64,000 bases of DNA from Moraxella sp. FZFQ2102 (GTDB taxonomy: Bacteria > Pseudomonadota > Gammaproteobacteria > Pseudomonadales > Moraxellaceae), in the NCBI RefSeq assembly GCF_024137865.1, contig NZ_CP099960.1, forward strand, positions 868,001 through 932,000, given 5' to 3'. Positions 1-64,000 of this stretch are shown here, in pieces. Position 1 is the stretch's first letter, and the number at the start of each line of letters is the position of its first letter. The position numbers and the translations under genes are program-made. The notes under the pieces are model-generated. The model saw only the letters and a program-made list of their open reading frames with translations. It was not told the origin of the DNA and ran no database searches.

Positions 1-137
1 CCTCTTTTTCCTTAGCTCACCCCCTATAATACAACAAAAAAACATAATTTCAACAGTTAAAACTTTCAATTCTATTGTTTTATTTTATCAAACTTGGGTA
101 AAATAGCAGGATAAAATTATCAATCATAAGGATCGCC

Positions 138-1037
138 ATGATTACGCTACGCCAACTGGAATTTGCCCTAGCTGTCGCCAAGCATCGCCACTTTAAACGC
201 GCTGCTGAAGAGTGCAACATCTCCCAATCCGCCCTAAGCCTTGGCATCGCCGAGCTAGAAAAGCAGCTGGATACACAGATTTTTGAGCGCAATAACAAGC
301 AAGTGCTGATCACGCCGATCGGCGAAGAGCTGCTTGAGCGCGCCCAACGCGTGTTCAGCGAAATCAGCGATCTGACCACGCGTGCGCACAGCCATCAGAT
401 TCCGCTTGCCTATCCGATGACCATCGGCATCATCCCGACCATCGCGCCTTATCTGCTGCCAAAGGTACTGCCTGCCCTACGCGAACAGTACCCAAGCTTT
501 GAGCTGTCCGTGGTCGAAAAACAAACCGAACGCCTGATCGATCAAGTACGCTATGGACACATCGACACGGCAATCATCGCGCTGCCTTATCCGCTAGAAG
601 GCTTGCACGCGTTTGAGTTTTGGGCGGAAGATTTTTTTGCGATCTTGCCCGAAGGTGATGCACACATCGAGCTTGGTAAGATTCACAGCGATGATTTGTC
701 CAAGACCAATTTATTACTGCTTGGCGAAGGGCACTGCCTGACCGATCAAGTACTGTCGGTGTGTTCGCTGAATAAAAATGAGATCAAATCTGGCTTTTCA
801 GATGCCAGCCTAAACACACTGATTCAAATGAGCCTTGCTGGCATGGGCACGACGCTTGTGCCGAAGATGGCACTGGATCAAATCAGCGCAACCAACAAAG
901 TGCGCGCCGTCGCCCTAGCCGAACAAGGCCCGCACCGCAGACTTGCCTTTATCACCCGCCTAAACTATGCGCGCGTCAATGATGTTAAGCTGTTGAGCGA
1001 GATTTTTGGGCGAGCATTGGCACAGACTGAGCAGTGA
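138..1037 (+). CDS. oxyR: OxyR, LysR-family peroxide-sensing regulator
   Basis: This 299-residue protein has an N-terminal LysR winged helix (MITLRQLEFALAVAKHRHF) and a substrate-binding-like C-terminal half. The segment GEGHCLTDQVLSVC carries two cysteines nine residues apart in the context typical of the OxyR redox switch (GHCLxDQ...C), which separates it from general LysR proteins. OxyR is known to form an intramolecular disulfide on peroxide exposure and to activate catalase and peroxiredoxin genes. The start is supported by AAGGAT seven bases upstream. A weak promoter (TTGTTT at 75-80, TAAAAT at 99-104) lies in the leader. It converges with trxA, and a shared hairpin separates them. The thiol-stress neighbour fits the assignment. 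Confidence 0.9.
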   Translation: MITLRQLEFALAVAKHRHFKRAAEECNISQSALSLGIAELEKQLDTQIFERNNKQVLITPIGEELLERAQRVFSEISDLTTRAHSHQIPLAYPMTIGIIPTIAPYLLPKVLPALREQYPSFELSVVEKQTERLIDQVRYGHIDTAIIALPYPLEGLHAFEFWAEDFFAILPEGDAHIELGKIHSDDLSKTNLLLLGEGHCLTDQVLSVCSLNKNEIKSGFSDASLNTLIQMSLAGMGTTLVPKMALDQISATNKVRAVALAEQGPHRRLAFITRLNYARVNDVKLLSEIFGRALAQTEQ

Positions 1038-1070
1038 TTTTTGGCAAATAAGCTGCCTAAACCGCTTAAA

Positions 1071-1106
1071 AAAAATCACCCATTGCTGATACTTTGGGTG
1101 ATTTTT
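1071..1106. terminator. Bidirectional terminator between oxyR and trxA
   Basis: The arms 1071-1082 (AAAAATCACCCA) and 1095-1106 (TGGGTGATTTTT) are perfectly complementary around a 12-nt loop. A-tracts and T-tracts on both sides make it an intrinsic terminator in either direction, as expected between converging genes. Confidence 0.85.
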
Positions 1107-1140
1107 ATTTTAAATTATTAATAAATTAAATTATCAATAA

Positions 1141-1461
1141 TTACAGATGCTTATCTAGCAATGCCGCAAATTCTGACTTTGGACGGCCGCCAACGACCGC
1201 TTCAACACGCTCACCACCTTTGAAGACAAATAGCGTCGGGATGCTGCGGATACCAAAGCGCGCTGCTGATTCTGGGTTGGCATCGACATCGACTTTGACG
1301 ATTTTGACTTTGCCCGCATAATCATCAGCAAGCTCTTCTAGGATTGGCGCGATTTGGCGGCATGGACCACACCAAGTTGCCCAAAAATCTACCAAAACCA
1401 CTTCATCAGAGCCTAGTACTTCAGCATCAAAGCTGGCATCAGTTGCGTTTACGATTGACAT
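1141..1461 (-). CDS. trxA: Thioredoxin
   Basis: This is a 106-residue thioredoxin of normal length. It has the [13 protein letters not shown] active site near residues 28-40 and the conserved cis-proline region [12 protein letters not shown]. It reduces protein disulfides in the cytoplasm and is recycled by thioredoxin reductase, which is not in this window. The gene stands alone, converging with oxyR and ending just before the shared terminator. In many relatives trxA sits beside rho; here rho is about 55 kb away. The ATG is preceded by a purine-rich AAAAGGTAG-type ribosome site. Confidence 0.97.
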
Positions 1462-1633
1462 AATGTTCTACCTTTTAACTGTATGAATGAACGGAATGTT
1501 CATTAGATAAGGATATGCAGCGAAATTTCAAGGGTTGATTCACCACAAGTCATGCTATAATAACAGGCTTTATCGCCAATGGCATAGCCTTGGTGATTGA
1601 TTTTATCAAAGATACCAATTGACTGAACCGATT

Positions 1634-2362
1634 ATGACCTTAACCGACGACGCCATTGCTCAGATGAATGCGCTTGAAGACACCCAAGCCATTGAATTTT
1701 TTCAAGATTTTGCCAAATCGATCACCATCTATGAAGATGATGACATCTGGGTGCTGGATAAGCCTGCGGGTCTATTGAGCGTCGATGGTCGCCTGCTCAA
1801 GGTCAGCTTACAGTCTCGCCTGCTGCGCGTCAATCCTGAAATCAAGCTCATTCATCGGCTGGATATGGATACTTCAGGTTTGATTATTTTTGCTAAGCAC
1901 AGTGATGCACAGACGCACATCAGCAAACAGTTCATCGATCGCCTGCCCCAAAAAGAATATCAAGCCGTGGTGATGGGCACAGTCCAGCACGATGACAAAA
2001 AAGGCATCATCGATGTGCCTGTGCGCTACGAGCCAAGCACCAAGCCGCGTCATATTGTCGATCACGACTGGTCAAAGCGCGCGCTGACGCATTATGAAGT
2101 CCTACACCATGAGCTGCGCCGCGACACATCAGGCAAGGCGCACCCTGTCACGCGCGTGGCGCTAAAGCCAATCACCGGCAGAAGTCATCAGCTGCGCGTG
2201 CATATGGTGCATATCGGTCATGTGATGATCGGTGATCCGATTTATGCTGAAGACACTGCGCTTGAGCTGTCACCACGGCTGAATCTGCACGCGCATAAGC
2301 TGCGACTCAAGCATCCTAGACATGGCGTGTGGATGGAATGGGAAAGCAATGTGCCGTTTTGA
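1634..2362 (+). CDS. RluA-family pseudouridine synthase
   Basis: This protein of about 242 residues carries the family signature IHRLDMDTSGLIIFAK, whose second aspartate (HRLDMDTSG) is the catalytic nucleophile. The downstream block GRSHQLRVHMVHIGH is the matching RluA C-terminal motif. There is no N-terminal S4 domain, so it resembles the short RluA group, which modifies 23S rRNA U746 and tRNA U32, rather than RluC/D. An alternative TTG start lies at 1619. I chose the first ATG at 1634, but neither has a strong ribosome site. It is transcribed alone and followed by a strong hairpin. The exact substrate cannot be read from the sequence. Confidence 0.85.
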   Translation: MTLTDDAIAQMNALEDTQAIEFFQDFAKSITIYEDDDIWVLDKPAGLLSVDGRLLKVSLQSRLLRVNPEIKLIHRLDMDTSGLIIFAKHSDAQTHISKQFIDRLPQKEYQAVVMGTVQHDDKKGIIDVPVRYEPSTKPRHIVDHDWSKRALTHYEVLHHELRRDTSGKAHPVTRVALKPITGRSHQLRVHMVHIGHVMIGDPIYAEDTALELSPRLNLHAHKLRLKHPRHGVWMEWESNVPF

Positions 2363-2397
2363 TTTAAACTAAAAATCTCAAAACCCTGCATAATAAA

Positions 2398-2423
2398 GGT
2401 GCGTATAACGCACCCAACTTTTT
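2398..2423 (+). terminator. Intrinsic terminator after the pseudouridine synthase gene
   Basis: A 7-bp perfect stem (GGTGCGT / ACGCACC) closes a 3-nt loop. CAAC and a T-run at 2419-2423 follow. Confidence 0.8.
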
Positions 2424-2461
2424 ATTTTATAAATATTTTTATTATTAATATTAAATAATTA

Positions 2462-2794
2462 TCAAATCAATCCAGAAATCAGCGCGCATTGATACAAGCG
2501 TTTGGCGCGCGCACCTGTACCGCAAAATACCATCACAGGCTTAGGCAGCTCGCTGACCAGCTTGGCAAATTCATGCACCACTTTTTTGTCCACGCACGCG
2601 CTGCCATCGATCGGCAGATGCGCATAGCGAATGCCTGCTTGCTTGGCACTGCGCTCGATGGTTTGGCTGCTTGGCTGATGATCGATCTCATCATCAAAAC
2701 GCAGATTGATCAGGCTTTGAAAGCCAAGATTGGCAAGGGTTTGGCACTGTGCAGGATGGATTTGCTTGTATAAGGTGATGGCTTGATGGTTCAT
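2462..2794 (-). CDS. DUF442 / beta-lactamase-hydrolase-like phosphatase
   Basis: This is a small 110-residue protein with the arrangement of the DUF442 (BLH) family, related to dual-specificity phosphatases. The core has INLRFDDEID and, near residue 90, VFCGTGARAKRLY, a Cys-x4-Arg phosphate loop. The start is taken at 2794 (MNHQAITLYKQI). A longer reading frame begins 22 codons upstream but adds an unrelated extension. Some family members are fused to sulfur-handling metallo-beta-lactamase domains, but this one is single-domain. The adjacent sulfate-type transporter may be coincidental. The family is fairly sure and the substrate is unknown. Confidence 0.75.
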   Translation of the reverse strand: MNHQAITLYKQIHPAQCQTLANLGFQSLINLRFDDEIDHQPSSQTIERSAKQAGIRYAHLPIDGSACVDKKVVHEFAKLVSELPKPVMVFCGTGARAKRLYQCALISGLI

Positions 2795-2916
2795 AATACA
2801 CTCACTGAATTTCGCAATTATATATTCCAAAAATGACTTTATAGTCTTGATGATTTGCAATTTTTGAATATATTAGCGAAATCCATCACACTTTGCAATG
2901 GTGATTTGGCATAAGC

Positions 2917-4614
2917 TTATGACCGTTTAAGCGCCTGTACCGCCAAATTGACACTCAAAAACACCTGCCCTGACAGCGACTGCATCACAGGACTGCCTGC
3001 CAAGACATCCATCACAGGACCTTTGACTTCGGCTAAGTGCAGGCATTTGTCTTGCTGTCGGCATTCTTGGTTAAGATCTTCTAGCATCTCTTGGGCGGAT
3101 AAATCAATGTGATTGACCGCGGTCATCACCAGCACCACATCGCGCACATCAGGTGATTCGATGAGCTTTAATAAATCATCATGCACTGTCTTAGCATTAC
3201 CAAAATACAAGCTCTCATCAATACGCAAAAGCAGCACGCCATCAAAAGTCGTCACCTGATGCCGCTCGATATTGCGAAAATGCTCACTGTCACCGACGCG
3301 CCCAAGCGTGGCGATATGCACCTTGTGCGTGCGATACACCATCAAGGCAAAACTGGCAAGCAGACCTGCCACCAAGCCCATATTCAGCCCAGAGACGATA
3401 CAGATGATAAAAGTGATGATAAAACACAGAGCGTCAATCTTATCAAGTCGCCATGCTTGCTTGAGCGTCTCGATATCCACCATCGAGATCACCGAGCTTG
3501 TGATGATCGCTGCTAAGATCGCATAGGGCAAGCCAACGAGCATCTTTCCTAAAAACAGCACAATCAGCAGCACGCCAAAGGCGCAGACCATCGATGACAG
3601 CTGAGATTTTGAGCCGACAGACAGATTTAGCCCCGTGCGCGAGATGCCACTTGCCACAGCAAAACCACCGAACAAGCCGCTTGCGACATTGGCAAGCCCA
3701 AGCCCGAGCAGCTCTTTGTTGTCACTATACGGCTGTTTTCGAAGGCGCGCTTGCTGACTTGCAATGGTCGAGCTTGAGATGAACGCCACCAGTGCGATCA
3801 AAAGTGCCGATGGTAACAGCTCAAGTAAAGTTGAGATGGATAAAGTAGGCAGGGTAAGACTGGGCAGCCCTGTCGGCAGATCGCTTAGGACATTCACCCC
3901 TTGTGCGCCAAGTTCCCAATGATGACTGAGCCAAATCGATGCTGCGACCAGCACGATGACAAAAAATCGATTGGCAAAACCTTGATACTTAGCAGGCAGC
4001 CATCCCCACACAATACGGCTACCATAGCGGCTGATAATCAATAGCAATAATGCGCCCAATCCTACGATGATGGTCGCTGTATGCACAGGCTTGGTGTTGG
4101 TCATGCCAGTGGCAATCAAGGTCATCAGATTATCACCAACAAGTGGAATACCAAGCAAATGCTTGACCTGACTGAACATAATCAGCACCGCCGCCCCACT
4201 GATAAAGCCTGCCGATACGCCGCGACTGACAAACTGCATGATCCAGCCTAGGCGCATGATGCTACTTAGGCACAAAATCACCCCGACCATACACGCCAGT
4301 GTCACCGCCAGCTGAATATACTGCAAGCTGCCACCAGCATAGTTCGACAGCGCACCTGCGGTCATGATCGCGGTGATCGCTACAGGTCCAACCGATGATG
4401 TGCTGCTTGAGTTGATCCACGCATAGACCATCACAGGCACGATGGCGGTATATAGCCCCATGATCGGCGGTAAGCCCGCCAATGCAGCATAACCTAAGCT
4501 CTGCGGAATGACCAATATCGCCATCATCACGCCTGCTTGCACTTCGCTCATCGCTAGGCGTACATCACCCATTGCATCAAAAGCCCAAGTCGGTATCAAG
4601 CTGCGCCATTGCAT
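2917..4614 (-). CDS. SulP-family anion transporter with STAS domain
   Basis: This 565-residue inner-membrane protein has a long hydrophobic region (residues 1 to about 410) with many membrane segments, including the SulP start ILVIPQSLGYAALAGLPP. The C-terminal cytoplasmic STAS domain (about 440-560) carries VNHIDLSAQEML. SulP proteins move sulfate, bicarbonate or dicarboxylates by symport or exchange. The substrate of this one cannot be told. The gene is monocistronic, on the opposite strand to the phosphate regulon further on. Length and domain order are normal. Confidence 0.9.
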   Translation of the reverse strand: MQWRSLIPTWAFDAMGDVRLAMSEVQAGVMMAILVIPQSLGYAALAGLPPIMGLYTAIVPVMVYAWINSSSTSSVGPVAITAIMTAGALSNYAGGSLQYIQLAVTLACMVGVILCLSSIMRLGWIMQFVSRGVSAGFISGAAVLIMFSQVKHLLGIPLVGDNLMTLIATGMTNTKPVHTATIIVGLGALLLLIISRYGSRIVWGWLPAKYQGFANRFFVIVLVAASIWLSHHWELGAQGVNVLSDLPTGLPSLTLPTLSISTLLELLPSALLIALVAFISSSTIASQQARLRKQPYSDNKELLGLGLANVASGLFGGFAVASGISRTGLNLSVGSKSQLSSMVCAFGVLLIVLFLGKMLVGLPYAILAAIITSSVISMVDIETLKQAWRLDKIDALCFIITFIICIVSGLNMGLVAGLLASFALMVYRTHKVHIATLGRVGDSEHFRNIERHQVTTFDGVLLLRIDESLYFGNAKTVHDDLLKLIESPDVRDVVLVMTAVNHIDLSAQEMLEDLNQECRQQDKCLHLAEVKGPVMDVLAGSPVMQSLSGQVFLSVNLAVQALKRS

Positions 4615-4735
4615 GGTTGTTTTTCCGTTGTTGTTATTTTTACCAAACTGGTATTATGAGTAAAAATGTGCCAATTTGCAATGTTTTCACCCATCTGTAT
4701 GCTTGAGTTTGTCTTTTTCTTGAAAATCAACCAAT

Positions 4736-4768
4736 AAAAAAGCCTGCAACGCGTGTGCAAGCTTTTTT
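4736..4768 (-). terminator. Terminator of the small lipoprotein gene
   Basis: AAAAAAGC and GCTTTTTT bracket a TGCA/TGCA inner stem with one mismatch. On the minus strand this lies just past the stop codon at 4783 and ends in T residues. Confidence 0.65.
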
Positions 4769-4782
4769 ATGGATGACTACGA

Positions 4783-5178
4783 TTATTCGCCGTAGATTTT
4801 CATACCTTGGGCGAATGCACAGCCTTTTTGGCGTGCAGAAACAACCATCGCGTCATGCTCGCCATATAGGCGTGACAAGGTGTTTTGCTTAGCGGCGCGC
4901 TGACCACTGCCTGCACCCATGCCTAGGCTGATGCTTGGGTAGATGCCATGGCGACCACCGGTCAGACCGATGCCGATGCCTGATGCTGACAAGCCCACTT
5001 GTTGGTTTTGGGTTTGTTCCACAAGCTTGGCAATACGGCTGACTTCTGATTGCAGACTTTGGCAATCATAGCTTTGGTAGGTGTTTGGGTTGATGTATTG
5101 TGGTGCGACTTTGCCAGTAGATGCACAGCCTGTCAGTACCGCGGCAGCAGCGGCTGCACCGAAAATTAATGCTTTCAT
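4783..5178 (-). CDS. Small glycine-rich lipoprotein of unknown function
   Basis: The 131-residue product starts MKALIFGAAAAAAVLTGCAS, a signal peptide with a clear lipobox (LTGC), so it should be a lipidated envelope protein. The body has a short helical stretch (QSEVSRIAKLVEQTQNQQ) and then a glycine-rich part. The start at 5178 has AAGGA upstream; an in-frame ATG nine codons earlier lacks one. I do not recognise a named family. It lies 94 bases after bolA in the same direction and may share its transcript. Confidence 0.75.
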   Translation of the reverse strand: MKALIFGAAAAAAVLTGCASTGKVAPQYINPNTYQSYDCQSLQSEVSRIAKLVEQTQNQQVGLSASGIGIGLTGGRHGIYPSISLGMGAGSGQRAAKQNTLSRLYGEHDAMVVSARQKGCAFAQGMKIYGE

Positions 5179-5272
5179 AACAATCCTTACAATAAGGGAT
5201 AACACTCAAGGAAAACAGCTTGACACACATACATCAAGCCAACTGATGGTCAATGACCTAAAATTCTCAACT

Positions 5273-5593
5273 TCAAGTACGACGCGACGCACACAGCGGA
5301 CTGTCAGGTGCGGCACTCATATTCGCCCACTCATCAGGCGTATAAGCATGGATCGCAAGCGCGTGCACCGTACCGCCATTTGTCATCAAAAATGGATTGG
5401 CGATGGCATAGACCTTTTGGTGGCGTGCTGCCAATCTTAAGCCTGTGAATGCATCACTGACGATGGTCAGCTTAAAATGGCTTTCTTTACCTTCAAAATA
5501 GCCTGCGTGCATATGGCTTTCGTTCTCTAGGCTGATATGCGTCGGTGCAAGTGCTTGTAATGCGTGCTGTAGTGCGTCAGCGGTCGTTGTCAT
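5273..5593 (-). CDS. bolA: BolA-family protein
   Basis: This 106-residue protein has the BolA/KH-like fold signature: ESHMHAGYFEGKESHFKLTIVS, then GLRLAARHQKVYAI and VHALAIHAYTPDEW. BolA proteins partner with monothiol glutaredoxins in iron-sulfur handling, and some act as transcription factors in stress morphology. The start ATG at 5593 has AAGGATAATACC upstream. A longer open frame reaches into the M48 gene upstream but has no support. The gene follows the M48 lipoprotein gene by 38 bases in the same direction, suggesting one operon. Confidence 0.88.
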   Translation of the reverse strand: MTTTADALQHALQALAPTHISLENESHMHAGYFEGKESHFKLTIVSDAFTGLRLAARHQKVYAIANPFLMTNGGTVHALAIHAYTPDEWANMSAAPDSPLCASRRT

Positions 5594-5631
5594 GGTATTA
5601 TCCTTATTGGCTGATAACTGCTTAACGCTTA

Positions 5632-6450
5632 TTAACGCTTGGCGGCTTGGTACAGCGGCATGACTGTCGGAATCAGCGCTTGCATATTCTTGATACGCGT
5701 GCCACTGCTTGGGTGCGTACTCAAAAACTGCGGCGGCGCACTTTGGTTGGCAGCGTTCATTTTTTGCCATAAAGTCACAGCGGCATTTGGGTTATAGCCT
5801 GCGCGCGCCATCAGCTCAAGACCAATCTTATCCGCTTCAGCTTCTTGGGTGCGCGAATGTGGCAAATCCAAACCAAGCTGCTGCGCCAAACCCACTAGCT
5901 GCTGCTGACCGCTTGATAATCCTAAAGCACTGGCAGCAATGCCAAGCACACCTGTGGTTGCCATCTGACGGCTCATCTTCTCACGCGAATGCTCGCGCAA
6001 TGCGTGCGCCATCTCATGCCCCATGATCGCTGCGATCTCATCATCGGTCAGGTTCAGCTTATCGATGATGCCACTATAAAATACGATCTTACCACCTGGC
6101 ATGACATAGGCATTGACTTCATTTGACTTAATCGAATGCACTTGCCAACGCCAATTCACCGCATCAGGACGATAGATGCTCGTCTGTGGAATCAGACGAT
6201 TGGAGATATTTTTTAGGCGGCGCACTTGGGCAGCATCGACATCGAGCGTGCCTTTTTGGCGAGCTTCGCTGATGGTCTCAGCATACATCTGACTGGTCGC
6301 TTGCATGATCTGATCGCTCGATACCAATAACAGCTGCTTACGATCAGCACCAACCACCCCTGACTGTGTCGAGCTACTGCAGCCCACGACTGCTGTGGCA
6401 CTGGTGGCGATCAGTGCCGTTGCGATCATGTGTTTTTTTAGTGTGCGCAT
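5632..6450 (-). CDS. M48-family metalloprotease lipoprotein (LoiP/YggG-like)
   Basis: The 272-residue product begins with a lipoprotein signal (ATSATAVVGCSS, lipobox VVGC). It carries the zinc-protease motif in IMGHEMAHALREHS (HExxH) and the third ligand region RTQEAEADKIGLELMARAGYNP. This layout matches the envelope M48 proteases LoiP/YggG and BepA-like proteins, which degrade or mature outer-membrane proteins; there is no TPR tail, so LoiP is closer. The start follows AGGAGAT-type purines. It is divergent from the phosphate regulon and leads into bolA. Confidence 0.88.
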   Translation of the reverse strand: MRTLKKHMIATALIATSATAVVGCSSSTQSGVVGADRKQLLLVSSDQIMQATSQMYAETISEARQKGTLDVDAAQVRRLKNISNRLIPQTSIYRPDAVNWRWQVHSIKSNEVNAYVMPGGKIVFYSGIIDKLNLTDDEIAAIMGHEMAHALREHSREKMSRQMATTGVLGIAASALGLSSGQQQLVGLAQQLGLDLPHSRTQEAEADKIGLELMARAGYNPNAAVTLWQKMNAANQSAPPQFLSTHPSSGTRIKNMQALIPTVMPLYQAAKR

Positions 6451-6619
6451 ACCTATCTCCTTTTCTTATTAAAATCATCAATTGATGACGATTATAACCA
6501 AAGCTTGTGCTTTCGCCTAGCCCATCAACACAAAAAGCTACAATTTCACAAACCAAACTGGACAGTTTCATAACACGCATTACGCACCATGACGCGTCAT
6601 CACGGCGATTTGATATGCT

Positions 6620-6682
6620 ATGTCATCAAACTGTCACACAATATTCATCAAATTGTCATCATTTTATCATCAAACTGTCATC
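6620..6682 (+). promoter_or_regulatory. Tandem Pho boxes upstream of pstS
   Basis: Three Pho-box-like elements lie in the 308-bp gap between the M48 gene and pstS: ATGTCATCAAACTGTCAC (6620-6637), TTCATCAAATTGTCATC (about 6644-6660) and TTATCATCAAACTGTCATC (6664-6682). Each has two TGTCA-type direct repeats 11 bp apart, the known PhoB-binding pattern. The phoB gene further along the same strand would be the regulator. The rest of the gap shows nothing else clear. Confidence 0.85.
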
Positions 6683-6758
6683 AAGAATACCTAAAATGAC
6701 AGCCATACAAAAGCACTGTTAGATGTTTTATTTTTCACTTTTCAATAAGGAAAACCCA

Positions 6759-7898
6759 ATGAAATTGTCACTAAAAACCCTAATCATCAGCATGGCGACG
6801 GTCACTGCACTTGCCGCTTGTAGCAAACCTGCCGAGAAGCAAGCAGCCGCTGCAGACACCGCCACAACCACCACCAGTACCGCTGATAATACCGCTGCTA
6901 GCATGGAGCAAGTCGGCATCAACATCACAGGCGCTGGTGCTTCTTTTCCACAGCCGATTTATGCCAAATGGTCGGCTGACTTTAAAGCTGCCAATGGCGG
7001 TCAGGTCAATTACCAATCAATCGGCTCATCAGGCGGCATCAAGCAAATCATCGCCAAGACCGTCGATTTTGGCGCATCAGACGCACCGCTTAGTATTGAG
7101 GAGCTGAACAAAGAAGACCTAATCCAGTTCCCAACTGTCATCGGTGGTGTCGTTCCTGTGGTGAACATTGACGGCATCGAAGCAGGCGCACTAAAGCTTG
7201 ACGGTGAGACTTTGGCAAATATCTATCTTGGCAAAATCACCACTTGGGATGATGCTGCGATCAAAGCACTAAACCCAGATTTGAACCTGCCAAGCGACAA
7301 AATCACCACCGTGTTCCGCTCAGATGGTTCAGGCACGACCTTTAACTTCACCGATTATCTTGCCAAAGTATCATCAGATTGGCAAAGCACTGTGGGTGTA
7401 GATAAATCAATCAAATGGCCAACCACTGCAACAGGCGCAGCAGGTAAAGGCAACGAAGGCGTGGCAAGCTATGTCGGCCGTATCAAAAACTCAATCGGCT
7501 ATGTCGAGTACGCCTACGCTAAGCAAAATGGCATGGCGCATGTTTCGCTAAAAAATGCTGCAGGCGAATTCGTACAGCCATCAGCTGACAGCTTTGCTGC
7601 TGCAGGTGATATCGAGTGGAATAAGGACAATGGCTTTAACCAAGTCTTGACCAACTCAGCAACCACAGGCGCATGGCCAATCGCTGCAGCGACCTTCATC
7701 CTAGTACACAAAACCCCACAAAACCCTGAACAAGTGGCAAATGTACTAAAATTCTTCGACTGGGCATATACCAACGGCGACCAATCAGCCATCGATCTTG
7801 ACTATGTACCATTCAGCGACAAGGCGGTAGATATCTTCCGTCAAAGCTGGGCGGACATCAAAGATGGCAGCGGCAACGCCGTCTATCAAGCGCAGTAA
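6759..7898 (+). CDS. pstS: Phosphate ABC transporter, substrate-binding lipoprotein
   Basis: The 379-residue protein starts MKLSLKTLIISMATVTALAA with lipobox LAAC, then a Thr/Ala-rich linker of about 35 residues and the PstS domain. Phosphate-ligand blocks are visible: GAGASFPQPIYAKW, SSGGIKQI, DFGASDAPL and FRSDGSGTTFNFTDYL. It delivers periplasmic phosphate to PstCA. The start at 6759 has AATAAGGA upstream; an earlier in-frame ATG (6723) would spoil the signal peptide. It is the first gene of pst and follows directly on the Pho boxes. A 12-bp hairpin separates it from pstC. Confidence 0.95.
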   Translation: MKLSLKTLIISMATVTALAACSKPAEKQAAAADTATTTTSTADNTAASMEQVGINITGAGASFPQPIYAKWSADFKAANGGQVNYQSIGSSGGIKQIIAKTVDFGASDAPLSIEELNKEDLIQFPTVIGGVVPVVNIDGIEAGALKLDGETLANIYLGKITTWDDAAIKALNPDLNLPSDKITTVFRSDGSGTTFNFTDYLAKVSSDWQSTVGVDKSIKWPTTATGAAGKGNEGVASYVGRIKNSIGYVEYAYAKQNGMAHVSLKNAAGEFVQPSADSFAAAGDIEWNKDNGFNQVLTNSATTGAWPIAAATFILVHKTPQNPEQVANVLKFFDWAYTNGDQSAIDLDYVPFSDKAVDIFRQSWADIKDGSGNAVYQAQ

Positions 7899-7917
7899 TT
7901 CTGCACTGATCTGTGGT

Positions 7918-7948
7918 AATCGTTCATGGCATCGCACCATGAACGATT
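7918..7948 (+). terminator. Hairpin between pstS and pstC, partial terminator or mRNA stabiliser
   Basis: The perfect 12-bp stem AATCGTTCATGG / CCATGAACGATT has a 7-nt loop and no clean T-tract after it. Such a structure after a binding-protein gene commonly protects the upstream message or attenuates the permease genes. Confidence 0.6.
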
Positions 7949-8097
7949 TGCCCATCAAGATTTCGATAATTATTATCATCAAATTTTATCACTAATTTAT
8001 AACCACAATGCGATCGTCAGACAAATCCGTCGTTGTTATACATTAGTCATAATACACAGATCAATAAATACAGATTAATAATTTTGGAAAAAGTGTC

Positions 8098-9060
8098 ATG
8101 ATCAGTCAAAATCCCACACTCAGTGCCAAATTAAACCGCCAAAAACGCCTAGACACCGCCTTTGTGTGGTCCACACGCCTATCAGCTTTACTTGTGCTAT
8201 TGACCTTAGGCGGCATCATGCTGTCTTTGGTCATTGGTGCACTGCCGAGTATTCAGGCATTTGGGCTAAATTTCTACACCAGCAGCAACTGGGACCCTGT
8301 GGCGGGTGAATTTGGCGCGCTGGCACCGATTTACGGTACGCTTGTCACATCAATCATCGCTGTGGTGATCGCTGTGCCGGTCAGCTTTGGGATTGCGGTA
8401 TTTTTGACCGAATTATGCCCAACTTTTTTAAAACGGCCGCTTGGCATCGCCATTGAGCTATTGGCAGGCATTCCATCAATCATCTATGGTATGTGGGGCT
8501 TGTTCGTGTTCGCGCCGTGGTTTGGCGAAACGGTGCAACCGTGGCTGATTGAGAATCTTGCTCGCCTGCCGATCATCGGTCAGATGTTCGTCGGCGCACC
8601 GATTGGTATCGGTCTATTTACCGCAGGTCTTGTACTTGCCATCATGATCATTCCTTTTATCACCGCGACCATGCGCGATGTGTTTTTGGTCGTGCCAAAT
8701 ATGCTCAAAGAATCTGCCTACGGCATGGGTGCGACCACTTGGGAAGTGATGACCAAAGTCGTGCTGCCTTATACCAAAGCTGGTGTCGTCGGCGGTCTGA
8801 TCTTAGGCTTAGGTCGTGCGCTTGGCGAGACGATGGCGGTGACTTTCTTGATTGGTAATACCTTTAATATCAATGCAAGCCTATTCACATCAGGCGTCTC
8901 GATCACATCAGCACTTGCCAATGAATTTGCCGAAGCATCCAGTGAGCTGCACTTATCATCGCTCCTGCACTTAGGTTTAATCCTGTTTGTCATCAGCTTT
9001 ATTGTGCTAAGCCTATCGAAACTGATGCTGATGAAACTTGACAAAAACGCTGGTAAATAA
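8098..9060 (+). CDS. pstC: Phosphate ABC transporter permease PstC
   Basis: This 320-residue permease has about six membrane segments. It carries the binding-protein-dependent transport loop ([20 protein letters not shown], then [16 protein letters not shown]), the EAA-type coupling motif that contacts PstB. It has the long periplasmic first loop usual for PstC. It forms the channel heterodimer with PstA in the inner membrane. The 199-bp gap after pstS contains only the hairpin noted separately and AT-rich DNA. The ATG follows GGAAAAAGTGTC. Confidence 0.95.
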
Positions 9061-9097
9061 TTGTAAATCTAAAAATTTTAAAACAATGGAAAAACCC

Positions 9098-9970
9098 ATG
9101 ACGCAAAGCACTGCCATCACAAGCCGCATTCATCTACCGAAGTACCAACGCCGCAAAGCCACGAACCGCATCGCCATGACCGCGACCATCTTGTCTGTCA
9201 TCTTTGGTTTGTTTTGGTTGGTGTGGATTTTGATCACTTTATTTGGTCATGGCTTATCAGGCATGATGTCGATGCCGATTTTCACCATGGACACGCCTGC
9301 ACCAATGACAGACGGCGGTCTGCGTAATGCCATTGTCGGCTCAGCATTGCTGTCGTTTTTTGGTTTGCTGATCGGTACACCGATTGGTATTTTGACAGGC
9401 GTGTATTTGGCTGAGATCGACCAAAAAAGCTGGCTGTCTCGTTCTACGCGCTTTATGACTGATGTACTATTGTCCGCGCCATCAATTGTCATTGGTTTGT
9501 TCGTGTTTGCCTTGATGGTGCATGGTCGCGGCTTTTCGGGCTGGGCAGGCGTTGTCGCACTTGCGATCATCGTCATTCCTGTGGTCATTCGCACCACCGA
9601 AAACATGCTGATGCTGATCCCGAACCACTTGCGCGAAGCAGGCTATGCCCTGGGCGCACCAAAATACAAACTCATCGGTAAAGTCACCCTAAAATCAGCG
9701 CAAGCAGGCATCATCACAGGTGTGCTACTTGCCTTTGCTCGCATTGCAGGCGAAACCGCGCCATTATTGTTCACCGCCTTGAATAACCAATATTTCAGCA
9801 CCGATATGTCGCAAGCCATCGGTAACTTGCCAAATACCATTTACCAATTCGCCATGAGTCCGTATGACAACTGGCACGCCCTAGCGTGGGCGGCGGCACT
9901 ACTGATCACCTTTGCGGTACTGACGCTCAATGTCATCGCGCGCATCATCTCAGCACGCGCCGAGAAATGA
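9098..9970 (+). CDS. pstA: Phosphate ABC transporter permease PstA
   Basis: This permease of about 290 residues has six predicted membrane segments. Its EAA-type loop is HLREAGYALGAPKYKLIGKVTL, followed by ARIAGETAPLLFTA, both typical of PstA. It pairs with PstC. Possible starts are 9098 (MTQSTAITSR, with TGGAAA upstream), 9086 and a longer frame from 9038 overlapping pstC. I prefer 9098 because the extra residues look like leader sequence. Confidence 0.93.
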   Translation: MTQSTAITSRIHLPKYQRRKATNRIAMTATILSVIFGLFWLVWILITLFGHGLSGMMSMPIFTMDTPAPMTDGGLRNAIVGSALLSFFGLLIGTPIGILTGVYLAEIDQKSWLSRSTRFMTDVLLSAPSIVIGLFVFALMVHGRGFSGWAGVVALAIIVIPVVIRTTENMLMLIPNHLREAGYALGAPKYKLIGKVTLKSAQAGIITGVLLAFARIAGETAPLLFTALNNQYFSTDMSQAIGNLPNTIYQFAMSPYDNWHALAWAAALLITFAVLTLNVIARIISARAEK

Positions 9971-10031
9971 TAGATTTGCTTAATAGATGTTGCTATAGAA
10001 ATTCACTTAAATTGAAGTACAAGGATACGCC

Positions 10032-10862
10032 ATGCTAAACTTTAACTCAGCCACCATGCCACAAACCATGAACACCACCAACGAACGCAGCCAAGCACAA
10101 GCCACCACCGCCGCCAAAGTACAAGTCAAAAACCTAAACTTCTACTACGGCGATTATCACGCGCTCAAAAACATCAATCTTGACATCGCTGACAAAAAAG
10201 TCACCGCGTTCATCGGTCCATCAGGCTGCGGTAAATCAACGCTACTGCGCACCTTCAACCGTATGTACGACCTGTATGACGGCATGAAAGCCACAGGCGA
10301 GATCATCCTTGATAATCACAACATCCTAGATGGCAATGTCGATGTCAATCTGCTGCGTGCGCGTGTCGGCATGGTCTTCCAAAAACCAACGCCATTTGCC
10401 ATGTCAATCTATGACAATGTCGCCTTTGGCGTCAAGCTGTATGAAAATCTTTCAAAAGCTGAGCTGGATGAACGCGTCGAATGGGCATTGAAAAAATCTG
10501 CACTGTGGAATGAAGTCAAAGACAAGCTGAAAAAATCAGGTCTGTCACTGTCAGGCGGTCAGCAGCAGCGTCTGTGCATCGCGCGCTCTGTCGCCACACG
10601 CCCTGAAGTACTGCTATTGGACGAGCCGACTTCAGCACTTGATCCGATCTCAACAGGCGCAATCGAAGAGTTGATCCACGATCTGAAAAAAGACTACACC
10701 ATCGCCATCGTCACGCACAATATGCAACAAGCAGTGCGCTGCTCAGACTACACTGCATATATGTATCTGGGCGATATGATCGAGATGGGCAAAACTGAGC
10801 AAATCTTTAACGCACCAAAAATGCAAGCCACTGCCGACTATATCGCTGGTCGTCACGGCTGA
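10032..10862 (+). CDS. pstB: Phosphate ABC transporter ATPase PstB
   Basis: The 276-residue ATPase has Walker [10 protein letters not shown], the Q-loop region [15 protein letters not shown], the signature LSGGQQQR and Walker [13 protein letters not shown], in normal order and spacing. The first 30 or so residues are a Thr/Gln/Ala-rich extension before the ABC domain starts at [11 protein letters not shown]. It energises PstCA at the cytoplasmic face and signals phosphate status to PhoR, normally with PhoU. No phoU gene follows; the next genes are phoB and phoR. Confidence 0.96.
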
Positions 10863-11163
10863 GATTGGTCAAGCCATTAAAATAGTGCAGCTGTCACAAG
10901 CTGGGTGAATAAGCTGAATATTGATAAGTTTAAGTTTTTGATATTGTTTGGTTTTTATCATTTTAATCCCAGTTTGGCTGCACGATTTTAAAATCCATTT
11001 AGCAAAGCAAGATTAAGCATTTAATCATACCAAGTGGCAAAATCTTGCAAAAACACGCTTTGACAGCCACAAACATTTGACATCAGCCCAAAAACCATTA
11101 GACTATAAAGACATCGCCAAAGCATTGTTGGACGCATACAACGACGCACGCACAAGGAATTTT
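10863..11163 (+). promoter_or_regulatory. pstB-phoB intergenic region with possible promoter
   Basis: This 301-bp gap holds no gene. GTGCAGC (10885-10891) and CTGGG (10901-10905) can pair with CCCAG (10968-10972) and GCTGCAC (10977-10983), giving a long imperfect stem. TTGACA occurs at 11060 and 11077, with TAGACT/TATAAA near 11099-11109, a possible phoB promoter. The two TTGACA words are 17 bp apart, not the 11 bp of a Pho box, so PhoB autoregulation is not clear. Confidence 0.35.
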
Positions 11164-11856
11164 ATGAGCACGCCCACCATTTTAGTTGTCGAAGACGAAC
11201 CTGCCATCAGTGAGCTGATTGTCAATACCTTAGAGTTGTCGGATTTTCAAGCCGTTCAAGCCTTTGACACCCATGCTGCTGCCGTGGCGGTGGTCGATAC
11301 CAAGCCTGCTTTGATTTTACTTGATTGGATGATGCCATTTGGCGAATCGGGCATTGACTTTGCCAAACGCCTAAAAAAAGACGCCACCACCGCCGACATT
11401 CCCATCATCATGCTCACCGCAAAAGGCGAAGAAGACAATAAAGTGCTTGGCTTTGACATCGGTGTCGATGACTATATCACCAAGCCATTTAGCACGCGCG
11501 AGCTGGTTAGCCGTGTCAAAGCAGTGCTGCGCCGCGTGCATGGCGTCGGTAATGAGCAGCGCACCAGCATTGGCAATCTTGTCATCGATACCGCAGGTCA
11601 GCGCGTGATGGCGAATGATACTGAGATCGCCATGAGTAGCACCGAATATCGCTTGTTGTTATTTTTCGTCAATCACGCCGAACGCGCCTACACCCGCGCA
11701 CAGATTCTCGATGGCGTATGGGGCGGCAATGTCTATATCGATGAGCGCACGGTCGATGTGCATATTCGCCGTTTGCGCAATTTGCTCAAGCCTTATGGCG
11801 CGGATGCTTATATCCAAACGGTGCGCGGCACGGGCTATCGCTTTTCGGATAAATAG
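11164..11856 (+). CDS. phoB: Phosphate-regulon response regulator PhoB
   Basis: The 230-residue response regulator begins MSTPTILVVEDEPAISELI. The receiver has the acidic pocket (EDE), the phospho-acceptor Asp in LILLDWMMP, Thr in MLTAKGEE and Lys in YITKPFS. The C-terminal OmpR/PhoB winged helix contains MSSTEYRLLLFF and DERTVDVHIRRLRNLL. The start at 11164 has AAGGA upstream; the frame stays open 29 codons further but without a site. With phoR 29 bases downstream it forms the two-component pair that should act on the Pho boxes before pstS. Confidence 0.95.
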   Translation: MSTPTILVVEDEPAISELIVNTLELSDFQAVQAFDTHAAAVAVVDTKPALILLDWMMPFGESGIDFAKRLKKDATTADIPIIMLTAKGEEDNKVLGFDIGVDDYITKPFSTRELVSRVKAVLRRVHGVGNEQRTSIGNLVIDTAGQRVMANDTEIAMSSTEYRLLLFFVNHAERAYTRAQILDGVWGGNVYIDERTVDVHIRRLRNLLKPYGADAYIQTVRGTGYRFSDK

Positions 11857-11885
11857 GGTTTGCCCCAGTTTTATACAGAGTAATC

Positions 11886-12923
11886 ATGACAATCCAGCCC
11901 ATCCATCCCTTGCTATTAGAACACATTGACGAAGGCGTGGTGCAATTAAAAGACCAACAAATCGTGTACCAAAACACCATCGCAAGCACGCTTTTGCACC
12001 AGACAAGCACCGCCATCACCGTGCCAAAGACGCTGTTTGGCACGCAGATTTTTGACACCATCACCCAAAAAATCCACGAAAACACCGCCATCAGCCACGA
12101 ATTTCGCGCACCATCGCCAAGCGTGGCAGGTGATGTGTTGCGTATTCAAATCAAGCCTTTGTCCGATGGCTCGCACCTGATTACTTTACAAGACTACACG
12201 CAGCAGCAGCACCTTGAGCAAATGAAGACAGACTTTGTGGGCAATGTCTCGCATGAGCTGCGCACGCCTTTGACGGTGATTTTGGGTTATCTTGAAAATT
12301 TCTCACACGCAGATGATATCAAGCCTGCATGGGCGCGCGGCATTAAGCTGATGCAAGAGCAAGCGGTGCGTATGAATGATTTGATCAATGATTTATTGAT
12401 GTTATCGCGCCTAGAAAGCGATGAGACCAAGCCTAAAGTCGCGGTCGATATGCCGCGGCTGTTGATGCAGGTTTTTGACAATGCCCAAGCCAGTAATCAG
12501 CAAGGACATCTGATCGATGTGCATCTGGATACCAATAAAAATGTACTAGGCATCGAAGGCTATCTGTACAGCGCGATCTTAAACCTTGTGACCAATGCCA
12601 TCAAATACACCCCCGCTGGCGGCGAGATCGACATCATCTGGGAAGAAGTCGGCGATGAAGCGCATTTGAGCGTCATTGACAATGGCATCGGCATCAGTCA
12701 TGAACATCTGTCGCGGCTGACCGAGCGGTTTTATCGCGTTGATAGCGGTCGCAGTCGCGCGACAGGCGGCACAGGGCTTGGACTTGCCATCGTCAAACAT
12801 GTGCTCAATAAACACGACGCACGCCTTGAGATTGATTCTAAAGAAGGACATGGCTCGACTTTTCGTATCATTTTCTCAAAAAGCCATCTGATCGACCCAC
12901 ACGCACACAGACAGGCGCACTGA
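11886..12923 (+). CDS. phoR: PhoR-type sensor histidine kinase without membrane segments
   Basis: The 345-residue kinase has an N-terminal PAS-like part (residues 1 to about 105), the H-box FVGNVSHELRTPLTVILGYL, N-box NAIKYTPAGG and G-boxes DNGIGI and GGTGLGLAIVKH. Its position right after phoB makes PhoR the natural call. Unlike the usual PhoR, which has one or two N-terminal membrane helices, this one starts directly with soluble sequence. Only 29 bases separate it from phoB, so no membrane part was missed. It is presumably cytosolic or held through the Pst complex. The stop is followed one base later by the ppx ATG. Confidence 0.88.
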   Translation: MTIQPIHPLLLEHIDEGVVQLKDQQIVYQNTIASTLLHQTSTAITVPKTLFGTQIFDTITQKIHENTAISHEFRAPSPSVAGDVLRIQIKPLSDGSHLITLQDYTQQQHLEQMKTDFVGNVSHELRTPLTVILGYLENFSHADDIKPAWARGIKLMQEQAVRMNDLINDLLMLSRLESDETKPKVAVDMPRLLMQVFDNAQASNQQGHLIDVHLDTNKNVLGIEGYLYSAILNLVTNAIKYTPAGGEIDIIWEEVGDEAHLSVIDNGIGISHEHLSRLTERFYRVDSGRSRATGGTGLGLAIVKHVLNKHDARLEIDSKEGHGSTFRIIFSKSHLIDPHAHRQAH

Positions 12924-12924
12924 T

Positions 12925-14415
12925 ATGCTTGAAAATACCGAAAAATTAGCATCGGTCGATATCGGCTCGAACAGCATCCACCTTGCCATTGCCGAACGCC
13001 ACGGCGATAAACTCAAAAAAATCGCATCGATGAGCGAAAAAGTGCAGCTGGGCGCAGGGCTTGATGAATACGATCAACTGTCTGATGATGTGCAATTGCG
13101 CGGATTGGACTGCTTGGCGCGCTTTGCTGAGCGGCTGACCGACATCAATGCCGATCATGTGCGCGTGGTCGCCACCAATGCTCTGCGCCGCGCGATCAAT
13201 GGCGATCAGTTCATCCAAAAAGCCAATGCTATCTTGCCAAGCCCCATCGAAGTCATCTCAGGTCGCGAAGAAGCGCGTCTGATTTATCTTGGTGTGTCGC
13301 ACACTTGCCCAAGCAGTCGGCAGCGACTGGTGGTGGACATCGGCGGCGGCTCAACCGAGCTGATCATCGGCAAACAAGCCTTACCGATTCTCACCGAAAG
13401 CGCGCAGATGGGTTCGGTCAGCTTTACTCAGCGGTTTTTTAAATCAGGTCAAATCACTGCACTGGATTTTGAAAAAGCCATCTACGCTGCCCAAAAAGAG
13501 ATCATCCACCACGCCAATCGCTACAAGAAAACAGGCTTTGATGAAGTCATCGGCTCATCAGGCACGATCAAGACCATCAAGCAGGCTTTGGCAGGCTTTG
13601 GCATGGGTGATGAGATTACCCTAGCAGGCGTTGAAGCACTCAAAGACGCACTGATCCGCTGGCAGCATATCGATGAGATTGACCTAGATGGTGTCAAGGC
13701 TTATCGCAAGGCGATTTTTCCTGCCGGTGTGGCGATTTTGCTTGCGGTGATGAAAGTCTTTGGCATTCGCCGAATGCGCTATTGTGATGGCGCGCTGCGT
13801 GAAGGCGTGATGTATGATATGCTTGCGCGCTTTGGCAATGATGATGTGCGTGATGACAGTGTGCAGGCGCTGATGACGCGGTTTAATGTCGATAAAAAAC
13901 AAGCCAAACGCGTCGCCAAAACCGCGCAATCTCTTTTTGAGCAAGTCGAAAGTACGCTAAAACTTCCGCTTGGTGCTGAGCAGATGCTCAGACGCGCAGC
14001 TTTTTTGCACGAAATTGGGCTTGCCATCGGTCACGGCAGCTATCATCAGCACAGCGCTTATATGCTCAAGCACGCTGATATGGCAGGCTTTAGTCGCACC
14101 GACCAAGAACAGCTGTCACATCTGGTGCGCCACCATCGCCGCACAATCACCAGTGTCGATTATGGCGTCATCACCAAAGCTGGCGGTGTTGCTTTGGCGC
14201 ATCTGGCGCTGATTTTGCGCCTAGCGGTCGTTGCTAATCACACGCGTACCGAGCTTGGCAAGCAGCAGCTGCGCCTGATCATCACTGACAGCGATCACTG
14301 GCACATCCAAGTGCAGATCGATAAGCCTGAGCATCAAGCCTGCGTCATCGACATTGGCGATGAAACGCCGTGGTTCGCCAAATGGGGGATTGATTTGTCG
14401 GTTGCTGGGGTGTGA
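12925..14415 (+). CDS. ppx: Exopolyphosphatase (Ppx/GppA family)
   Basis: The 496-residue protein has the Ppx/GppA ASKHA fold, with phosphate motifs ASVDIGSNSIHLAIAE (about residues 9-24) and VVDIGGGSTELIIG (about 135-148), GSSGTIKTI further on, and an HD-type C-terminal half (FLHEIGLAIGHGSYHQHSAYML). It hydrolyses polyphosphate, or pppGpp in GppA. Linkage to pho genes and the length favour Ppx. It starts one base after the phoR stop, implying translational coupling and joint control with phosphate status. Confidence 0.9.
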   Translation: MLENTEKLASVDIGSNSIHLAIAERHGDKLKKIASMSEKVQLGAGLDEYDQLSDDVQLRGLDCLARFAERLTDINADHVRVVATNALRRAINGDQFIQKANAILPSPIEVISGREEARLIYLGVSHTCPSSRQRLVVDIGGGSTELIIGKQALPILTESAQMGSVSFTQRFFKSGQITALDFEKAIYAAQKEIIHHANRYKKTGFDEVIGSSGTIKTIKQALAGFGMGDEITLAGVEALKDALIRWQHIDEIDLDGVKAYRKAIFPAGVAILLAVMKVFGIRRMRYCDGALREGVMYDMLARFGNDDVRDDSVQALMTRFNVDKKQAKRVAKTAQSLFEQVESTLKLPLGAEQMLRRAAFLHEIGLAIGHGSYHQHSAYMLKHADMAGFSRTDQEQLSHLVRHHRRTITSVDYGVITKAGGVALAHLALILRLAVVANHTRTELGKQQLRLIITDSDHWHIQVQIDKPEHQACVIDIGDETPWFAKWGIDLSVAGV

Positions 14416-14514
14416 GTTTTTAAAATTTATTCATCACAAGATATTGATTTATATGATAATTTTTAAAAATCTCAAAAATTTTCGCAAAAATCGCAAATTT
14501 TTTGAAAAAAGTGC

Positions 14515-14542
14515 TTGACGGAGAAATTTAATCCTGTATAAT
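14515..14542 (+). promoter_or_regulatory. Strong promoter of tRNA-Gly
   Basis: TTGACG (14515-14520), a 16-bp spacer and TATAAT (14537-14542) lie about 50 bp upstream of the tRNA. GCACCC just after the -10 box resembles a stringent-type GC discriminator. Confidence 0.85.
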
Positions 14543-14594
14543 ACGCACCCATACAGCGATGACTGCTAAGCAATAAAGCACAACGCTGAACCAT

Positions 14595-14670
14595 GCGGGA
14601 ATAGCTCAGTTGGTAGAGCACAACCTTGCCAAGGTTGGGGTCGCGAGTTCGAATCTCGTTTCCCGCTCCA
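14595..14670 (+). tRNA. tRNA-Gly (GCC)
   Basis: The 76-nt gene runs from GCGGGAATAGCTCAGTTGG to TCCCGCTCCA with CCA encoded. The acceptor arms GCGGGAA/TTCCCGC pair. The anticodon loop CTTGCCAAG gives anticodon GCC. The T arm contains GTTCGAATC. A strong promoter and an intrinsic terminator bracket it. Its 3' end borders the accessory island and is the likely integration target of the integrase at 15583. I found no second copy of the 3' end in the window. Confidence 0.97.
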
Positions 14671-14680
14671 AATTTTAAAA

Positions 14681-14709
14681 AGTCCAAATCGAACGGTTTG
14701 GACTTTTTT
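14681..14709 (+). terminator. Intrinsic terminator after tRNA-Gly
   Basis: The arms AGTCCAAA (14681-14688) and TTTGGACT (14697-14704) form a perfect 8-bp stem followed by a T-run to 14709. Confidence 0.9.
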
Positions 14710-14771
14710 GTTGTTTAAAATCAAGGGTTTGGGTGGTTGTTTATTTGTATTATTGTGTGACCACTTTTGAT

Positions 14772-14825
14772 AAGTTGGGCACATGCAAATTTTTGTGTGC
14801 CCAACTTGTGCCTAAAATGTGCCCA
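14772..14825 (+). repeat. Phased TGTGCC repeats next to tRNA, putative integrase arm sites
   Basis: TGTGCC occurs at 14796, 14807 and 14818, exactly 11 bp apart, each followed by C/T and A. An inverted copy lies in AAGTTGGGCACA (14772-14783), which pairs perfectly with 14796-14807. Phased short repeats a little inside the tRNA target are what tyrosine-integrase arm-type sites look like. The binding role is inferred. Confidence 0.5.
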
Positions 14826-14947
14826 TTGGCTCTTTTTCAATAAGTCAAAATATTGGAAAAATTACCCCAACTCAATTTTAAGCAGTAAGCTACATTATTA
14901 AGCCAAAATATACATCGATTGATTATAAGCCAGGCTTTGACCTAAAC

Positions 14948-15169
14948 CTATTTTGATTGCGACAAATCATCAGGCTTATACTCAAGCAAATCCCCAACCT
15001 GCACTTCCAAGAATCGACATAGTTTATCAAGCGTCTCAAAATCGATACGTGATGAGTCGTCGTTATATAACTTATGCAACGTCGTCTTGCTCATCCCTGT
15101 CGCCCTGACAACATCAGCCACTCGAAGTCTTTTTTCTGCCAAAATTACTGGAAAACGATTAATAATCAT
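14948..15169 (-). CDS. Small Cro/CI-type helix-turn-helix repressor
   Basis: This 73-residue protein is mostly one HTH domain: VILAEKRLRVADVVRATGMSK followed by TTLHKLYNDDSSRIDFETLDKLCRFLEVQVGDLLEY, the pattern of compact Xre-family regulators. The start at 15169 has AAAAAGGTAATTTT upstream; the frame stays open 21 codons further without better support. It is divergent from the excisionase-like and integrase genes. The shared promoter region contains several copies of ATGGTAAAAA, so it probably represses the integration module and itself. Confidence 0.8.
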   Translation of the reverse strand: MIINRFPVILAEKRLRVADVVRATGMSKTTLHKLYNDDSSRIDFETLDKLCRFLEVQVGDLLEYKPDDLSQSK

Positions 15170-15182
15170 AAAATTACCTTTT

Positions 15183-15266
15183 TTATGGTAAAAAAGCTTT
15201 ACTTTGTGATAATTATCATGTATATTACGCACATAAGGTAAAAATTACCATCTAAATGGTAAAAAA
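15183..15266. promoter_or_regulatory. Repeated ATGGTAAAAA operator-like sites
   Basis: ATGGTAAAAAA at 15185-15195, AAGGTAAAAATTACCA at 15235-15250 (partly palindromic) and AAATGGTAAAAAA at 15254-15266 lie between the divergent repressor and excisionase-like genes. Another GGTAA lies in the repressor's own ribosome site. The pattern suggests operators for that repressor; no binding evidence is available. Confidence 0.5.
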
Positions 15267-15351
15267 TACAACCTTATACAGAGATGCTATTTTGTTATAG
15301 TACAAATAGCTAATGATAGTTGAACTAAATCACATGATAAAGGTAATCATT

Positions 15352-15567
15352 ATGACACAAACCTACCTCACCACTCAAGAGCTTTCGCAGATGATTAAAT
15401 ATGATGAGCGTACCATTCGCAATCAGCTAAAGGATTCTGTATTGATTGAAGGCATTCATTACTTTAGACCATTTGGTGGTCGCAAGATCTTGTATATCTG
15501 GGAGCAGATTGAAAAAGATATGCGTACTGGCATTATGGGTAGTATTAATGGTATGGCACTACAGTAA
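15352..15567 (+). CDS. Excisionase-like small DNA-binding protein
   Basis: The 71-residue protein MTQTYLTTQELSQMIKYDER... looks like a MerR-type winged helix of excisionases: a TTQELSQMI-x-YDERTIRNQ helix-turn-helix followed by the GIHYFRPFGGRKILYIW wing, the standard form of recombination directionality factors next to integrases. The start has AAAGGTAATCATT upstream; an earlier ATG (15313) lacks a site. It sits 15 bases before the integrase gene, in the same direction. The function is inferred from form and place. Confidence 0.7.
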   Translation: MTQTYLTTQELSQMIKYDERTIRNQLKDSVLIEGIHYFRPFGGRKILYIWEQIEKDMRTGIMGSINGMALQ

Positions 15568-15582
15568 AAAAGGAGGCTGAAT

Positions 15583-16764
15583 ATGGCATCAATCAGAACC
15601 AGAAAAGGTAGTAGTTTGCTTTTTGTTGATTTTCACTATATGGGCAAACGCTGCCGAGAAACAACCAATCTGACTGACACACCGGCAAATCGTAAAAAGC
15701 TTGCTAAGGTGCTTGAGAAGATGGAAGCGGAGATTTTATTGGGTAGCTTTCGTTATGAGCAGTATTTCCCAAAGAGTGATAAGGCTGCCTATTTTGATGA
15801 GCTCAATAACCGACGATTAAGCCTACAAAGCGATACGCCGTTATTTAAAGAGTTTGCAGAGCTGTGGTTTGAAGAAAAGCAGATTGAATGGCGTAAAACT
15901 TATCAGGAGAAAATTATGATTATTCTAAACAAGTATTTATTGCCTAAGTTTGCAAATCGGGCTTTATTTATGATTGAAAAGTCGGATGTCTTGGCATTTC
16001 GTAGTTCCCTCGCCAAAGTGACCTACAATAATACCAAGAACACCCTGTCTGCAGCCAGAATCAATGCAATTATGACCACATTGGCTATGATACTAAAAGA
16101 AGCGTCAAAACGCTACAACTTTAACAATCCTTGTGAAGATATTAAGAAGTTAAAGACGTCAAAATCACAGATTGAGCCGTTTAGTATTGATGAAGTGTGG
16201 CGATTCATCCACGGTGTGCGCGCTGATTATAAAAACTACTATATCGTGCGATTCTTTACCGGTATGCGCACCAGTGAAATTGATGGATTGACATGGGAGC
16301 ATGTGGATTTTGAAAGAAAAGAAATCTGTATCAGACAAGCATTGGTCAATGGCGTGATGGGTGAGCCTAAAACAGTAGAATCCAATCGTGAGATTATGAT
16401 GTCGCCATTTGTTTTTGAAGCACTCAAAGCACAGTATCAGGTGAGCTATGGTAAATCCAAATTTGTCTTTTGTTCGCACACTGGAGAGCCGCTTGACTAT
16501 CACAATGTCAATCGCCGTATTTGGCATCCAACCCTAAAAAACCTTGGGTTAAAGCCAAGAAGTGCTTATCAGACCAGACACACAGCTGCGACATTGTGGC
16601 TATCAGCAGGAGAAGCACCTGAATGGATTGCACGGCAAATGGGTCATGTCAATACCATGATGCTATTTAAGGTGTATAGCCGTTATGTACCAAACGCCAC
16701 TCGTCGTGATGGCAGTGCTTTTGAGGCATTACTACTAAACAGCCAACTTGAACAAGCCAGCTAA
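15583..16764 (+). CDS. Tyrosine-recombinase integrase
   Basis: The 393-residue integrase has an N-terminal arm-binding part (SIRTRKGSSLLFVDFHYMGKRCRETTNLTDT, DUF3596-like), a core-binding SAM-like region (about 90-190) and the catalytic domain. Catalytic residues are visible: Arg in FFTGMRTSEIDGLTW, H-x-x-R-like TRHTAATLWLS, His in QMGHVN and Tyr in LFKVYSRYVP. The ribosome site AAGGAGG is strong. With the excisionase-like gene and repressor it forms a compact phage-like integration unit pointing away from tRNA-Gly, its likely attachment target. Confidence 0.93.
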   Translation: MASIRTRKGSSLLFVDFHYMGKRCRETTNLTDTPANRKKLAKVLEKMEAEILLGSFRYEQYFPKSDKAAYFDELNNRRLSLQSDTPLFKEFAELWFEEKQIEWRKTYQEKIMIILNKYLLPKFANRALFMIEKSDVLAFRSSLAKVTYNNTKNTLSAARINAIMTTLAMILKEASKRYNFNNPCEDIKKLKTSKSQIEPFSIDEVWRFIHGVRADYKNYYIVRFFTGMRTSEIDGLTWEHVDFERKEICIRQALVNGVMGEPKTVESNREIMMSPFVFEALKAQYQVSYGKSKFVFCSHTGEPLDYHNVNRRIWHPTLKNLGLKPRSAYQTRHTAATLWLSAGEAPEWIARQMGHVNTMMLFKVYSRYVPNATRRDGSAFEALLLNSQLEQAS

Positions 16765-16793
16765 CTCAATGACTGATTTTAAGGAATGTATTT

Positions 16794-17093
16794 ATGAACA
16801 ATCTATTTGCAAGCACTCAACCAAAGAGCAATCAATCACTTAACTCAATGACAGCCATGCAATTGACCAGTAAGCTGACCAAGCAGCTGATTATCTCACT
16901 CAACATCCAAGAAGGGCATGGCCTGTGTTATTTTCTTGGTGTCAGCCCATGCTATCAAAACTACTTGGCAATCTGGCGATGGGTGATGGGTCAAGTAGAA
17001 GCATTAAGTGCACAAACACTTAATGACTACACCTTTGATCAGCTGTATTATGATCTAGAATCTTACTTTGTACATCAGTTCCCATCAGGATGA
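16794..17093 (+). CDS. Hypothetical protein, 99 residues
   Basis: I do not recognise this protein. It has a Ser/Gln/Asn-rich N-terminus, then LTSKLTKQLIISLNIQEGHGLCYFLGVSPCYQNYLAIW and a Tyr-rich acidic end (YTFDQLYYDLESYFVHQF). There is no signal peptide and no clear motif. AAGGA stands eight bases before the ATG, 29 bases after the integrase stop, so it is probably co-transcribed. A hairpin terminator follows. Confidence 0.6.
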   Translation: MNNLFASTQPKSNQSLNSMTAMQLTSKLTKQLIISLNIQEGHGLCYFLGVSPCYQNYLAIWRWVMGQVEALSAQTLNDYTFDQLYYDLESYFVHQFPSG

Positions 17094-17140
17094 GTGATAC
17101 AAATGTGTTAGATTTAATATATATTTTAGAAAATTTACAT

Positions 17141-17168
17141 ACCGTCTGGAAATATTCAGGCGGTTTTG
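17141..17168 (+). terminator. Terminator closing the integrase operon
   Basis: ACCGTCTG (17141-17148) pairs with CAGGCGGT (17157-17164) with one G-T pair. TTTTG and further T-rich sequence follow. Confidence 0.7.
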
Positions 17169-17317
17169 TTATTTTGTGTCATTTAAGGTAACGCTCAGCA
17201 AACTATATTTGCAATTAAACTAATAAATATTTTGAGATTTTTATAAATTTTATTGTACAATCAAGATGATTTAATTATTTGTTAAATCAAAATAATCAAC
17301 AATATAAAGGAATCACT

Positions 17318-17872
17318 ATGAAAGTTGAAAATAAAAAATCTGTGCAAATACAAAGACATTTTATCCGTATCCATCCCAAATGCATCCCTATGGCTGAACT
17401 GATAGGTAGGTACGGCGCGACTATGCCTATGCCTGTGCTAGATATCGACCCAGACCAACACCCACCTGTTGTTGTCAAGCTTTCAGCTACCGAATATCGA
17501 TTGGTTAAAAATTATCTGGCTTTTATCCGCCAAATAGATCAGCCAAGCATCAAGGTTCAAATTGATAAAACCAACGAGGCTGTATCGGATAAGATGCTAA
17601 TGCGCACCATAGGTTTAGAATTATGCGACTTGTTTGTTAGGCGGGGCAAAATAGAGCCTGATATTGAGCAAATGCTTTTTGAACAAAGCGAAGTAATTTT
17701 TGATGGAAAGAGAACACATCAATATATCTGCGCCTTAGGTGGTTGGAGCTACGATGACCTTAAGAATGCTCGAAGGCTGCAACGAGTAAAAACCGATCTA
17801 CCAGCGTTTAGTTTGGTTGATTATCTATACGCTAGTGGCTTGCCTACTAAGGGGGTTTACAATGAGCTTTGA
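17318..17872 (+). CDS. Small first gene of a three-gene recombinase module
   Basis: The 184-residue protein is unrecognised by motif. It contains HFIRIHPKCIPMAELIGRYG near the start, DQHPPVVVKLSATEYRLVKNYLAFI in the middle and a DNA-binding-like C-terminal part (DDLKNARRLQRVKTDLPAFSLVDYLYASG). The ATG follows AAAGGAATCACT. Its end overlaps the next gene by 11 bases, the same overlap as between the second and third genes, so the three are probably made together. It resembles by position the small accessory partner in multi-gene tyrosine-recombinase modules such as Tn554 (TnpC), RIT or gamma-mobile-trio elements. Homology to any of these is not shown. Confidence 0.6.
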   Translation: MKVENKKSVQIQRHFIRIHPKCIPMAELIGRYGATMPMPVLDIDPDQHPPVVVKLSATEYRLVKNYLAFIRQIDQPSIKVQIDKTNEAVSDKMLMRTIGLELCDLFVRRGKIEPDIEQMLFEQSEVIFDGKRTHQYICALGGWSYDDLKNARRLQRVKTDLPAFSLVDYLYASGLPTKGVYNEL

Positions 17873-20159
17873 TCGCTACTTGACACTCAATGATAAAAAT
17901 ACTGATTTAAGCTCACCAACTCAAGATGATCTGACATACCTGAGAAATTGTCTGTGCACTCTTGCATCTTGTGTACCACGCATCGCAGATCATATTCACA
18001 TCCCTACACATGAGCCATGTATTGTTAGTAAAGATAAACTTCATCAGATATTTCGCAAATATAAAGGAAGAATGACTCAGGATGAATACCATGAGCTACA
18101 GTCTGCTTTAGCCAGTTTATACCATGTCAATAGTGAGTTTGATGCCAATCACCCTGATGGGCAGTGGCAATTAATCGGCAAACTGTGCCAATGTCTGTGT
18201 TATTTTATCGCTCAAAATGATCGCATCCGCATCAAAAGCACCAGCCAGTTTCTACGGGTTCGCAGCAATCCAAGGTCAAATCATTATAGCGTATGGACGG
18301 CAAGTACTGATCTATTAAAAGCTGATTCGCTAAAGCTTATGCTGGATCGTATGCAGGATTTTGAGCAAAACGAAGCACACCGCTATGACTCATCAGAGCA
18401 AGCGATGTACCATGACTTGCTTCTCATTCTTCAGTCTTGCTACGAACAAAAACTTACCTCAGGGCGCAGCAAGAGTGCTAAAGAGCGCGGGAAAGATAAA
18501 AACGCTCGTAAAGCCGCCCAGTTTGAAGTCATTCCCCACGACTACGATGCTGATATTGATGCGATCGAGCTGTCTGAGATGTTAATCTGGCAGCGTGACA
18601 GTAGTCGAGAAAGCTTTGAGAAAATACCACTGGATGAAAGGCAAACCCGCACTGTCATTGGCATTAACAATAAACAGCTTAGTAGTGCAGAAAAATATGA
18701 CATACGGTTGGTGATCAAACGCACTCAAGCCGCCCATAATCACGCCAATCTGAATGAGTTTATGTCCGATACCAGTTTGCGAACTATGCCGATTGAGCTG
18801 GCTTATAAAGTGTGCAATCAGCTGCTATGGTTTTTTAATGCCGGTGGGCGTTATCAAGACGCGGCTGCATGGCTACTGCTTGTCATTTGTACAGGTCGAT
18901 TATTTGAAGAACTGATTGCAGATTTAACCTCTTGCGAGAAAACACATAGACTCATGGATCGCAAATCACCAAGGTTTGATGTCATAGTCACAATCAGTCC
19001 ACAAGCATCTAATGCACTCACTCAAAAATTCGACATGCTACAAAACGGTAGCAATACGCTCTCATTACCCTTGCCAGATGCTATTCATCAGCATATCATC
19101 AGCCAATACAAACACATCAATAAAAATGAAATGCAAGCACAAATCATTGAATTGATTGGTGTGCTAAAAATCGAATGCAATTTACCCTTATTAACTGAAA
19201 ATCGGCTAAAAAATCTGCTTTACAAAACTTTAATTTCTCAAACTGCTGATATACTGCTGGCATCTGTCATCACAGGACGTAATAACAAAAAGATGGCAAG
19301 CTCTTTTTATTGTAGTCTGCCGAAACAGAAGATATTAGACAACTACCTAAGTGCCATCAAACAAATTTCACCAGCATTGCATCAATTGCTATCCGTAGAT
19401 ATGCTTGATGCAGATGAACAAAGCCAAACAATCGGCAGTTATCATGTAGTCACACCACAGGCTGTAAGCAAGATCATGCAAGCACTTCGCGAAAACGCTA
19501 TACAGCTCAAACAACGTTATGACAACGATCATAGTAATGATAGCTTTATTGCATATTTTAATGCCTATGCAGCTTGGCTGTGGCAATTATCCTTGCTATT
19601 GACCAGTGTGCGCCCTGTGATTGGCTCACCGGGCGCTTTATCTCAATACGATCTTGATTTGGGCTTATTGCGCGTCAGTGACAAACAACAGCGCAGCCAT
19701 GGGAATGCCCGAATAGTGCCATTGTGTCCATTTTTAATCACGCAAATCAAGCAATATGTCGCGTTTTTACGCCATGTCAAACAAAGTATTGGGTTTCGCT
19801 CTTCAACGCTTGCTACCGCCATTGATCAAATTTTGTCGGGTGATCGAGCATTACTCAATACTGTCGATGAACATTTGCATCTAAGCGAAATCAGCCCATC
19901 AGCCATGCAGTCTATTGGCATCAAAGACTGGACGATGCCGGATAACTGGGCAAGGCATTTTGTGCGAAGTTATTTAGCCGAAAAGCTGGATGTGTCCGAA
20001 ACACTCATACTGGCGATCTATGGTCATGAACTGGCGGGACAAGAATTGTTACGCACGACAAGCTCACTGGGACTGGGTTCAATAAAAGGTGTCGCAGATG
20101 CTTTTGAGGTAATGGCAAAACAACTTCAGCTACAGGGGGTGATAGCGTATGGCGACTAA
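17862..20159 (+). CDS. Large tyrosine-recombinase-like protein, apparently without catalytic tyrosine
   Basis: This is a 765-residue protein with a long N-terminal region of no known domain. In the last 170 residues it has a tyrosine-recombinase-like core: Arg in LLLTSVRPVIGSPG, a beta strand with charged residues (LLRVSDKQQRSHGNARIVPL), H-x-x-R in NWARHFVRSYLAEKL and Gly-His in AIYGHELAGQELLRTTSSLG. The tyrosine expected about nine residues after that His is absent. Start chosen at 17862 (MSFDRYLTLNDKN) with AGGGGG upstream. It overlaps both neighbours by 11 bases. It may need the following 1012-residue protein for catalysis. Confidence 0.65.
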   Translation: MSFDRYLTLNDKNTDLSSPTQDDLTYLRNCLCTLASCVPRIADHIHIPTHEPCIVSKDKLHQIFRKYKGRMTQDEYHELQSALASLYHVNSEFDANHPDGQWQLIGKLCQCLCYFIAQNDRIRIKSTSQFLRVRSNPRSNHYSVWTASTDLLKADSLKLMLDRMQDFEQNEAHRYDSSEQAMYHDLLLILQSCYEQKLTSGRSKSAKERGKDKNARKAAQFEVIPHDYDADIDAIELSEMLIWQRDSSRESFEKIPLDERQTRTVIGINNKQLSSAEKYDIRLVIKRTQAAHNHANLNEFMSDTSLRTMPIELAYKVCNQLLWFFNAGGRYQDAAAWLLLVICTGRLFEELIADLTSCEKTHRLMDRKSPRFDVIVTISPQASNALTQKFDMLQNGSNTLSLPLPDAIHQHIISQYKHINKNEMQAQIIELIGVLKIECNLPLLTENRLKNLLYKTLISQTADILLASVITGRNNKKMASSFYCSLPKQKILDNYLSAIKQISPALHQLLSVDMLDADEQSQTIGSYHVVTPQAVSKIMQALRENAIQLKQRYDNDHSNDSFIAYFNAYAAWLWQLSLLLTSVRPVIGSPGALSQYDLDLGLLRVSDKQQRSHGNARIVPLCPFLITQIKQYVAFLRHVKQSIGFRSSTLATAIDQILSGDRALLNTVDEHLHLSEISPSAMQSIGIKDWTMPDNWARHFVRSYLAEKLDVSETLILAIYGHELAGQELLRTTSSLGLGSIKGVADAFEVMAKQLQLQGVIAYGD

Positions 20160-23100
20160 TAAAACCAACACCAAGAAATTACGATTCCTTGTAAAAGAAG
20201 CCTGTCAAATTCATTATGACAAGCTTCTTGCACGCTCTGCTGAACTTACTGATGATTCATATTATCAAATGTATCAGCAGATTTATAATGATATTATACA
20301 AAATCATCAAAATAGTGATCGCGTTAAGGTTCAGCAATATATTTTTCAGTATTTTTACAAGCTTAAAAAGGCGCTTGGTTTACCAATACCTCTACCGAAT
20401 TTATATATCAAGCCCAAACGAGAGAAAAATTCGATTGAGTCAGAAGACATCATGGCAAAAATCCGTGAGTCAAGCCTGATGGGAAAGCGGTTGCAACAAG
20501 CTTGGCGAGAAAATTTACATCAGATGAGTCCAGCTCAAGCATTTGCTGCATTGCACGCCAGTCTTTGGATATATTCTGGTGTGCAAGATGAGCAGCTTTG
20601 GCGGCAAATCTATCAGTATATCATTGATCAAAAGCCACTACTTAGGCTAGGCAATGCGCTAATACTGACTGTAGAGATCCCCAGCAAAAGCTATGGATAT
20701 CATCCCAGATTCAGCACGTCCATGCTGGAAGATGTGGCAGATAATGCCGACGCTTTGTTATTTATCACTCGCCATATCGCCATTGATGATGTCAGCTTGA
20801 TGTGGATTGCTTATATCAACCGCCATCTCCAAGGCAAAATGCCGACATTTGAACAAACCCAGAAGGCGTTCGATCAACTGATGCAGACCTGTCTGCAAAT
20901 CGACAGGCCAAAGCCCCATCACTTTAGTACAATACAAAAGGGTTTGTATCTTGCCAGACAAACCTTTAAAAATTCACAGCTGGATATGCAAATGTCTGCC
21001 ATTGTCAGCGATCAGCAAAAACACACGAGCATCAGTAGCGATCAGTGGAACAAATACCACTCACCAAGCTTTAAACCACTGATATTGGCACCATCCGATG
21101 AGCTGTTTACCACGACTTCGCCCATCAAAAAAGGTAAGGCAGAGCCAACCGATAAACCAGCTGTATATAAATCCGATCTAGTGCGTGAAATAAGAAATAC
21201 CCTAAATCAAACTAACGCCACAGCCATCGAATCGCTTAAGGTGCTTGCCAGTCAGACACAAATAAGTGCCCAGTTGGGTCTGATTTACTGGATAAGCGAT
21301 CTACTTGACGGCGTAAAATCTGCAGGTATCAAACGTCATCAATCTACAAGTGCCAAACGCTATTTAAGCGAGGTTGGCGATTGGTTTTTACATGTTGTGC
21401 AAGATCAAGACATAACCACTTGGAATGACGATGATTTTATCAATTTGTATGAAAACATTATTTATCATTCCAATAAGAAGAAGATAGGTTACACAGCAAC
21501 TGTACTCAGATCCTTACATCAATCTTTGCAAAGGCATTTTGTGAGCATTCCCGGTGTCGCAATTGCAAGTAAAAGCGATGGCATGGTGGTTGAGCCCGTC
21601 CTTGTCGCACCTATTATGTATCAGCATATCCGCAATCTGATACACTTATCGACACTCAGTGAGCATAATCAAAAAATATTGGACATCATCTTTATTCTTT
21701 TGTATCGCACAGGCATGCGGATCAATGAGCTCTTGGGACTTAAACTTAGGGATTTTGAGTATGATTACAAGCAAGAACAAACAGTCATCCTAAATATTTT
21801 GGTACGTCCCAATGGTTATCGTAGTATTAAATCTGATGATGGTCGTCGCAGGTTTTGTCTGCAAGCATTGCTCAAGCCATCCGAACTACAATTGGTGCAT
21901 GAGTGGTATTTGTTACGCAAACAAAGAAATGAGACTTACTTTTTGACGCTAGAGCACAAATCGAGTGCGCTTGAATATCATGAAATCCAAAAGCCAATCT
22001 CGGTGATATTGGATACTTTGCCTTATAAGGTGACCCCGCATGGCTTTCGCCATAATGCCATCAGTGTGATGGCGATGATTTTGGGTGGTGCGGATGCGCT
22101 CTTACCATATTTTAGTGATTATAGCAGCGATGAGATATTGGCGATTAAGCGCAAGTTTTTGGGTGAATGTCATCAGATATCGACAACAGCATGGAGCGTC
22201 TTGGCAGAATTTGCCGGCCATTCATCGCCCGAAACGACATTTTCTAGCTACATTCATGTGGCTGATTTGATTGCGTATAGTCAAATGGCTCATGCAACAA
22301 TAGAAATGCCTGCACCTTTAGTGGAGGCATTGACAGGACTTCGTCGCCAAAGTTTTAGCGACAATGGACGTCGTGCCTATGATAAAGTTAGCGGCATGGT
22401 GAATCTAAATGATATTCGCACATTGATAATCAGGCAATTGGGTGCCAATTGTTATCGCAGACCTGCTCGTGTTACACTACCTGCCATCAAAATCACGTCA
22501 CACAAAGCACCAAGCAAAAATCAGATGCCTGATATTTTAAGGATTGATGTACATGCAGCTGTGATGAAGTTTTTGGAGAGTCTGCAAGATAATTACTCAT
22601 TTGAGCACGCCAAACCCGAAGGCTTGGATTCGATCAAGGCTGAGAAGATTAAGAGTTATATTGACACGCATCGTAAACAATTAACATCCTATTTTGGGGA
22701 TAAAGGCAAAAAGAATCCAAATCAATATCTACCGATCACGCCCAAAATCAAGCAGGAAATCACTTTACTACACAATTTACTTAAAAAATTGGGTGATTTA
22801 TATCAGGCAGATCGCAAAGCATTTGATGATTTTGTGGTGATTTTACGCGGTGCAAGCTTTGTGAGCGGTCAGATGCGAATGCCTTTTAAGAATCGCTCGC
22901 AAGTTTATCGATTTGCACAAATCGCTGTCAAGCTACGCGACAAAAAGTATTGGCGGATAGAAGTTGCTGCTAGGTCTGATGTTAAAAAGCCTATCAATCT
23001 AAAGCAAGAATTGGTTCAATTAAAGCAAGAAACCACAATCATTGCCAAAAAATCAACTCGTGCAAATAGCTCTTATACGGGATTTTTGATATCAAATACC

Positions 23101-23187
23101 TATACCATCGATAACAAGAAGCATAATGGCGTTGCCATATTGCAACATGTATGCTTTTTATTGGTGGTGGGGATTGATGCTTGTTAA
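20149..23187 (+). CDS. Very large tyrosine recombinase
   Basis: This 1012-residue protein has the recombinase core near residues 490-720: Arg in LLYRTGMRINELLGLKL, H-x-x-R in TPHGFRHNAISVM, His in FAGHSSPETTFSSYIHVAD and the nucleophile Tyr in SSYIHV. About 450 residues before and 300 after the core have no family I recognise. Family integrases are normally 300-450 residues, so this is unusually long. CAGGGGGTGATAGCG precedes the ATG. A 17-base word at its stop codon (23186-23202) repeats one inside the gene (20366-20382), so a small 3' rearrangement is possible. Confidence 0.75.
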   Translation: MATNKTNTKKLRFLVKEACQIHYDKLLARSAELTDDSYYQMYQQIYNDIIQNHQNSDRVKVQQYIFQYFYKLKKALGLPIPLPNLYIKPKREKNSIESEDIMAKIRESSLMGKRLQQAWRENLHQMSPAQAFAALHASLWIYSGVQDEQLWRQIYQYIIDQKPLLRLGNALILTVEIPSKSYGYHPRFSTSMLEDVADNADALLFITRHIAIDDVSLMWIAYINRHLQGKMPTFEQTQKAFDQLMQTCLQIDRPKPHHFSTIQKGLYLARQTFKNSQLDMQMSAIVSDQQKHTSISSDQWNKYHSPSFKPLILAPSDELFTTTSPIKKGKAEPTDKPAVYKSDLVREIRNTLNQTNATAIESLKVLASQTQISAQLGLIYWISDLLDGVKSAGIKRHQSTSAKRYLSEVGDWFLHVVQDQDITTWNDDDFINLYENIIYHSNKKKIGYTATVLRSLHQSLQRHFVSIPGVAIASKSDGMVVEPVLVAPIMYQHIRNLIHLSTLSEHNQKILDIIFILLYRTGMRINELLGLKLRDFEYDYKQEQTVILNILVRPNGYRSIKSDDGRRRFCLQALLKPSELQLVHEWYLLRKQRNETYFLTLEHKSSALEYHEIQKPISVILDTLPYKVTPHGFRHNAISVMAMILGGADALLPYFSDYSSDEILAIKRKFLGECHQISTTAWSVLAEFAGHSSPETTFSSYIHVADLIAYSQMAHATIEMPAPLVEALTGLRRQSFSDNGRRAYDKVSGMVNLNDIRTLIIRQLGANCYRRPARVTLPAIKITSHKAPSKNQMPDILRIDVHAAVMKFLESLQDNYSFEHAKPEGLDSIKAEKIKSYIDTHRKQLTSYFGDKGKKNPNQYLPITPKIKQEITLLHNLLKKLGDLYQADRKAFDDFVVILRGASFVSGQMRMPFKNRSQVYRFAQIAVKLRDKKYWRIEVAARSDVKKPINLKQELVQLKQETTIIAKKSTRANSSYTGFLISNTYTIDNKKHNGVAILQHVCFLLVVGIDAC

Positions 23188-23717
23188 AAGGCGCTTGGTT
23201 TAGCTCTAGAAGTTTAGTGATTATTTCAAATTCTTTGAGACGATTCATTCTAAATTATTTAAAATCACTCACATCTCAAGCATTATAGCTTTGGTGGCTG
23301 CTAGTATGAAATTTAACCAGCTTGATTTGCTTGTAATAATTAGCATGAGAGTATAGGTCATGGCATCTTTAACAAAGGCAGTAAAACTTCACCACTTATC
23401 TTTAAAAAACCAAACACAGCAGTTTTACCGTTGCACCTCAAGTTCATTTCACCACCTAAGAATTCTTATGGCCTTTTGAGCAAGATGATATTCTATCGCA
23501 AGCCTAATCTTGCGATAGAATAAGGCAAATAAATTATGCTTAATATTAAGTAAACCACTTGCTGTTCTAGCAGTAACTTGCGCTACAAAAAATTCAGGCA
23601 GTCTTACCTATTTGAATAATCATGCAATTTAATATATTCTGATAAATTTATAAATATATTGCAAGGTGTCATTAATATTTTTAACAATATATTGACATAT
23701 TGATCAAACTGGTATGT
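23188..23717. other. Gene-free convergent spacer with a long perfect hairpin
   Basis: No credible gene is visible in these 530 bases between the converging recombinase module and hsdR. The main structure is a 14-bp perfect inverted repeat at 23489-23502 and 23509-23522 (TATTCTATCGCAAG, loop CCTAAT). No T-tract follows on either strand, so it is not a standard intrinsic terminator. The DNA just before the hsdR end (23590-23700) is very AT-rich. Confidence 0.6.
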
Positions 23718-26700
23718 TCACGCTATATCTTCCGCCAGCATCTCTGCCTGTTTTAGAACCGTTTCTGTTGCCAGCTTTTCCATATCAGGTGGATAGCCGT
23801 ATTTTTTTAACAAGCGCTTAACCAACACTCGAATTTTCGCTCTAGCATCTTCCCTACTCCACCAGTCCACTGTTACACTATTGCGTATTTGCGAGGTCAG
23901 TACTACCGCTAATTCGCGCAATTTATCTTTACCCATCAGATCCTTTGCGCTGTCATTAACGGCAACAGCAGAGTAAAAGGCAAATTCAAAGTCGCTCAAC
24001 CCCATTTCTTGAGCCAATCGATCAGACTCATGAATTTCTTTTGCTAGCTTAATTAACTCCTCAATAACTTCTGCTGCAGTCAAGACTTTATTTTGATAGC
24101 CTTTAATTGCATTATCCAACATTTCGGCTAGCTTTTTACTTTCGGTAAAGCTTTTTCGACCCCGAGCCTTAATCTCGTCGTTCAAAAGTTTTTTTAGCGT
24201 TTCCAATGCGATATTTTTATGCTGATAGTCTCGCATCTCCTCCAGAAATTCATCAGACAAAATACTGATGTCGGGCTTTTGAATGCCTGCTGCATCAAAA
24301 ATATCCACCACTGATTCGCTGACTAGAGCTTGGTCAATGGTTTGGCGGACGCGTTGCTCCAAATCGTCCTGAATATTTTGACCGCCCGTTCCTGCGGTAA
24401 ATTTGGCTAAACGCGCTTTTACCGCCTGATAAAATGCCAATAACGGCGCATATTCCATTGCGGTATCATGTGGTACTGCCAAGGCAAAGGCTTTTGATGC
24501 AGCCAAGACTGCGGTTAAAAAGCGTATTTTGCCTTTGCCTTGGTCAAGCCCCAAAATGAAATCTTCAGCCTCCAAAATAATAGCAAGTTTGCGTGCGGTA
24601 TCGGCGGTAAAATATTCTGCAACATCAAAACCATGCAACATATCTTCCAACACTTCCATTTTTTCACGCAACACCAGCACGGCTTCATCTTGTACCAGAG
24701 CAGGTTCACCCTTACCGCCAGCTGAAGCATAAAAACTTAATGCATTTTTCAAATCAGCAGCAATACCCAGGTAATCCACCACCAAACCGCCTGTTTTATC
24801 TCGGTGTACACGATTGACACGCGCAATAGCCTGCATCAAGTTGTGCCCTTTCATTGGTTTATCAATATAAAGTGTATGCATACATGGTGCATCAAAACCC
24901 GTCAGCCACATATCACGCACAATCACCAGCTTAAGCGGGTCATTCTCATCCTTCATACGCAACGCCAATGTCTGGCGCTGTTTCTTGGTGGTATGATGCT
25001 TTGCAATAGCTGCACCGTCAGAAGCTGCAGAGGTCATCACTACTTTGATAACACCTTGATGCAAATCATCGCTGTGCCATTCTGGCTTAATTGCCACAAT
25101 TTCATTATATAGGTCCACCGCGATGCGTCTAGACATCGCCACAATCATTCCTTTACCCTGACCTGCATTGGCTTTTAGTCGAGCTTCAAAGTGCTGAACG
25201 ATGTCTTTAGCAATTTCTTTAATGCGCTCACTACTGCCAATAATCATTTCAACACGCGCCCATTTACGCTTTTCACTTTGAGTCAGGACTGCTTCATCCT
25301 GCTCTTCCAATTCCTCATCCAGCTGATGTACCAGCTGACGCCCCTGTTCATCTAAGCGGATTTTTGCCAAACGGCTTTCGTAGAAAATTCGCACCGTTGC
25401 ACCATCTTCTACCGCCTGTGAAATATCATAAATATCGACATAATTACCAAATACCGCAGGCGTATTAATATCATGACTTTCAATTGGAGTGCCCGTAAAG
25501 CCTAAATATGTTGCATTAGGTAAAGCATCTCGCATATATTTGGCAAAACCAAATACCGTGCGCTTACCTATCACCTTACCATTTTTGTCTTTTACATCCA
25601 CCTCTTTGGCAGAAAAGCCGTATTGTGAACGGTGGGCTTCATCAGCAATCACAATAATATTACTACGATCGGACAGCTGTTCATAAACGCCATTGTTATT
25701 TTCAGGTTGAAATTTATTAATCGTTGTAAATACAACACCACCAGACTTGACCGACAACAATCTCTTCAAATCCTCACACGAATCAGCTTGCTTTGGTGTT
25801 TGGCGCAACAAATCTTTAGCTGCAGAAAATGTGCTAAATAATTGGTCGTCCAAATCGTTACGGTCAGTAATAACAACAATTGTTGGATTATCCAATGCCA
25901 ATACCATTTTTCCAGTATAAAATACCATGGAGAGCGACTTGCCAGAGCCTTGCGTATGCCACACCACGCCTGCCTTTTTATCCCCGAATTTTGCTTCGGC
26001 AACCTCTTTATACTTGGTCTGCATGACTGCAGATGCTGGCATATTCACCCCTACTGCGCGCAAAGTAGACCACACCGCCGCATTCACTGCATAATACTGA
26101 TGGTATGCCGCCATTTTTTTGACAGGTTTAATCGTAATTGTTCCGTCTGACGCCTCATTCTTATCATCCTCAAAGACAATAAAATGACGCAACACATCGA
26201 GTAGTACCGTGGGATTGAGCAAACCTTTGATTAATACATTTAATTGTGGTTCGGTGCGCTTGGCTTCGGTTTGTCCGTTGTGGCTTTTCCATGTCATATA
26301 GCGTGATAAGTCGGCTGATAATGTGCCAACTCGTGCCTCCAAGCCATCTGATATGACATTAAACGCATTAAAGGTGTATAAATTGCTTAATTGCGCTTGA
26401 TAAGTTTGGATCTGGTGAAAGGCAGATGTAACGGTGGCATTTTCATTGACTGCATTTTTTAGTTCAATCACAACCAAAGGAAAGCCGTTAATATACAGGA
26501 TAATATCTGGTCGGCGTTCGTGTCCATTTTGTTTGATGGTTACTTGATTAATCACCCAAAATTCATTGGTGGAAACATTATCAAAATCTACCAAACGCAC
26601 CACTTCTCCGCGTGCTTCACCGTTAATTTGTCGCTCCAAGGTAACACCCTGGGTCAGCAGTTGATGAAAACGGCGGTTATTAGCGAGTATATCGGGCGAG

Positions 26701-26930
26701 ATGGTATCGTTGATTTGTCGCCATACTTGCGCTTTGTCGCTGTCGCTTAATTGGGGATTGAGACGCTGTAATGCTTGTTCTACTTGCTCTTTGAGCAACA
26801 CTTCGCTATATGTCCGCAACGGTGTTGTGCCGTTTGGTTCAATATCTGCACCGTAGCGGTAGTCCCAGCCCAATGCTTGCAATTCGTTGATTGCCATTAG
26901 TTCAATGTCATTTTCGGTGAGTTTGATCAT
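23718..26930 (-). CDS. hsdR: Type I restriction enzyme, HsdR subunit
   Basis: The 1070-residue protein has the HsdR order. The N-terminal PD-(D/E)xK nuclease (RRPDIILYINGFPLVVIELK, about residues 140-158) is followed by the SF2 motor with Walker A HTQGSGKSLS (about 326-335), IADEAHRSQYG and FTGTPIE, and then a helical C-terminus. It translocates DNA and cleaves it when bound to the M2S core at unmethylated sites. It is last in a minus-strand operon after the extra methylase-like gene, hsdM, hsdS and the BRO-N gene. AAGGAAAA in a duplicated leader precedes its ATG. Length and motifs look intact. Confidence 0.96.
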   Translation of the reverse strand: MIKLTENDIELMAINELQALGWDYRYGADIEPNGTTPLRTYSEVLLKEQVEQALQRLNPQLSDSDKAQVWRQINDTISPDILANNRRFHQLLTQGVTLERQINGEARGEVVRLVDFDNVSTNEFWVINQVTIKQNGHERRPDIILYINGFPLVVIELKNAVNENATVTSAFHQIQTYQAQLSNLYTFNAFNVISDGLEARVGTLSADLSRYMTWKSHNGQTEAKRTEPQLNVLIKGLLNPTVLLDVLRHFIVFEDDKNEASDGTITIKPVKKMAAYHQYYAVNAAVWSTLRAVGVNMPASAVMQTKYKEVAEAKFGDKKAGVVWHTQGSGKSLSMVFYTGKMVLALDNPTIVVITDRNDLDDQLFSTFSAAKDLLRQTPKQADSCEDLKRLLSVKSGGVVFTTINKFQPENNNGVYEQLSDRSNIIVIADEAHRSQYGFSAKEVDVKDKNGKVIGKRTVFGFAKYMRDALPNATYLGFTGTPIESHDINTPAVFGNYVDIYDISQAVEDGATVRIFYESRLAKIRLDEQGRQLVHQLDEELEEQDEAVLTQSEKRKWARVEMIIGSSERIKEIAKDIVQHFEARLKANAGQGKGMIVAMSRRIAVDLYNEIVAIKPEWHSDDLHQGVIKVVMTSAASDGAAIAKHHTTKKQRQTLALRMKDENDPLKLVIVRDMWLTGFDAPCMHTLYIDKPMKGHNLMQAIARVNRVHRDKTGGLVVDYLGIAADLKNALSFYASAGGKGEPALVQDEAVLVLREKMEVLEDMLHGFDVAEYFTADTARKLAIILEAEDFILGLDQGKGKIRFLTAVLAASKAFALAVPHDTAMEYAPLLAFYQAVKARLAKFTAGTGGQNIQDDLEQRVRQTIDQALVSESVVDIFDAAGIQKPDISILSDEFLEEMRDYQHKNIALETLKKLLNDEIKARGRKSFTESKKLAEMLDNAIKGYQNKVLTAAEVIEELIKLAKEIHESDRLAQEMGLSDFEFAFYSAVAVNDSAKDLMGKDKLRELAVVLTSQIRNSVTVDWWSREDARAKIRVLVKRLLKKYGYPPDMEKLATETVLKQAEMLAEDIA

Positions 26931-26971
26931 AAGGTTTTCCTTGCGAATAATTTTAAGGCTGTCTGAACATT
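26931..26971 (-). repeat. Leader repeat copy 1 with near-match DNA-uptake word
   Basis: This 41-bp spacer before hsdR is nearly identical (three differences) to 27817-27857 before the BRO-N gene. Both contain the ribosome site and CCTTGCGAATAATTTT. This copy carries AGGCTGTCTGAA (26956-26967), one base from AGGCTGCCTGAA. Confidence 0.8.
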
Positions 26972-26988
26972 AAATTTGGTATGTCACT

Positions 26989-27816
26989 TTAATTTTTATC
27001 TTCTTTTTTACTTAGTGCACGCAACGTTTGAGCATTCTCGCTACTCACTACACTTCTTCCTGTTTGCTTTTCCAATTCTTCGCGTGCCACTTTGGCTACA
27101 TTACCACCTTGTTTGGCAACCTCTTGGCTTTGTTTAAAAGTTTCAGGATTAACCGCTTGCGAAATGTCTTTGGCAGAGGCTTCAGCCAGCATATTCAAAA
27201 TTAATTCGGTACTGGTCATATTGTCGCGCAGATTTTCTTTTTTCAAACCTTTGTATTGCTTGTATTCTTTAACTGTTCTACCTGACCATGTTTTGCTGAT
27301 GATATTGGTTAAAATGGCAAATTGTTGGTCTTGCACACCCACGCGTTGCCATTCGTCTGTCAGCTCTTTGCGGATTTCGATACTTTTTAATCGCTGATTT
27401 ATCCAATCGTCTGAATAGCCAAGATTGCGATAATCCTGCAAGGCTTGCTGAATGCCCAATTCAGGGTCTTGGATTTGGTCTAAACGCTCGCTCCCCACTT
27501 GAGCAAGCCAGATTTTGAATGGTTCGGCTTTTTTGCTAGGTATGGATTGGATAAGGCGTAAAATATGCTCTGCCGTTCCCGCCAACGTTTTGCGTTTTAC
27601 ACCACTTGTAGTTTCCATGGCTACCTGGGGACAATTTGTCCCCAGGTAGGCGTTAAGTTCTTCATCACGTTTGCGAATTTTTTTGAGATAGTCGGTTGGA
27701 TTAACCGAATCGGTCAATACGCCGACCACATCAACAATAGAAAAATACCATTTTTCCTGTTCGCTATCCCAATGGGAACGCACTTGATATTGCTCGAATA
27801 ATTGGATATTGCTCAT
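26989..27816 (-). CDS. BRO-N / antirepressor-like protein in the R-M operon (DinD-like)
   Basis: The 275-residue protein begins with a BRO-N type domain (LFEQYQVRSHWDSEQEKWYFSIVDVVGVLTDSVNPTDYLKKIRKR, about 5-110), seen in phage antirepressors and DNA-damage-inducible DinD-like proteins. A conserved helical part follows (QDYRNLGYSDDWINQRLKSIEIRKELTDEW), then GGNVAKVAREELEKQTGRSVVS. Such genes occur between hsd genes in many type I loci, with no settled role. Its leader duplicates that of hsdR, which suggests insertion as a cassette carrying its own ribosome site. It may regulate or inhibit the R subunit, but that is speculation. Confidence 0.8.
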   Translation of the reverse strand: MSNIQLFEQYQVRSHWDSEQEKWYFSIVDVVGVLTDSVNPTDYLKKIRKRDEELNAYLGTNCPQVAMETTSGVKRKTLAGTAEHILRLIQSIPSKKAEPFKIWLAQVGSERLDQIQDPELGIQQALQDYRNLGYSDDWINQRLKSIEIRKELTDEWQRVGVQDQQFAILTNIISKTWSGRTVKEYKQYKGLKKENLRDNMTSTELILNMLAEASAKDISQAVNPETFKQSQEVAKQGGNVAKVAREELEKQTGRSVVSSENAQTLRALSKKEDKN

Positions 27817-27857
27817 AAGTTTTTCCTTGCGAATAATTTTCAGGCTGCCTGAACATT
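27817..27857 (-). repeat. Leader repeat copy 2 with exact AGGCTGCCTGAA uptake-type word
   Basis: This partner of 26931-26971 precedes the BRO-N ATG. AGGCTGCCTGAA at 27842-27853 matches, as I recall it, the Simonsiella-type dialect of the Neisseriaceae DNA-uptake sequence. Its reverse complement forms the last codons of hsdS (VNVQAA-stop). Confidence 0.75.
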
Positions 27858-29030
27858 GACGCGCACTTCGCCGCTAATAAGTTTAGGCAGTAAGGTATCG
27901 CGTAGGGTTTCTAGGGTTTGGATTTGCTCTAAATTAAATATTTTTTTCTCAAAAAAAGAATAAATAATCTCAGAATATTTCAACATATTCTCTTGTTTAA
28001 TAACTGGAAATGGGCATTTCTCTATTAAAGATGAACTTATATTAGGTTGAGCACTCCCTGTTGCTGAATTATTTATATAATCTTGACCTTCTTCCCCTTT
28101 TAATTGAAGGTATGCTAAATAATTTGCCCCTTTAAATTTTTCTTTAAGAAGCCCTACTCGTTGATTTAGTAATAATATTTTTTTGTTTTTTGGTACAACT
28201 CCTAGCTTTCCAATTTCAGCACCTGTCATTGCAATTAACACATCGCCACTTGATATTAAAAATTTTTGTGGTATTTGAGCAAAAATACTATCATCAACAT
28301 AATCAGTATTATCTAAATCCACATAATCACCATTAATATTTTTAATTTTTATAACAGAGTTTTTTCCATCTGAAAGAAAATCTTTACTTTTAAAAGCATA
28401 TCCACTTTGTAAATTAACTAAATCACCAATTATTCCTACATTTTCGTTAGCCTCTTCCACAAACCATTGGCGGAATAGGGTTTCTGCCATTTGTTCTAGT
28501 GTGTAGTTTTGGCGGTGCAATAGGTCGATTTTATCGTCTAGTGCAGATAAAACATCGGCAATCGCTTTTTGTTCGGGAAGTGGGGGGAGATTGATTTCAA
28601 TATTGCCAAAATCAGTTTTATTTAGTATAGGTACAGCACTTCCTGAACTTCCAAGAGATTTTAATAAATATTCATTATCTTTAAAATAATAATAGATAAA
28701 ATCTATGATAACTTCATTATTTGGTATAAATGAGTTTATTTGTTGATTTGTAAAACATTCTTTTCCATTTATAACAACTTTTCCCATATCAGAACCAATA
28801 CAGGTAACTAAACAAGAATTTTTAGGGATTATTCTTGTGTTATGTCTATTCATACCAATCTCAGATAACATTCTAATACTGGTATTGGCAAATTTGTTGT
28901 AGTTTGCATAATCCGTTGGGGTAATAAACATATATATATTACCCCATTCATTTGGATTATCTTTCGATGGCGTTTTTCCTGTAATAATTACACCAAGAGT
29001 TGAAAGCCTTCTTTGTACCCACTCACTCAT
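27840..29030 (-). CDS. hsdS: Type I restriction-modification specificity subunit HsdS
   Basis: The 396-residue protein has two target-recognition domains, each followed by a conserved spacer helix: LPPLPEQKAIADVLSALDDKIDLLHRQNYTLEQMAETLFRQWF near residues 150-195, and a second at the C-terminus (LEQIQTLETLRDTLLPKLISGEV). It sets the bipartite recognition sequence of the M2S and R2M2S complexes. Its TRDs (residues 5-145 and 200-350) are AT-rich compared with hsdM, as is usual for swapped TRDs. It overlaps hsdM by four bases. The recognition site cannot be predicted here. Confidence 0.93.
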   Translation of the reverse strand: MSEWVQRRLSTLGVIITGKTPSKDNPNEWGNIYMFITPTDYANYNKFANTSIRMLSEIGMNRHNTRIIPKNSCLVTCIGSDMGKVVINGKECFTNQQINSFIPNNEVIIDFIYYYFKDNEYLLKSLGSSGSAVPILNKTDFGNIEINLPPLPEQKAIADVLSALDDKIDLLHRQNYTLEQMAETLFRQWFVEEANENVGIIGDLVNLQSGYAFKSKDFLSDGKNSVIKIKNINGDYVDLDNTDYVDDSIFAQIPQKFLISSGDVLIAMTGAEIGKLGVVPKNKKILLLNQRVGLLKEKFKGANYLAYLQLKGEEGQDYINNSATGSAQPNISSSLIEKCPFPVIKQENMLKYSEIIYSFFEKKIFNLEQIQTLETLRDTLLPKLISGEVRVNVQAA

Positions 29031-30583
29031 TCCGCCACCTCATTTAAATGAATTTTTGCCAACTGTTCGGCAATTTGGGCATTGAGTCGTATTTCTTCTG
29101 CCAGTTGCCCGTTAAGTTCCTGTTGCAGTTGGGCGAAGCGTTCAACAAAGTTAAATTCGTCTTCGTCTTCAGGTAGCCCCACATAACGCCCTGGAGTCAG
29201 CACATAGTCCAGTTCGGCAATTTTACTGCGCGGCACGCTGGCACAAAAACCTGCGATGTCTTGATATTCGCCGTCTTGATTTCGCCAGTTGTGGTAGGTG
29301 TCGCTGATTTGGGCGATGTCGTCTGCGGTTAGGATTTTGTTTTTGCGGTTAATCAGTTGCCCCAAATTTCGCGCATCAATAAACAGCACTTCTTCGCTAC
29401 GGTCGCGGTATCGGCTACTGTTGGCGCGGTCTTTTCGCATAAACCATAATGCAGCAGGGATTGGGGTATTTAAAAACAGTTTGTCAGGTAAATTTACAAT
29501 ACAATCAATCACATTGGCATCATTCACCAAGGCTTTACGAATGTCGCCCTCGCCCCCTGTTTTGCTGGTGAGTGCGCCTTTTGCCAATACCACGCCAGCT
29601 TGTCCTGTTGGGGAAAGATGGTGCAAGAAGTGTTGTAACCATGCAAAGTTGGCGCTGCCCTCCGGCGGTGTACCATAACGCCAGCGTGCATCGCCTGCCA
29701 GTTTTTCATTCCACCAATCATCATCATTAAAAGGTGGGTTTGCAAGAATAAAATCAGCTTTTAGATCGGAGTGAGCATTGCGCACAAATGAACCTTCGGT
29801 ATTCCAGTACACATGCTCGGCATTGATACCGCGAATGGCAAGGTTCATTTTGCAAAGTCGCCATGTGGTTTGGTTGCTTTCTTGTCCGTAAATGGAAATA
29901 TTGTCAATGCGTCCTTGATGCGCTTCAACAAAGGCTTCCGATTGAACAAACATGCCGCCCGAACCGCAACATGGGTCAAATACTCGTCCTTGGTATGGCT
30001 CAATCATATTGACCAATAGGCTGACAATGGATTTGGGCGTATAGAATTGTCCGCCCTGTTTGCCTTCAGCAAGGGCAAATTCACCCAAGAAGTATTCAAA
30101 CACATGCCCTAAAATATCAGCAGACCGTTCTGCGGTATGCTTAAGATCAATAGTATGAATCTCATCAATCAGTTCGCCTAATTTGGTTGGGTCTAGATTT
30201 TGTCGTGCATAAACTTTGGGTAATACGCCCTTGAGTTGGACATTGTCATGCTCAATATCCTCCATCGCTTGGTCCACCAATACGCCGATATTGCTCTGTT
30301 TGGCGTTGCTCACCAGTTTTTGCCAACGAGCATTTTCAGGAACAAAGAAGATATTGTCGGCTAGATATTCGTCTCGGTCTTCAGGGTCAGCATATTCTTC
30401 TTGTTGTAATTGTTGGTATTTTTCTTCAAAGCTATCAGAAATGTATTTGAGAAAAATTAAACCTAATACAACGTGCTTATATTCAGCCGCATCAATGTTG
30501 TTGCGTAATTTGCAAGCAGATGCCCAAAGCGCTTTTTCTATTGGCTGAGCCTCGGTAGCTTTAGATTTTTTCGCTTTTGCCAT
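29027..30583 (-). CDS. hsdM: Type I DNA N6-adenine methyltransferase HsdM
   Basis: The 518-residue protein has the HsdM N-terminal helical domain (ALWASACKLRNNIDAAEYKHVVLGLIFLKYISD), SAM motif I in GRVFDPCCGSGGMFVQSE and catalytic motif IV in FILANPPFNDDDWW, followed by GVVLAKGALTS. It methylates adenine at the site chosen by HsdS. It is translated just ahead of hsdS with a 4-base overlap. All catalytic motifs are intact, in contrast to the related gene upstream. Confidence 0.96.
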   Translation of the reverse strand: MAKAKKSKATEAQPIEKALWASACKLRNNIDAAEYKHVVLGLIFLKYISDSFEEKYQQLQQEEYADPEDRDEYLADNIFFVPENARWQKLVSNAKQSNIGVLVDQAMEDIEHDNVQLKGVLPKVYARQNLDPTKLGELIDEIHTIDLKHTAERSADILGHVFEYFLGEFALAEGKQGGQFYTPKSIVSLLVNMIEPYQGRVFDPCCGSGGMFVQSEAFVEAHQGRIDNISIYGQESNQTTWRLCKMNLAIRGINAEHVYWNTEGSFVRNAHSDLKADFILANPPFNDDDWWNEKLAGDARWRYGTPPEGSANFAWLQHFLHHLSPTGQAGVVLAKGALTSKTGGEGDIRKALVNDANVIDCIVNLPDKLFLNTPIPAALWFMRKDRANSSRYRDRSEEVLFIDARNLGQLINRKNKILTADDIAQISDTYHNWRNQDGEYQDIAGFCASVPRSKIAELDYVLTPGRYVGLPEDEDEFNFVERFAQLQQELNGQLAEEIRLNAQIAEQLAKIHLNEVAE

Positions 30584-30651
30584 GTTATTTTCCTAATTTA
30601 AATCGTGAAAGATGGAAGCGGCCGCAACCGCTTTGGTTAATTTAAATAAAC

Positions 30652-32406
30652 TTATAGCCAAATATAATTATCCAATTGTTGCATTTGCTGCTGCTTTTGG
30701 GCAATTTCTTGCTTAAACGCTTGCTGTTTGGCTAAATTTTCGGCTGATTTTCTATGACTTTCAGCAGGCAGTATTGCCACAGGAAACTCTTTTAAATCCT
30801 TAATAGAGATACCCGCAATGACCGTACCTGACGCCAATAATTTTAGGCGCGCCTGTCCAAAACCAGAACGCAGCTGCATTAATAAGGCCGAGCTACTCAT
30901 AGGGCTATTTGCTTTGACACGCAGTACCATACTTGCCTGACCGGCAATTACCCTACTCTGATAGCGATCAATCAAGTCCTGTGATACTATCCCAACCTTG
31001 CCTACACTACCTCTAATAATAATGATAATATCATCGTTTTGCAAAATGTAAGCATCAAGCTCTTCGATCACCTCTTTACTAACAGATGAGCTCTTACTGA
31101 CCGTATCAATATAGCCAAAATCTGGTAAATCACCGCCTTGTATCTCAAACACCAGCTCACCACCCCCTTGTTTTAGTTTACCGATAGCGATGGGACGTAA
31201 AATGTCAACCAGTTGGCCAAGTGGCAATGTCTGATGCTGCTCAATCACATCCATAGCCTGCTTGGTTTCTTCATTGACAACATATCTCTCAGGATCTAGT
31301 ACATAGCCCTGTTTGGTAATATCTGCATGACTAACAGTAACCTTATTATCACTATCTTCATCTGATAGGATAATAGAAGTTAGCCGATCAATATCCACCA
31401 AGCCAAGATCTCTACCTTTGCGGTGCAAAAATTTACTATCTTTTAATGTGATAAAGGATACTGTATCATACTGCTGACTCATATCAAACACCATCAACAC
31501 GCTGTTGATAGATGCGTTTTTTATCATGCCAGAAGGTAAAGATATTACTGCTTTTAGATGTTTTTGCTCTAACAACCATTGACGCATCACCAATTCACTC
31601 GCAACAGACGATGTCATAGCACCGGTTGGTGTTACCATCATCAACAGACCTGTCACCTGCTGCATTGCGTGCTGGATTAGATAGTTTTCGTAACTATTGG
31701 TATGGACTGCAAAGCGGGAATCAAGCTTTAGTTCCTTGTCGACACCATGACAACCCAAAGGATCAGCGATAAAACCAGCATCAAACTGTTGCAACTTACC
31801 ATTTTCAATAAATGCTGGATTTAATAAAGCATTACCATGATGATAATACACGCCACCAAGAATTAAATCAAATAAATGCGGCACTACGCTACTCTTCAAA
31901 CTTTCTGCATACACCGATCTAGTACGTCCAAGCATTAAAGTGTTGCTAAATCTTTCTTCAAATGGAATGTACAAAGTATCCGCACCGCGCTTGCTGAGTA
32001 GTGAGTGCAAAAGCTCATAAAGATCATCCTGCAATACAAACCCTGGGCTGTCTTCAGAACCACCGACTGTTGGCAGCAAAGCACGTACCCACTCTTGCTT
32101 ATTGTCTTTATTCAGCAAGCCTTTAACCTGAGCGTCACTCAGGTAATTAATGAAACGCTCTAATGCGCTGATGTCTTGAATCCGACTTAGTGAATTATTG
32201 CGATAACCGACAAAAGCTTGAGGATGTTCCTGCTCTGCCATTTCAATGGCCTGTTTCAGATCTTGCTGTACCAAATCTGGGTAAGTAACCACTAAAGCAG
32301 TTGCCTTTAATGCAATTTCCTTAATATCGTTTCGAGACATGCTATCTTTTAGAGCATCGGAGAATTGATGAATTTCTTTCTTGTTTAGAGCAATATGTTT
32401 ATTCAT
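30652..32406 (-). CDS. Degenerate methylase / specificity-like fusion at head of R-M operon
   Basis: The 584-residue protein resembles an N6-DNA methylase in its middle (MMVTPTGAMTSSVASELVMRQWLLEQKHLKAVISLPSGMI, the region after motif IV) and an HsdS-like target-recognition domain at its end (LGQLVDILRPIAIGK to SIKDLKEFPVAILP, then a coiled helix). The place of motif IV reads FIADPLGCHG instead of NPPF, and no DPxxGxG motif I is visible. It is therefore probably not an active methylase. It lies 68 bases before hsdM in the same direction. Possible roles are a second specificity-like scaffold, a regulator or an independent defence protein. Confidence 0.65.
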   Translation of the reverse strand: MNKHIALNKKEIHQFSDALKDSMSRNDIKEIALKATALVVTYPDLVQQDLKQAIEMAEQEHPQAFVGYRNNSLSRIQDISALERFINYLSDAQVKGLLNKDNKQEWVRALLPTVGGSEDSPGFVLQDDLYELLHSLLSKRGADTLYIPFEERFSNTLMLGRTRSVYAESLKSSVVPHLFDLILGGVYYHHGNALLNPAFIENGKLQQFDAGFIADPLGCHGVDKELKLDSRFAVHTNSYENYLIQHAMQQVTGLLMMVTPTGAMTSSVASELVMRQWLLEQKHLKAVISLPSGMIKNASINSVLMVFDMSQQYDTVSFITLKDSKFLHRKGRDLGLVDIDRLTSIILSDEDSDNKVTVSHADITKQGYVLDPERYVVNEETKQAMDVIEQHQTLPLGQLVDILRPIAIGKLKQGGGELVFEIQGGDLPDFGYIDTVSKSSSVSKEVIEELDAYILQNDDIIIIIRGSVGKVGIVSQDLIDRYQSRVIAGQASMVLRVKANSPMSSSALLMQLRSGFGQARLKLLASGTVIAGISIKDLKEFPVAILPAESHRKSAENLAKQQAFKQEIAQKQQQMQQLDNYIWL

Positions 32407-32944
32407 ATAGTACCTCGTTTTGGATCGTGTTGTTCAACTTGGTGTTACCCAAATTGCAAATATCAAGTCATTCAACTCTCATATCATTGACACAATTATT
32501 GAATATCTCTGGCTATGTGTATAATAATATCTTATGTTTTATTATATGTCAACATTTTTTATAAAAGTACTATCCACATTTTTATAAAAAATTGCTTATT
32601 CTTTTGACTTTTGGTTGTTATTGCTGAAAAAAAATCCACCTTACAACCTTACAGTTAATCGCTTCGTATATTAAAATAGGCTCAGAATAAATTTGTGGGT
32701 CGGATTAGAGTAAGACAAAATAACACCTTTAGACAGCTCCTATCTTGAGAAATCCTACTTCAACAAACTAATTGTCATAATTGAACAGCAAATAAATAAG
32801 ATGGGCATTCTGTTTGTGCATTAAATGACCCAGCCAACACTACCTTTTCGCAAATCATAATCGCATCACAGCCTAAAACAACCCACCCTTGACCCCATCC
32901 ACCTTTTCATATATGATAACCGAAACCTTTTTCAAGACACCGCC
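32407..32944. other. Divergent intergenic region between R-M operon and umuD
   Basis: These 538 bases hold no credible gene. They must contain promoters for the minus-strand hsd operon and the plus-strand umuD gene. TTGACA occurs at 32487-32492 but without a well-spaced -10 box; TATAAT lies at 32520-32525. The SOS-like site next to umuD is listed separately. Confidence 0.55.
32918..32936 (+). promoter_or_regulatory. Putative SOS-type operator before umuD
   Basis: AACCGAAACCTTTTTCAAG ends eight bases before the umuD start. It shares the TTTTTCAAG half with a site before umuC and resembles the UmuDAb-type operators known in Acinetobacter (TTGAAAA...TTTTTCAA). Confidence 0.35.
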
Positions 32945-33595
32945 ATGACCCAATCAGATGACACCAAACCCGAATCTCGTCCCAAATCTACTCATGGCGG
33001 TCGCCGTGCAGGCAGTGGTCGTAAGCCATCGCCATTTGGTAGTCCTGTGGCAAAGAAGATTCCTAGAAACTTATTACCGATGGTAGAGTCTTTAATTCAA
33101 AAGAATAAAGCAGGGAAATTGGGTGTGGTATTGACTACAGGCTCTGTACCATTAGATGCACTAGTCGTACATCCTAATCCAACTAAGCTTGACTTACCCA
33201 TCGCCACAGAGAAAATCCCTGCAGGCTTTGCTTCTCCTGCTGAGGGTTATATCGAAGATTATTTGGATTTTAATGAGTATTTGGTACGCAATCCTTCGTC
33301 CACCATCATTGCTCGCTGTGGTGGCTATTCGATGCTAGATGCTGGGATTGATAAAGATGATTTATTGGTCATTGATCGTGCCATCACCCCAAGCCATCGA
33401 GATATTGTCATGGCGGATTTGGGTTCTCAATACACCATCAAGCGATTGCATATCTTAGATGATGGATGTGTCGAACTACATTCTGAAAACAGTCGTGGTG
33501 ATGAGCGTTATCCTAACTACACCTTTAGCGATGGCGATGAACTTGCCATTGTCGGTGTGGTGATGCATGTGATTAAGGATGTGCGTAAGCGATAA
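32945..33595 (+). CDS. umuD: UmuD-like S24 self-cleaving protein with long N-terminus
   Basis: The 216-residue protein ends in an S24/LexA peptidase domain. The cleavage region is IPAGFASPAEGYIEDY, the nucleophile Ser lies in CGGYSMLDAGI and the general-base Lys in QYTIKRLHIL. UmuD of E. coli is about 139 residues. This one has about 75 extra residues at the front, Lys/Arg/Gly-rich (HGGRRAGSGRKPSPFG). That recalls the longer regulatory UmuDAb of Acinetobacter, although no HTH is evident. It is followed by umuC, so together they should give a pol V-type mutagenic polymerase after RecA-driven cleavage. Confidence 0.85.
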   Translation: MTQSDDTKPESRPKSTHGGRRAGSGRKPSPFGSPVAKKIPRNLLPMVESLIQKNKAGKLGVVLTTGSVPLDALVVHPNPTKLDLPIATEKIPAGFASPAEGYIEDYLDFNEYLVRNPSSTIIARCGGYSMLDAGIDKDDLLVIDRAITPSHRDIVMADLGSQYTIKRLHILDDGCVELHSENSRGDERYPNYTFSDGDELAIVGVVMHVIKDVRKR

Positions 33596-33674
33596 GCCAT
33601 CAATAACAATCTATCAATATTGAAAAGAGTTACCAATTTCAAATTGCAATCTGATAAACTTTACAGTATCATAT

Positions 33675-33691
33675 CGGTAACTTTTTTCAAG
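33675..33691 (+). promoter_or_regulatory. Putative SOS-type operator before umuC
   Basis: CGGTAACTTTTTTCAAG lies about 11 bases before umuC. GGTAAC (33676-33681) forms an inverted repeat with AAAAGAGTTACC upstream (33623-33634). The TTTTTCAAG half matches the site before umuD, suggesting a common regulator and separate transcription of umuC. Confidence 0.35.
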
Positions 33692-33702
33692 ATGATGATT
33701 TG

Positions 33703-34974
33703 ATGTACGCACTGATTGATGGCAATAGCTTTTATTGCTCTTGTGAGCGAATTTTTAACCCTAAGCTTAAAAACAAAGCTGTGGTTGTTCTATCAAATAA
33801 TGATGGCTGTGTGGTGGCTCGCACGGCTGAAGCCAAAGCACTTGGCATTAAAATGGGTGTGCCGTATTTTCAGATCAAAGAGCTGGTTCATCGCGGTAAA
33901 GTCATCGCCTTTTCAAGTAATTATGAGCTATACGGTGATATCTCTGCTCGAATGATGAATACCATTGCAAGCCTTGTACCTGCTGTTGAAATTTATTCAA
34001 TTGATGAATGCTTTGCGGATTTAACAGGGATTACACAGCATCAATTATCTGATTTAGGCAAATCCATCAAAGATAGAGTCTGGCAATGGGTAGGTATCCC
34101 TACTTGTGTCGGTATTGCACCAACTAAGACACTGGCTAAATTCTGCAATCACCTTGCCAAAAGCTACCCACAGCACTTTGGTGGTGTGGTGGTTTGGGAT
34201 GATTGGCCAAAAGACATTCAACACAGAGCCTTAGCAAGTCAAGCGGTGGATGAAATATGGGGCATTGGCAGTCAAACAGCACTACAGCTTAAGCAGCTAG
34301 GCATCACCACCGCCAAAGACTTCGTCGATGCTGACAGACATCTTATCAAGCATCATTTTAGCGTCACCACCCAAAGAACATGGCAAGAGATGAATGGCAA
34401 ACCCTGTGCAGGACTTGAAATTGAAGAGCCAAAGAAACACATCATTAGAAGCAGAAGCTTTGCTAAGGCAATTAGTGAGATTGAGCCACTGCAATCAGCC
34501 ATCGCTTATCATATCGCTAGTGGTGCCCAAAAGCTCAGAGAACAAAACACTCTAGCTCATACACTGACCGTTATTATCCGAACCAATCCATTTGGTAATC
34601 ATCAGCAGTACTATGGTAAAAAGACCATTGCTCTTACCAAAGGCAGTAACGATACTCGAGTGTTAAACCAACACGCCCAAAAACTGCTTAAAATCCTATA
34701 TAAACAAGGCTATCACTACAAAAAGTGTGGCATTGAATTGGGTGGGATTGAATCCATCCATCGTGTGCAGTATGATTTATTTGCACAACAAGATGAATTT
34801 GAGCATTTAGAAAATCAACATCTGATGCAAACACTGGATGCCATCAATAAGCAATTTGGCAAAGGCAAGCTGATTTTAGGCTCGCAAAAGCTGTCTGATG
34901 ACTGGCAGATGAATCGGGGCTTTATGAGTCAAAGGTTTACCACGCGTTGGGATGAGTTGCTGCCAATTCATTAA
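33703..34974 (+). CDS. umuC: Pol V-type Y-family DNA polymerase subunit UmuC
   Basis: The 423-residue Y-family polymerase begins [18 protein letters not shown], with the catalytic Asp in LIDGNSFY and the acidic pair in [35 protein letters not shown] and the HhH region [20 protein letters not shown] follow, then a little-finger domain. It performs error-prone lesion bypass with cleaved UmuD. A TTG just before could serve as an alternative start (33700). It lies 107 bases after umuD and has its own operator-like site. Length and motifs look intact. Confidence 0.93.
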
Positions 34975-34996
34975 GTGCTTTAAAATGGAGAATAAT

Positions 34997-35264
34997 ATGC
35001 CCAACAACAGCATGAGACCAATTCATGTGGGTGAGATACTGCGTGAAGAATTTTTAAAACCTTTGGGGTTGTCAGTAGCGACTTTGGCTGAGTTTTTTGG
35101 GCATTGTGCCTGATCATGTTCATGATATTATCAGTGGACGGTGTGGTATTAGTGCAGACACTGTCGTGCGTTTGGCACAGTATTTTGGCAACAGCCCTAT
35201 TTTTTGGCTGGACTTACAAAATACCTATGAGCAACAACTTACCAAAACAGCCCATTTCAAATAA
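34997..35264 (+). pseudogene. Frameshifted HigA-type antitoxin gene
   Basis: From ATG 34997 the frame gives MRPIHVGEILREEFLKPLGLS, then VATLAEFFGHCA and a stop. Dropping one T from the T6 run at about 35092-35097 yields LAEFLGIVPDHVHDIISGRCG and then ISADTVVRLAQYFGNSPIFW, the expected HigA/VapI continuation, ending at 35264. The gene is therefore a broken, or slippage-dependent, antitoxin of about 88 residues. No HigB toxin lies beside it. AATGGAGAATAAT supplies the ribosome site. Confidence 0.8.
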
Positions 35265-35301
35265 CCTTAGAACCATCACAGCATAAAAAAAGGAAACTCA
35301 T

Positions 35302-35514
35302 ATGGAACAAGCAAGCACCCAAAAGCTGACACTTCAAGACTATGCACCTAAGCACTACATCAAAATATCAGAGTTAGAAGAGAACTTTGATTACTGGATG
35401 GAAGTTGTTCAAAAAGATGTGATTGCTATCATAAAAGATGGAGAGCCTAAATTTTGTATGGTGCCTGAATTTATTTATGCACAAATAACAGCTTATACAT
35501 CTTTGAATGATTAA
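35302..35514 (+). CDS. Phd/YefM-like antitoxin-type small protein
   Basis: The 70-residue protein MEQASTQKLTLQDY... has the short pattern of Phd/YefM antitoxins: YIKISELEENFDYWMEVVQKDVIAIIKDGEPKFCMVP, meaning a small beta-alpha DNA-binding fold with an AIIKDGEPKFVMVP-like strand. AAAAAAAGGAAACTCAT is a good ribosome site. The following gene (35547) does not look like a Doc or RelE toxin, so the pairing is uncertain. Confidence 0.6.
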   Translation: MEQASTQKLTLQDYAPKHYIKISELEENFDYWMEVVQKDVIAIIKDGEPKFCMVPEFIYAQITAYTSLND

Positions 35515-35546
35515 TAATCAACGATAATTGTCATAAGCCAAAACCC

Positions 35547-36068
35547 ATGAAAGATCGACCAACGCGTATCTTTGATGCCTTTTGTGAAGGGATATTGGAT
35601 ACTGCTGTGTTTTATAGCAGTGATGATGCGTATTTGTATCGATTGGATGAATATAGACAAGTCTTTGAAAGACTGGCTAAAGATACTGACATCCAGGTGA
35701 TTTATTATGACTTTACTGATGTACAAGCATCCATTTATCAGCATTTTATGTCACATATGATTGCAGCTGTTTGCCCCAATCAAGCAGATAGCTGTTATTC
35801 TTTAAGAGTTGTATTTGAGCAAATTATTTCAGGTAATCAGCGATATTTGTTAATACTGGATAATATTGAGTGCTTATATCAACCATTCTATCTCCAATCA
35901 TCTGAAATCAAAGACTTCATTGGCTCATTACGCACCTGCCTAGATGTCTATCGAATGAATATTCGCACGGCTATGCTTTGCCGAGATACAGCAAATTTAA
36001 GAAAGCTGTACCATGATTACCATGAGCCATTTTATCGTTTTGGGTATTTGCAGGATGTGGGGAGGTAG
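35547..36068 (+). CDS. Hypothetical 173-residue protein, partner of the Phd-like gene
   Basis: I do not recognise a family. It is acidic and Tyr-rich. FEQIISGNQRYLLILDNIECLYQ looks like an ATPase Walker B strand (four hydrophobics, then D), but no Walker A is present, so it may be a remnant of a larger NTPase or simply unrelated. DTDIQVIYYDFTDV near residue 50 fits an AAA-type strand as well. It starts 32 bases after the Phd-like gene, in the same direction. Confidence 0.5.
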   Translation: MKDRPTRIFDAFCEGILDTAVFYSSDDAYLYRLDEYRQVFERLAKDTDIQVIYYDFTDVQASIYQHFMSHMIAAVCPNQADSCYSLRVVFEQIISGNQRYLLILDNIECLYQPFYLQSSEIKDFIGSLRTCLDVYRMNIRTAMLCRDTANLRKLYHDYHEPFYRFGYLQDVGR

Positions 36069-36372
36069 CTGTCGTTTTTTTAACAGTGTTGGGCAGAGAT
36101 TAAATCTGTGTAGTCTTATTTAACTGCAGCAGTAAAGAATATAACTTGCCACATTCACTTTGCCGATAGATATTATCATAGCAATGCACTGATACGATTC
36201 CGACCAGCCTTAGATTTGCCACAACCTGCACCTGCCGCTAATGTTATTAAGGCGTGCGAGATTGGTTCATAGTCACAAAAATACAATTATCTCTCTAATG
36301 TATCTGATAGTAAAATTAATGTATAATACCTAATTTAATCTATTTTTTATCAATTTCCGGTGAGTGTGTTCA
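36069..36372 (+). other. Spacer upstream of the Zorya operon
   Basis: About 300 bases without a supported gene. The AT-rich stretch 36285-36350 (with TATAAT at 36322-36327) is the likely promoter region of zorA. GGTGAG at 36359-36364 is the ribosome site for the zorA ATG at 36373. Confidence 0.45.
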
Positions 36373-38328
36373 ATGCAATTTAGCGATGTGCTACTTAGGC
36401 TAATTCCCTTCACTTCCAGCAAAGATGGCGAAACCGTATTTTTTAGCAATATGCAAGGTGGTGACTGGATTATTACAGTATTCATCTTGATGCTATGGTG
36501 CATCTTTGGTTACTTATTTCTAAATAGAAAGTTTAAGAAAGATAAGAAAATTTTGACTCAGTTGACAAGTGATTTGAAGTCAATTGACCAAAATAGCAAT
36601 CATTCTGAGCTGATTGAACTAATTTCCGACAAAACTCGCGATACTGATGCTTGGTATGCTTGGAATGACTTTAAAAAGAATCTAATCCAGTCAAACGACC
36701 AAGGGCAGATTTCTTATTACCGCATTTACGACAGTAAGGCTTTTTTCAACCAACAGTCATTGCTTGGCTATATCGGAAAATCTCTATTTAATTCCGGTTC
36801 ATCATTTTTGCTCAGCATTGGTTTGTTGGGTACTTTCTTTGGCTTATTCTACGGTCTAATTCAATTAAATCTAGATAATGCAGATACACTGCAAGACTCG
36901 ATGCGCATTCTAATCAATGCTTCGGGTGCAAAGTTCTCATCATCGATTTGGGGACTTGGTCTAGCCACGCTTTACTCATTTCTGGAAAAAGGCATATTGA
37001 ATCGCACTTCAAAAGCGATTGCCGACATTCAATTTATCCTAAATGATCGCTTTCCACTACTGATTGCCGAACAATTGCATCAGTCGTCGCTGGATGTGCA
37101 AAATATATCCAAAGAAACTCAGTATTCGATATTGGATGTTAATAAAAGAATTCTACAAATACAACAAGATAGCTACGGGATATTAAATACCCTTTCTTAC
37201 GACATTGGTATGGCTGTGGGCAGCCAAATATCTAGCACCATTATTGAGGGTATGAAAGGCGCTATGCAGGAATTGGTTGATAATGTTGGTGGAAGCAAAG
37301 AAGACACCCTGCATCATGCACTAACTGAACTTAAATCTGGTGTGGGCGGTGACTTTTCTCAAAAGTTAGAAAAAGTTTTAAGTAATTTTATGGATGAAAT
37401 TAAAAAATCTACAGGAAGCGATGTAGAAAATCTCCAAACCCAAATTGAGTCGATTAGTGGATTGGTGAGCACTCTTACAACGCAAATCAGTACGCAAACC
37501 ACCAAACTTGATAATTTTATCAAATTACTAGATGGTAAAATTCAGACCATTACCGATAACACACAAGCTTCCAAGGATGCGATCTCTGAGGCTGCGGTAA
37601 ATGCTGGACAGACAGTTGCCAATGCTGCAAAGCCTATTGTTCATATCGTTGGAGATTTTAAGGAATTTGCAGACAAGCTATCAAGCATCAAAGAGCAAGT
37701 TGAGTCATTTGAAAGATCAACACTATCTCTGAAAACTGCTTCTGCGAACACTGTAGAATCAACAAATAAGTTTGACACAAGCATAGGTACCCTAAACAGT
37801 GCCAGCAGTACTATGCGGAGCGCAGTAAAATCATTTGGGACGAATCTTGATAAATTACAAGAACTCCCAACAAAACTTAATGAAATCACCATCAAAGCTG
37901 GCGAGATATCAAACGAATCAGAAAAAACTTATAAAGATTTGGCAACGGCTTTTGGTGATTTGACAGAGGTCAATCAGCAAAGCGTAAATTCATTGAAAAA
38001 AGACCTAGCAGCATATCAACAGACAACCGAAGGTTTCATCAAGCAAATACTTGACGAGGCGAAAGCTGAAACGACGGGAGTGTTAGATGCAATGTCGGCA
38101 GGTGTTACAGCTTACAAAGGATCTAGTGACGCACATATTGCCAGCAACCTTGAAGCCCAAAGAAAAGAAATGGAAAAATACATCGAAAAAGCAAATGAGT
38201 TGCTCAAAACCACAATTTCCAATTATGATAAACAGTTGGAAGTATTTGTAAACGGACTTAGCTCTGCCACTGCAGAACTAAGTGAATCTATGGAAATGTT
38301 AAGTTCAAAATTAAACAGAGGTAAATAA
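36373..38328 (+). CDS. zorA: Zorya defence protein ZorA, MotA-like motor with long tail
   Basis: The 651-residue inner-membrane protein has a first membrane helix (GGDWIITVFILMLWCIFGYLFL, about 28-49) and a MotA-like pair (FLLSIGLLGTFFGLFYGLIQL and FSSSIWGLGLATLYSFLEK, about 145-210). The rest, about 430 residues, is a helical tail with repeated ANTVESTNKFD-like Ser/Thr heptads. ZorA5B2 forms a proton-driven motor with a long cytoplasmic tail that senses phage attack. The start is ATG 36373; an in-frame GTG lies at 36364. It is followed two bases later by zorB. Length and topology match the family. Confidence 0.92.
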   Translation: MQFSDVLLRLIPFTSSKDGETVFFSNMQGGDWIITVFILMLWCIFGYLFLNRKFKKDKKILTQLTSDLKSIDQNSNHSELIELISDKTRDTDAWYAWNDFKKNLIQSNDQGQISYYRIYDSKAFFNQQSLLGYIGKSLFNSGSSFLLSIGLLGTFFGLFYGLIQLNLDNADTLQDSMRILINASGAKFSSSIWGLGLATLYSFLEKGILNRTSKAIADIQFILNDRFPLLIAEQLHQSSLDVQNISKETQYSILDVNKRILQIQQDSYGILNTLSYDIGMAVGSQISSTIIEGMKGAMQELVDNVGGSKEDTLHHALTELKSGVGGDFSQKLEKVLSNFMDEIKKSTGSDVENLQTQIESISGLVSTLTTQISTQTTKLDNFIKLLDGKIQTITDNTQASKDAISEAAVNAGQTVANAAKPIVHIVGDFKEFADKLSSIKEQVESFERSTLSLKTASANTVESTNKFDTSIGTLNSASSTMRSAVKSFGTNLDKLQELPTKLNEITIKAGEISNESEKTYKDLATAFGDLTEVNQQSVNSLKKDLAAYQQTTEGFIKQILDEAKAETTGVLDAMSAGVTAYKGSSDAHIASNLEAQRKEMEKYIEKANELLKTTISNYDKQLEVFVNGLSSATAELSESMEMLSSKLNRGK

Positions 38329-38330
38329 TA

Positions 38331-39017
38331 ATGCGACGCACCCCAATGGAGCAGAACAATCAGTCGCATGATGAGGGTCATTATTGGATTTCCATCTCAG
38401 ATCTGATGACTTCACTACTGTTTATTTTTGTTATTATTTTGGCTTATACGATTTATTCCTTTAGTGCCAAATCAGAGGCTTTTGAGGAGAATTTCAATAA
38501 CCGTAGCGAGATGCTAGTCAGTCTACAGGAAAACCTCAAGCATAAGAATATCAATGTGGATATTGACCCAAAAAATGGCAATATGCGCATCAAATCCGAT
38601 ACTTTTTTTGCTGTTGGTTCAGCTGAGCTGAACGAGCAAGGCAGACAGACGATTACGAGCATTGCGGCTGAAATCAAACAGGAAATGTCCAAACCGAAAT
38701 ACCAGCAAGCGATTGATACAATCTTTATCGAAGGTCACACGGACAATGCACCACTGAATAACAGCTTCGGCGCTGGTAGACGCTGGACAAATATGGAGCT
38801 ATCAGCACAGCGAGCCATTAACACATATACCACAATGGATGAAGGCGCACAAATTTCGATGATGAAAAATAAAAATGGTCAACATCTATTCTCGTATAGC
38901 GGTTATGCTGATCAACGCCCCGTGGTGGATAATACCACCGAACAAGGGCGCGCCAAGAATCGACGCATTGAGATTTTCTTTGCCCTAAATAGCCCTCAAG
39001 CCCATTTGACCCAGTAG
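38331..39017 (+). CDS. zorB: Zorya defence protein ZorB, MotB/OmpA-like stator
   Basis: The 228-residue protein has a short cytoplasmic start, one membrane helix (LMTSLLFIFVIILAYTIYSF, about 25-44) preceded by Asp24 in ISDLMTS, the position of the proton-relaying aspartate of MotB-like proteins, and a periplasmic OmpA peptidoglycan-binding domain (TIFIEGHTDNAPL, MELSAQRAINTY, GRAKNRRIEIFFAL). It anchors the ZorA motor to the cell wall. AGAGGT precedes the ATG, and the gene is tightly packed between zorA and zorC. Confidence 0.92.
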   Translation: MRRTPMEQNNQSHDEGHYWISISDLMTSLLFIFVIILAYTIYSFSAKSEAFEENFNNRSEMLVSLQENLKHKNINVDIDPKNGNMRIKSDTFFAVGSAELNEQGRQTITSIAAEIKQEMSKPKYQQAIDTIFIEGHTDNAPLNNSFGAGRRWTNMELSAQRAINTYTTMDEGAQISMMKNKNGQHLFSYSGYADQRPVVDNTTEQGRAKNRRIEIFFALNSPQAHLTQ

Positions 39018-39024
39018 GTGAGCG

Positions 39025-40494
39025 ATGAAAATTAAATTTCAGCTACCTGACTTCAGTCAATTCCCAAGTGCCGAACTGGATGCATCACTAACCAAATCCA
39101 GTGAAATATTTCGCAACATTGGAATGGGCAAAGAAGCTGGGCAAGAGTACGAAGCCATCAAACAACGCTTGATTTTATTCGCAATATATCAAGAAACTGA
39201 GTTTCGAATCGATAAACCTGCCGATGCGTATCGCGTGTTTTCTGTCCTGATTCAAGAATCCGCACCTGATGATGTGCTTGATATGCTTCTTCAAGAGAAT
39301 GGCTTTTATCATCTACTCCAGAGCATTATCCCAAACATTAACGAATCAAACTGGGAGTTAATTTGCAAGAAGCTATTAACACTGTATTATAGTAGATATT
39401 ATGATTTGAATCAGTTGCCTTCAGAAAGTCGAGAGGTATTTGATAACCTATTGCAGGATCTGATGGATGAGTATGATGGCAAAAATCGCATGGTACTACA
39501 AGCCATACCAAGAGTTAAACCTATTTTACAAAGCGCAAAATACATACTTAAAAGCTATCCCAAAGGAACTGAACTTCGGGACATATACGATGATTTGTTT
39601 TTGTTGTCTCATTTTGAGATATGGGAAGCGCTACAAATTGCTTACTTTATTGAGCGCGCAAAGACATGGCATGCAAATCAGTATGATGAATCTGTTAAAT
39701 TAATATTAAAAGAAGTTTTAATTCATAAGGATAAAAGTATCGGTGGGCCACGCTCACTACTCGAAGAGGTGGCATATATTATGCTATCAAAATGTCATGT
39801 CATCGGCAGAATTAGTGACGAATGGCTTGAGTGGTTGCGAGAACATATTGGTGATCCGCGCCTGTCCAGAAATGAAAACGCATGGCTTCGTATCGATGCT
39901 TCCCTATATCGTTGGGTGCGTGGATTATTATCACAACAGGATGTTAAAGAATTCTTAACCATCATGACAGATGGCAATAATGATGAAATTTATCAATATC
40001 GTCAGCAATTTTGGATGCAATATGTCAATCGTGTGCAGTTTTCGAAGGTAATGCTTGGTCAGGATGCTCAGGCTGAAGTGAGAAAAACCCGGCCAGAACT
40101 GTTTAAGCGCATGAAAAACAACCGAGAGATTTACAGTGATCTTAATGAAAAGAAGAGATCATGCATCTATATGGACTTTGGGGATTTTTGTGTTATTGAA
40201 GGCACGCACAATGCTATGGTTCGATTCTATAGGGAGTCACCCATTAATCTCACCAGGGAATCATATGAATACCAGGATTTCTATAGCACAAAGAAAGCTG
40301 ACAACGCTATAATCCGTGAGGAGCCTCATCATCGTTCGCATAGATACCATTGGCAAAATAAGCTTAGAAACTATCTTTCTAATGAATTTAGGCTACATGT
40401 ATCGCTTGACAAAATTTTCTTGCCAGATCTGAGTGCAGGAGCAAGAGAGCGAATTAAACAAGATTTATACTTAAGTGGCCAATCAATTGATTAA
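39025..40494 (+). CDS. zorC: Zorya defence protein ZorC (EH-signature family)
   Basis: The 489-residue, mostly helical soluble protein lies between zorB and zorD with 7- and 14-base gaps. Features include SREVFDNLLQDLMDEYDGKNRM, a C-terminal KKRSCIYMDFGDFCVIEGTHNAMVRFYRESP segment and HRYHWQNKLRNYLSNEFRL, consistent with the EH-signature domain that defines ZorC. ZorC is known to bind DNA and act with ZorD downstream of the motor in type I Zorya. AGGTGAG is a strong ribosome site. The identification leans on operon order together with those segments. Confidence 0.85.
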   Translation: MKIKFQLPDFSQFPSAELDASLTKSSEIFRNIGMGKEAGQEYEAIKQRLILFAIYQETEFRIDKPADAYRVFSVLIQESAPDDVLDMLLQENGFYHLLQSIIPNINESNWELICKKLLTLYYSRYYDLNQLPSESREVFDNLLQDLMDEYDGKNRMVLQAIPRVKPILQSAKYILKSYPKGTELRDIYDDLFLLSHFEIWEALQIAYFIERAKTWHANQYDESVKLILKEVLIHKDKSIGGPRSLLEEVAYIMLSKCHVIGRISDEWLEWLREHIGDPRLSRNENAWLRIDASLYRWVRGLLSQQDVKEFLTIMTDGNNDEIYQYRQQFWMQYVNRVQFSKVMLGQDAQAEVRKTRPELFKRMKNNREIYSDLNEKKRSCIYMDFGDFCVIEGTHNAMVRFYRESPINLTRESYEYQDFYSTKKADNAIIREEPHHRSHRYHWQNKLRNYLSNEFRLHVSLDKIFLPDLSAGARERIKQDLYLSGQSID

Positions 40495-40508
40495 CTAGGG
40501 TGTTAGCA

Positions 40509-43500
40509 ATGTTAAAACTCAAACTGACGGGTGATTTTCAAAAATCAATCGCTGAACAATTGGAGCTAGATGGTCTTGGTAGCATCAAGGATGGATACCT
40601 GTTGGTGTCAGATAAGGATGTTTATCAACTTAGCACTGCTGAATTGGGGCAATTGGACGCACCTGATTACTTTGCAGGCACACTAACCGTAACGCTAGTT
40701 GGTAGAGGTGGATGCCGAATTGGGTTTGATGATGAGTTTGCCAGAGCGATCAGTGCATACTCCCATGACGGCTGCATACTTCGATATGATGGCCTCGATT
40801 ACATTTTGCCCTATGATATGTTTTGCGTGCTTTGCAAAGTTCATGACTTCATTGAAACACAAAACAGCTCAATTATGTTTGAAATCATTGAGCTAATCCG
40901 TTCTTTTGAGAGTGGGCGTATTAGACTGGTCGGCTGGAACAACAGTGAAACGATTATTGCAGTTCCTAAGATTAAAATCGATATTCAAATTGGGCAGGGT
41001 GGCAGTTCACGAGTGAAGCCTTATCTAGAAGGTGTATCAGAGCATGAGCAAAAGGAGCGTCTACACGCCATCTTGGAGGCCAAAGACACCGAGAGCATTT
41101 TAGAAGTTCGCCAGACCGAAAATGGGCAAACCCGAGTGCGCCATGTTATACATAGCAAAGAACTCGAAGCTTATAAGCGCATCTTTGAAGTTGGTACATT
41201 AAGCCCTAGCGATACCGAAAAATTTCTACGCAATCCTACTGCCTTTATTTTAGATGGCGATGAAAGCGTAGATGATGTCGCAATCAATTTTGACAGCTAT
41301 CGAATTCTGGGGATGGATAAGCCGTATCATGGGTACTTTGGCTCAAATCCCCTAGACTCCCCTATTGCGGAGGCATTGAAGCAAGATGGGGGTGTGGAAG
41401 CTGTTAAGAGTGCCATCAGAGGATTTTGCAACAACAAACCACTTGAAGAAATTGAAAAAATAAAAGACGGTCTTTGGAAGGCAATAGAGAATCGCAACCC
41501 AAGCTATGAGCTTGAGCCAGGCAATATTATCCCGAATTCAAAATTTCATCAGGCGTTAGAATTCCTTAAAAAGATTATCAAGAAAGCAAAAGAACAAGTA
41601 GAACAAGTAGGAGGACCTGTCCGAGATGATCCGCCTGGCACAAAAATTGTCATCAGTATTGCGCCTAACGATGAGATAAGCGTACAAGCTGTTACTAGTC
41701 ATCTAAAAACTCTCGACAAGATCAGAGTGGATGATTTGGAAATGGGACAGTTGTTTGATGACTTTAAATCAGGCTTTCATCCAAAATCTTATCAAATCCA
41801 AGGTGTGAATTGGCTTGTTGATTTGCATAGAAACCGCTTTCATGGCGGCATCTTAGCTGATGACATGGGTCTGGGTAAAACATTTCAGCTGATTGCTTTT
41901 ATCACATACTTGATTAATCGTAGCGATGATTTTGAAGGCAAGCGAATTCTAATCGTTACCCCAAAAGCGCTTTTAGATAACTGGAATAATGAATTTGAAA
42001 AGTTTTTAAAACCAGAAGTGCTGGAGAATGTCGCTATTCGGGTACTGCGCGGCCGAGATTTATCCAGAATTAAGAAGTCAGAAACGGAAGGTCAAGGTCA
42101 CTATAACACCTTTGATGTTAAGCAATTTTTAAGCAGTCCATTGAATATTTTGCTGCTTTCTTATGAGACACTTTCTAATTATCAGTTTGCTTTTGCTGAT
42201 CCGCAATTTAATTGGGGCTGTATCATCTATGATGAGGCACATAAGATTAAAAACCCAAATGCTCAAACTTCTCAGGCTGCTCGTGCAATCAGTAGTTTGT
42301 GTCCATTTAATGTCTTACTTACAGGTACACCAATTGAGAATGAATTAAGAGATTTGTGGGCATTATTCGATGTTTTTGCACCCGAACATTTTGGTAGTTG
42401 GAAGACATTTAAAGACTCCTATGTCAAAAATCAAAAAAACGATCCATCTACAGAAGATCGGCTGCGTACACACGCATCAAAATACCTACTTCGTCGACTA
42501 AAGAAAGATTATCTAAAAGAACTTCCAAATAAGCATGAAATTGAGCATACTGTGACCCTGACTGAGCCAGAAATTAAAGACTATCTAGAGCTCAGAGACA
42601 TGGATGAACCCACCTTAACTCGACTACATAAATTAAAAATGTTCTCACTTGTTGGAAAGACACTTAGCCCTGAAGATATTTGCAACTTTAGCAAATTTAA
42701 AAAACTAACTGAGCTTTTAGATGATATTCAACAAAAACAAGAGAAGGTTCTCATCTTTATTGTAAGAAAAGAAGCGCAAAATATATTAAAACATGCTATT
42801 CATAAGCGCTACGGTATTGAGGTAAATATCGTCAATGGTGAAACTACGAATACTCAGCATTTAATCGATCGCTTCCAATCCAAAGAAGGATTTGGAGTAA
42901 TCATCTTATCAACCGTTGCTGCCGGCGTAGGATTAACCATCACAGCGGCTAACCATGTATTTCATTATGAACGCTGGTGGAATGCCTCTAAGGAGGATCA
43001 GGCCAGTGATCGTGCTTATAGAATTGGACAGGCAAAAGATGTGTATATTCACTATTTGCTGACTGATATCCCAAAACAGGGAGGGCAAACCATCACCACT
43101 TTGGACATGGCCATTCATGAACTAATTAGCAATAAGAGAGACACTGCAGGGTTCTTAATCCCTCCAAAAAATATTACGACTGACGAGGTTGTTAACGGAA
43201 CAGGCTTGGGAACATTTGAGTCCATACTAAAGCAGCTTGATTGGAAAGAATTTGAGCAGCTTGTATTGGAACTCTATCAAGCTCAAGGATATCAAGGCAA
43301 ACTAACCCCTATTGGTGATGAAGACTATGGTGCTGATGTTATCGTGCAGCAAGGAGATGTTAGAATTGCTGTGCAGTGCAAGCATAGCTCAAAGGGTAGA
43401 ATTCAGGATGATATGGCCATACGAGGTTTGGTACAGCAATCTAGGACAGTTTGGAACGTAAATAAGCTTGTTGCTGTCACCAATACAGAATTTAGCCGTA

Positions 43501-43616
43501 CAGCAAAACAGGCTGCCGAAGAACACGGGGTTGAGCTTATTGAAGGTTTGGAGTTGATAAAGCTTATCAGGGAATATAAAGATCGGATTCCAGTGTTGCA
43601 AGCGGAGGGTCTGTAG
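40509..43616 (+). CDS. zorD: Zorya defence protein ZorD, SNF2 helicase with Mrr-like nuclease
   Basis: The 1035-residue effector has an N-terminal region (about 1-400, DUF3670-like), then the SNF2 motor: Walker A GGILADDMGLGKTFQL (about 448-463), IYDEAHKIKN, LLTGTPIENELRDLWALFD and the second lobe ending ASDRAYRIGQAKDV. The last 115 residues form an Mrr-type restriction domain: FEQLVLELYQAQGYQGKLTP, then D and QxK in DYGADVIVQQGDVRIAVQCKHS. ZorD degrades or blocks invading DNA once the ZorAB motor signals. The start ATG 40509 is preferred over GTG 40500. Confidence 0.92.
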   Translation: MLKLKLTGDFQKSIAEQLELDGLGSIKDGYLLVSDKDVYQLSTAELGQLDAPDYFAGTLTVTLVGRGGCRIGFDDEFARAISAYSHDGCILRYDGLDYILPYDMFCVLCKVHDFIETQNSSIMFEIIELIRSFESGRIRLVGWNNSETIIAVPKIKIDIQIGQGGSSRVKPYLEGVSEHEQKERLHAILEAKDTESILEVRQTENGQTRVRHVIHSKELEAYKRIFEVGTLSPSDTEKFLRNPTAFILDGDESVDDVAINFDSYRILGMDKPYHGYFGSNPLDSPIAEALKQDGGVEAVKSAIRGFCNNKPLEEIEKIKDGLWKAIENRNPSYELEPGNIIPNSKFHQALEFLKKIIKKAKEQVEQVGGPVRDDPPGTKIVISIAPNDEISVQAVTSHLKTLDKIRVDDLEMGQLFDDFKSGFHPKSYQIQGVNWLVDLHRNRFHGGILADDMGLGKTFQLIAFITYLINRSDDFEGKRILIVTPKALLDNWNNEFEKFLKPEVLENVAIRVLRGRDLSRIKKSETEGQGHYNTFDVKQFLSSPLNILLLSYETLSNYQFAFADPQFNWGCIIYDEAHKIKNPNAQTSQAARAISSLCPFNVLLTGTPIENELRDLWALFDVFAPEHFGSWKTFKDSYVKNQKNDPSTEDRLRTHASKYLLRRLKKDYLKELPNKHEIEHTVTLTEPEIKDYLELRDMDEPTLTRLHKLKMFSLVGKTLSPEDICNFSKFKKLTELLDDIQQKQEKVLIFIVRKEAQNILKHAIHKRYGIEVNIVNGETTNTQHLIDRFQSKEGFGVIILSTVAAGVGLTITAANHVFHYERWWNASKEDQASDRAYRIGQAKDVYIHYLLTDIPKQGGQTITTLDMAIHELISNKRDTAGFLIPPKNITTDEVVNGTGLGTFESILKQLDWKEFEQLVLELYQAQGYQGKLTPIGDEDYGADVIVQQGDVRIAVQCKHSSKGRIQDDMAIRGLVQQSRTVWNVNKLVAVTNTEFSRTAKQAAEEHGVELIEGLELIKLIREYKDRIPVLQAEGL

Positions 43617-43778
43617 TGAAAAGCATCAATCTCCTATAGAGGTTAGAATGGTTAGTAGAACATCCTACTAACCATTATCCAGTTTGCCATGTTAAATATA
43701 TCTTGGTTTTGATTTTTATTTCTTCAGTGATACTGATGCGTTTTTCACAATATTTAAGTGTTAATTTATTAATTTTTT

Positions 43779-46700
43779 ATGAATAATTTTTATCTAACAC
43801 GCCAACTGCACGAACAAGACAATAAAGAACGATTGATTGAACAAAATCAACTCTTAACCGCTGAACACAAACTCATTATTGTACTGGCGGAACCGGGGGC
43901 TGGGAAAACGTGTTTATTGGATGATTTAGCCAATCAAGCAGGTGTTCAAAAACATACAGCAAAAGCTTTTGCGTATAGCAAACATGTCAATGAAACCGAT
44001 ACATTGATTATTGATGGCTTTGACGAATGGGCAAATAATCAAAATCATGATATTTATGAATTACTTGCCAAAATCCAAGATTGTCAACCTGAAAAAATCA
44101 TCTTATCTAGTCGTTCTGGCGAATGGTTGGCACAACACACACAGGCTTGTCAAGAGATACTTGGACGAGACAAAACTACTTACAAAAAAAATTATAGAAC
44201 AACATACTAATAATTTTAAAAAAATATTAACACTACATTCTGCGAATTATCTTTCTGAAGATTGCATAGAAATATTGAAAAAATATATTTCTGATAGTGA
44301 AGAAATTCTTAAAAAAAATACATCCAAAGAAATATTGGATAAGCATATAAATATTTGCACAAAGACATTAAATCAACATGATGATATTTTTTCCCACATG
44401 ATAACTTACAAAAAAATTCTAGAACAGCATGTTGATATTTGCAGAAAAATGCAGATACCCGAAATCCAAATCTTCTATTTATCTGCATTTGTGGAAACCG
44501 AGCAGGCACAAATTTTCCAACATCTTCACGCAGAACACGATTTCAAACAATTTTTACAGGCAACCAAACGCATTGAATTAAGTCCATTATTAGGCAACCC
44601 TTTGTTTTTCAAATTATTTGCTAATGCTTATGCTGAACAAAATGGGCAATTTACAACTAAACGTGCCGCATTTGAAAGTGCCATGAATTATTTGGCGAAA
44701 GAAGAAAATCTGAACTACAGCAACACATTGCCATATAAGGAAAAATTGGCATTAATAGAAAATTTATTCGCAAAATTATTGTTGTCAGGTTCTGAAGGTG
44801 TGGCATTATCGGATAAAGCAGAAACTAAATTGTTTCCGCGTATTGAAACGATTGTTGATAATCCTGATATTCGGCAAATTTTGCATACCCGTTTTTTTCA
44901 AACAGCTGATGAAACAGAACGCCACCGCCCAATTCATAGAATTGTTGTGGAATATTGTGCTGCCAAAAATTTGCTGGAACGAATCAATCAAAAAATCAAT
45001 CCATTACGTTTATCGCAATGCTTGTCAGTTATTGCACCCAATGGCGTGGTGCGTGAAGATTTACGCGGTTTGGTTGGCTGGTTGGCAGCATTGAGTGAAA
45101 GTCGTGAAATTCAAGAACAGCTTATTGAGTTAGACCCATACGCCGTGATTGCCAACGGTGAGCCATCTTTACTTTTGCCAACTTCCAAACGTAAACTATT
45201 GTCTAAATTACAACAACTTAATGATGAAAATTCTTATTTCCGTGGTAGCGATAGATGGTGTTCATTGAGTATATCTGGATTTTTTAACGAAGAAATAGTT
45301 GAAGAAGTAAAACAACTTTTATTGAAAAGTGAAGGCGATTTACAAGGATTATTGCTCGAATTATTGGTGGACACGCCAATTTTGTCTGCATTAGCTCAAC
45401 CTTTGCAAGACATTGTTCGCTATACCGATGATAAAAGAAAAGATTGGTACGTTCGCACACTAGCAGGAGAATTACTGTGTGAAATTCTCGACTATCCACA
45501 TAAAGATGAATGGCGGTTTTTACTAAAAGCTGGCGATACCCGATCGCTAAAAATTGCTGCCAATATAATGACAAATTTTCCCAACATTTTTCAGCCCACC
45601 GATTTTGAAGAATTATTACGTGAATGTGCCAAATTGTATCCTGCTGATAAATATGGGTTTCATCTAGTAATCGGCGAGCGTTATTTCATCCATGAATTCA
45701 TCGAAAGTTTGACCTTGCCAACAGTAGAATTTTTGTTAAATAAACTATCTGCTGATTTATCTTGCACTTGCAGTAAAAAAATACACGATTGCGATTGCCT
45801 ACATGGGATTAGCAATATTATCAGTATGTTGTTGGATAACTTTTTTGAGCATACACCTGAACCTTATAATCCTGAACAAATCTGGGATTGGCTAAAAAAT
45901 TTACATTTCTTGCGCAGAAGTCCAAGTAACAAAACGCTCTCTATGCAGATTTTGCAAGAAAACATCTCCTTGCGAAAAGAAATTTTAAGGTTGGCATTTG
46001 AGCAGGCTACGGAAGGAGAAGTTATTCACCAAATACGTTTGCAGAAATTTGATTGGTATGGGCACATTGGCTTACGTTTACAGCCGACAGATTATTGGTA
46101 TTTAGTAGATTTGGCTTTTGAAAAAGATAATGTTGAATTATGGCGATATTTTAGACAAATTCATGTTTATGATAAAGAAAATGAAAATAAAGAAAATCCT
46201 TTACGTCATCATATGCGACAACAAGCAATGCAGAAACCAAATTTTTTAACGGCTTGGTATTTGACAAAAGAAAGGAAGCAATATAAAGATAATTTCCAAG
46301 CAAAATACGAAAGAAGACAGCGGAGAAAGAATTCAAAAATTAAAAAGCGCAATATGCAGTATGCACTTGAAAATTATCAACAAATCAAGCATGGCCAAGA
46401 TTTGAAATTTTTAAAACATTTTGCTTATTTACTCTTACAAGACTTAAAACTTTTTAAGGAGAGTTTTGATAATGAGGAGTTGGTTAAAATGTCGCTCTTT
46501 AATAGCATCAATTTTATTGAGCAATATATTCCCAATCTTGATGAATTGATCGATTTAAAACGAAAATCTGAATTTTCAAATATTCAAACCGTTCTATATG
46601 CTGCAAGTTTAGAGATATTAAAACGAGAAAGAAATTTGAATCGCTTATCCAAAAAAGCATTAACAGCATTAAGAGTGCATTTAGATGTGCATTACTCTGA

Positions 46701-48063
46701 TGTATCTAGTGAAGAACGAACCGCACTACAGACAGAATGCAATCGCCTTCTTTTTTCAAATCAGGCAAGCATTGAATCATTTTTGCGAACCTATATTGAA
46801 CCACAATTAGTGGATTCTCAATGCAAGCATCCATGTGTTGGTTGGCTGTCTTATGATGAGATATTTAAACCATTCCAAAAAACTTTATCTCTGGAATGGT
46901 TGCAACGCTTTGATGATATGCCTGAATATGCTTACACCGAATTATTCAAGCAAGCAGCGTTACACGGTGATTTAGCTCAACTTAAAGCATTGATTGCACA
47001 AAAATGTACAGCGTTGGCTAAACAACATCCTTACAAAACAGATAATGCAGAATTGGAACAAAAGCGTGAATTTTGGTATTTACAAGCGTTCTATTTTTTG
47101 GATTCAGGATATGAAAGTTATTGGTATTGGTTACAACAAGATAGTGATTTAATTTTTAAAATAGACAATAATGTGGGTAGCCTGAAAAATAATGATTATG
47201 TGGTGTTATCAGCAGAAAAAATTGAGCTTGTGTTGAATACGTTTATTGATAAATGGGAAAAAGTAGATTTGCCTAGTGGACATAGTAGCAGTAGCCCAAG
47301 AGAAGAAAAAGCATACCGTTTATTGCGTGATTTGGTTTATAAAATAAATGATTCGCGCAATGGTAATCCTATTCCTGTACTCAAACGCTTATTGGCAAAT
47401 GAAAAATATCAGGATTTCTATCCCATATTGAAAAGCCAATTATTTCATCATGTTCATCAGCAAAAAATTAAAAATATTGCTGTACCAACAATGAAAGAAA
47501 CGGTTGATTTATTGGAAAATCATCAGGTTATTAGTGTGGAAAGTATGCGTGCGTTGATTTTGGAAGAATTGGCAGCGTATCAAGCAGATTTAAATGGCAG
47601 TGAATTCACCAGCAAAGATAGTTTTTATAATGGCGATAAACACGTTGATGAAAATCGTGCTACGCAAATTGTCGGTGAACGCTTGCGGTTGAAATTGGAA
47701 CGCTACGGTATTGATTGCAATTTAGAATACCTGATGAGTGACAATAAACGCTGTGATTTTACTTGTTCCAAACGCATTCACGATAGACAGAGATTGCTTG
47801 TAGTAGAAGCAAAAGGTCAATGGCATAAAGAACTTTATTCAGCGATTGAAAACCAACTGGTTCGCCAATATACCACTCATCCGAATGCAGAAAAGCAAGG
47901 GATTTTCTTGGTTTATTGGTTTGGTATGCAGGAAAAGTTAGCAGGTTTAAAAAATACAATGTCTAGTGCGAGCGAATTGCAACGCGATATTAAAAGTAGA
48001 ATGCCTGTTGAATTACAAGGCTTGATTGATGTTTTTGTGCTAGATGTTTCGGTGGATGCTTAA
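43779..48063 (+). pseudogene. NACHT-like ATPase with C-terminal PD-(D/E)xK nuclease, frameshifted at an A8 tract
   Basis: An N-terminal frame (43779-44210) holds Walker A LAEPGAGKTCLL and Walker B LIIDGFDEW, then SSRSGEWLAQHTQ. The remainder continues in another frame to 48063. Deleting one A from the A8 run at 44184-44191 joins them into a protein of about 1427 residues, reading TTYKKIIEQHT. A second copy of this segment (about 44405-44430) has seven A and reads TYKKILEQHV, showing which state is in frame. The long middle is helical (WLAALSESREIQEQL and onward). The end has RCDFTCSKR and LLVVEAKGQWHKEL, a PD-(D/E)xK nuclease arrangement. It lies 162 bases after zorD. It may be phase-variable, rescued by slippage, or dead. 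Confidence 0.75.
44160..44450 (+). repeat. Degenerate repeats inside the NACHT-like gene
   Basis: The segments KKIIEQHTNNFKKILTLH, KEILDKHINICTKTLNQH and KKILEQHVDICRKM, plus the preceding WLAQHTQACQEIL, share an xILxQHxxxCxxIL pattern. They are copies of one short unit. The DNA of the first and last copies is close (CTTACAAAAAAA then TTAGAACAxCAT-like). Confidence 0.6.
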
Positions 48064-48066
48064 ACC

Positions 48067-48190
48067 AGTTGTACCGGCACAATATTCCTAGACACCCTAT
48101 AAAAGCTTATACCCCAAGCTGGGAGAGTATTCTCTCATGACAAACGGTATCAGCAGTACAGTATCGAGTATAAGCTGAGAATAGCAAAGC
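48067..48190 (+). mobile_element. Remnant of an IS3-type element left end and orfA start
   Basis: TTGTACCGG, AGACACCC, TACCCCAAGC and TCTCTCATGACAAA occur in the same order as, and similar to, the complement of 51576-51640 in front of the intact orfA start. With one frameshift the DNA reads RYQQYSIEYKLRIAKLI, matching RKQYSNEFKLEMVKLI of that orfA. It is a decayed element that begins right after the NACHT-like gene. Confidence 0.65.
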
Positions 48191-48208
48191 TTATCATATA
48201 AAATATTA

Positions 48209-48500
48209 CAATATATGAGTGGGATAATCAAACTATTGAGTACTCAGCGCTAAACTGAATTAAATCAGTCTTGACCTATTTCAAAAGAAGAATACGTAAA
48301 GATGATTTTTTCTTGTTATAACCCTAATAATATACAAATAATTAAAGTTTTTATGGTTATACCCATAAACAAATGATGAAATTGGCTTAACATTTGGCAT
48401 ATAACCAAAAAAACTAGAGAGATTAATTAAGTCACCAAAATCTCAAACTATGCAAAACATGCCTTTAATTAAAGTACTGAAAGGCAACATTCGCCCTACT
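48209..48500 (+). repeat. Decayed copy of the DUF4143 ATPase-B promoter and gene start
   Basis: ATGAGTGGGATAATC...ATCAGTCTTGA...AAAGAAGAATACGTAAAGATG...ATAACCCTAATAATA...TTTATGGTTATA matches 52828-53000 closely over about 175 bp. The stretch ATGCCTTTAATTAAAGTA...AACATTCGCC matches the coding start at 53087-53125 with gaps. Only the front of the ATPase gene remains; the fic gene of the opposite strand ends inside it. Confidence 0.75.
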
Positions 48501-49746
48501 TCACCAACAAATACCCCTTACCACGACCATTACGCACAGTGGTTGCTAATCCCATGCTCTCAAGTTCATTGAGTAACTTGCGAGCGGTACTGTCTGAGAT
48601 GCCAAGCTCATTAGACACTTGTTTGGCGGTCAAAACTTGATTAGATGGCGAATTTGTGAGTAGCTGATACTGATGGATGCTAAGATTGCCATAATCAACA
48701 GCTAGATTTGCAGGTACGGATTTTGGCATAGATTGCGGCACTTGGTTAATCGACAGTAGTGCTTGTAAATCGTTAATGGCACGATCAATGATGGTGAGCT
48801 GATAAGCAATAAAATAAGTCATATCCAATTCATCAGTTTCTACATCAATATAGCTTTGCGCATACTGCTTGGGTGCTTTATGCAATAAGCGACTGATGGA
48901 GATATAATCAAAATGCGTATAGCCTGATTTTTGTAGTGACCAATAAAACAAAGCGCGGGCAGTTCTACCATTGCCATCACCAAAAGGATGAATAAATCCA
49001 AGCAGAAAATGCAGAATAATCGCTTTGACAATCGGATGGATAAAGTCATCTCCCTGATGATCTGCATTGGCAAATTCGCAATACGCCTGCATCAAGGTCG
49101 GTAGCGTCTGCCATGTAGGAGGCTGGTGAACAATTTGCCCGTCATAATCAGCAATGACAATCTCATCATCTTGGCGAAATTCACCCGAAATCGCATCATT
49201 GTCAATCGCACCCTCTGTAGCGATTCGGTGCAATTGCAAAATCATAGTGATATCAAGCGGTTGATTTATTTGTTGTTTCACCGCTTGCATCAAGTGATAA
49301 TTATTGACAATCATCACCTCGCTTTTATTCATAGGTGCACGGCGACTGCCGAGTAGCTCTTTAGCAACCTTGCGTGTGGTAGATGCACCTTCAAGCTGAG
49401 CACTGGTAATCGGCTCTTCAAAGAGCAGCTCTTCGGTATCAATAGGCCATTGCCATTGCTGATAGTGATGCTCAATGTGATATAGCTTGGCTTGTAGGCT
49501 TTGTGGTAAGCAATACGAGAATTGATAGCCACCAATATGCATCGACTGCATGATGGCGTGACGGTTGAGTTTTTGGGTAAGCCAGCGCCGTTTGCTGTCA
49601 GCTGGGTGACGATAGAAAAACTGCTCCCATGACAAATAACGCCCCTTGGCATCTATCGGTGGATGCTCTGCCAAATACCCCAAAAGCACAGACGAAATAT
49701 CCCCCGCTTCTAGTTCTGATAAAGTAGGTGGCTTGGGTAATTTCAT
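48496..49746 (-). CDS. Fic-family protein (putative AMPylating enzyme) with own inhibitory motif
   Basis: The 416-residue protein has the Fic motif in FIHPFGDGNGRTARALFYW (HPFxDGNGR, about residues 255-275) and an N-terminal inhibitory helix motif in ITSAQLEGASTTRKVA (S-x-x-x-E-G), which marks class II Fic proteins that hold themselves inactive. The C-terminus is a winged helix (VLTAKQVSNELGISDSTARKLLNELESMGL), so it may bind DNA and regulate itself. Fic enzymes transfer AMP to Ser/Thr/Tyr of target proteins. It is divergent from the ATPase at 49963, sharing a region with a 16-bp inverted repeat. A 12-codon relic of its start occurs at 54296-54331. Confidence 0.9.
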   Translation of the reverse strand: MKLPKPPTLSELEAGDISSVLLGYLAEHPPIDAKGRYLSWEQFFYRHPADSKRRWLTQKLNRHAIMQSMHIGGYQFSYCLPQSLQAKLYHIEHHYQQWQWPIDTEELLFEEPITSAQLEGASTTRKVAKELLGSRRAPMNKSEVMIVNNYHLMQAVKQQINQPLDITMILQLHRIATEGAIDNDAISGEFRQDDEIVIADYDGQIVHQPPTWQTLPTLMQAYCEFANADHQGDDFIHPIVKAIILHFLLGFIHPFGDGNGRTARALFYWSLQKSGYTHFDYISISRLLHKAPKQYAQSYIDVETDELDMTYFIAYQLTIIDRAINDLQALLSINQVPQSMPKSVPANLAVDYGNLSIHQYQLLTNSPSNQVLTAKQVSNELGISDSTARKLLNELESMGLATTVRNGRGKGYLLVK

Positions 49747-49804
49747 CGTTATTTTCCATAAAATGTCGCAATTTATCGTATTTTACCTTATTTTATCGTA
49801 ATTT

Positions 49805-49930
49805 GTCGTAAATTATCGTATTTTATCTCAGTTTGTCGCTAATTGACTTTATGGTAATTAGTTTATACTTGAAACTTTTGTATATATAGAAAAAGTTTCA
49901 AGTATAATTGAAACTTTTTCTATATTAAGC
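49805..49930. repeat. Direct repeat copy 1 with 16-bp inverted repeat between fic and ATPase-A
   Basis: About 125 bp are nearly identical to 54341-54468. The repeat includes a perfect 16-bp palindromic pair, TATACTTGAAACTTTT (49864-49879) and its complement (49891-49906), around an 11-nt spacer. A third half-site TTGAAACTTTTTC (49908-49920) follows. Left of it are repeated TTATCGTA/TTGTCGTA words. It looks like a divergent operator region. Confidence 0.8.
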
Positions 49931-49962
49931 TAAAATAGCAATTATAGTTTTAGGATTTTACC

Positions 49963-51174
49963 GTGAAAAAAGATTTAGTTTATCGCCAAAAATACCTTGA
50001 AATGGTACGCCCGTTTATCGGAAAACGTTTGATTAAAGTGTTTACTGGGCAACGCCGTGTAGGCAAAAGCTATTTGCTGTTTCAGATTATGCAAGAGATT
50101 CAAACAGTGGATGAAAATGCCCACATTATTTATATCAACAAAGAAGACTTGGCATTTAGTCACATTACAACCGCAGAGCACCTGAATGATTTTGTGCAAG
50201 AGCAGAAAAAGAGCGGTCAAAAAAATTACATTTTTATCGATGAAATTCAAGAAATTACAGATTTTGAACAAGCGTTGCGTTCGCTTTTATTAGATGACGA
50301 ATTGGATTTGTATTGCACGGGTAGCAATGCTCATTTGCTTTCACGGGATATTGCAGGTAGCCTGAGTGGGCGAGCGATTGAAATTAATGTCCACTCCCTG
50401 TCCTATTTTGAATTTCTTGAATTTATGAAACTGGACGATAGCGATAAATCGATGTCACTGTTTTTGAAATATGGCGGTTTGCCTTATTTGAAAGACTTGC
50501 CGTTGCAAGACAACATCGTGTTTGAATATCTACGAAATATTTATTCCACCATTGCCATTCGGGATATTGTGAACCGTTATTCATTGCGAAATGTGCAATT
50601 TTTAGAGCAGCTTACGCAATTTTTAGCAAGCAATATTGGCAATTTGTTTTCTGCTAAAAAAATCTCTGATTTTTTAAAATCGCAGAAAATTACCACATCA
50701 AGCATGCAGGTACAAAATTATGCGGAATATCTTGCCAACGCCTTTTTAATTCACAAAGTACCACGCTATGATATTGAAGGTAAACGCATTTTTGAGATTG
50801 GCGAAAAATACTATTTTGAAGATTTAGGTTTGCGAAACGCCCTGATTGGCTATCGGGTACAAGATCGTGGCAAATTGCTTGAAAACTGCATATTCAATCA
50901 TCTTCAAATCGCAGGTTATGATGTCAAAATCGGCGGTTTAAATAGCCAAGAAATTGACTTCGTGGCAGAGAAGGATGGTGAACGTATATATGTGCAGGCG
51001 GCGCTGACCATTAATGAAGAAAAAACACTTGAGCGAGAATTTGGCAACCTGCTGAAAATCCAAGACAACTACCCGAAATATGTGGTGACAATGGACGAAT
51101 TTGACGGCAATACTTTTGAAGGGATACAGTGTTTGAGTTTGAGGGTATTTTTGAGAGAGATTCTGGGTGGATGA
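49963..51174 (+). CDS. DUF4143-type AAA ATPase A
   Basis: The 403-residue protein has Walker A FTGQRRVGKSYLL (about residues 27-40), Walker B NYIFIDEIQEI and sensor TGSNAHLLSRDIAGSLSGRAIEI. The second half is DUF4143-like and ends in a nuclease-like fold (GYDVKIGGLNSQEIDFVAEKDGERIYVQ, with E-x-D...E/Q pattern). These paired AAA/DUF4143 proteins are common and their role is unsettled; suggestions include DNA-linked and toxin-like functions. It is divergent from fic and related to the ATPase at 53040 (same order of motifs, moderate similarity). A word AAGAGCGGTCAAAAAAA at 50209 resembles the Haemophilus uptake sequence. Confidence 0.88.
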   Translation: MKKDLVYRQKYLEMVRPFIGKRLIKVFTGQRRVGKSYLLFQIMQEIQTVDENAHIIYINKEDLAFSHITTAEHLNDFVQEQKKSGQKNYIFIDEIQEITDFEQALRSLLLDDELDLYCTGSNAHLLSRDIAGSLSGRAIEINVHSLSYFEFLEFMKLDDSDKSMSLFLKYGGLPYLKDLPLQDNIVFEYLRNIYSTIAIRDIVNRYSLRNVQFLEQLTQFLASNIGNLFSAKKISDFLKSQKITTSSMQVQNYAEYLANAFLIHKVPRYDIEGKRIFEIGEKYYFEDLGLRNALIGYRVQDRGKLLENCIFNHLQIAGYDVKIGGLNSQEIDFVAEKDGERIYVQAALTINEEKTLEREFGNLLKIQDNYPKYVVTMDEFDGNTFEGIQCLSLRVFLREILGG

Positions 51175-51276
51175 TGCACTGGTACACCAAAGTGATTGAT
51201 GAATACATTCACTACTACAATCATGATAGAATAAAAGTAAAATTAAAAGGACTGAGTCCTGTACAATACAGAACTT
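51174..51276 (+). mobile_element. Remnant of IS3-family orfB C-terminus
   Basis: In the plus frame, YTKVIDEYIHYYNHDRIKVK then LKGLSPVQYRT-stop is the classic end of an IS150/IS3-type transposase. It begins immediately at the ATPase-A stop codon, so the element broke right there. The element's right end (ending GGGGGTCGGTTCA) follows at about 51320-51341. Confidence 0.75.
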
Positions 51277-51305
51277 AGTCCTTCATTAAACCTTAACCGT
51301 TAATC

Positions 51306-51575
51306 TTAGTGTCTAAGAATTGGGGGTCGGTTCATTAGCTGGGCATTTTCTTTACGAAGTCGCTCAAGCTCTCGTTGTTCTGGTGTTAGGGCATGACCTG
51401 TGGGCAATGGCTTGCCTTGAAGTTCAAGACGATAACGCTTAAGCCAGTTTTCTAAAGTAGATTTACCGATATCATATTGCCTAGCAACATCAACAACACG
51501 CTGATTTTGCTCTTCAATGAGTTTGACCATTTCTAGTTTAAATTCGTTGCTGTACTGCTTACGCTGTTTTGTCAT
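51306..51575 (-). pseudogene. Truncated IS3-family transposase OrfA
   Basis: The 89-residue frame MTKQRKQYSNEFKLEMVKLIEE has the helix-turn-helix DVARQYDIGKSTLENWLKRYRLE and the leucine-zipper start RELERLRKENAQLM. Then it runs into the inverted element end (NRPPILRH), so OrfA is cut short. It faces the orfB remnant, giving two element pieces head to head. The rest of orfA and all of orfB of this copy are missing; it should be inactive. Confidence 0.8.
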
Positions 51576-51708
51576 GAGAGATTACTCCTAGTTTGGGGTA
51601 GTATAACCTCTTATGGGGTGTCTGGGGATATTATACCGGTACAACCACTACATAAAGGCATGGGGCTTCCTTGTGGTGGGGTTGGTGAAACTCACCTACC
51701 CCCTAGAG

Positions 51709-51736
51709 AAACCCCGCCATTTCTGGTGGGGTTTTT
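51709..51736 (+). terminator. Intrinsic terminator-like hairpin
   Basis: AACCCCGCC and GGTGGGGTT pair with one G-T around ATTTCT, and a T6 run follows. It lies in the gene-free stretch 51576-51872, which otherwise contains only IS left-end sequence (to about 51640) and unassigned DNA. Confidence 0.6.
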
Positions 51737-51872
51737 TGTTTTCAAAAGAAAAAGCCCACCATTATCTTATAATGGCAGACTCTTTCAGTGGTGTGTCTTG
51801 AGGGTCGTGATACAATCACGAACAATCCCCAAGCTCGCTCTGATATTTTAGCATAAAATGTTCATCACTTGT

Positions 51873-52190
51873 TCAAGAACCAAGTTTTTGCTTCAAAAAT
51901 GCCAAATCTCTTCGCCCATCCAAAACTTCTAAGATATGTACCGTATCTTCAATGATGGTGTAGTACACCAAAAATGGCAGTTTTGGCACAACCATTTTTC
52001 TTATATTGGGCGAAAAATCAGCCATAGGACAGCGTTCAGGAAAATATTCAAGTGAACCGATTGCTTCTTGAATGGCTGTAATGTTGGCTTCAGCCACAAT
52101 ATAGCTGGCAACATCCACATAGTATTCATAAAGCGACATCAGTGCTTGCTTGGCATCATCAGAGATGGCAATGTTATAAGCTTGACGCAT
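51873..52190 (-). CDS. ParE/RelE-superfamily toxin
   Basis: The 105-residue protein has the fold pattern of ParE/RelE toxins: YNIAISDDAKQALMSLYEYYVD, then AIGSLEYFPERCPMADFSPNIRKMVVPKLPFLVYYTIIEDTVHILEVLDGRRD. The strand YTIIEDTVHILEVLDGRRD is characteristic. ParE poisons gyrase and RelE cuts mRNA; the sequence does not decide which. It overlaps the antitoxin gene by one base (ATG within TAATG), the usual coupled order of antitoxin first. Confidence 0.85.
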   Translation of the reverse strand: MRQAYNIAISDDAKQALMSLYEYYVDVASYIVAEANITAIQEAIGSLEYFPERCPMADFSPNIRKMVVPKLPFLVYYTIIEDTVHILEVLDGRRDLAFLKQKLGS

Positions 52191-52498
52191 TATAACTTAC
52201 CCTTGGCTTGCGCATATTGTTTGCCATGTTCACGAACAGCAGCAAAGCAATCATCAACCGAAGTGCCTTTTTTGCCATCCAGCACATTTTGATATGCCTG
52301 CATGACGCGCTTTTCGACATAAGCTTCGTATTCTTCCTGCTCTTTGACTTCCTGCAGGGCTTTATCCACCAGTTCACCCATCAGATAATTCAGTGTGCGG
52401 TTTTGACGCTTGGCAAGTTGCTCTAGTGCTTGCTTTTTCTCAAAATCCATCACAAGTGATACTCTGGATTTTTGTGTAATTGTATTAACTGCAGCCAT
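52190..52498 (-). CDS. Antitoxin of the ParE/RelE-type pair
   Basis: The 102-residue protein has an N-terminal ribbon-helix-helix-like segment (KSRVSLVMDFEKKQALEQLAKRQNRTLNYLMGELVDKAL), the DNA-binding half, and an acidic/Lys tail that would wrap the toxin. It is the first gene of a two-gene operon with the toxin. The 10-bp inverted repeat just upstream (52511-52541) is the likely operator for autorepression. Confidence 0.85.
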   Translation of the reverse strand: MAAVNTITQKSRVSLVMDFEKKQALEQLAKRQNRTLNYLMGELVDKALQEVKEQEEYEAYVEKRVMQAYQNVLDGKKGTSVDDCFAAVREHGKQYAQAKGKL

Positions 52499-52510
52499 CA
52501 GCTACCCCAT

Positions 52511-52541
52511 TATTATTAACTTATCATAACAGTTAATAATA
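52511..52541. promoter_or_regulatory. Inverted repeat operator of the toxin-antitoxin pair
   Basis: TATTATTAAC (52511-52520) and GTTAATAATA (52532-52541) are perfect complements around 11 nt, located 12 bases before the antitoxin start. Confidence 0.6.
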
Positions 52542-52574
52542 TATACTACTTAGGTAAAAAAGTCAATAAAATGC

Positions 52575-52647
52575 ATATTCCACTCCAAATGATCACCCAT
52601 TCCACTTTTCACGTGACCACTCATTCCACTCTTATTTGACCACCCAA
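52575..52647. repeat. Three tandem ATTCCACT / GACCACC units, IS21-type end remnant
   Basis: ATTCCACT recurs at 52577, 52599 and 52623, with GATCACCC, GACCACT and GACCACCC in step. Multiple short terminal repeats of this kind are typical of IS21-family ends. No istA or istB is left. The remaining gap to 53039 holds the copy 2 repeat upstream of ATPase-B. Confidence 0.45.
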
Positions 52648-52827
52648 TAAAAAACCACCAGCCAAGCCAATGCCCAACTGATGGTTTGATGTCGTTTTTT
52701 ATCTGTCTGTTTATTTTAATAAACCATTTAGTTAAAAACTCATCCCTAAACTCACACCACTCACCCAATCTTTGTTTGAAAAGCCTTTGGGCTCACTGAT
52801 TGCTTTTGAAGTAAAGATTGTAGTGGT

Positions 52828-53000
52828 ACAATATGAGTGGGATAATCGAACTATTGGGTACGCAGTGCCAAACCGAATTAAATCAGTCTTGAGCTTTTCA
52901 AAAGAAGAATACGTAAAGATGCTTTATTCTTGTTATAACCCTAATAATACACAAATAATTAAAGTTTTTATGGTTATATCCATAAATAAATGATAAAATC
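52828..53000 (+). repeat. Upstream region of ATPase-B, intact partner of the 48209 repeat
   Basis: This region matches 48209-48385 closely. It carries the promoter and leader of the ATPase-B gene. The 12-bp word TGTAGTGGTACA at its left (52819-52830) recurs at 54270-54281, so the ATPase-B cassette is bracketed by direct repeats. Confidence 0.75.
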
Positions 53001-53039
53001 ATCTTGATATTAAGGATACAACCAAAAAAGTGATTCAAG

Positions 53040-54254
53040 ATGATTAACCGCCCAAACTATCTCAAGCAACTAAAACCCTTTATCAATATGCCTTTAATCA
53101 AAGTGATTACAGGCATTCGCCGTTCAGGAAAATCAACGGTCATCAAGCTGTTGCAAGCACAATTATTGGCACAAGGCATTGCCGAGCAACAAATTATTCA
53201 TATCAACTTTGAAAGTTTTGCCTATGCTGATTTTAAAACTGCAGACAAGCTTTATACCCTTGTGAAAGAGAAAATTCAGACCGCTGAAAAATACTACCTT
53301 TTGCTTGATGAAATTCAGCAAGTGGCTGATTGGGAAAAAGCTGTTAATGCCTTTATGGTGGATTTCAATCTTGACCTTTATATCACAGGTTCAAACTCGC
53401 ATTTATTGTCGTCTGAACTGGCAACTTATCTTGCTGGGCGTTATGTAGAAATCCCGATTTTTACCTTATCGTATCAAGAATTTTTGGATTTTAAGGCAGG
53501 CTACTCACAGCAAACTATACAAAATCCCACCGCGCTTTTCACAGAATATTTACGCAAAGGCGGTTTTCCGATGGTGCATACAGCAGAGTATGAGCAGGAA
53601 ACTGTCTATAAAATCGTGCAAGATATTTATGCATCTGTGATTTTGCGAGATACGGTGCAACGTCACAAAATTCGTGATGTGGAGCTGCTCGAACGTATCG
53701 TTAAATATGCTTTTGACAATATCGGCAACACATTTTCAGGCAAAAATGTAGCGGATTATTTCAAAAGCCAACAGCGAAAAGTGGATTTAAACACCGTTTA
53801 TAACTACTTAAAAGCCTTAGAAAGTGCCTTTATTTTACACCGTGTTGAGCGGTTTGATATTAAAGGTAAAGAGATTTTGAAAACCCAAGAAAAGTTCTAT
53901 TTAGGCGATGTGTCCTTACTTTACGCCACAATGGGTTTTCGCACAAGCCTAATTTCAGGTATTTTGGAAAATCTGGTTTATTTAGAACTCAAACGCCGTG
54001 GCTATCAAGTGTATATTGGTAAATTGGGTACACAAGAAATTGATTTTATCGCCCAAAAGCAAAGCGAGAAAATCTATATCCAAATAGCGTATAAATTAGA
54101 AAGCGAACAAACCGTCCAGCGGGAATTCTCGCCTTTGCAGGCCATTGCGGATAATTATCCAAAATATGTGATTACAATGGATGATTTTTGGCAGGAAAAT
54201 ATTGATGGGGTCATGCATCAGCATATTGGTGAGTTTTTGTTGGGTAATTCATAA
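53040..54254 (+). CDS. DUF4143-type AAA ATPase B
   Basis: The 404-residue protein shows Walker A ITGIRRSGKSTVI (about residues 22-34), Walker B YYLLLDEIQQV, TGSNSHLLSSELATYLAGRYVEI and the DUF4143 half (NTFSGKNVADYFKSQQRKVD). It ends in the same nuclease-like pattern as ATPase A (GYQVYIGKLGTQEIDFIAQKQSEKIYIQ). It is a diverged paralogue of the protein at 49963. The start ATG lies close after AAAAAAGTGATTCAAG. The gene is intact, while a decayed copy of its front end lies at 48209-48500. Confidence 0.88.
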   Translation: MINRPNYLKQLKPFINMPLIKVITGIRRSGKSTVIKLLQAQLLAQGIAEQQIIHINFESFAYADFKTADKLYTLVKEKIQTAEKYYLLLDEIQQVADWEKAVNAFMVDFNLDLYITGSNSHLLSSELATYLAGRYVEIPIFTLSYQEFLDFKAGYSQQTIQNPTALFTEYLRKGGFPMVHTAEYEQETVYKIVQDIYASVILRDTVQRHKIRDVELLERIVKYAFDNIGNTFSGKNVADYFKSQQRKVDLNTVYNYLKALESAFILHRVERFDIKGKEILKTQEKFYLGDVSLLYATMGFRTSLISGILENLVYLELKRRGYQVYIGKLGTQEIDFIAQKQSEKIYIQIAYKLESEQTVQREFSPLQAIADNYPKYVITMDDFWQENIDGVMHQHIGEFLLGNS

Positions 54255-54295
54255 AAAGAGGTCAAAGCGTGTAGTGGTACACTAATCCCTCATTT

Positions 54296-54468
54296 CCAGC
54301 TCCAATAAAGTGGGAGGCTTAGACAACTTCATCGTAATATGCCGTAAATTATCGTATTTTATCTCAGTTTGTCGCTAATTGACTTTTGGGCTATTATTTT
54401 ATACTTGAAACTTTTGTATATATAGAAAAAGTTTCAAGTATGATTGAAACTTTTTCTATATTAAGACA
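54296..54468. repeat. Relic of fic start and copy 2 of the fic/ATPase operator region
   Basis: On the minus strand, 54296-54331 reads MKLSKPPTLL, close to the Fic start MKLPKPPTLSEL. From 54341 to 54468 the DNA repeats 49805-49930, including the TATACTTGAAACTTTT inverted repeat (54400-54415, 54427-54441). No fic body or ATPase A follows. From 54469 to 54617 I see nothing definite. Confidence 0.75.
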
Positions 54469-54617
54469 AGTTTTCAATGATCATTTTAGAAAAGTTTAGC
54501 CTTGAATTGTCAAACCAACAAACTCTTATTTTGTTGATATATCTCATCTAAATGCTGAGCAATCATTGAAATGGTATATGCCAGTACAAAACACTCAAAT
54601 ACCGAGTCGGCTGATAG

Positions 54618-54890
54618 TTACTTATCATAAGCAAGCACCTCGGCGATGGTTTTGGGTTTGATTGCTTTAGGTTTGGTTAATTCCATAAACCGAGCAATGT
54701 CATCCAAAATCATCCACAATAACAAAAAGTTCTTCAAAGAAATATGACCTGTATTCTCAAACCGACGAATGGTTGGCTCAGGAATCAAGGATTTTTCAGC
54801 CAGCGCTCGGCGTGACAGCTTGGCATCTTTGCGTTTTTGTTTTAGATACGCCGCCAAAGCAGTGGTGATGCCGCACTCAGCACTTAGCAA
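54618..54890 (-). CDS. Xre-family helix-turn-helix protein
   Basis: The 90-residue protein has an HTH_XRE pattern: YLKQKRKDAKLSRRALAEKSLIPEPTIRRFENTGHISLKNFLLLW. Proteins like this often precede HipA-type kinase genes, but no hipA follows here; downstream on this strand is the fic relic. Its first codons are immediately next to the start of the araC-family fragment on the other strand, at what may be the island's right edge. The true start could be an internal codon. Confidence 0.7.
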   Translation of the reverse strand: MLSAECGITTALAAYLKQKRKDAKLSRRALAEKSLIPEPTIRRFENTGHISLKNFLLLWMILDDIARFMELTKPKAIKPKTIAEVLAYDK

Positions 54891-55314
54891 ATGACAGGGA
54901 TCAAGCAGGGGTTGTTTGAGCTTTTGGCAGCGACACTGGCAACCGAGCAGCAGTCCACACCTACGCCATCATTGGAGCTGTACCATATTGAGCGTATCAA
55001 GCGACACATTAATGCCAGACTGATGGATGCTGATCTCACCATCAAAACCATCGCCCAAGAGCTCAATATCTCAACCAGCTATCTGCATCGATTATTTCAA
55101 AGCCAAGAAATGTCCGCTTCACAGTACCTATGGCGTCAAAGACTCGAAGCCTGCCGCCAAGATCTAAGCGACACCCAACATCGGCTGAGCATTTCGCAGA
55201 TTGCGTATAAGTGGGGATTTAATGATGCTGCGCACTTTAGGCCGCAGTTTCAAGACACAATTCGGCTGCTTGCCTAAGCAATACAAGCAGCAACTGGTGC
55301 TTAATCCACTGTGA
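54891..55314 (+). pseudogene. Truncated, frameshifted AraC-family regulator
   Basis: Only the C-terminal AraC DNA-binding domain remains: IKRHINARLMDADLTIKTIAQELNISTSYLHRLFQ, followed by LSISQIAYKWGFNDAAHF. The frame then ends in RPQFQDTIRLLA. Removing one G at about 55240 restores HFSRSFKTQFGCLPKQYKQQLVLNPL, ending at 55314, the normal AraC tail. The N-terminal ligand part is lost at 54885-54890, where a stop codon and the Xre gene begin. Both defects say the gene is dead, cut by arrival or loss of island DNA. Confidence 0.8.
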
Positions 55315-55450
55315 TGTGAATTTGGGTAAGGGGTAATGCTTGCAACCCACCATTGCATTTTTAGAATATTATGTTGTAAAAATACCCCTATATTTGGCGA
55401 TGCGATTTTCTTACAATGGCAGCACTTTTCTCTCATTATAAGGAAATCTA

Positions 55451-55879
55451 ATGCCAAGCCCTAATCAGCTCATTGACAAAATCCTAGCCCATCCCACCAT
55501 CGGTAGCATCGTCGCCTTAGTTGCGCGCCTGCTGCTGTCGTATCTGTTCATCACATCAGGCTGGGCGAAAATCACCAACTACGCAGGTACTGCCGCGTAT
55601 TTTCAGGCAGGTGGCGTGCCCACTACCCTATTGCCATTGGTCATCGTCGTCGAGTTCATCGGCGGTTTGATGATTTTATTTGGCATACAGACACGCTTTG
55701 TGGCGCTTGTCATTGGTACATTTGCCATCGCAGCGGCATTCATCATGCACAGCGCGCCCGAGCAGGCGATGGATTTTATGAAAAATTTCGCCATCGGCGG
55801 CGGCTTTTTTGCACTGATGCTGCACGGCGCGGACAGCTTTAGTATCGACGGTATTTTGTCCAAATCATACGATCGTTAA
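55451..55879 (+). CDS. DoxX-family membrane protein
   Basis: The 142-residue protein has four membrane helices and the DoxX core: ALVARLLLSYLFITSGWAKITNYAGTAAYFQAGGVPTTLLP, then EFIGGLMILFGIQTRFVALVIG. DoxX-like proteins are small quinone-linked or redox-stress membrane proteins (YphA/YqjF type). TTATAAGGAAATCTA gives the ribosome site. It appears monocistronic and marks the return to core DNA. Confidence 0.85.
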   Translation: MPSPNQLIDKILAHPTIGSIVALVARLLLSYLFITSGWAKITNYAGTAAYFQAGGVPTTLLPLVIVVEFIGGLMILFGIQTRFVALVIGTFAIAAAFIMHSAPEQAMDFMKNFAIGGGFFALMLHGADSFSIDGILSKSYDR

Positions 55880-55973
55880 TTTTTCTATGGCAGATTTGAC
55901 CATCAAATTTGCCATGCTCACTTCTGGTTGCTCATATTTTGGCTGATTGACCAAAAAACAGTCACTATATCAC

Positions 55974-56002
55974 TTGACAATATCACGCTTTCGCCTTAAT
56001 AT
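55974..56002 (+). promoter_or_regulatory. Promoter of rho
   Basis: TTGACA (55974-55979), a 17-bp spacer and TAATAT (55997-56002) form a good sigma-70 promoter. It leaves a leader of about 105 nt before rho, as expected for a gene that regulates its own leader. Confidence 0.75.
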
Positions 56003-56114
56003 GAGCAGGCTTGCAATCTGTGTCTCATGATTGCATTTTTCTTTTTTCTCTCACCTATTTTTCGGTGCATCATGCACTGATTGTCACTTTTTGTCTATAT
56101 ATTGACTTAATTCT

Positions 56115-57386
56115 ATGAACTTAACCGAACTTAAAAGAAAATCTGTCGGCGAACTGCTTGCCATCGCCGAAGCCATGGGTCTTGATAACATGGCAAGAAG
56201 CCGCAAACAAGACATCATCTTCGCTATTCTAAAAACCCACGCCAAAAACGGCGAAGCCATCTACGGTGATGGTGTGCTTGAGATTTTGCCCGATGGTTTT
56301 GGCTTTTTGCGCTCATCTGAAGGCTCGTACTTGGCAGGCCCTGACGATATCTATGTCAGCCCAAGCCAAATCCGCCGCTTCAATCTACAAACAGGCGACT
56401 CCATCGCAGGTCAAATCCGCCCGCCCAAAGACTCGGAGCGTTATTTTGCACTATTAAAGGTGAGCGAAATCAACTTTGACACCCCTGATCGCAGCCGTCA
56501 TAAGCTGATTTTTGAAAACCTAACCCCGCTTTTCCCAACCGAGCAACTGGTACTAGAGACAGGCAACGGCACAACCGAAGACTTGACCGGTCGCATCATC
56601 GATCTGATCGCACCGATCGGTAAAGGTCAGCGCTCGATCATTGTCGCTCCGCCAAAAGCCGGTAAAACGGTGCTGCTACAGACCATCGCCCAATCCATCA
56701 CCAAAAACCACCCAGAATGCTATCTGATCGTACTGCTGATCGACGAACGCCCAGAAGAAGTCACCGAAATGCAGCGCACCGTACGCGGTGAAGTCGTCGC
56801 ATCGACTTTCGATGAGCCGCCACAGCGCCATATCCAAGTGGCTGAGATGGTCATCGAAAAAGCCAAACGCTTGGTTGAGCATAAGCAAGATGTGGTGATT
56901 TTGCTAGACAGTATCACGCGTTTGGCGCGTGCTTATAACACCGTCATCCCATCAAGTGGCAAGGTGCTGACAGGCGGTGTCGATGCCAATGCGCTTGAGC
57001 GTCCTAAGCGCTTCTTCGGTGCAGCGCGTAATGTCGAAGAAGGCGGCAGCCTAACCATCATTTCAACTGCTCTGATTGACACAGGCTCGAAGATGGACAG
57101 CGTGATTTTTGAAGAATTTAAAGGCACAGGCAACCAAGAAATTACCCTTGAGCGCGACCTTGCCGAACGCCGCATTTTCCCTGCGATCAATATCAAAAAA
57201 TCAAGCACACGCCGCGAAGAGCGACTGCTTGATGAAGACACCCTGCGCCGCGTATGGGTACTGCGTAAATTGATGCAGCCGATGGATGACTCGCAAGCGA
57301 CCGAATTTTTGCTAGAACGACTCAAAGATTCTAAGACCAATGATGAATTTTTTGAGCAAATGGTCAAAAAAGCCCAAAATAGCTGA
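56115..57386 (+). CDS. rho: Transcription termination factor Rho
   Basis: The 423-residue protein is of normal length. It has the N-terminal helical part ([22 protein letters not shown]), the RNA-binding OB fold ([34 protein letters not shown]), Walker [13 protein letters not shown] (about 178-189), Walker [17 protein letters not shown] and the R-loop/catalytic region [13 protein letters not shown]. It is a hexameric RNA-dependent ATPase that releases transcripts. It is preceded by a long leader and followed by an intrinsic terminator. Confidence 0.98.
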
Positions 57387-57410
57387 CATCGCCATCCATC
57401 AGCGACAATC

Positions 57411-57449
57411 TACCCCAAGCTTGACAATGTCTGGTTTGGGGTATTTTTT
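57411..57449 (+). terminator. Intrinsic terminator after rho
   Basis: TACCCCAA (57411-57418) and TTGGGGTA (57436-57443) form a perfect stem followed by T6. Confidence 0.85.
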
Positions 57450-57656
57450 GTACAAAATTTGAGCAAATATTACAATTTTATGGCAAAATTGGCGATTTTT
57501 TGATATCGAAATATTGTAAGACTGTCAATCTTATGTTACCATAGTTTTAACACCGAACTGTCAGCGTATGTTTAGCATGATCATTGATAAGGTCATTTGC
57601 TTGTTTAGTCTGCAAACAGTGAAATAGAAATATTTTGTTACAACTTCTATGATAGC

Positions 57657-57780
57657 TTGTAAAGAAAATTGTTTTTATTTATGCTAAATTGCATTATACT
57701 AATCTAATGCGCAACACACAGTGTATTACCTATGGATGAGTAATAAGGGCTATTCGGCAGCGCGGCTGTCCGAAGGTTTT
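57657..57780 (+). ncRNA. Possible small RNA or leader attenuator before the Ala-rich lipoprotein
   Basis: A promoter-like pair TTGTAA (57657-57662) and TATGCT (57680-57685) has a 17-bp spacer. A GC-rich hairpin TTCGGCAGC-GCG-GCTGTCCGAA (57752-57773) is followed by GG and T5 (57776-57780), i.e. an intrinsic terminator, 58 nt before the lipoprotein ATG. The transcript would be about 90 nt. It could be a stand-alone RNA or an attenuator for the gene. The rest of the 452-bp gap from rho holds only the rho terminator. Confidence 0.35.
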
Positions 57781-57838
57781 TATGTCGTTCATGGGTGTTT
57801 TTCTGTCAAAACATCTTATCTCTTAATTGGAGTTTACC

Positions 57839-58252
57839 ATGCAAACTAAACTAATCGCATCTGCACTAATCGCTGCTCTAGCTCTAACTGCTTGCTCAAA
57901 GCCAGCTGAAGAAAAAGCTCAAGAAGCTGCCGCTACCGCTACTGAAGCTGCTGCAACTGCAACTGAAGCTGCAGGCGAAGCTGCTGCTGCAACTGGTGAA
58001 GCTGCTGCTGACGCTGCAAACACTGCTGCTGACGCTGCACAAGCTGCTACTGAAGCTGCTGGCGACGCTGCTAAAGCTGCAGGCGACGCTGCTGCTGACG
58101 CTGCTACCACTGCAGGCGCTGCTGCTGCTGACGCTGCAACTGCTGCTGCTGACCAAGCTCAAGCTGCTGCTGAAACTGCACAAGACGCTGCAACTGCTGC
58201 AACTGAAGAAGCTCCAAAAGCTGAAGAAGCTGCTAAAGAAGAAGCTAAATAA
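57839..58252 (+). CDS. Alanine-rich repeat lipoprotein
   Basis: The 137-residue product starts MQTKLIASALIAALALTACS with lipobox LTAC. The mature part is nearly all Ala with spaced Asp/Glu/Lys/Thr: units such as ADAANTA, ADAAQAATEAAGDA and AKAAGDAA repeat about every 7-11 residues, ending in EEAPKAEEAAKEEAK. It should form a long amphipathic helix or coiled coil tethered to a membrane, like Lpp-type or LEA-like proteins. The ATG has TTGGAGTTTACC upstream. The high GCT use points to strong expression. I do not know a named function. Confidence 0.85.
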   Translation: MQTKLIASALIAALALTACSKPAEEKAQEAAATATEAAATATEAAGEAAAATGEAAADAANTAADAAQAATEAAGDAAKAAGDAAADAATTAGAAAADAATAAADQAQAAAETAQDAATAATEEAPKAEEAAKEEAK

Positions 58253-58290
58253 TTTTAACGCAGTCTTAACTGCTTAAATTATTCTTCATA

Positions 58291-58320
58291 AAAGAGAATC
58301 CATTTCGGGTTCTCTTTTTT
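58291..58320 (+). terminator. Terminator of the Ala-rich lipoprotein gene
   Basis: AAAGAGAATCC pairs with GGGTTCTCTTT (one G-T) around ATTTC, and the T-run continues to 58320. Confidence 0.85.
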
Positions 58321-58365
58321 ATTGTCTTAGTTTTACCGCTAAATTACCACCAAATAAATGGCAAT

Positions 58366-58399
58366 AAAAAATCACCCAAACCGTGATGATTTGGGTGAT
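58366..58399 (-). terminator. Terminator of the fumarase gene
   Basis: ATCACCCAAA (58371-58380) and TTTGGGTGAT (58390-58399) form a perfect stem. On the minus strand it ends in T5 (58366-58370). Confidence 0.8.
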
Positions 58400-58415
58400 T
58401 GTGTGGTGACAGTAC

Positions 58416-59942
58416 TTATGCTTCAACTACTGGGATTTTACCGATTTTGGCTTGCCAAATCTTCGGTGCAGTCGCGTGTACTGAGCTGCCGCTGCTATCG
58501 ACAGCGACGGTCACAGGCATATCTTTGACTTCAAATTCATAGATCGCTTCCATACCAAGCTCAGGGAAGGCAACCACTTGTGCTTTTTTGATCGCTTTTG
58601 AGACCAGATAAGCTGAGCCACCCACTGCCATCAGATACACCGCTTTATTATCGGCGATGGCTTCACACGCCGCTTGGCCGCGCTCAGATTTACCGATCAT
58701 GCCAAGCAGACCAGTTTGCTCCAGCATCTGACGGGTGAATTTATCCATACGCGTCGCTGTCGTCGGACCAGCAGGACCAACCACTTCATCACGCACAGGA
58801 TCAACAGGGCCGACATAGTAGATCAGTTTATTGGTGAAATCAACTGGCAGCTCTTCGCCATTATTCAGCATATCAGTCATGCGCTTGTGCGCAGCGTCGC
58901 GGCCAGTATAGATTTTACCGCTTAGTAGCAGCACATCGCCTGTTTGCCATGTTGCCACTTCTTCTTTGGTTAGGGTATCGACATTGACACGCTTGCCATT
59001 TTCTGGATTGTAGGTAATGTCTGGATACACATCCAGATTTGGCGGTGTCAGCTCCACAGGACCTGAGCCATCCAGTTCAAACTCGACATGGCGCGTCGCT
59101 GCGCAGTTTGGAATCATCGCCACAGGCTTAGATGCTGCGTGCGTTGGGTAGTCTAGGATCTTGACATCTAATACTGTAGTCAAGCCGCCCAAGCCCTGCG
59201 CGCCAATACCCAGTGCATTGACTTTCTCATACAGCTCAAGGCGCAATGCTTCGGTAGTGCTCAGCTCAGCACCTGATGCTGCCTTATCTTTTAGCTCATG
59301 AATATCGATGTGGCTCATCAGTGATTCTTTGGCAAGTAGCGCCGCTTTTTCTGGCGTACCGCCAATACCGATGCCTAGGATACCTGGTGGACACCAGCCT
59401 GCGCCCATGGTCGGGACGGTTTTGAGCACCCAATCCACGATGCTGTCTGATGGGTTTAGCATGGCAAGTTTTGATTTATTCTCAGAGCCGCCACCTTTTG
59501 CCGCACAAGTCACTTCCACTTTGTCGCCAGCGACGATTTCCATGTGGATGACCGCTGGGGTGTTGTCCTTGGTATTTTGGCGCTTGCCCGCAGGATCGGC
59601 CAGAACTGATGCACGCAAGGTATTATCAGCATTTTTGTACGCGCGGCGCACGCCTTCATTGACCATGTCCGCGACGCTCATGCTTGCATCCCATTGCACA
59701 TTCATGCCGACTTTTAAAAATACGGTCGCGATACCTGTATCTTGGCAAATCGGGCGATGACCTTCGGCACACATACGGCTATTGACCAAAATCTGCGTCA
59801 TCGCATCTTTTGCCGCTGGGTTTTCTTCTTTTTCCAAGGCTTCAACCAAGGCTTCAATGTAATCAGTCGGATGATAGTAGCTGATGTACTGGAACGCATC
59901 GGCGATACTTTGGATAAAATCATCTTGTTTAATAATCGTCAT
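58416..59942 (-). CDS. Class I (iron-sulfur) fumarate hydratase
   Basis: The 508-residue enzyme interconverts fumarate and malate in the TCA cycle. The family features are the N-terminal half with CQDTGIATVFLKVG and CAAKGGGSENKSKLAML, GAGWCPPGILGIGIGGTPEKA, and the C-terminal beta domain with TGRDAAHKRM and AVGGSAYLVSKAIKKAQVVAFPELGMEAIYEF. The cluster-ligand cysteines are in those segments. The length matches FumA/FumB. It is monocistronic, followed by its own terminator. Confidence 0.95.
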   Translation of the reverse strand: MTIIKQDDFIQSIADAFQYISYYHPTDYIEALVEALEKEENPAAKDAMTQILVNSRMCAEGHRPICQDTGIATVFLKVGMNVQWDASMSVADMVNEGVRRAYKNADNTLRASVLADPAGKRQNTKDNTPAVIHMEIVAGDKVEVTCAAKGGGSENKSKLAMLNPSDSIVDWVLKTVPTMGAGWCPPGILGIGIGGTPEKAALLAKESLMSHIDIHELKDKAASGAELSTTEALRLELYEKVNALGIGAQGLGGLTTVLDVKILDYPTHAASKPVAMIPNCAATRHVEFELDGSGPVELTPPNLDVYPDITYNPENGKRVNVDTLTKEEVATWQTGDVLLLSGKIYTGRDAAHKRMTDMLNNGEELPVDFTNKLIYYVGPVDPVRDEVVGPAGPTTATRMDKFTRQMLEQTGLLGMIGKSERGQAACEAIADNKAVYLMAVGGSAYLVSKAIKKAQVVAFPELGMEAIYEFEVKDMPVTVAVDSSGSSVHATAPKIWQAKIGKIPVVEA

Positions 59943-60133
59943 AATGACTTCCTTTTTGGCGAATTTGCAAGCTGCAAACGGCTAATTTTACTTGGCACGC
60001 ACTGCCAAGACCCTGTAAAATTAAGCTATTCTATCATTATTTGCACAAAAAATTCATACTAATAACAAATTATTATGATTGAAAAAATTGCAAGGTTTAT
60101 AAAATTTATTATAAATTTTCAATCAATTCACAC

Positions 60134-61219
60134 TCACAACACCTGCTTGAGCACTTCGATCAAGCGCGCGTTTTGTGCAGCTGTACCGACACTGATGCGC
60201 AGATAATCTTTGATTCGCGCTTGCTTAAAATGACGGACGATCACACCATCTTCGCGCAGTTTGGCAGCGATATCGGCAGCGTCCGTGCCTTGTTTGGTAG
60301 CAAAGACAAAGTTTGCCGCTGATGGCAGTACATCAAAGCCAAGCGCAGTCAAATCAGCGGTCAGCTGATTGCGAAGATGAATCACTTCGGTGCGACGACT
60401 TTCAAAATACTCGACATCCGCCACACTTGCCGCCGCGCCTGCTTGCGCCACGCGATCGAGTGGATAGCTGTTGAAGCTGTTTTTCATGGCGGTGAGTGCC
60501 GCTATCAGACTTGGATTGGCAAATGCCATACCGACACGCAGACCGGCTAGAGCGCGAGATTTTGAAAAGGTTTGCGTCACCACCAGATTATCAAACTCAC
60601 GGATTAGACTGATCGCACTTGCCGCCTTGACATCATCAGCATAGTCGATATACGCTTCATCGATCACCACCACCGCATCAGGATGCTGGCTAAGCAAAGT
60701 GCGAATGTCGTCAAGCGGCAGCAGTCTGCCTGTCGGCGCGTTTGGATTGGCAAGAATCACACCATCGCACGGCTGGGCATAGTCAGCAACATGGATAGAA
60801 AAATCATCAGCAAGCGGCACAGTCTGCGCCGCCACCCCAAAAGTATCAGCATACACAGGATAAAAACTGTAGCTGATGTCAGGGGTCAATAGCGGCTTGT
60901 CTTTGGTAAAAAAGCAAGCAAACACCAGTGCAAGCACCTCATCTGAGCCATTGCCAACAAAAACTTCGCTACTATCTAGACCATAATACGCCGCCAACGC
61001 CTGACGCAAACCATCTGACTCAGGCTCAGGATACAAGCGCAGTGCTGCGGCATCATCAGCAAGCACTACCTGCATGGCAGCGACAGCTTTTGGACTTGGC
61101 GGAAATGGGTTTTCGTTGGTGTTTAATTTGCACAGATTGTCATGCTTGGGCTGCTCACCGGGTACATACGGTGTCAGACTTTTTGCCTTGGTACTCCATA
61201 GGCGATTGTCGATGGTCAT
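60134..61219 (-). CDS. hisC: Histidinol-phosphate aminotransferase
   Basis: The 361-residue PLP enzyme shows LNTNENPFPPSPKAV at the front, NGSDEVLALVFACFF, the Asn of ILANPNAPTGRLLP, DEAYIDYAD, and the PLP lysine in TQTFSKSRALAGLRVG. It converts imidazole-acetol phosphate and glutamate to histidinol phosphate. It is the last of a minus-strand hisG-hisD-hisC cluster with 30- and 84-base gaps. AAGGAAAATCC precedes the start. Confidence 0.95.
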   Translation of the reverse strand: MTIDNRLWSTKAKSLTPYVPGEQPKHDNLCKLNTNENPFPPSPKAVAAMQVVLADDAAALRLYPEPESDGLRQALAAYYGLDSSEVFVGNGSDEVLALVFACFFTKDKPLLTPDISYSFYPVYADTFGVAAQTVPLADDFSIHVADYAQPCDGVILANPNAPTGRLLPLDDIRTLLSQHPDAVVVIDEAYIDYADDVKAASAISLIREFDNLVVTQTFSKSRALAGLRVGMAFANPSLIAALTAMKNSFNSYPLDRVAQAGAAASVADVEYFESRRTEVIHLRNQLTADLTALGFDVLPSAANFVFATKQGTDAADIAAKLREDGVIVRHFKQARIKDYLRISVGTAAQNARLIEVLKQVL

Positions 61220-61303
61220 TGGATTTTCCTTAAAAAATTCTTTAAATCAAGCTGTATGAAGTTTGTGGCAAAGTTCAATTTCACCCCTTGCCACAAACCC
61301 AAA

Positions 61304-62599
61304 TCACTGATGACGATAACGCGCCGATAAGGCGTGCGCTTCCAAATTTTCTTCGATCGCCAAAATATCCGCCGTCTTTGCAAGCGGTACTGCACCATCT
61401 TGGGTGCAATAAATCAATGATGATTTCTTTTGAAAATCATACACCCCAAGCGGTGATGAGAATCGCGCCGTGCCTGATGTCGGCAAGACATGATTGCTGC
61501 CTGCGCAATAATCGCCGATGGCTTCAGGGGTGTGGCGACCCATAAAAATCGCCCCTGCATGACGAATATCGCCAATCACCGACTCAGGATCATCCAATGA
61601 CAGCTCCAAATGCTCAGGCGCAACTTGATTGATCACCGCCATGCCTTCGGCGCGATCTTTGACCAAAATCAACGCCCCGCGCGCTGCCAGTGCGGCTTTG
61701 GCAATGTCTGCCTTTGGTAAGCGCGCCAATGCCGACTCAATCGCCGCTTCCACTGCCTGTAGCTGCTCGCTGCTTGTCGTCACAAAAATCGCCTGCGCCA
61801 CCGTGTCATGCTCAGCTTGTGACAATAAATCCATCGCCAGCCACTCAGCATTATCCGCCGCTTCACCTTCGGCATAGACCAGCACTTCAGATGGCCCTGC
61901 GATCATATCGATACCCACTTGCCCAAAGACCGCGCGCTTTGCCGCTGCGACAAATTTATTACCAGGGCCTGTGATTTTATCCACTTTCGCGATCGATGCC
62001 GTGCCATAAGCCAATGCCGCCACCGCCTGCGCGCCACCGATGGTAATCACCGTATCAACGCCCGCCAAGTGCGCCGCCGCCAATACCAAAGGATTGAGCT
62101 GTCCATCGGGTGCTGGCACGACCATGGTAATGTTCGCCACGCCTGCGACCTTGGCAGGAATGGCATTCATCAGCACCGATGATGGATAACTTGCCAAGCC
62201 ACCAGGGACATAGATGCCGACGCTGTCAAGCGGGGTGATTTTTTGCCCAAGCATATTGCCAAGGCTGTCGGTAAAGCGAAAGCCGTCCTGCACTTGATAC
62301 TCATGAAAAGCAAAAATCCGCTCAGCAGATAATTTCAATGCCGCGCGCACTTCATCGCTTAAGTCATCAAATGCTGCCTTTAGCACAGCTTGGCTGATGA
62401 ATAATTCACTCATCGATGTCGCAGGATGGCGGTCAAATTTTTGGGTAAGCTCAAGCACCGCATCATCACCACGGCGGCGCACATCAGCGATGATGTTATC
62501 GACAGTCGCAACCAAATTGGCATCAGTCACCGTTTCAAAAGCCAATAATTCTGCCAATTGTGCGTCAAAATCTGCTTGTGCGGAATCTAATTTTTTCAT
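61304..62599 (-). CDS. hisD: Histidinol dehydrogenase
   Basis: The 431-residue enzyme carries YVPGGLASYPSSVLMNAIPAKVAGV, GGAQAVAALAYGT, the signature KITGPGNKFVAAAKR, IDMIAGPSEVLV, and the C-terminal NQVAPEHLEL and GDYCAGSNHVLPT with the catalytic and zinc residues. It oxidises histidinol to histidine in two NAD-dependent steps. The length is normal. It is located between hisG and hisC. Confidence 0.97.
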   Translation of the reverse strand: MKKLDSAQADFDAQLAELLAFETVTDANLVATVDNIIADVRRRGDDAVLELTQKFDRHPATSMSELFISQAVLKAAFDDLSDEVRAALKLSAERIFAFHEYQVQDGFRFTDSLGNMLGQKITPLDSVGIYVPGGLASYPSSVLMNAIPAKVAGVANITMVVPAPDGQLNPLVLAAAHLAGVDTVITIGGAQAVAALAYGTASIAKVDKITGPGNKFVAAAKRAVFGQVGIDMIAGPSEVLVYAEGEAADNAEWLAMDLLSQAEHDTVAQAIFVTTSSEQLQAVEAAIESALARLPKADIAKAALAARGALILVKDRAEGMAVINQVAPEHLELSLDDPESVIGDIRHAGAIFMGRHTPEAIGDYCAGSNHVLPTSGTARFSSPLGVYDFQKKSSLIYCTQDGAVPLAKTADILAIEENLEAHALSARYRHQ

Positions 62600-62629
62600 T
62601 CAATTATCCTTATTCTTATTCAACGATGC

Positions 62630-63289
62630 TTAGCGATTGGCTTTGACCGCATCTTCTAAAATCTGCAAAATCGGTTCAAGCTTGGCAAGTTTGCGCTTAT
62701 GGCTGACAGGATTGGCAATCAGGCGTGATGACACTTGGCAAATGGTCTCAAGCGGCTCAAGTCCATTGGCGCGCAAGGTGTTACCCGTATCGACGACATC
62801 GACGATCAGATCGCCCAAGCCCACCAATGGCGCAAGTTCCATCGAGCCATACAGCTTGATGATATCCACCTGCTCACCTAGGCTTGCAAAATACTGGCGC
62901 GCGACATTGACATATTTGGTGGCGATACGCAGGCGGCGATTGGGCAGACTCACTCCCTTGATGCCTGCAGTCATCAGGCGGCATTTGGCGATGTCAAGGT
63001 CAAGTAATTCATAGACTTGGGCATCATATTCCATCAAGACATCTTTACCCGCCACGCCAATATCGGCCGCTCCATGCTCAACATAAGTCGGCACATCAGA
63101 TGCGCGCAAAATCAGCAAACGCACTGCAGGATCTGTGGTCTCAAAAATCAGCTTGCGTGATTTTTCCATATCTTCAAGCGGCGCAATGCCTGCTTTGGCA
63201 AATAGCGGTAAAGTTTCGTTCAAAATTCGCCCCTTAGATAGAGCGATGGTTAAGCCGTCAAATTGGCTTGTTTGCATTGGATCAGCCAT
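62630..63289 (-). CDS. hisG: ATP phosphoribosyltransferase, short form
   Basis: The 219-residue protein has [46 protein letters not shown] and [18 protein letters not shown], the PRPP-binding loop. It ends after about 219 residues, so it lacks the C-terminal regulatory domain of long HisG. Short HisG works only with HisZ, a HisRS-like regulatory subunit that must be elsewhere in the genome. It catalyses the first step of histidine synthesis. It is the first gene of the his cluster and lies downstream of murA, the usual arrangement in Moraxellaceae. Confidence 0.95.
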
Positions 63290-63382
63290 GACAATTCTCT
63301 AAGGTTTTTCTAATTTTTTTGTCTAATTTTATCTATACAAATTAAGAAAAAACGCACCGCCTAGACAGTGGTGCGTTCTGGC

Positions 63383-64000
63383 TTAGCCTTTGATGCGTTC
63401 GATATTCACGCCCAAGGCACGCAGTTTGTTTTCAACATCATCATAACCGCGATCAATGTGATAAATGCGGTCAATGATACTCTCGCCTTCGGCACACGCT
63501 GCCGCCATTACCAGCGACATCGATGCGCGCAAGTCCGTCGCCATCACAGGCGCTGGGCTGAAGCTCTCCACCCCTTCAACGATGGCGGTATGACCATCGA
63601 CGCGGATGTTTGCACCCATGCGCTGCAGCTCTGGCACATGCATGAAGCGGTTTTCAAAGATATTTTCGATGATGGTACTTGTACCTTCAGCTAGGCAGCA
63701 CACCGCCATCAGCTGTGCTTGCATATCGGTTGGGAAGCCTGGATGCACTTGCGTACGGATATCCACCGCCTTTGGACGACCTTTCATCACCGCGCGAATC
63801 CAGTCATCGCCTGTGGTGATGGTCGCGCCCATCGCTTCAAACTTCTTCAAGACAGGATGTAAAAACTCAGCCGATGTATTGGTGGTCAGTACATCACCTT
63901 CGCTCATCAGCGCACCCGCCAAATACGAACCTGTCTCAATACGGTCTGCGATGACACTATACTCACAGCCGTGCAAGCTTTCGACACCTTCGATGACCAT
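63383..64000 (-). CDS. murA: UDP-N-acetylglucosamine 1-carboxyvinyltransferase, C-terminal half (cut by window)
   Basis: The visible 205 residues are the second half of Mur[24 protein letters not shown], then [23 protein letters not shown] with the conserved catalytic Asp region, [17 protein letters not shown] and the end [42 protein letters not shown]. It makes enolpyruvyl-UDP-GlcNAc, the first committed step of peptidoglycan. The start and active-site Cys lie beyond 64000. A 93-base gap separates it from hisG. Confidence 0.95.

What the first reader, a model, noticed from the sequence alone, without database searches (positions are those of the whole stretch)
43779..48063. Giant NACHT-like ATPase-nuclease switched by an A8 tract; its own internal repeat shows the in-frame state
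Walker A/B lie in one frame and about 1290 further residues in another; the join is at an A8 run (44184-44191). A second copy of the same segment near 44405-44430 has A7 and reads TYKKILEQH in frame. With A7 the first copy reads TYKKIIEQH and fuses everything to a protein of about 1427 residues with a C-terminal PD-(D/E)xK motif (RCDF...VEAKG). This looks like ON/OFF phase variation or transcriptional slippage of a defence NTPase placed right behind Zorya. N-terminal NTPase with C-terminal nuclease is the reverse of the usual effector-first Avs order.
Basis: partly seen in the sequence, partly recalled or inferred. Interest (0 to 1): 0.82.

Follow-up and report, generated by a model that had tools for sequence, protein, structure and literature searches.

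The report
On-off switchable bacterial NACHT immune gene
A predicted anti-virus gene of a bacterium, whose core is predicted to fold like the switch domain of animal NLR immune sensors, is cut in two here at a run of eight A's inside a 97-residue segment that none of 85 compared relatives has; database proteins show one uncut version and one cut at a second A run in the same segment, so the gene is likely switched off, and perhaps back on, by copying slips.

Summary
ORF a (43779-44210) carries Walker A/B; ORF b (44011-48063) carries the rest in another frame; they meet at A8 (44184-44191). Both halves match one NCBIfam family, NF058535, "NACHT domain-containing antiphage protein EruA". A database protein (P0003, 1427 aa) reads through in one frame. 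The A8 lies in a 97-residue, 24% GC insert in the NACHT domain: this segment is 24 residues in 85 of 86 aligned sequences and 121 in P0003. A second database protein (P0123, 189 aa, 8 contigs) passes this tract in frame but shifts at another A8 (44311-44318) of the same insert. So one open and two closed states exist, each closed at an A tract. Models support an NLR-type NACHT first and a PD-(D/E)xK nuclease last. Most likely: replication slippage at the insert's A tracts turns EruA off; reversibility is untested. Against phase variation: the tracts are short and no commoner than the insert's codons predict, no reversion was seen, and the window allele has Cys where 86 of 86 aligned sequences have Arg. 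Zorya is only a neighbour. New variant of a known kind.

The parts
43779..44210 (+). ORF a: N-terminal NACHT piece (Walker A and Walker B), 143 aa, the product expected from this allele
   Evidence: NF058535 profile 1-129, E 4.3e-31
44011..48063 (+). ORF b: open frame of 1350 aa holding the rest of EruA (its first part, up to about 44191, overlaps ORF a in another frame)
   Evidence: NF058535 profile 129-1318, 1021.9 bits against a cut-off of 1000
44172..44463 (+). Lineage-specific insert in the NACHT domain (97 residues in the open allele), about 24% GC, with degenerate internal repeats; boundaries approximate
   Evidence: 24 residues in 85 of 86 aligned sequences, 121 in P0003; composition; repeats; no other copy found
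44184..44191 (+). A tract 1 (A8): the two frames meet here; closed in the window, passed in frame in P0003 and P0123
44311..44318 (+). A tract 2 (A8): passed in frame in P0003, breakpoint of P0123
44404..44450 (+). Second repeat copy with A7 (44410-44416), in the frame of ORF b
45259..45261 (+). TGT (Cys) at a position that is Arg in 86 of 86 aligned sequences, P0003 included
47467..48060 (+). C-terminal domain, predicted PD-(D/E)xK nuclease; E at 47650, D at 47755, E-x-K at 47806/47812, Q at 47854

Best explanation
This is most likely a natural OFF allele of an EruA-family gene, predicted to make a NACHT-first, nuclease-last antiphage protein, whose two reading frames meet at an A8 tract inside a lineage-specific 97-residue insert, and slipped-strand replication at that insert's A tracts is the likely cause of its on/off variation. 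How it would work: in the open state the NACHT ATPase (predicted to fold like NLRP3 and NLRC4) would stay inactive until the long middle part senses infection, then assemble and fire the C-terminal PD-(D/E)xK nuclease at DNA. In the closed states the first product stops after 143 (window) or 189 (P0123) residues, so neither the middle part nor the nuclease would be made as part of the protein. Shown: the frames, the family match, one open and two closed states, the insert and its absence from the compared sequences, the invariant catalytic residues. Predicted: both folds. Inferred: slippage, sensing and firing, reversibility.
Confidence: 0.6

Rival explanations
1. Simple decay: the AT-rich insert brought in error-prone A runs, and perhaps weakened the protein, and strains are losing the gene by ordinary indels without functional switching.
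For: Two independent closed states and no reopening; Cys at an Arg invariant in 86 of 86; A runs explained by codons; 7 of 80 relatives are broken too, one next to a T8 run (L047).
Against: Apart from the shift, ORF b is open for about 1290 codons with its catalytic residues intact; the open allele with the insert exists and keeps all motifs.
Confidence: 0.3
2. Sequencing or assembly error at the A8 in this genome; the gene is open in the living strain.
For: Homopolymers are the usual place for such errors (general knowledge), and the nearly identical P0003 is open.
Against: The other 20 coding homopolymers of 7 or more that I counted in the window, the second A8 included, lie inside ORFs that run on past them; another closed allele is in 8 contigs.
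Confidence: 0.05
3. Programmed transcriptional slippage at the A8 makes some full-length protein from this allele, as at the A11 of Citrobacter rodentium tssM (PMC4256274, passages).
For: A-run slippage that rescues a cut gene is documented in bacteria.
Against: A8 is shorter than A9 and A11; the closed product is not conserved, since relatives lack the whole insert, and the open allele needs no slippage. A -1 ribosomal shift would not help: the third frame stops at 44195-44197 (read).
Confidence: 0.05

Closest known systems
EruA, NCBIfam NF058535 (NACHT domain-containing antiphage protein)
   Same: Both halves match it from end to end, ORF b above the curated cut-off; same length class and architecture
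   Different: A 97-residue insert in the NACHT domain and a frame break in this allele
bNACHT proteins such as bNACHT25 (PMC12169576, passages)
   Same: A NACHT core and a DNase effector in one protein
   Different: There the effector is N-terminal and the sensor C-terminal; here the NACHT is first and the predicted nuclease last
Avs (AVAST) STAND NTPases
   Same: A STAND-type ATPase in phage defence; Avs4 and an AVAST5 filament appear among fold matches
Phase-variable restriction and other genes with homopolymer tracts (Neisseria, PMC6789123, listing and abstract start only; Campylobacter, PMC6321876, passages)
   Same: Open and closed frames set by homopolymers inside the coding sequence
   Different: Shorter A tracts, in a lineage-specific insert of a NACHT gene; switching itself not shown here
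Citrobacter rodentium tssM1 (PMC4256274, passages)
   Same: A gene cut near an A run
   Different: A11 and transcriptional slippage there; A8 here, and an open DNA allele exists

Membership tests
EruA (NF058535) | Score above the curated cut-off over the whole profile | tested here: met
   ORF b 1021.9 bits (cut-off 1000), profile 129-1318; ORF a profile 1-129, E 4.3e-31; P0003 1122.2
EruA (NF058535) | One uninterrupted reading frame | tested here: not met
   Split in the window; met in P0003
EruA (NF058535) | Antiphage activity | not testable with these tools
   Rests on the family name; no paper on it found
NACHT / STAND NTPase | Walker A and Walker B | tested here: met
   Walker A Gly and Lys in 84 of 86 (2 gaps), Walker B D79, D82 and E83 in 86 of 86
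NACHT / STAND NTPase | Pfam NACHT (PF05729) above its gathering score | tested here: not met
   21.9 bits against 26.7 for the short ORF a; NPHP3_N, a P-loop family, passes with 27.8 against 24.8
NACHT / STAND NTPase | NACHT fold | tested here: met
PD-(D/E)xK nuclease | Conserved E, D, (D/E)xK and Q | tested here: met
   E1291, D1326, E1343-x-K1345 and Q1359 (P0003 numbering) in 86 of 86; assignment of roles recalled
PD-(D/E)xK nuclease | Core fold | tested here: met
PD-(D/E)xK nuclease | DNA cleavage | not testable with these tools
   Needs a bench assay
Avs (AVAST) | Effector domain before the STAND ATPase | tested here: not met
   NACHT first, predicted nuclease last; no Avs profile hit at E 0.001. 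Order in Avs is recalled
Phase-variable locus | Open and closed alleles that differ at simple repeats | tested here: met
   P0003 open; window closed at tract 1; P0123 closed at tract 2; protein-level, sources not shown
Phase-variable locus | Tract length at the usual cut-off (10 or more A/T in PMC6321876) | tested here: not met
   A8 and A8
Phase-variable locus | Reversible switching at high rate | not testable with these tools
   No reads or passaged isolates at hand
Zorya accessory gene | Conserved linkage with ZorABCD | tested here: not met
   tblastn of the window's ZorA-D found nothing at E 1e-5 in the 80 fetched loci, flanks up to 8 kb where contigs allow

The most novel reading that the evidence does not exclude
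A lineage has turned an NLR-type immune ATPase into a contingency gene by gaining a 97-codon AT-rich cassette whose two A8 tracts can each close the frame: a bacterial NLR relative under two-tract on/off control, so that populations carry immune-on and immune-off cells side by side.
Probability: 0.3. Interest if true: 0.8.

Novelty: new variant of a known kind. Interest (0 to 1): 0.57.

Why it matters
Immune proteins that can kill the cell are costly when no phage is around. If a NACHT defence gene is toggled by slippage, phage resistance would vary among sister cells and between isolates of one strain, and annotation would list live defence genes as dead. It also makes a question testable: whether a lineage-specific insert in an otherwise length-invariant NACHT segment is tolerated, and what it does.

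Tried and rejected
Zorya partner: rejected as a conserved link (none of 80 loci). Gene as two natural proteins: rejected (70 of 80 relatives span the family length in one frame). Origin of the insert: no second copy by DNA in 22 genus genomes or by protein in 299 family genomes (the one match is itself), and P0003 alone among database proteins of about 785-2497 aa; its source is unknown. Copies in plasmids: none by DNA, 22 records by protein, all below 60% identity; phages: 1 weak record; viral contigs: none. A first genome scan with ORF b found no relative. Sequence relatives in the PDB: none convincing (best E 0.077 for the C-terminus, 0.048 for the whole alignment). Promoters and terminators: no more than in shuffles. 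-1 ribosomal shift: the third frame stops at 44195-44197 (read). Host name: recalled Neisseria uptake words occur 0-1 times each in the window; the tRNA region matches Acinetobacter at 95.5%, and Moraxella osloensis (44%) is among the best rows for a UmuC-like protein; Moraxellaceae is my guess, not a result.

Literature: no paper with EruA and NACHT; none of the 20 papers holds EruA or HyoA; the one paper is about an unrelated EruA; PMC13092281 does not hold the words (passages). For phase variation with NACHT 13 papers, the 8 listed unrelated by title; one search gave 14 papers, the 8 listed show none on a phase-variable NACHT gene by title; others (27 papers, 12 listed; 51 papers, 10 listed) likewise by title; two searches gave none.

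Limits of counts: the alignment holds 15 database proteins and the 71 of 80 locus ORFs longer than 1250 aa (9 dropped); it includes L047, whose ORF is broken upstream, and some database proteins and loci may be the same gene, so 86 is not a count of independent lineages. Of the 70 whole loci, L031 ends at its contig's end. Of the 3 at contig ends, L070 also has an in-frame stop just before the match. For the NACHT model a relative (L035) was used, because the window's allele does not read through and P0003 exceeds the length limit.

Full report
OBSERVATION. ORF a (43779-44210, 143 aa) holds Walker A (AEPGAGKT) and Walker B (LIIDGFDEW); ORF b (44011-48063, 1350 aa) holds everything downstream in another frame; they meet at A8, 44184-44191. 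The near-repeat at 44404-44450 with A7 at 44410-44416 is real.

IDENTITY. NCBIfam NF058535, 'NACHT domain-containing antiphage protein EruA', matches ORF a (E 4.3e-31, profile 1-129) and ORF b (1021.9 bits, cut-off 1000, profile 129-1318), so the two ORFs are the two ends of one family member. PADLOC of 2023 gives nothing for ORF b at E 0.001 and only weak matches (E 5.5e-05 or worse) for ORF a. A database search gave 138 relatives, the best 120 listed. A genome scan gave 118 relatives, of which 80 loci were kept: 70 span the family length in one frame, 3 lie at contig ends (L049, L057, L070) and 7 are broken (L015, L044, L047, L050, L067, L078, L081). One of the seven, L047 (Lelliottia), breaks next to a T8 run.

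ALLELES. P0003 (1427 aa; 10 member sequences, 1 contig) is the open state: identical to ORF a before the shift, identical over the rest of the insert, and different at 2 of the last 1200 residues. P0123 (189 aa; 3 member sequences, 8 contigs) is identical to P0003 for 179 residues, so it passes tract 1 in frame, then reads IHPKKYWISI and stops; that is what the window's DNA gives in the third frame from the end of tract 2, 44311-44318. So tract 1 is closed in the window and open in both others, and tract 2 is closed in P0123. The sources of both proteins are not shown and no allele DNA could be fetched, so this is protein-level evidence. The search that found P0123 accepts only proteins of about 79 to 250 aa, so breaks further downstream could not have been seen by it.

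THE INSERT. Between the end of the SSRSGEW motif and the YLSAF that follows, 85 of 86 aligned sequences have exactly 24 residues; P0003 has 121. The extra 97 residues are lysine-rich (15 of 97), about 24% GC against 35-38% around them, built of degenerate repeats, and have no other copy in 22 genus genomes, 299 family genomes or database proteins of about 785-2497 aa except P0003. Both A8 runs of ORF b lie in it. An amino-acid-preserving shuffle gives a mean of 1.08 A/T runs of 8 or more in the insert (2 observed, P = 0.25) and 0.19 in the other 1199 codons (0 observed). The insert's codons thus explain its slippery runs; selection for them is not shown. In the model of a relative the site falls in the loop between the helix at 113-123 and the strand at 128-132.

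MECHANISM. Most likely an ATP-driven, infection-triggered nuclease whose expression is toggled at the DNA level by slippage in the insert. Shown: frames, family, alleles, insert, conserved residues. Predicted: folds. Inferred: slippage, sensing, firing, reversibility. Against high-rate switching: PhasomeIt took 10 or more A/T (PMC6321876, passages), and selection against A/T runs is evident at nine in many genomes (PMC1088944, passages). The window allele also has Cys (45259-45261) where 86 of 86 have Arg. Tract 1 is open in two of the three states, so the simplest history is two closures of an open ancestor, and no reopening was seen. I put switching by slippage at 0.6 and decay at 0.3.

CONTEXT. 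The gene starts 162 nt after type I Zorya genes in uninterrupted ORFs, in an island beside a tRNA-Gly with an integrase and a type I restriction system. Island stretches are about 40% GC against 47% and 44% on the sides. None of the 80 relatives has a match to the window's Zorya in its fetched flanks. In the family 14 of 299 genomes, this one included, have some relative, most of them distant; in the genus 1 of 22, this one.

NOVELTY. The family is known, and homopolymer phase variation of defence genes is known. A bacterial NACHT gene with open and closed alleles at two tracts of a lineage-specific insert I did not find in print (searches; listings only, open-licence papers only).

Noticed in passing
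window 14595-49746: A defence island of about 40% GC beside a tRNA-Gly: tyrosine integrase, type I restriction system (reverse strand), UmuD/UmuC-like pair, type I Zorya, EruA and a Fic gene.
   Followed up: partly
window 17279-23187: Three adjacent ORFs of 197, 780 and 1012 aa; the third has a phage-integrase domain, the first two match nothing in NCBIfam (and the 780-aa one nothing in Pfam). May be a mobility module.
   Followed up: no
window 26989-27816: A 275-aa ORF inside the type I restriction cluster with a weak match to DdrC, a DNA damage response protein (E 5.3e-06, below cut-off).
   Followed up: no
L047:8001-8200: The EruA relative of Lelliottia nimipressuralis is broken next to a T8 run early in the gene, a homopolymer break in another genus.
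   Followed up: partly
L081:8001-13704: The EruA match in Desulfoluna limicola spans 5.7 kb instead of about 4.0 kb, with a longest ORF of 942 aa: probably interrupted by about 1.7 kb of other DNA.
   Followed up: no
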